Source: Elusimicrobiaceae bacterium (GTDB lineage Bacteria; Elusimicrobiota; Elusimicrobia; Elusimicrobiales; Elusimicrobiaceae). From it: 14,025 nt of DNA. Positions 1 to 14,025 of the stretch are shown piece by piece. A program made the position numbers and the translations under genes. Every line of letters begins with the position of its first letter. The first letter of the stretch is position 1. The DNA is taken from contig JAGCKY010000072.1 in the NCBI GenBank assembly GCA_017647245.1, forward strand, positions 1 through 14,025. The letters run 5' to 3'. The notes under the pieces are model-generated. The model was given only the letters and a program-made list of their open reading frames with translations, made no database searches and was not told the DNA's origin.

Positions 1-155
1 ATGACATTGAAAAATTCCGATGCCACCAAATCAATACACTCTTTTCCGTTGCCGGCCTGATACACCCGGTAACCTTCAATTTCCAATAAATCCGCCAGCG
101 TTTCGCGCAGGTTATTGTCATCATCTACGACTAAAATTTTTACTTGTTTATCCAT
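1..155 (-). CDS. Response regulator, receiver domain (N-terminal fragment, cut by window edge)
   Basis: I read this directly from the reverse complement: the ATG at 155-153 opens a frame starting MDKQVKILVVDDDNNLRETL and remaining open to the window edge, about 51 residues. The KILVVDDD segment is the typical first beta strand plus acidic cluster (Asp11-Asp13) of a CheY-like receiver domain, followed by the usual first helix and an EGY second-strand region. The phospho-acceptor Asp would fall just beyond the edge, so neither it nor the output domain can be seen. The start overlaps the end of the upstream histidine kinase gene by 8 bp, and a GGAG Shine-Dalgarno-like motif lies inside the kinase's last codons. 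This implies translational coupling and a cognate kinase/regulator pair. The regulator class (NtrC, OmpR or other) is unknown. Confidence 0.88.
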   Translation of the reverse strand, partial: MDKQVKILVVDDDNNLRETLADLLEIEGYRVYQAGNGKECIDLVASEFFNV

Positions 156-2031
156 AACGGGTATCTCCGGTTTTAGCATATATTTTGAGATAAATTTCAA
201 AAACGGATCCTTTTTCTGCACGGTTATGTACAAGGATTTTTCCTTTATGGCGCATGACGGCCTTATGCACGACGGCTAATCCCAACCCCGTACCGCGTGC
301 CTTAGTGGTAAAGAACGGCGAGAAAATTTGTTCTTTCATTTCCGGCGTAATACCCGGGCCTTCATCGGCTACAAAAATACACACAATGTGTTTGCCCACC
401 CGTGTACCTACGGTAACAGTTCCGCCTTGCGGCATAGATTCACAGGCATTGGAAATCAAATTACGCAACGCTTGTTTCATTTCTTCGGCATCTACTTTTA
501 ACCGCGCACTTTCCACGTCCAAATCTTCCGTTACATGAATGTTTTGCCCCACCGGATAAGAGGCCACAATATCGTGCACATAGCTATTCAAATCAATCAC
601 GCTTAAAATCATATCCCGGCTGCGCGCAAAACCTAATACTTCGCTGATAATACCGTTTGCTTGGCGTATTTCCGCGTCAATAATAGCGAATTGCTTAATC
701 AGTTTGGGCTCGGTAGGTGGTTGTATCGTTTTAATCAACTTGGTGGCATTGCTGATAACCGCCAGCGGGTTGCGAATTTCGTGACTGATAATAGAAGCCA
801 TTTGTCCGATCGCCGCCAGACGTTCTGTTTTAACCAGTTCGGTAGTGGCCTTTTCTAATTCTTCCCCGCGCTGTTGCACGCGCTCTTCCAATTCTTCATT
901 GGCACTTAATAATTTGTGTTGCGCCGATAACAATGCATTTTTACGCTCGCGCAGTACAGCCGCCATGTGCAAAAACACACGGCACAATTCACCGATTTCA
1001 TTATTGGGAATAATTAAATCTTCCGAAGACGGCTCATAATCATCCTCCCGTTCAAAACGCACCGCCACTTCCTGCAAACGTTTTACGGGCCGCACGATAG
1101 GCGCCAATACCCAATAAGCCACCGCCACGATAAAAGCCGCCAGTACCAGCACCATAAATAATACGTCCCACAAAGAGTGAAAAGTACTTTCCTGCAATAA
1201 CGTATATGCCACATTGGCGGGTTGTTCAATAAATAAAGTCCACCCCAGCAAGGGCACTTCTGCTTTACTGACCAGCCATTTACTGCCATCTTCCAATTTG
1301 ATTTGCGCATTTACGTCCCCCTGCATGCGCCGGGCAATGGCTTGTACTTTGTTTTTCACTTCGGAACTTTCGTTAGCGGAAAATACCCCGTCATCTTCCG
1401 AATAAGAAACCACACTTCCGTCCGCGGCCACCACAAATGCCGTCATATTCTGCATGTGATTTTCATTGAGCACCCGATTTAGTCCGGCCAAACTCATTTC
1501 CGCTACCAACACTCCGTCTACACTGGCTCGCACACCATATTGACGCACCGGAAAACCCATCAGTACCGATAAGCCGCCTTCTGCATTGCGCACAGAGCCG
1601 ATATAATCTTGTCCCCCGATCACACACGTTTTGGAAATTGTTTCCCAATCTGCTAATCGTTTGCGGTTGACCAAGGGCTTACCTGAAAAGAAACGGATTC
1701 TTCCCGTAACGTCTGCCAAAGCGACATACGAGATTTCGGGGTTTTGTTTACGCACATAGTCAAAATCTTGTTGGTCAAAATCCGGATGAGTTTCAAAATC
1801 ACTGTGTATGCCCGCAAACACGGAAAGGAATTGCATGGTGCGGCTGACTTCTTCTATCATGGCAGAAGCCATGCGGTGAGCCAAGGTGTGTTGCTTATCT
1901 AAAATTTCGTGTTGCAAGATGCGGCTGTCTACCCGCAATACATGAAACCCAATTACAAAAACGGGCACTACCGACACTAAAGTCAGCCCCAGTAATGCTT
2001 TGACAAACAAGCTGCGTTTCTTGCGTTTCAT
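148..2031 (-). CDS. Membrane sensor histidine kinase (periplasmic sensor, HAMP, HisKA, HATPase_c)
   Basis: A 627-residue two-component sensor kinase predicted to sit in the inner membrane and phosphorylate the regulator encoded next to it. A basic N-terminus and a membrane helix (about 11-33) are followed by a periplasmic domain of roughly 250 residues that resembles a double-Cache sensor (ALADVTGRIRFFSG and VAADGSVVSY strands), then a second membrane helix (about 287-310), a HAMP region (about 311-362) and a coiled coil (about 365-405). The HisKA H-box has the phospho-acceptor His417 in SHEIRNPLAVI. The ATPase domain shows an N-box (Asn528 in NLISNACESM), a G1 box DEGPG (556-560), an F-box FSPFFTTK (570-577) and a G2 box GTGLGL (580-585), so all catalytic motifs are intact. 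The style is NtrB-like. The start is supported by AGGGG about 5 bp upstream. Its ligand is not predictable. Only about 20 bp separate it from a terminator hairpin, so its promoter is unclear. Confidence 0.95.
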   Translation of the reverse strand: MKRKKRSLFVKALLGLTLVSVVPVFVIGFHVLRVDSRILQHEILDKQHTLAHRMASAMIEEVSRTMQFLSVFAGIHSDFETHPDFDQQDFDYVRKQNPEISYVALADVTGRIRFFSGKPLVNRKRLADWETISKTCVIGGQDYIGSVRNAEGGLSVLMGFPVRQYGVRASVDGVLVAEMSLAGLNRVLNENHMQNMTAFVVAADGSVVSYSEDDGVFSANESSEVKNKVQAIARRMQGDVNAQIKLEDGSKWLVSKAEVPLLGWTLFIEQPANVAYTLLQESTFHSLWDVLFMVLVLAAFIVAVAYWVLAPIVRPVKRLQEVAVRFEREDDYEPSSEDLIIPNNEIGELCRVFLHMAAVLRERKNALLSAQHKLLSANEELEERVQQRGEELEKATTELVKTERLAAIGQMASIISHEIRNPLAVISNATKLIKTIQPPTEPKLIKQFAIIDAEIRQANGIISEVLGFARSRDMILSVIDLNSYVHDIVASYPVGQNIHVTEDLDVESARLKVDAEEMKQALRNLISNACESMPQGGTVTVGTRVGKHIVCIFVADEGPGITPEMKEQIFSPFFTTKARGTGLGLAVVHKAVMRHKGKILVHNRAEKGSVFEIYLKIYAKTGDTRYG

Positions 2032-2045
2032 TAAACCCCTGTCCT

Positions 2046-2082
2046 TAAAAATGGGGGCTTTAGATTACTCTTAAGCCCCCAT
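2046..2082 (-). terminator. Rho-independent terminator after the Tad accessory genes
   Basis: Read on the minus strand, a perfect 10-bp inverted repeat (arms ATGGGGGCTT at 2082-2073 and AAGCCCCCAT at 2060-2051) encloses a 12-nt loop and is followed at once by five T. It starts about 21 bp after the stop of the thioredoxin-fold gene and should end the long pilus/accessory transcript. The kinase start codon follows only about 15-20 bp later, which leaves very little room for a separate promoter downstream of it. Confidence 0.85.
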
Positions 2083-2103
2083 ACCTTACCAAAACGAATC
2101 AGG

Positions 2104-3042
2104 TTAGCAGCTACCGGCAGGTGCGGCCGCACCACGTGTAGAACTGTTCCGATTAAAGAAACCTAATCCCGGTTTTTGGCCTAACCCATTGTAATCCAAC
2201 AGCTCTTTGCCTTCCCATAAGAAAGACGGAGAAGAACCGATGTCATACTCGTCTACATAAGCCGCTTCGGCTTTAAGCAATTCCACTCCTTCCGTATCAA
2301 ATTTTTTCATAATTTTGTTGGGATTAATGCCAGCTTCTTTCATGGCTTTATCCCAACGGCTGGAACGGTAATCTTTGTTGCGGATTTCCAAATATTTCCA
2401 AAATTTTTCCGGATAGTATTTGGCAATTAATAACTGGCGCACATCTTCTTCCCATTCGCCGGAGCCATGCAAACTGCGAAAATCATTATTGGCTTTGTCA
2501 TAGCTGACAATGTAGCGTACGCGAATGGCGGTATCGGCCGGCAATTTACCGTCGTTTTTGGCATCAATCACTTTGCCTTCCGCCATAACGCCATAGGGAC
2601 ATTGAGACATTACGAAAATTTCCAATACACCCGGATTGGCAATTTTATTTTGATACACGCCCGTGCGGGTTTGGTGTAAGAAAATATAATAGTCGCTATT
2701 CTGTTGCACATAGCCGGCTTGCAGGGCTTCTTCTAATTTTTTGCCCCATTGCGGTGTTTTCTTAATCAAATACACCGGCAAAAAGCTCATATCAATGTTG
2801 GCAAATTTGGGGTCTTGTTGCGCTTCTTCATAGCTAATGGTGCTTACTTTTGCTTCACCTTCCAAGAAGTTAGCTAATCCATTGGTCAATTGTGCATCTT
2901 GTTTACCCGATGGATAATCCGTAGATTCTATTACCAATATCTCTACCGGCTTCTTCTGAGTTGTTTTAGCAGTCGTTTGTCCGGCCGCGGTTGCAACGCT
3001 TGCCAATGCGCAAGCTGTTAATAAGGCAAATACCTTTTTCAT
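2104..3042 (-). CDS. Exported thioredoxin-fold protein, DsbA/GILT-like, with single-Cys CPYG motif
   Basis: A 312-residue protein with a signal peptide (about 1-20, ending ASVATAA) and therefore probably periplasmic. Residues about 139-285 look like a thioredoxin-fold domain: a beta strand LEIFVMSQ, the active-site-like motif Cys148-Pro-Tyr-Gly, a helical insertion, and SSPSFLWEG with the expected cis-Pro (Pro272). The second active-site Cys is replaced by Gly151, so a standard CxxC dithiol centre is absent. The only other Cys in the mature protein is the last residue, Cys312, on a Gly/Ala/Pro-rich tail. Residues about 32-125 have a similar strand-helix-SFLPVYLI pattern and may be a degenerate first thioredoxin-like domain. 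The start is supported by AGGAGAG upstream. It is the last gene before the terminator and lies 21 bp after the small membrane-protein gene. A redox or folding role for secreted pilus components is an inference. Confidence 0.8.
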   Translation of the reverse strand: MKKVFALLTACALASVATAAGQTTAKTTQKKPVEILVIESTDYPSGKQDAQLTNGLANFLEGEAKVSTISYEEAQQDPKFANIDMSFLPVYLIKKTPQWGKKLEEALQAGYVQQNSDYYIFLHQTRTGVYQNKIANPGVLEIFVMSQCPYGVMAEGKVIDAKNDGKLPADTAIRVRYIVSYDKANNDFRSLHGSGEWEEDVRQLLIAKYYPEKFWKYLEIRNKDYRSSRWDKAMKEAGINPNKIMKKFDTEGVELLKAEAAYVDEYDIGSSPSFLWEGKELLDYNGLGQKPGLGFFNRNSSTRGAAAPAGSC

Positions 3043-3063
3043 GCTAGTATCTCTCCTGTACTT

Positions 3064-3336
3064 CTATTCTTTATCTTGCAATTCTATCGTCACCGGGCGT
3101 ATACCGATACCGCACAGTACGTTATATACAAACAAAAAGATCGCCGTAAATACCAAAAACAACAAGGTATTTAAGATGGCCTGCATGACCATGCTCATTA
3201 CAAATGCCACATTAAAGGTCGTGTCCGGGCTGAAAATATCCAAAATTCCGCTCACCAGCATCACCACAAACACAGCTACCGGAAACGCGGAAAAGAACAC
3301 GTTCAATATACCGATTTTTTTCAATTCTACTTTCAT
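3064..3336 (-). CDS. Small integral membrane protein, DUF3566-like
   Basis: I chose the ATG at 3336 (90 residues) because it is preceded by a good GGGAGAGAG ribosome-binding site. A longer frame from 3426 would run into the upstream gene and has a non-coding look. The protein has a short cytoplasmic N-terminus (MKVELKKIG), a first hydrophobic helix (about 10-34), and a second long hydrophobic stretch (about 44-75) that may form two helices or one long helix. It ends in LFVYNVLCGIGIRPVTIELQ. The last part, a YN followed by a Gly-containing turn and a short amphipathic strand, resembles the C-terminal signature I recall for the DUF3566 family. That family's function is unknown to me. Context: it lies 34 bp after the HAMP/PAS-like sensor and 21 bp before the thioredoxin-fold gene, in the same transcription unit. 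Confidence 0.65.
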   Translation of the reverse strand: MKVELKKIGILNVFFSAFPVAVFVVMLVSGILDIFSPDTTFNVAFVMSMVMQAILNTLLFLVFTAIFLFVYNVLCGIGIRPVTIELQDKE

Positions 3337-3370
3337 ACTCTCTCCCGGGGGATATTCCCCCCTCTTTTTA

Positions 3371-4483
3371 TTATAAAGATTTTTCGGGCTCCAGCACAAG
3401 CAACATACGGTTTTTGCCGGCATCATCAGGCAACTGCACCGCTTTTACCGTACATTTCACATCTTTACTTACTACGTTACCGCGTAACACACGGCCCGGA
3501 TGTTCCAATGCTTCACCTACCACTTGGATAATATTTTGTTGTCGTCCGTCAAAAATATCCAACAAATGCACCGGACCTTTTTTGTTGATATTTAATTCAA
3601 AGTTGGTGTACAAAATGTTATTATTTTCATCAATTACAAGCGCACGGGAATTACGCGGCACGGTAACAGCCAAAATGCTTTTCCACCATTTTTGCTCTTT
3701 TTCTAACGACATAATTTCCATGTTTTCCATGCTCTTAATTTCTTCTTTAATTTTATCTAATAGAATCGTGATAGAAACTGCCACATCACCTATTTCATCG
3801 CCGCGCTCCGGATATTCCAAATTTAAGCGGTTCAACGATACGGCTTCCACGCTATCGCGCAAGGAGTCTAACGGACGGATAATTTTAATCAGCAGGAACA
3901 AATATAGTGCGCCCCCGATGATCACAATCATCATAAAAGCTCCCAATGCATAACGCACCATAGACTGGCGTATTAAGGCCTTGGCATCCGCACGCGATAC
4001 GGTCAAATTTACTATCCCGGCCACTTCATCTTTGGCCAACAGCGGAATAGCCATATCATAGAAATTCCCTTCATCAAACATGACGGCCTTTGGGGTGCGG
4101 TCCAACAAGGCCAATTTAGCCACATTGGTATCTAAACCGACTTCGTTATTATATACATCATACGCTTGACGTAAAAATTGCGTATTTTCATGCCAACGCA
4201 CGGTCAAATCATCATTAAAATAAACTAATGAGCGAATCCGTTCATCGCCGCGTTTCCATTCTTTAAGCAGTTCGGCCTCTTTAAACGTGGCATCATTACG
4301 CGGCCGGGAAACTAATCCTTCCACCAACAGCGGCGCACGGTAACGCACCATTTCTACCATTTCATTTTGTAATTTCGTATCAAATACAAATTTAAACATG
4401 TTGTAATAAAACAGACCGCCTAAAATGGCTGCGTACAATGACACAAATACAAAGCATATTATCCATTTGGAACTTAATTTCAT
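3371..4483 (-). CDS. Membrane sensor protein with HAMP and PAS-like domain, no kinase or cyclase output
   Basis: A 370-residue inner-membrane protein. Residues about 6-28 form the first membrane helix. An extracytoplasmic domain (about 30-172) includes IRSLVYFNDDLTVRW and NFYDMAIPLL, a single-Cache-like pattern. A second helix lies at about 178-199. A HAMP domain (about 200-250, with RPLDSLRDSVEAV and GDEIGDVAVS) leads into a short coiled coil (about 245-268). The C-terminal 100 residues (RALVIDENNNILYTN to MLLVLEPEK) have the strand order of a PAS domain. No HisKA, HATPase, GGDEF, EAL or chemoreceptor signalling motif follows, so it looks like a sensor that passes its signal to a partner. 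The start has GGAGAG 8 bp upstream and lies 14 bp after the TPR gene. An alternative is a membrane anchor or scaffold rather than a signal receptor. Confidence 0.75.
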   Translation of the reverse strand: MKLSSKWIICFVFVSLYAAILGGLFYYNMFKFVFDTKLQNEMVEMVRYRAPLLVEGLVSRPRNDATFKEAELLKEWKRGDERIRSLVYFNDDLTVRWHENTQFLRQAYDVYNNEVGLDTNVAKLALLDRTPKAVMFDEGNFYDMAIPLLAKDEVAGIVNLTVSRADAKALIRQSMVRYALGAFMMIVIIGGALYLFLLIKIIRPLDSLRDSVEAVSLNRLNLEYPERGDEIGDVAVSITILLDKIKEEIKSMENMEIMSLEKEQKWWKSILAVTVPRNSRALVIDENNNILYTNFELNINKKGPVHLLDIFDGRQQNIIQVVGEALEHPGRVLRGNVVSKDVKCTVKAVQLPDDAGKNRMLLVLEPEKSL

Positions 4484-4497
4484 AATTTCTCTCCTGC

Positions 4498-5904
4498 TTA
4501 ATTAGACAATCCAAGCAACTCGTTTACTTTACGCAAACCCATTTCGGCATCGGTATTACCGGGGTCCAATTGTTTGGCCGCGATCCAAGCCGCACGAGCC
4601 CGTTCATAGTCATCTTGCTGATAGGCGTCTAAACCTTCAATATATTTTTGGTGAGAGGCCGCACTGGCTTCCGCCGATACCCGGGTAGGCACCGTGTTAT
4701 TAATATCCGCAGTAGTAGTATTAATATCGGGCAACATAGTTTCTGGGCGGGTAACCGGACGCGAAGCAGGCGTGGTACCGGAAGCGCTGGCCGCGGAAGA
4801 AGACCACGTTTCCGTTTTGACAATTTCCACATGCTCGCCTGTTTTCTCGTCTATGTAACTTTCCCGGTGCGTAGAGCTGCTACTTGTAGTAGCCGCGGTT
4901 TGTTTACGATGCAAAGCTTCTTCTTTGGCATTACGCGCTTTTTTAATCAAGCGGTCCATTTGGCTGGAATTGGCGCCCCATTTTTTGGCGCGACGCCAAT
5001 AATTAATAGCGCTATCGTATTTTTCCGAGCTAAAGGATTGATTGCCGGCGGCGTAATATCCTTCCGAAATCTCATCTTTAAGTTGCATCATGTATTTTTG
5101 TACACGCTGATCGCCGGGCTGAATTTTACTAATACGCTCAAACACAGAATAAGCTTCTAAATACTTGCCCTGATTATAGAAAGACATCGCTTGCGACATA
5201 TATTCTTTGACCTGTTGTTTGCGTACTAAATTTTCTGTTTGGGCAATTTTATTTACTAAAGCTTGGTCGTCCTTACGGATTAACAAAGTGTTATACCAAT
5301 TGTCCAAGGCGGACTGGTAATCTCCTTTTTCATACGCCACTTCCCCGCGGCGCGCATATTCATCGGCAATTTCGCGGTCAATGCGTTTCTTCCACGCTAG
5401 TGCTTGTGAATTGTGCGGCTGAATAGTCAAAATTTCGTCCAGCTTTTCATTTGCTTCCACTAACCGGCCGCTGTCATACATGCGGTTTGCTTCTTGGAAT
5501 TTTGCCTCAATTACTTCCGCTTCCGAAGTAGTACCGTACGCCCCCATGTGTCCGGCTTGTTTGGCCAGCGTGGCGGCTTGCGTAAAATTGGGGTCAATAC
5601 TCAAAATAGTTTGCGCCAATTCCTGCGCACGTTGATAATCCCCGCGCCGATACAAAGTATATGCTTCCTCATACACTTGGCGCAACATATAATTTTGGAT
5701 ACGCTGTTTTTCCAATTGTACCGTGGATAAATACTGCTTTTTTTCTTCCACATCATTGAGTGTGCCCAAACTGATTTTATTTAAATCCAGCATCATACCT
5801 TCCTCTTTGCCATGCTGGCGAATCGGATTCGGCTTATGCAACGTACCCGCACTAACGGGCAACAGACTGGCACACATCAAAAGCGGTAAGAAATATTTTT
5901 TCAT
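4498..5904 (-). CDS. Exported TPR-repeat protein of the Tad locus
   Basis: A 468-residue protein with an N-terminal signal peptide (about 1-19, likely cleaved after PVSA; no convincing lipobox). At least five TPR-like helix pairs can be seen, at about 77-110 (YTLYRRGDYQRAQELAQTIL), 136-170, 185-217, 235-268 and 281-312. A low-complexity Ser/Thr/Ala/Pro-rich linker (about 336-415) follows, and a final TPR unit (about 419-455, GLDAYQQDDYERARAAW) closes the protein. TadD in classical Tad systems is a TPR lipoprotein. This may be its functional counterpart in the periplasm, perhaps as a scaffold for pilus or secretin assembly, but it is longer and not clearly lipidated, so I do not assign the symbol. 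It starts 13 bp after tadC with GAGGAT as ribosome-binding site and is followed after 14 bp by the HAMP/PAS-like sensor. Confidence 0.8.
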   Translation of the reverse strand: MKKYFLPLLMCASLLPVSAGTLHKPNPIRQHGKEEGMMLDLNKISLGTLNDVEEKKQYLSTVQLEKQRIQNYMLRQVYEEAYTLYRRGDYQRAQELAQTILSIDPNFTQAATLAKQAGHMGAYGTTSEAEVIEAKFQEANRMYDSGRLVEANEKLDEILTIQPHNSQALAWKKRIDREIADEYARRGEVAYEKGDYQSALDNWYNTLLIRKDDQALVNKIAQTENLVRKQQVKEYMSQAMSFYNQGKYLEAYSVFERISKIQPGDQRVQKYMMQLKDEISEGYYAAGNQSFSSEKYDSAINYWRRAKKWGANSSQMDRLIKKARNAKEEALHRKQTAATTSSSSTHRESYIDEKTGEHVEIVKTETWSSSAASASGTTPASRPVTRPETMLPDINTTTADINNTVPTRVSAEASAASHQKYIEGLDAYQQDDYERARAAWIAAKQLDPGNTDAEMGLRKVNELLGLSN

Positions 5905-5916
5905 GTATTTATCCTC

Positions 5917-6804
5917 TTAAAAGCTAAGTCCTTGCGACAAAATCCCCTTTAACATCGGAGACAGTATTAAAATAAAAATCGTTGGGAAAATAAACACAAA
6001 CAACGGCAACAACATTTTGGTAGAGGCCTGCGCGGCCATTTTTTCAGCTTTGCTCATACGGCGACTGCGCAAATCGGACGAGAAATTACGCAACAAATCT
6101 ACCAAGCTCGTACCCAATTCATCAGACTGAATAATCAATCCCACCAAAGAGCGCACTTCTTGTACACCCGTGCGGGCCGCTAAACGCTCTAATGCTTCGC
6201 GGCGCGAATAGCCCAGTTTGATTTCATTGAGTGTCTTATCCAATTCTTCTTCCAGCACTGTTTTTTCTTTGGCGATACTGATAATTCTTTCAAAAGCTGT
6301 CAAATAATCCAAACCGGATTCAATAATCAAAGCCGCTAAATCTACCGTGGTGGAAAAATTGCCCAAAATTTCGGCTTGTCGCTGCTGAATTTTACTTCTC
6401 AAATGCAAATCCGGCAAATAAAATCCTACCGGGATCAATAAAATACCCCAAAACGACCAAAACAGTATCATAAAAATGACCGGCAGAATAACTGCCCACG
6501 CAATTTTCCAATACAGAATATTGACGGGCTGCGGATATTCCGGGCTGCCCAATTGCATGTGCATTTCTTCCAACGATTTTTCCAATCCAAAAGCGTTCAG
6601 ACAAAATACGGCTACCCGGTCTACCCACTTGTTTTCCGGTTGTAAACGGCCAAAACTGGAAGAAGATTTAAAACGCCGCGCGGTGACGTCTACAATTTGG
6701 TTCTCACCTCTTTGTTGCGGAGCCAGCAATCTAAAAAAGAAAGTAAAGCACGCCAGCGTACCCACTATCAGTAAAATAGTTAATCCAATAGATAATAAGC
6801 TCAT
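5917..6804 (-). CDS. tadC: Tad pilus inner-membrane platform protein TadC (T2SSF family)
   Basis: A 295-residue polytopic protein of the type II secretion F / TadC family, which with TadB forms the inner-membrane platform on which the TadA ATPase acts. Visible parts: an N-terminal membrane helix (about 3-27), a cytoplasmic stretch, two hydrophobic segments (about 97-131), the T2SSF helical domain (about 145-255, with VDLAALIIESGLDYLTAFERI and RSLVGLIIQSDELGTSL), and a C-terminal membrane helix (about 263-288). The Gly-Thr-Ser-Leu after an SDELG turn is typical of this family, and the length is normal. The start codon lies 2 bp after the tadB stop; a GGTGAAGGTG purine-rich site sits in the end of tadB, which indicates translational coupling. 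Confidence 0.93.
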   Translation of the reverse strand: MSLLSIGLTILLIVGTLACFTFFFRLLAPQQRGENQIVDVTARRFKSSSSFGRLQPENKWVDRVAVFCLNAFGLEKSLEEMHMQLGSPEYPQPVNILYWKIAWAVILPVIFMILFWSFWGILLIPVGFYLPDLHLRSKIQQRQAEILGNFSTTVDLAALIIESGLDYLTAFERIISIAKEKTVLEEELDKTLNEIKLGYSRREALERLAARTGVQEVRSLVGLIIQSDELGTSLVDLLRNFSSDLRSRRMSKAEKMAAQASTKMLLPLFVFIFPTIFILILSPMLKGILSQGLSF

Positions 6805-6806
6805 AA

Positions 6807-8453
6807 TTACACCTTCACCTCACCCAGTTTTTGAATTAACTTCATACCAATCATAATCCAGACGAAGCAGAAGAATAATACAAACAGTCCCACGCCCGAT
6901 GTATAAAAAGCGGTCATTTCTTCCGGTCGGAACATAAACATCATGCCTAACATAATAACCGGCATAATGCCCACCACCATAGCTTGGATACGTTGTTGCG
7001 CCGTCATAGCGTCCAATTTTTCTTCCAGTTTGCTTTCTTCGCGGATATTTTCCACCAAGCGCGAGAAAATAACCGTCAAATTACCGCCTACTTGCCGTTG
7101 AATGACAATGGCTTTAATTGTGTAAGATAACATACGGCTTTCCACACGCTCGTCCAATCCTTCCAATGCTTTTTCAAAAGGAGTACCTAATTTGTAATTT
7201 TTAATTACCAATCCAAATTCGTCGGCAATCGGCGGTAACATATCGTGTGACACCAGTTCAAATCCCTGCACAATATCCATACCGGAACGCAACGAGTTGG
7301 ACAATAAAATCAGCGCATCCATTAACTGCTTATTAATTTTAGCTCCGCGGCTGCGTTTGAGACGGTCCAATACAACCTTCGGCATGCGGATACTCACATA
7401 CGCCCCCAGCATTACCATCAATCCCACCATAATAATCCCGCCAATACCACCAATGGAAACACCCATTACTAAACCTAAAAAGACAAATACTGCCAATGTA
7501 CCGAAAACAATATACTTTACATCAATGGTCAAAAACTGCCGGTTAAAATCTTCCGCCCAAGCCATGCTCTTTTCACGGTATTGCTCCCAACCGCGGTTTA
7601 TTTCGGCCCGCTTGGCGTCTAACAACAAGAACACAGCATACCCTATCAACACGGCTCCTATCAACACCATCACCAAACTAAAAACCCGTTGTGCATCGGT
7701 GGTTTGGTACACTTTCGGATCCGGGAAATTAACCGGTAACGGTGCGGCGCGAAACTCACTCCATAATTGGTTAGAAAGCATGACTACCGCCATAACAGCT
7801 TTGCGGTATTTATCATCTTTGGCCGACGGGGTGGTGGAGCTGCCCAACGCCTCTATGGTGCTGAAAAATTCTTGGTTCATCACTTCTAACGTAGCCAACA
7901 TGGAACGCGCGCGCCCTTGCATACTGTCTTTCATGTTGTAAACATCTTTTCCGCGCACTAATTCTTTATTCAAGCGGTCCAAATTAGACACTAATCTGAT
8001 ACGGTTGCTCACATAACCGCGCGCCAATTCTTCTACCAAAATGGCTTCTTTACTGTTATTTTTAGCGTCCAACGCATTATTGGCCCGGTCCAAATAAGAC
8101 CACACATTGGCAATTGTTCGGTACCACAGCGTAGCTTCGCTTAAAGTGCCTTCGTCGGGAATATATACTACTTTTAATTTTTCCATTTCTTCCAGTTCTT
8201 TGGGAAACCAATCGGGTACTTTAATTGCTTTTCCCGACAAACTGGCTCCGCACGAAGCCGGATAAACATATTCGTTTTTCTTTTCCAAAGGAACATTCAC
8301 ATCAAAATAATTACCCAACACCCACATTTTGAACATGGCGCATTCTATTTTTGTTTTATCTTGCGCACTTAATTCACGCGCAAAGAGCTGATTGGGAAGC
8401 ATGATTCCCAACAGCAAAACAAACAAAACACTCAGTAATGTCCTTTTTCTCAT
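6807..8453 (-). CDS. tadB: TadB-like platform protein with a large exported N-terminal extension
   Basis: I favour the ATG at 8453 (548 residues) because it begins a normal signal peptide (MRKRTLLSVLFVLLLGIMLP, cleavage near NQLFA-RE). A start at 8513 would add 20 residues of non-coding look that overlap the probable tail of the upstream gene, although AAAGGAG lies 12 bp before it. Residues about 26-255 form an extracytoplasmic, mostly helical domain with two cysteines (38 and 68) that I cannot assign to a family. A membrane helix follows (about 257-278), then two hydrophobic segments (about 313-354), and the T2SSF core (about 375-490: ALILLSNSLRSGMDIVQGFELV, IQRQVGGNL). The last helices are at about 490-508 and 516-541. 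Usual TadB proteins are near 300 residues, so the N-terminal domain is extra. The protein should pair with TadC in the inner membrane. Confidence 0.88.
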   Translation of the reverse strand: MRKRTLLSVLFVLLLGIMLPNQLFARELSAQDKTKIECAMFKMWVLGNYFDVNVPLEKKNEYVYPASCGASLSGKAIKVPDWFPKELEEMEKLKVVYIPDEGTLSEATLWYRTIANVWSYLDRANNALDAKNNSKEAILVEELARGYVSNRIRLVSNLDRLNKELVRGKDVYNMKDSMQGRARSMLATLEVMNQEFFSTIEALGSSTTPSAKDDKYRKAVMAVVMLSNQLWSEFRAAPLPVNFPDPKVYQTTDAQRVFSLVMVLIGAVLIGYAVFLLLDAKRAEINRGWEQYREKSMAWAEDFNRQFLTIDVKYIVFGTLAVFVFLGLVMGVSIGGIGGIIMVGLMVMLGAYVSIRMPKVVLDRLKRSRGAKINKQLMDALILLSNSLRSGMDIVQGFELVSHDMLPPIADEFGLVIKNYKLGTPFEKALEGLDERVESRMLSYTIKAIVIQRQVGGNLTVIFSRLVENIREESKLEEKLDAMTAQQRIQAMVVGIMPVIMLGMMFMFRPEEMTAFYTSGVGLFVLFFCFVWIMIGMKLIQKLGEVKV

Positions 8454-8457
8454 ATAC

Positions 8458-8579
8458 TTACAGTTTGGGCGGTGCGGGAGGCATATTCGGTACAATCGGA
8501 TTACCTTCCTCATCTAAAGAGACGGCTCCTTTTAAGAACACATCTTCTGACACCGGTACCCCTTTTGATTTAAAATCAT
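8458..8579 (-). other. Out-of-frame C-terminal tail of the TadZ-TadA fusion
   Basis: Shifting frame at about 8580 opens a 40-codon reading that begins HDFKSKGVPVSEDVF, continues through AVSLDEEGNPIVPN to a Pro-rich end (APPKL), and stops at 8460-8458, only 4 bp before the tadB ATG. The first part matches the usual C-terminal pattern of TadA/CpaF ATPases (Phe, about eight residues, Gly, Val-Pro, Asp-Phe), and the acidic/proline composition is protein-like. In the annotated frame the same DNA gives an atypical ending that includes YRCQKMCS. This is best explained as the true end of the fusion gene displaced by a one-base deletion near the T-run at 8585-8582. Confidence 0.7.
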
Positions 8580-10733
8580 GGAAAATGTAGGCAATTTGCC
8601 CGTCGGCGCGAATACCCCTTGCACTTTGCCGTTTTCATCTACACCCGTTTGCACATAACGGAACAAATCGGTAGATTGGATTTTTCCGTCTTTTTGTCCG
8701 TGCATTTCCGTGATATAGGTCACCTTTCTGGAGCCGTCCGAAAAACGCGACAGCTGCACAATCATATTGACGGCCGATGAAATCATTTCACGGATAGCAA
8801 AAATAGGCAAATCAGCGCTGGCTTGCATACACATGGCTTCCAAGCGCGATAATCCGTCGCGCGGAGAGTTGGCGTGAATAGTTGTCAGAGATCCCTCGTG
8901 ACCGGTATTCATTGCTTGCAACATATCCAGTGCTTCCGCGCCGCGGCACTCACCCACTACAATGCGGTCCGGACGCATACGCAAACAGTTTTTCACTAAA
9001 TCTTGTATGGTAATGGCACCTTTGCCTTCCACGTTGGACGGGCGGCTTTCCAAAGATACCCAGTGCGGTTGTTGCAGACGCAACTCCGCCGTATCCTCTA
9101 CCGTAATAATACGCTCATCATCAGCAATATAGCCCGACAGCGCATTTAAGAAAGTAGTTTTACCGGTACCCGTACCGCCGCAAACAATAATGTTTTTGCG
9201 GATACGCACGCATTTTTCCAAGAACTCCATACATTCCGGCGTAATAGTACCAAAGCGGAAATAATCTTCCGGTCCGAACGGTTTTTGCGAGAAACGACGA
9301 ATGGTCAACGTCGGACCCGACACCGCCAGCGGTGCAATAATAGCGTTCACACGCGAACCGTCTTTCAAACGGGCGTCCACCAGCGGTACAGATTCGTCAA
9401 TACGGCGGCCCAGCGGGGCTACAATACGTTTAATCACTTGTATCACCTGATCATTGTTTCTAAATTTGTATTTGGTCAGCGTAAGTTTACCTTTTTGCTC
9501 AATGAAAATCTTATCAAAGGCATTGACCATAATTTCGGTTACGCTGGGGTCGCGCATTAAAGTTTCCAAAGGTCCCAAACCTAAAATTTCGTCCAATAAT
9601 TCATAATCAAAACGCGTGCGCTGGTCGCGTGAGAATTGCAAGTTAGGTTGTTTTTGCAAAATATCATCTACAATAGCGGCCACCCGTTTGCGGGTCTGTG
9701 CGCTGGCGGCACTTTCGTCGCTAATCACAATACGTTCTATTTCCAACGTGCGGACTACTTCTTTGTGAATTTTCTGCTTTAAATCATCCCAAAAGGAAAG
9801 TTTGGTCTTGGAAAGTTCATCTTCCCCTTCCACCGCAACGTGATTACCGGCCGCTGCGCCACCGGCACCACCGGCAGACAATATCGGCGCCCAAATTTCT
9901 TTGGCCGCTTGGGTAAATTCTTCATCACTTACCGACGCAGTCCAATCTTTCGGGGCGGGTTTAATATCACGGATTTTGGCTAATACCAAACGCAACCCTT
10001 TAATCCATTCGGATTGCGGATTGGAAATAATTTCCACTCCTTTGCGGTTGGACGTAGCCATAATGCCTTCATCCCACGGCAAAAATACCGTAATATCACG
10101 TCCTAAAGAATTGTAAAATTTTTCCACTTCTTCGTACGGAATAGAACCCGGCATATCATACTGGTTGCAAATTACGCTGATACGCTCCATAGGATAGCGT
10201 TGCTCTTTGTAGTCATTGAACAACTGTACCGTGGAATTTAAATGCGTACGGGTAGCGTTGGACACCCAGAAAATTTTATCGGCGATATCAAATGCAAACG
10301 CCTGCATCGGAAAAGACGAATCTACATCTAAAAAGATATCAAAAGTTTGTGCCAAGCGTGACAAAATAGGAATTAAAATTTTAGGGCTGATAGCGGCAAT
10401 CTGCGCACGCGTATGTCCCAGAGGCAACACACCTACACCCCATTGCGACATAGAAATTTTTCCGCGCAACAATCCCCCTACTACCGCTATATTAGAATTT
10501 CCCAACGTGCGTAAAATATCTGCCACGCTGACGGGTTTTTTAATGTCTAAGTAAAAACTATGTTCTTGGCGTGCCAAAGGGTCCAGAGGAACAATAAGCA
10601 CCGGACGCTTTTGAATGCCTGCCCAACCCAGCGCCAAATTAAGCGTCAAAGTCGTTTTGCCTGCGCCCTCTTTCGGAGAGGTCAGCGCAATAATTTTAGA
10701 TTCATTTTTTGCGTTTTCCAATGCTTCTGCCAT
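8532..10733 (-). CDS. tadA: TadZ (CpaE)-TadA (CpaF) fusion ATPase, C-terminus frameshifted
   Basis: A 733-residue fusion of two proteins that are usually separate. Residues about 1-260 are a MinD/ParA-like TadZ/CpaE domain with a deviant Walker A (SPKEGAGKTTLT, 19-30) and later strands FDIFLDVDSS and ISVICNQYD. The N-terminal receiver-like domain of many CpaE proteins is absent. A Gly/Ala-rich linker (about 285-300) joins it to a TadA/CpaF secretion ATPase (about 312-717). That part shows the N-terminal domain (LGLGPLETLMRDPSVTEIMVN), Walker A GGTGTGKTT (519-527), the Asp box (ITVEDTAELRL), Walker B (RPDRIVVGECRGAE) and the His box (HEGSLTTIHAN, 612-622). ATP hydrolysis by this hexamer powers pilus assembly, and TadZ positions the machine, which here would be locked in a 1:1 ratio. 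After PTF (715-717) the frame appears shifted by one base; the natural end is probably at 8458. The start lies 5 bp after the secretin stop codon. Confidence 0.92.
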   Translation of the reverse strand: MAEALENAKNESKIIALTSPKEGAGKTTLTLNLALGWAGIQKRPVLIVPLDPLARQEHSFYLDIKKPVSVADILRTLGNSNIAVVGGLLRGKISMSQWGVGVLPLGHTRAQIAAISPKILIPILSRLAQTFDIFLDVDSSFPMQAFAFDIADKIFWVSNATRTHLNSTVQLFNDYKEQRYPMERISVICNQYDMPGSIPYEEVEKFYNSLGRDITVFLPWDEGIMATSNRKGVEIISNPQSEWIKGLRLVLAKIRDIKPAPKDWTASVSDEEFTQAAKEIWAPILSAGGAGGAAAGNHVAVEGEDELSKTKLSFWDDLKQKIHKEVVRTLEIERIVISDESAASAQTRKRVAAIVDDILQKQPNLQFSRDQRTRFDYELLDEILGLGPLETLMRDPSVTEIMVNAFDKIFIEQKGKLTLTKYKFRNNDQVIQVIKRIVAPLGRRIDESVPLVDARLKDGSRVNAIIAPLAVSGPTLTIRRFSQKPFGPEDYFRFGTITPECMEFLEKCVRIRKNIIVCGGTGTGKTTFLNALSGYIADDERIITVEDTAELRLQQPHWVSLESRPSNVEGKGAITIQDLVKNCLRMRPDRIVVGECRGAEALDMLQAMNTGHEGSLTTIHANSPRDGLSRLEAMCMQASADLPIFAIREMISSAVNMIVQLSRFSDGSRKVTYITEMHGQKDGKIQSTDLFRYVQTGVDENGKVQGVFAPTGKLPTFSMILNQKGYRCQKMCS

Positions 10734-10738
10734 AGTTA

Positions 10739-11473
10739 TTATTCCACTACTTCTACCGTGATGAACAAGAAGAGCGAGCGTTGCTCCTCGGTTACGTCTT
10801 TGTATTTAAATAACATACCAATCAAAGGCAAACGGCCTAAGAACGGCACGCGTGTTTCGCTGACGTTGCGGAAACTGCTTTTGAGTCCGCCGATGACCAA
10901 TGTTTCACCGCTGTTAAGCTCCACATGTGTTTCCACATCGCGGTTGGTAAAAGACGGAGCCGTAGCCGTTCCCACCGAAACCGTACGGGAATAGTCTACA
11001 GACGATACAGAAAGCTGCACTTGCAAGTCAATAATACTGCCGCGTTCCGGGATAATCGTGGGCAATACGTTGAGCAAAATACCATATTCTTCCAATTGAG
11101 ATCCCACGCCCTGATTGTTTACCACCGGTATAGGCACTTTACCGCCAACGGTAATTTTCGCGCTGTTACCCGAGCTGGTAACAATTTTTGGGTTGGATAA
11201 AATTTGCGCACGGCCTTCCGTTTCCGATAAGCGCAAACGGGTAATTACAGCCGTCTTACGGGCAAATTCTCCCAAAGATAAGATACCCGGGATATCCGCT
11301 TCTTCAAAGTCAAAGATTTGGTTCCATTCAAACCCTTTAGCAGATGTCATAGCACCACCGATTTCTACCACATCTGCACTGACGGCCACCAACTGCGTTT
11401 TTTTGGCAAACGCGGCCGGAGCGGCCAACAGCAAACACATTGCAAGTAATGTAATTTTTTTCGTAAATTTCAT
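10739..11473 (-). CDS. cpaC: Short CpaC/RcpA-type secretin
   Basis: A 244-residue outer-membrane secretin for the Tad pilus, with a signal peptide (about 1-23, AAPAAFA-KK). Directly after it comes the start of the secretin homology region (LVAVSADVVEIGG). Then follow ILSNPKIVTSSGNSAKITVGG (about 91-111), GILLNVLPTI, LQVQLSVSSVD, VETHVELNSGETLVIGGL (about 180-197) and the family signature VPFLGRLPLIGMLFK (209-223), ending in an LFLFITVEVVE strand. All landmarks of the barrel-forming domain are present. The N-terminal BON/N-domain region that brings most Tad secretins to well over 400 residues is missing, and there is no space upstream for it. The gene starts 17 bp after the cpaB stop with a weak AGGA site. 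I consider it intact but minimal. A separate N-domain partner could exist elsewhere. Confidence 0.9.
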   Translation of the reverse strand: MKFTKKITLLAMCLLLAAPAAFAKKTQLVAVSADVVEIGGAMTSAKGFEWNQIFDFEEADIPGILSLGEFARKTAVITRLRLSETEGRAQILSNPKIVTSSGNSAKITVGGKVPIPVVNNQGVGSQLEEYGILLNVLPTIIPERGSIIDLQVQLSVSSVDYSRTVSVGTATAPSFTNRDVETHVELNSGETLVIGGLKSSFRNVSETRVPFLGRLPLIGMLFKYKDVTEEQRSLFLFITVEVVE

Positions 11474-11490
11474 ATCAGTTTTAGTCCTAT

Positions 11491-12243
11491 TTATTGAAAT
11501 AATTTCTCAAAAGTCGCAATTTCCATCTGATACATATTTACATCGCCCGGAGAGCGCAACACCACCGAGAGATTCCCTTCTTCCCGCGCCAATGCCAAAT
11601 ACTGCGCATCACGCGGAGACAAAGCCAAGCTTAATGCTGTACTATCGGTGTATGCGGCAGAATCTTCTTCTTGGTTTCTCAAGGCAGCTGCCGCTTTAGC
11701 ATCCAACCCCTGCCCCAAATTTGCCCCTACACCTAATACGGTAATCGCCTGCAACAAGGTAACCGTTACCCGTTGGCGTGCACCGCTTTTCATCATTGCT
11801 TCAAAGGTGAGTAAAATATCCACTTTATCATCCGGCTTAATCATGCTGGCAACATTGTTGTCCACCGTCATCACAAAGCCTCTTAATTGCACTGGGATTT
11901 TGCTGGAGAGACCCACCTCCGGAGAAAGAGAGGTGACCGCATATTTAGAAACTTGGTTTCCTTTCGGGATTTGCACACGCGCAATTGTGTTTTACACCTT
12001 GTCTAAATCCGAGGCATTGCTATATGTAAAAGCATCTTTTTGTACGTAAGCCGCCGGAATTTTGACCGGTTTTAAATACTCGCCTCTAATGACTTCACGC
12101 TCTTTAATATCGCGCAACGTTACCAAAACGGTCTTCATCGCCTTGGCATCGTTGAGACTTTTCTCTGCGTTGTGAACTAACATAGCATATATCCCTGCTG
12201 CTATTAACGCCAGCAACAATGGAAGCATAATCCCTTTTCTCAT
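11491..12243 (-). pseudogene. cpaB: RcpC/CpaB pilus assembly protein, interrupted by in-frame TAA
   Basis: Two reading frames (12243-11992, 83 residues; and onward to 11491) are in the same phase and are separated only by one TAA at 11994-11992. Read through, they make a normal 250-residue CpaB/RcpC protein: a membrane helix (about 5-24), a SAF domain (VLVTLRDIKEREVIRGEYLK), then SDLDKV-stop-NTIARVQIPKGNQVSK, where the family has its second conserved element, and the C-terminal RcpC domain (FVMTVDNNVASMIKPDDKVDILLTF, VLGVG, LSLALSPRDAQYLALA). A CAA to TAA change would explain it. The gene has a strong AAGGAG ribosome-binding site 6 bp before its ATG. The downstream half has a possible GTG at 11976 but no Shine-Dalgarno sequence. 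RcpC normally modulates the secretin/pilus at the outer membrane or periplasm. It may be a pseudogene, an assembly error, or a gene expressed by readthrough. Confidence 0.85.
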
Positions 12244-12380
12244 GGTTTCTCCTTAAATGTACTATCCCAATATAAACTAAAACAAATTTTTGTTGCCCAA
12301 CCAGCTGTTATCTAGGCAAACACACATCATTTTTACTAACACATATACGCGGTTTCACCCGCTTTATACTTCTTTAAGGA
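12244..12380 (-). other. Largest gap within the pilus gene run (137 bp)
   Basis: This is the only spacer above 40 bp between the first pilin gene and the terminator. It separates the three pilin-type genes from the assembly-machine genes, so it could hold a second promoter or an RNA-processing point. On the minus strand there is a TATATT (12274-12269) with a TTGGGC 20 bp upstream of it, but that spacing is too long to call a promoter. An AT-rich inverted repeat AACAAA/TTTGTT lies at 12281-12294. A 4-bp GCGG/CCGC hairpin near 12348-12362 has no T-tract. I see no gene and no convincing terminator here. Confidence 0.4.
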
Positions 12381-12896
12381 TCATTTGCCAAGAGACATCC
12401 GGCTTGATCCTTTTGTATCCGAACTGGCATACGTTTTTTCTACCGGCATACGCGTGGTGGCTTTTACCCGGCGGATACCGTCTCTTTTGGGCTCGCTGGC
12501 CAGTAGCCAGCTCGTTCCCGGAAACGCCAACCGTACCGGATAAGTTACCGTGACGATTACATCTTCATGCCGATGTCTTCTATACATCACGTCTTGGCCC
12601 GTAGTTTGCACCGTTGCCTGTACTGTAATACGTTGCGCTTCCGAGCCAAATACTTTTTGTTTGGCCGCATTAATACTGCTGGTGATGCGGCTTTTACTGG
12701 CCCTATCGCTGGGTTTAGTAGAAGCTACCAGCGCGCCAATACGGGCAAATTCATAGGAGGCGTGATTGGCCAAAATAGTGTGATAGGCGATATTTCCGTA
12801 TTCTAATACGAAAAATACCATCAGCATCAGTACTGGTAAAATGAGTATCAATTCTACCGTAATCTGCCCCTCACACCTCCTATGAAAAATTGTCAT
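12381..12896 (-). CDS. tadE: TadE-like pseudopilin
   Basis: A 171-residue protein of the TadE/TadF type. A short basic leader (MTIFHRRCEG) ends at a class III prepilin site: Gly10 followed by QITVEL, with Glu at +5. One hydrophobic helix (about 15-37, LILILPVLMLMVFFVLEYG) then leads to an extracytoplasmic domain containing the usual ANHASYEFARIGA segment and a beta-rich C-terminal part (VIVTVTYPVRLAFPG). The length is typical. It is a minor pilin or pseudopilin for the Tad pilus, expected to need a TadV-type peptidase, which is not encoded here. It lies 20 bp after the second Flp pilin gene, with AGGACGG as ribosome-binding site. It ends in TGA, and the in-frame extension past that codon is short and not family-like. 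Confidence 0.88.
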   Translation of the reverse strand: MTIFHRRCEGQITVELILILPVLMLMVFFVLEYGNIAYHTILANHASYEFARIGALVASTKPSDRASKSRITSSINAAKQKVFGSEAQRITVQATVQTTGQDVMYRRHRHEDVIVTVTYPVRLAFPGTSWLLASEPKRDGIRRVKATTRMPVEKTYASSDTKGSSRMSLGK

Positions 12897-12916
12897 AGAC
12901 CGTCCTGTACGACTAC

Positions 12917-13138
12917 TTATTCAGCGTTGACGCCGCCAATAATTTTGCTTTTGACGTTTTCAAACACTTCCGGCATCATCTTTTTTACCAAGGCACCTAC
13001 GGCCAAGGCAATACCAACTACCACCGCCAACATGATGATGTATTCTACCGTGTTTTGGCCTTCTTTCTTTTTGAGCAAGTTAAAGGCAGCATTTCTGGCC
13101 GCATCCAACTTGTTTTGCATTGCAATAATAAACTTCAT
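12917..13138 (-). CDS. flp: Flp-type pilin (likely major pilin)
   Basis: A 73-residue prepilin. A long, positively charged leader (about 27 residues, ending KKKEG) is followed by the mature start QNTVEYIIMLAVVVGIALAV, with the Glu5-Tyr6 pair diagnostic of Flp pilins and one hydrophobic helix. A short charged C-terminus follows (VKKMMPEVFENVKSKIIGG). After cleavage at Gly the mature pilin would be about 46 residues, normal for Flp. A strong GGGAGG ribosome-binding site 7 bp before the ATG suggests high expression, which is why I favour it as the major pilin. It lies 27 bp after the first pilin-like gene and 20 bp before tadE. Confidence 0.9.
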   Translation of the reverse strand: MKFIIAMQNKLDAARNAAFNLLKKKEGQNTVEYIIMLAVVVGIALAVGALVKKMMPEVFENVKSKIIGGVNAE

Positions 13139-13165
13139 ACATGCCTCCCTGATATTTCAAATTTA

Positions 13166-13357
13166 CTACTTACTTGTGTCATATACTGACAAAATGATTT
13201 TGGCTCCTTTATCAAACTGTTGCGGTACCAAGTTTGAATAAAACGCATAAAACGCTAAAAACGCGCTAAACAAGGCCGCCGTGGTAATTACATACTCCAA
13301 AGCCGTTTGGCCTTTGCGGCTATTTATTTGACGTTTTACAAACTGCCTTTTATTCAT
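13166..13357 (-). CDS. Second Flp-like pilin
   Basis: A 63-residue small prepilin-like protein. A basic leader (MNKRQFVKRQINSRKG) ends at Gly16, followed by QTALEYVITTAALFSAFLAF, again with Glu5-Tyr6 and a single hydrophobic helix. The C-terminal part (YSNLVPQQFDKGAKIILSVYDTSK) differs completely from the neighbouring pilin, so this is a distinct, probably minor or priming, pilin rather than a recent duplicate. An AAAAGAG ribosome-binding site precedes the ATG. It is the first gene of the pilus run. No convincing promoter can be picked out in the short palindrome-containing spacer upstream. Confidence 0.85.
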   Translation of the reverse strand: MNKRQFVKRQINSRKGQTALEYVITTAALFSAFLAFYAFYSNLVPQQFDKGAKIILSVYDTSK

Positions 13358-13374
13358 ATTTATTTCTCTTTTAA

Positions 13375-13410
13375 GGTTGAGATCCTGAACAAAAACTTTT
13401 CAGGATGACA
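13375..13410 (-). repeat. REP-like palindromic unit 1 (inverted relative to unit 2)
   Basis: A 36-bp unit with a hairpin of ATCCTGA/TCAGGAT arms (extendable by one A-T pair in the loop) and fixed flanks, TGTC at one end and CTCAACC at the other when read on the minus strand. It is 28/36 identical to unit 2 at 13423-13458, which lies in the opposite orientation 12 bp away. The general form (GTCATCCTGA ... TCAGGATCTC) resembles dispersed REP-type elements seen in many bacterial genomes. Confidence 0.7.
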
Positions 13411-13422
13411 CTTCTTTTTAAT

Positions 13423-13458
13423 TGTCGTGCTGAGTTGTTTTTGCTCAGCACCTCAACC
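13423..13458 (+). repeat. REP-like palindromic unit 2
   Basis: A 36-bp unit with a perfect 8-bp hairpin (GTGCTGAG at 13427-13434, CTCAGCAC at 13444-13451) and the same TGTC and CTCAACC flanks as unit 1. Six of its eight differences from unit 1 fall in the stem and form three compensatory base-pair changes; the other two are in the loop. Because the units are inverted, the outer CTCAACC/GGTTGAG ends can also pair, allowing a three-way-junction fold over 13375-13458. It begins 8 bp past the stop codon of the PorV-like gene and could protect or end that transcript, though no T-tract follows. Confidence 0.7.
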
Positions 13459-13465
13459 GCTTATA

Positions 13466-14025
13466 TTAAAACTGCACAGATACTGCAATTTGTTGCGACG
13501 TGCCTAATGCCCCAAACGGCGTCACCGCATAGTCAATGCTCGCGCCATAGCCAAAGAGCTCACTGCTGTAAATACCAAACCCAAAGGATACTTTAGACGT
13601 GGCATCTAATCCTAAACTTTTCAAATTTTTGCTGTCGCTGTAACCGGTACTTTCGCGGTCATAGTAACCCACACGCAAGTCAAACTGCGCTACTTGTAAT
13701 ACTTCTTCCGGGATATGTACTTCCAAACCCACGCCATAGCGCCATTCATCATCGCGGTATTTCATATATTCACCAGAAATAGTCCAATACTTGGTGTTTA
13801 AATCGGCACCTAAACGCACACCGCGCGGCATTTCATCTTTGTCACCTAAGTTGACCACAGCGGCCCCTAAACCCAACCAATTTACCGGGCGCAATTTAGC
13901 ACCCAAGTCAAAACCGACATTGGTATAGCGGTAGGTATCCAATTTTTCATTGATATACTTAGCCGTGGCACCTAATTGCAACGCTTGATTGAAAAACCCG
14001 CGCGCCAAAGACACACTACCTACAA
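13466..14025 (-). CDS. PorV/PorQ-like (UPF0164) outer-membrane beta-barrel protein, C-terminal part
   Basis: About 186 residues of an open frame that enters from beyond the window edge. The GTG at 14014 is internal, since the frame continues upstream as V-G-S without a stop. The sequence is a series of alternating strands and tight turns (LGATAKYINEKL, VGFDLGAKLRPVNWLGLGAAVVNLG, GVRLGADLNTKYWTISGEYMKY, YGVGLEVHIPE, DLRVGYYDRES, VSFGFGIYS) and ends in QIAVSVQF, a C-terminal Phe as expected for BamA-dependent outer-membrane proteins. The pattern LGLGAAVVNLGD with a later GVRLGA resembles PorV/UPF0164 family barrels. Its function here is unknown. It ends 108 bp before the pilus genes on the same strand and may end a separate upstream operon. 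Confidence 0.8.
   Translation of the reverse strand, partial: VGSVSLARGFFNQALQLGATAKYINEKLDTYRYTNVGFDLGAKLRPVNWLGLGAAVVNLGDKDEMPRGVRLGADLNTKYWTISGEYMKYRDDEWRYGVGLEVHIPEEVLQVAQFDLRVGYYDRESTGYSDSKNLKSLGLDATSKVSFGFGIYSSELFGYGASIDYAVTPFGALGTSQQIAVSVQF

Follow-up and report, generated by a model that had tools for sequence, protein, structure and literature searches.

The tad cluster and its interrupted cpaB/rcpC gene

The window analysed here is the whole of a 14,025-bp contig (G000:C59) from a fragmented draft MAG of an uncultured gut member of the Elusimicrobiaceae, which comprises 1,117,011 bases in 188 contigs and is 78% complete. It carries a tad cluster in which cpaB/rcpC is accompanied by genes for a secretin, a TadA-type ATPase, two T2SSF proteins and a TadE-like protein, all matching above Pfam cut-offs, and by two small pilin-like ORFs beside cpaB whose matches lie below the Pfam cut-off only (Table 1). 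Read on the minus strand from its ATG at 12243, the cpaB/rcpC ORF runs for 83 codons to a TAA at 11994-11992; past this stop, 166 more codons are open in the same phase until a second TAA at 11493-11491. The 83-residue piece, in which a hydrophobic stretch near the N-terminus was seen by eye, matches positions 2-76 of TIGR03177 (CpaB) with 26.7 bits (E 3e-6), under the whole-protein cut-off of 71, and matched no Pfam family in a Pfam profile search. The 166-residue piece matches positions 81-219 of the same model (73.3 bits, cut-off 71) as well as PF16976 RcpC (60.3 bits, cut-off 28.8). Since the two pieces match neighbouring portions of a single model, share a phase and are separated by one codon, the arrangement is not due to chance: a single cpaB/rcpC gene, 12243-11491 on the minus strand, is split by the TAA at 11994-11992, as an earlier note on this DNA had proposed in describing one cpaB gene with a single in-frame stop between two in-phase halves. 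In total the gene has about 250 codons and belongs to the TIGR03177 and PF16976 families, like other CpaB/RcpC Flp (Tad) pilus assembly proteins, and it has tad neighbours. It differs from them, in this record only, by the lack of one uninterrupted reading frame, a single stop standing at codon 84. This stop had been placed after the SAF domain; the intact copy P0001, described below, has a sub-threshold SAF match at residues 38-97 (15.7 bits, cut-off 21), which includes codon 84, so that the stop lies within the SAF-like stretch and not behind it.

Table 1. Coordinates of the cpaB/rcpC pieces, the stop between them and neighbouring tad genes in the window
Feature	Position	Strand	Description
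cpaB/rcpC upstream piece	11992..12243	-	83 codons; AAGGAG motif before ATG; includes the hydrophobic segment at the N-terminus and the greater part of the SAF-like region
Premature in-frame TAA (codon 84)	11992..11994	-	Open in 56 other matching genomes; sense residue in 118/118 aligned relatives
cpaB/rcpC downstream piece	11491..11991	-	166 codons and normal TAA; RcpC domain; TIGR03177 81-219, PF16976; 166/166 identical to P0001
tadA-type ATPase gene	8461..10733	-	CbiA/MinD-like N-terminal part and T2SSE; frame broken near 8582-8585, C-terminal tail in another frame
Short secretin (cpaC-like), 244 aa, intact	10739..11473	-	PF00263; 244 aa in four relatives compared
TadE-like gene	12381..12896	-	PF07811

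A second interruption lies in tadA. The product of this gene in the window (8532-10733, minus strand) has 733 residues, and the other 119 proteins among the best 120 of 7633 matches have 753-840. When aligned to the window, the TadA proteins of all four relatives compared follow one frame down to 8559 and another frame beyond, and the comparison places the break (within 8461-8600, minus strand) in a short stretch of T residues near 8582-8585. This seems to be a homopolymer-type lesion, its cause being presumed, and the shift affects only the poorly conserved C-terminal tail. The earlier note had dismissed homopolymer error as a cause of the cpaB stop, rightly as far as that gene is concerned, and made no mention of the lesion that seems to be present in its neighbour. 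At TadA residues 376-377 the window has a pair found in none of the 119 others among the matches listed, with invariant neighbours. The ATPase also combines a CbiA/MinD-like domain (residues 15-230) with a following T2SSE domain in one protein, an arrangement likewise present in the precomputed annotation of most TadA relatives among the matches listed. In the secretin, the Secretin domain occupies residues 84-244, and short secretins look normal here, given the equal length in the four relatives.

Privacy of the stop and a near-identical intact copy

Matches to the downstream half were found in 57 of the 61 genomes searched, four having none. In each of the 56 matching genomes besides this MAG, the best match lies in an open frame of 245-293 aa with no internal stop, and the corresponding frame of the MAG (G000) is open for only 166 aa; as judged from these assemblies, the TAA is private to this MAG, occurring in one of 57 matching genomes. 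A protein database yielded 540 matches to the downstream half, of which the best 120 were examined; exclusion of P0002, the window's own product, and of P0080 (212 aa) left 118 full-length relatives. In their alignment, a check on related cpaB genes that the earlier note had suggested, a sense residue occupies the position of codon 84 in all 118, from the best 120 of 540, and glutamine in none, so that the CAA codon from which the stop was thought to have arisen by a C-to-T change lacks support as the original codon.

The protein P0001, of 250 aa, is encoded intact on a separate 10,356-bp contig and is nearly identical to the interrupted gene, sharing 166 of 166 residues with the downstream half and 81 of 83 with the upstream half. 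Overall, 247 of 250 positions are equal, and all protein differences fall at codons 81, 82 and 84. When three codons were drawn at random from 250, only 60 of 200000 draws placed all three within four consecutive codons; codons 81 and 82 vary among relatives in the alignment, and so this clustering is suggestive only and may partly be strain variation. A search with the 83-residue piece alone found the exact 83-aa product on no contig besides the window's; its sole other match was P0122, a 142-aa protein of 88% identity which reads on past the site.

Constraint on the gene was estimated from 17 recovered relatives, five of which were compared with the window. Against the closest of these, dN is 0.244 in the upstream and 0.086 in the downstream half, with dS of 1.35 and 1.55, respectively; across the five, dN ranges over 0.242-0.327 upstream and 0.086-0.178 downstream, dS being above 1 where computable. 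Among four relatives themselves, dN is 0.062-0.277 upstream and 0.014-0.099 downstream, so that the window's values are at or above most of those between relatives. The relaxed constraint of a long-standing pseudogene was thus not found, dN being far below dS in both halves, which speaks against long decay; with dS saturated and the window somewhat more distant, constraint is shown and a slight relaxation is still compatible with the values. The stop, if real, would be very young, of which the identity with P0001 is a stronger sign than dN/dS.

Other lesions in the assembly

Two further genes of the MAG are interrupted in a comparable manner. A gene for a LolD-like ABC ATPase on contig G000:C20 (L102:1153-1812) is interrupted by a single in-frame TAA some 33 codons short of its end; among 41 genomes searched, the frame measures 221-295 aa in 37 of the 38 other matching genomes, the remaining one (G017) having a partial match of 167 aa. 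In mutS on G000:C5 (L210:2-2346), a frameshift splits the gene over two frames, and both pieces match MutS. The mutS frame has at least 850 aa in 37 of 40 other genomes, the three shorter frames having 556, 664 and 703 aa, and two of these adjoin a contig start. A single substitution signature behind both in-frame stops was considered and rejected, as the residues of relatives at the two sites argue against a common origin.

The rate of such lesions was estimated by comparing relatives' ORFs with 41 pieces of the MAG (292,831 bases, window included), smaller first scans of 17 and 38 genes having been enlarged to 82. The scan flagged four of the 82; on inspection three proved genuine, and the fourth, with five stops and 46% identity, was set aside. 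The same scan of three relatives as controls flagged 8 of 87 genes (G022), 1 of 52 (G014) and 2 of 130 (G015); all 11 flags, from 269 genes, were set aside as antisense ORFs or stops before the usual start, one of them (L125:14538-15014) being doubtful. After sorting, the MAG has 3 lesions in 82 genes and the three relatives none in 269 (Fisher 0.012), or 0.041 if the doubtful control is counted in; addition of the tadA tail frameshift, which the scan did not flag and which stands outside the 3 of 82, gives 0.0028. The unsorted flag rates are alike (4/82 against 11/269, Fisher 0.76), and the excess of lesions therefore depends on the author's manual sorting. In the tad region of a further relative's MAG (G024, L058), 3 of 14 genes were flagged, for two frame changes and one stop, the stop uninspected, so lesions of this kind also occur outside the present MAG.

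Were the lesions real, they could be joined in one account, in which a gut Elusimicrobiaceae lineage recently lost mutS by frameshift, became a mutator and has since been accumulating frameshift and nonsense mutations, two of which fall within its Tad pilus genes. We regard this as improbable.

Origin of the stop

It is probable that the TAA reflects an incorrect base in the consensus sequence of this fragmented draft MAG. This is one of the causes that the earlier note had listed, and a recent nonsense mutation, the other leading reading, was likewise among its options; the interpretation it gave is partly supported overall. The observations underneath are the stop itself, its privacy, the near-identical intact copy, the clustered differences and the other single lesions in the assembly, from which we infer an origin of the lesion in the assembly rather than in the cell. 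Occurrence in 1 of 57 genomes, equality with P0001 at 247 of 250 positions and the lesions in the LolD-like gene, mutS and the tadA tail favour a consensus error, and against it stand the dependence of the lesion excess on sorting and the variability of codons 81-82. If the consensus is wrong, the gene would be an ordinary Tad-pilus cpaB/rcpC and the organism would produce an intact CpaB of normal length (about 250 aa), presumably a periplasmic component of the pilus machinery that is anchored in the membrane. False stops produced by assembly are an already known phenomenon: passages of PMC11017572 describe how low coverage and low read quality introduce spurious frameshifts and internal stops into assembled bacterial genomes. 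The present case resembles the spurious pseudogenes of those passages in that single stops or small frameshifts affect scattered, unrelated genes which are whole in relatives; it differs in that the study worked with RefSeq assemblies, with simulated reads and with subsampled reads that were assembled anew, whereas here the cause is deduced. Before a biological meaning is given to an isolated in-frame stop in a fragmented MAG, caution calls for a comparison with near-identical copies and with the frequency of lesions across the entire assembly.

The main rival, possible though less likely, is that the sampled strain has really acquired a nonsense mutation very recently, by which CpaB would be lost and with it a working Tad pilus. 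The lesion concerns a single codon, as such a mutation would, and the same cluster contains a second lesion in tadA; two lesions within one pilus cluster would fit real pilus decay as well. In Pseudomonas aeruginosa, according to passages of PMC12307814, Tad function requires rcpC, and an RcpC that lacks the N-terminal helix remains cytoplasmic, so by analogy neither cpaB piece alone should be able to replace the whole protein. Yet the LolD-like ATPase gene and mutS, which are conserved and unrelated to pili, have been hit too, the low dN relative to dS in both halves argues against long decay, and it is odd for one point mutation to come with differences at three of four consecutive codons. 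If real, the stop would mark one gut Elusimicrobiaceae strain as having recently lost its Tad pilus. Whether it is an error or a very recent one-off mutation, the stop is ordinary.

Production of a full-length protein by readthrough or recoding of the TAA, another option of the earlier note, would accord with the conservation of both halves, but is very unlikely, because the stop is found in no relative (0/56 other matching genomes, 0/118 aligned relatives), the genes for both RF1 and RF2 are present with no stops inside, and, as far as the 78% complete MAG shows, no stop-reading anticodon occurs among the 36 tRNAs found. It was rejected on these three grounds. Of the 14 window ORFs interpreted as genes, 11 also end in TAA, the shifted tadA frame included, in agreement with the earlier view that codon reassignment is unlikely. 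A special RNA structure at the stop was rejected as well, the fold around it being unexceptional (z -1.79, with 6 of 200 shuffles folding at least as well).

No more credible is a gene fission into two proteins, the second restarting after termination at an in-frame GTG (11976). This GTG starts 15 bases beyond the stop, but by eye no Shine-Dalgarno-like motif stands at a proper distance before it, which confirms what had been said of the downstream half; moreover, the gene is split in no other matching genome, and the second product would be without the membrane helix that RcpC requires for its membrane location, as passages of PMC12307814 have it.

Among solved structures, none matched P0001 by sequence at E up to 1. 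A plasmid origin was rejected, a 901-base stretch having no match in the plasmid collection searched. The 24 named loci that match the cpaB region mostly bear the names Elusimicrobiaceae, Elusimicrobiales or Elusimicrobium in their titles, the closest with 86% identity in the downstream half, and five of the titles name reindeer, roe deer, water buffalo or sheep.
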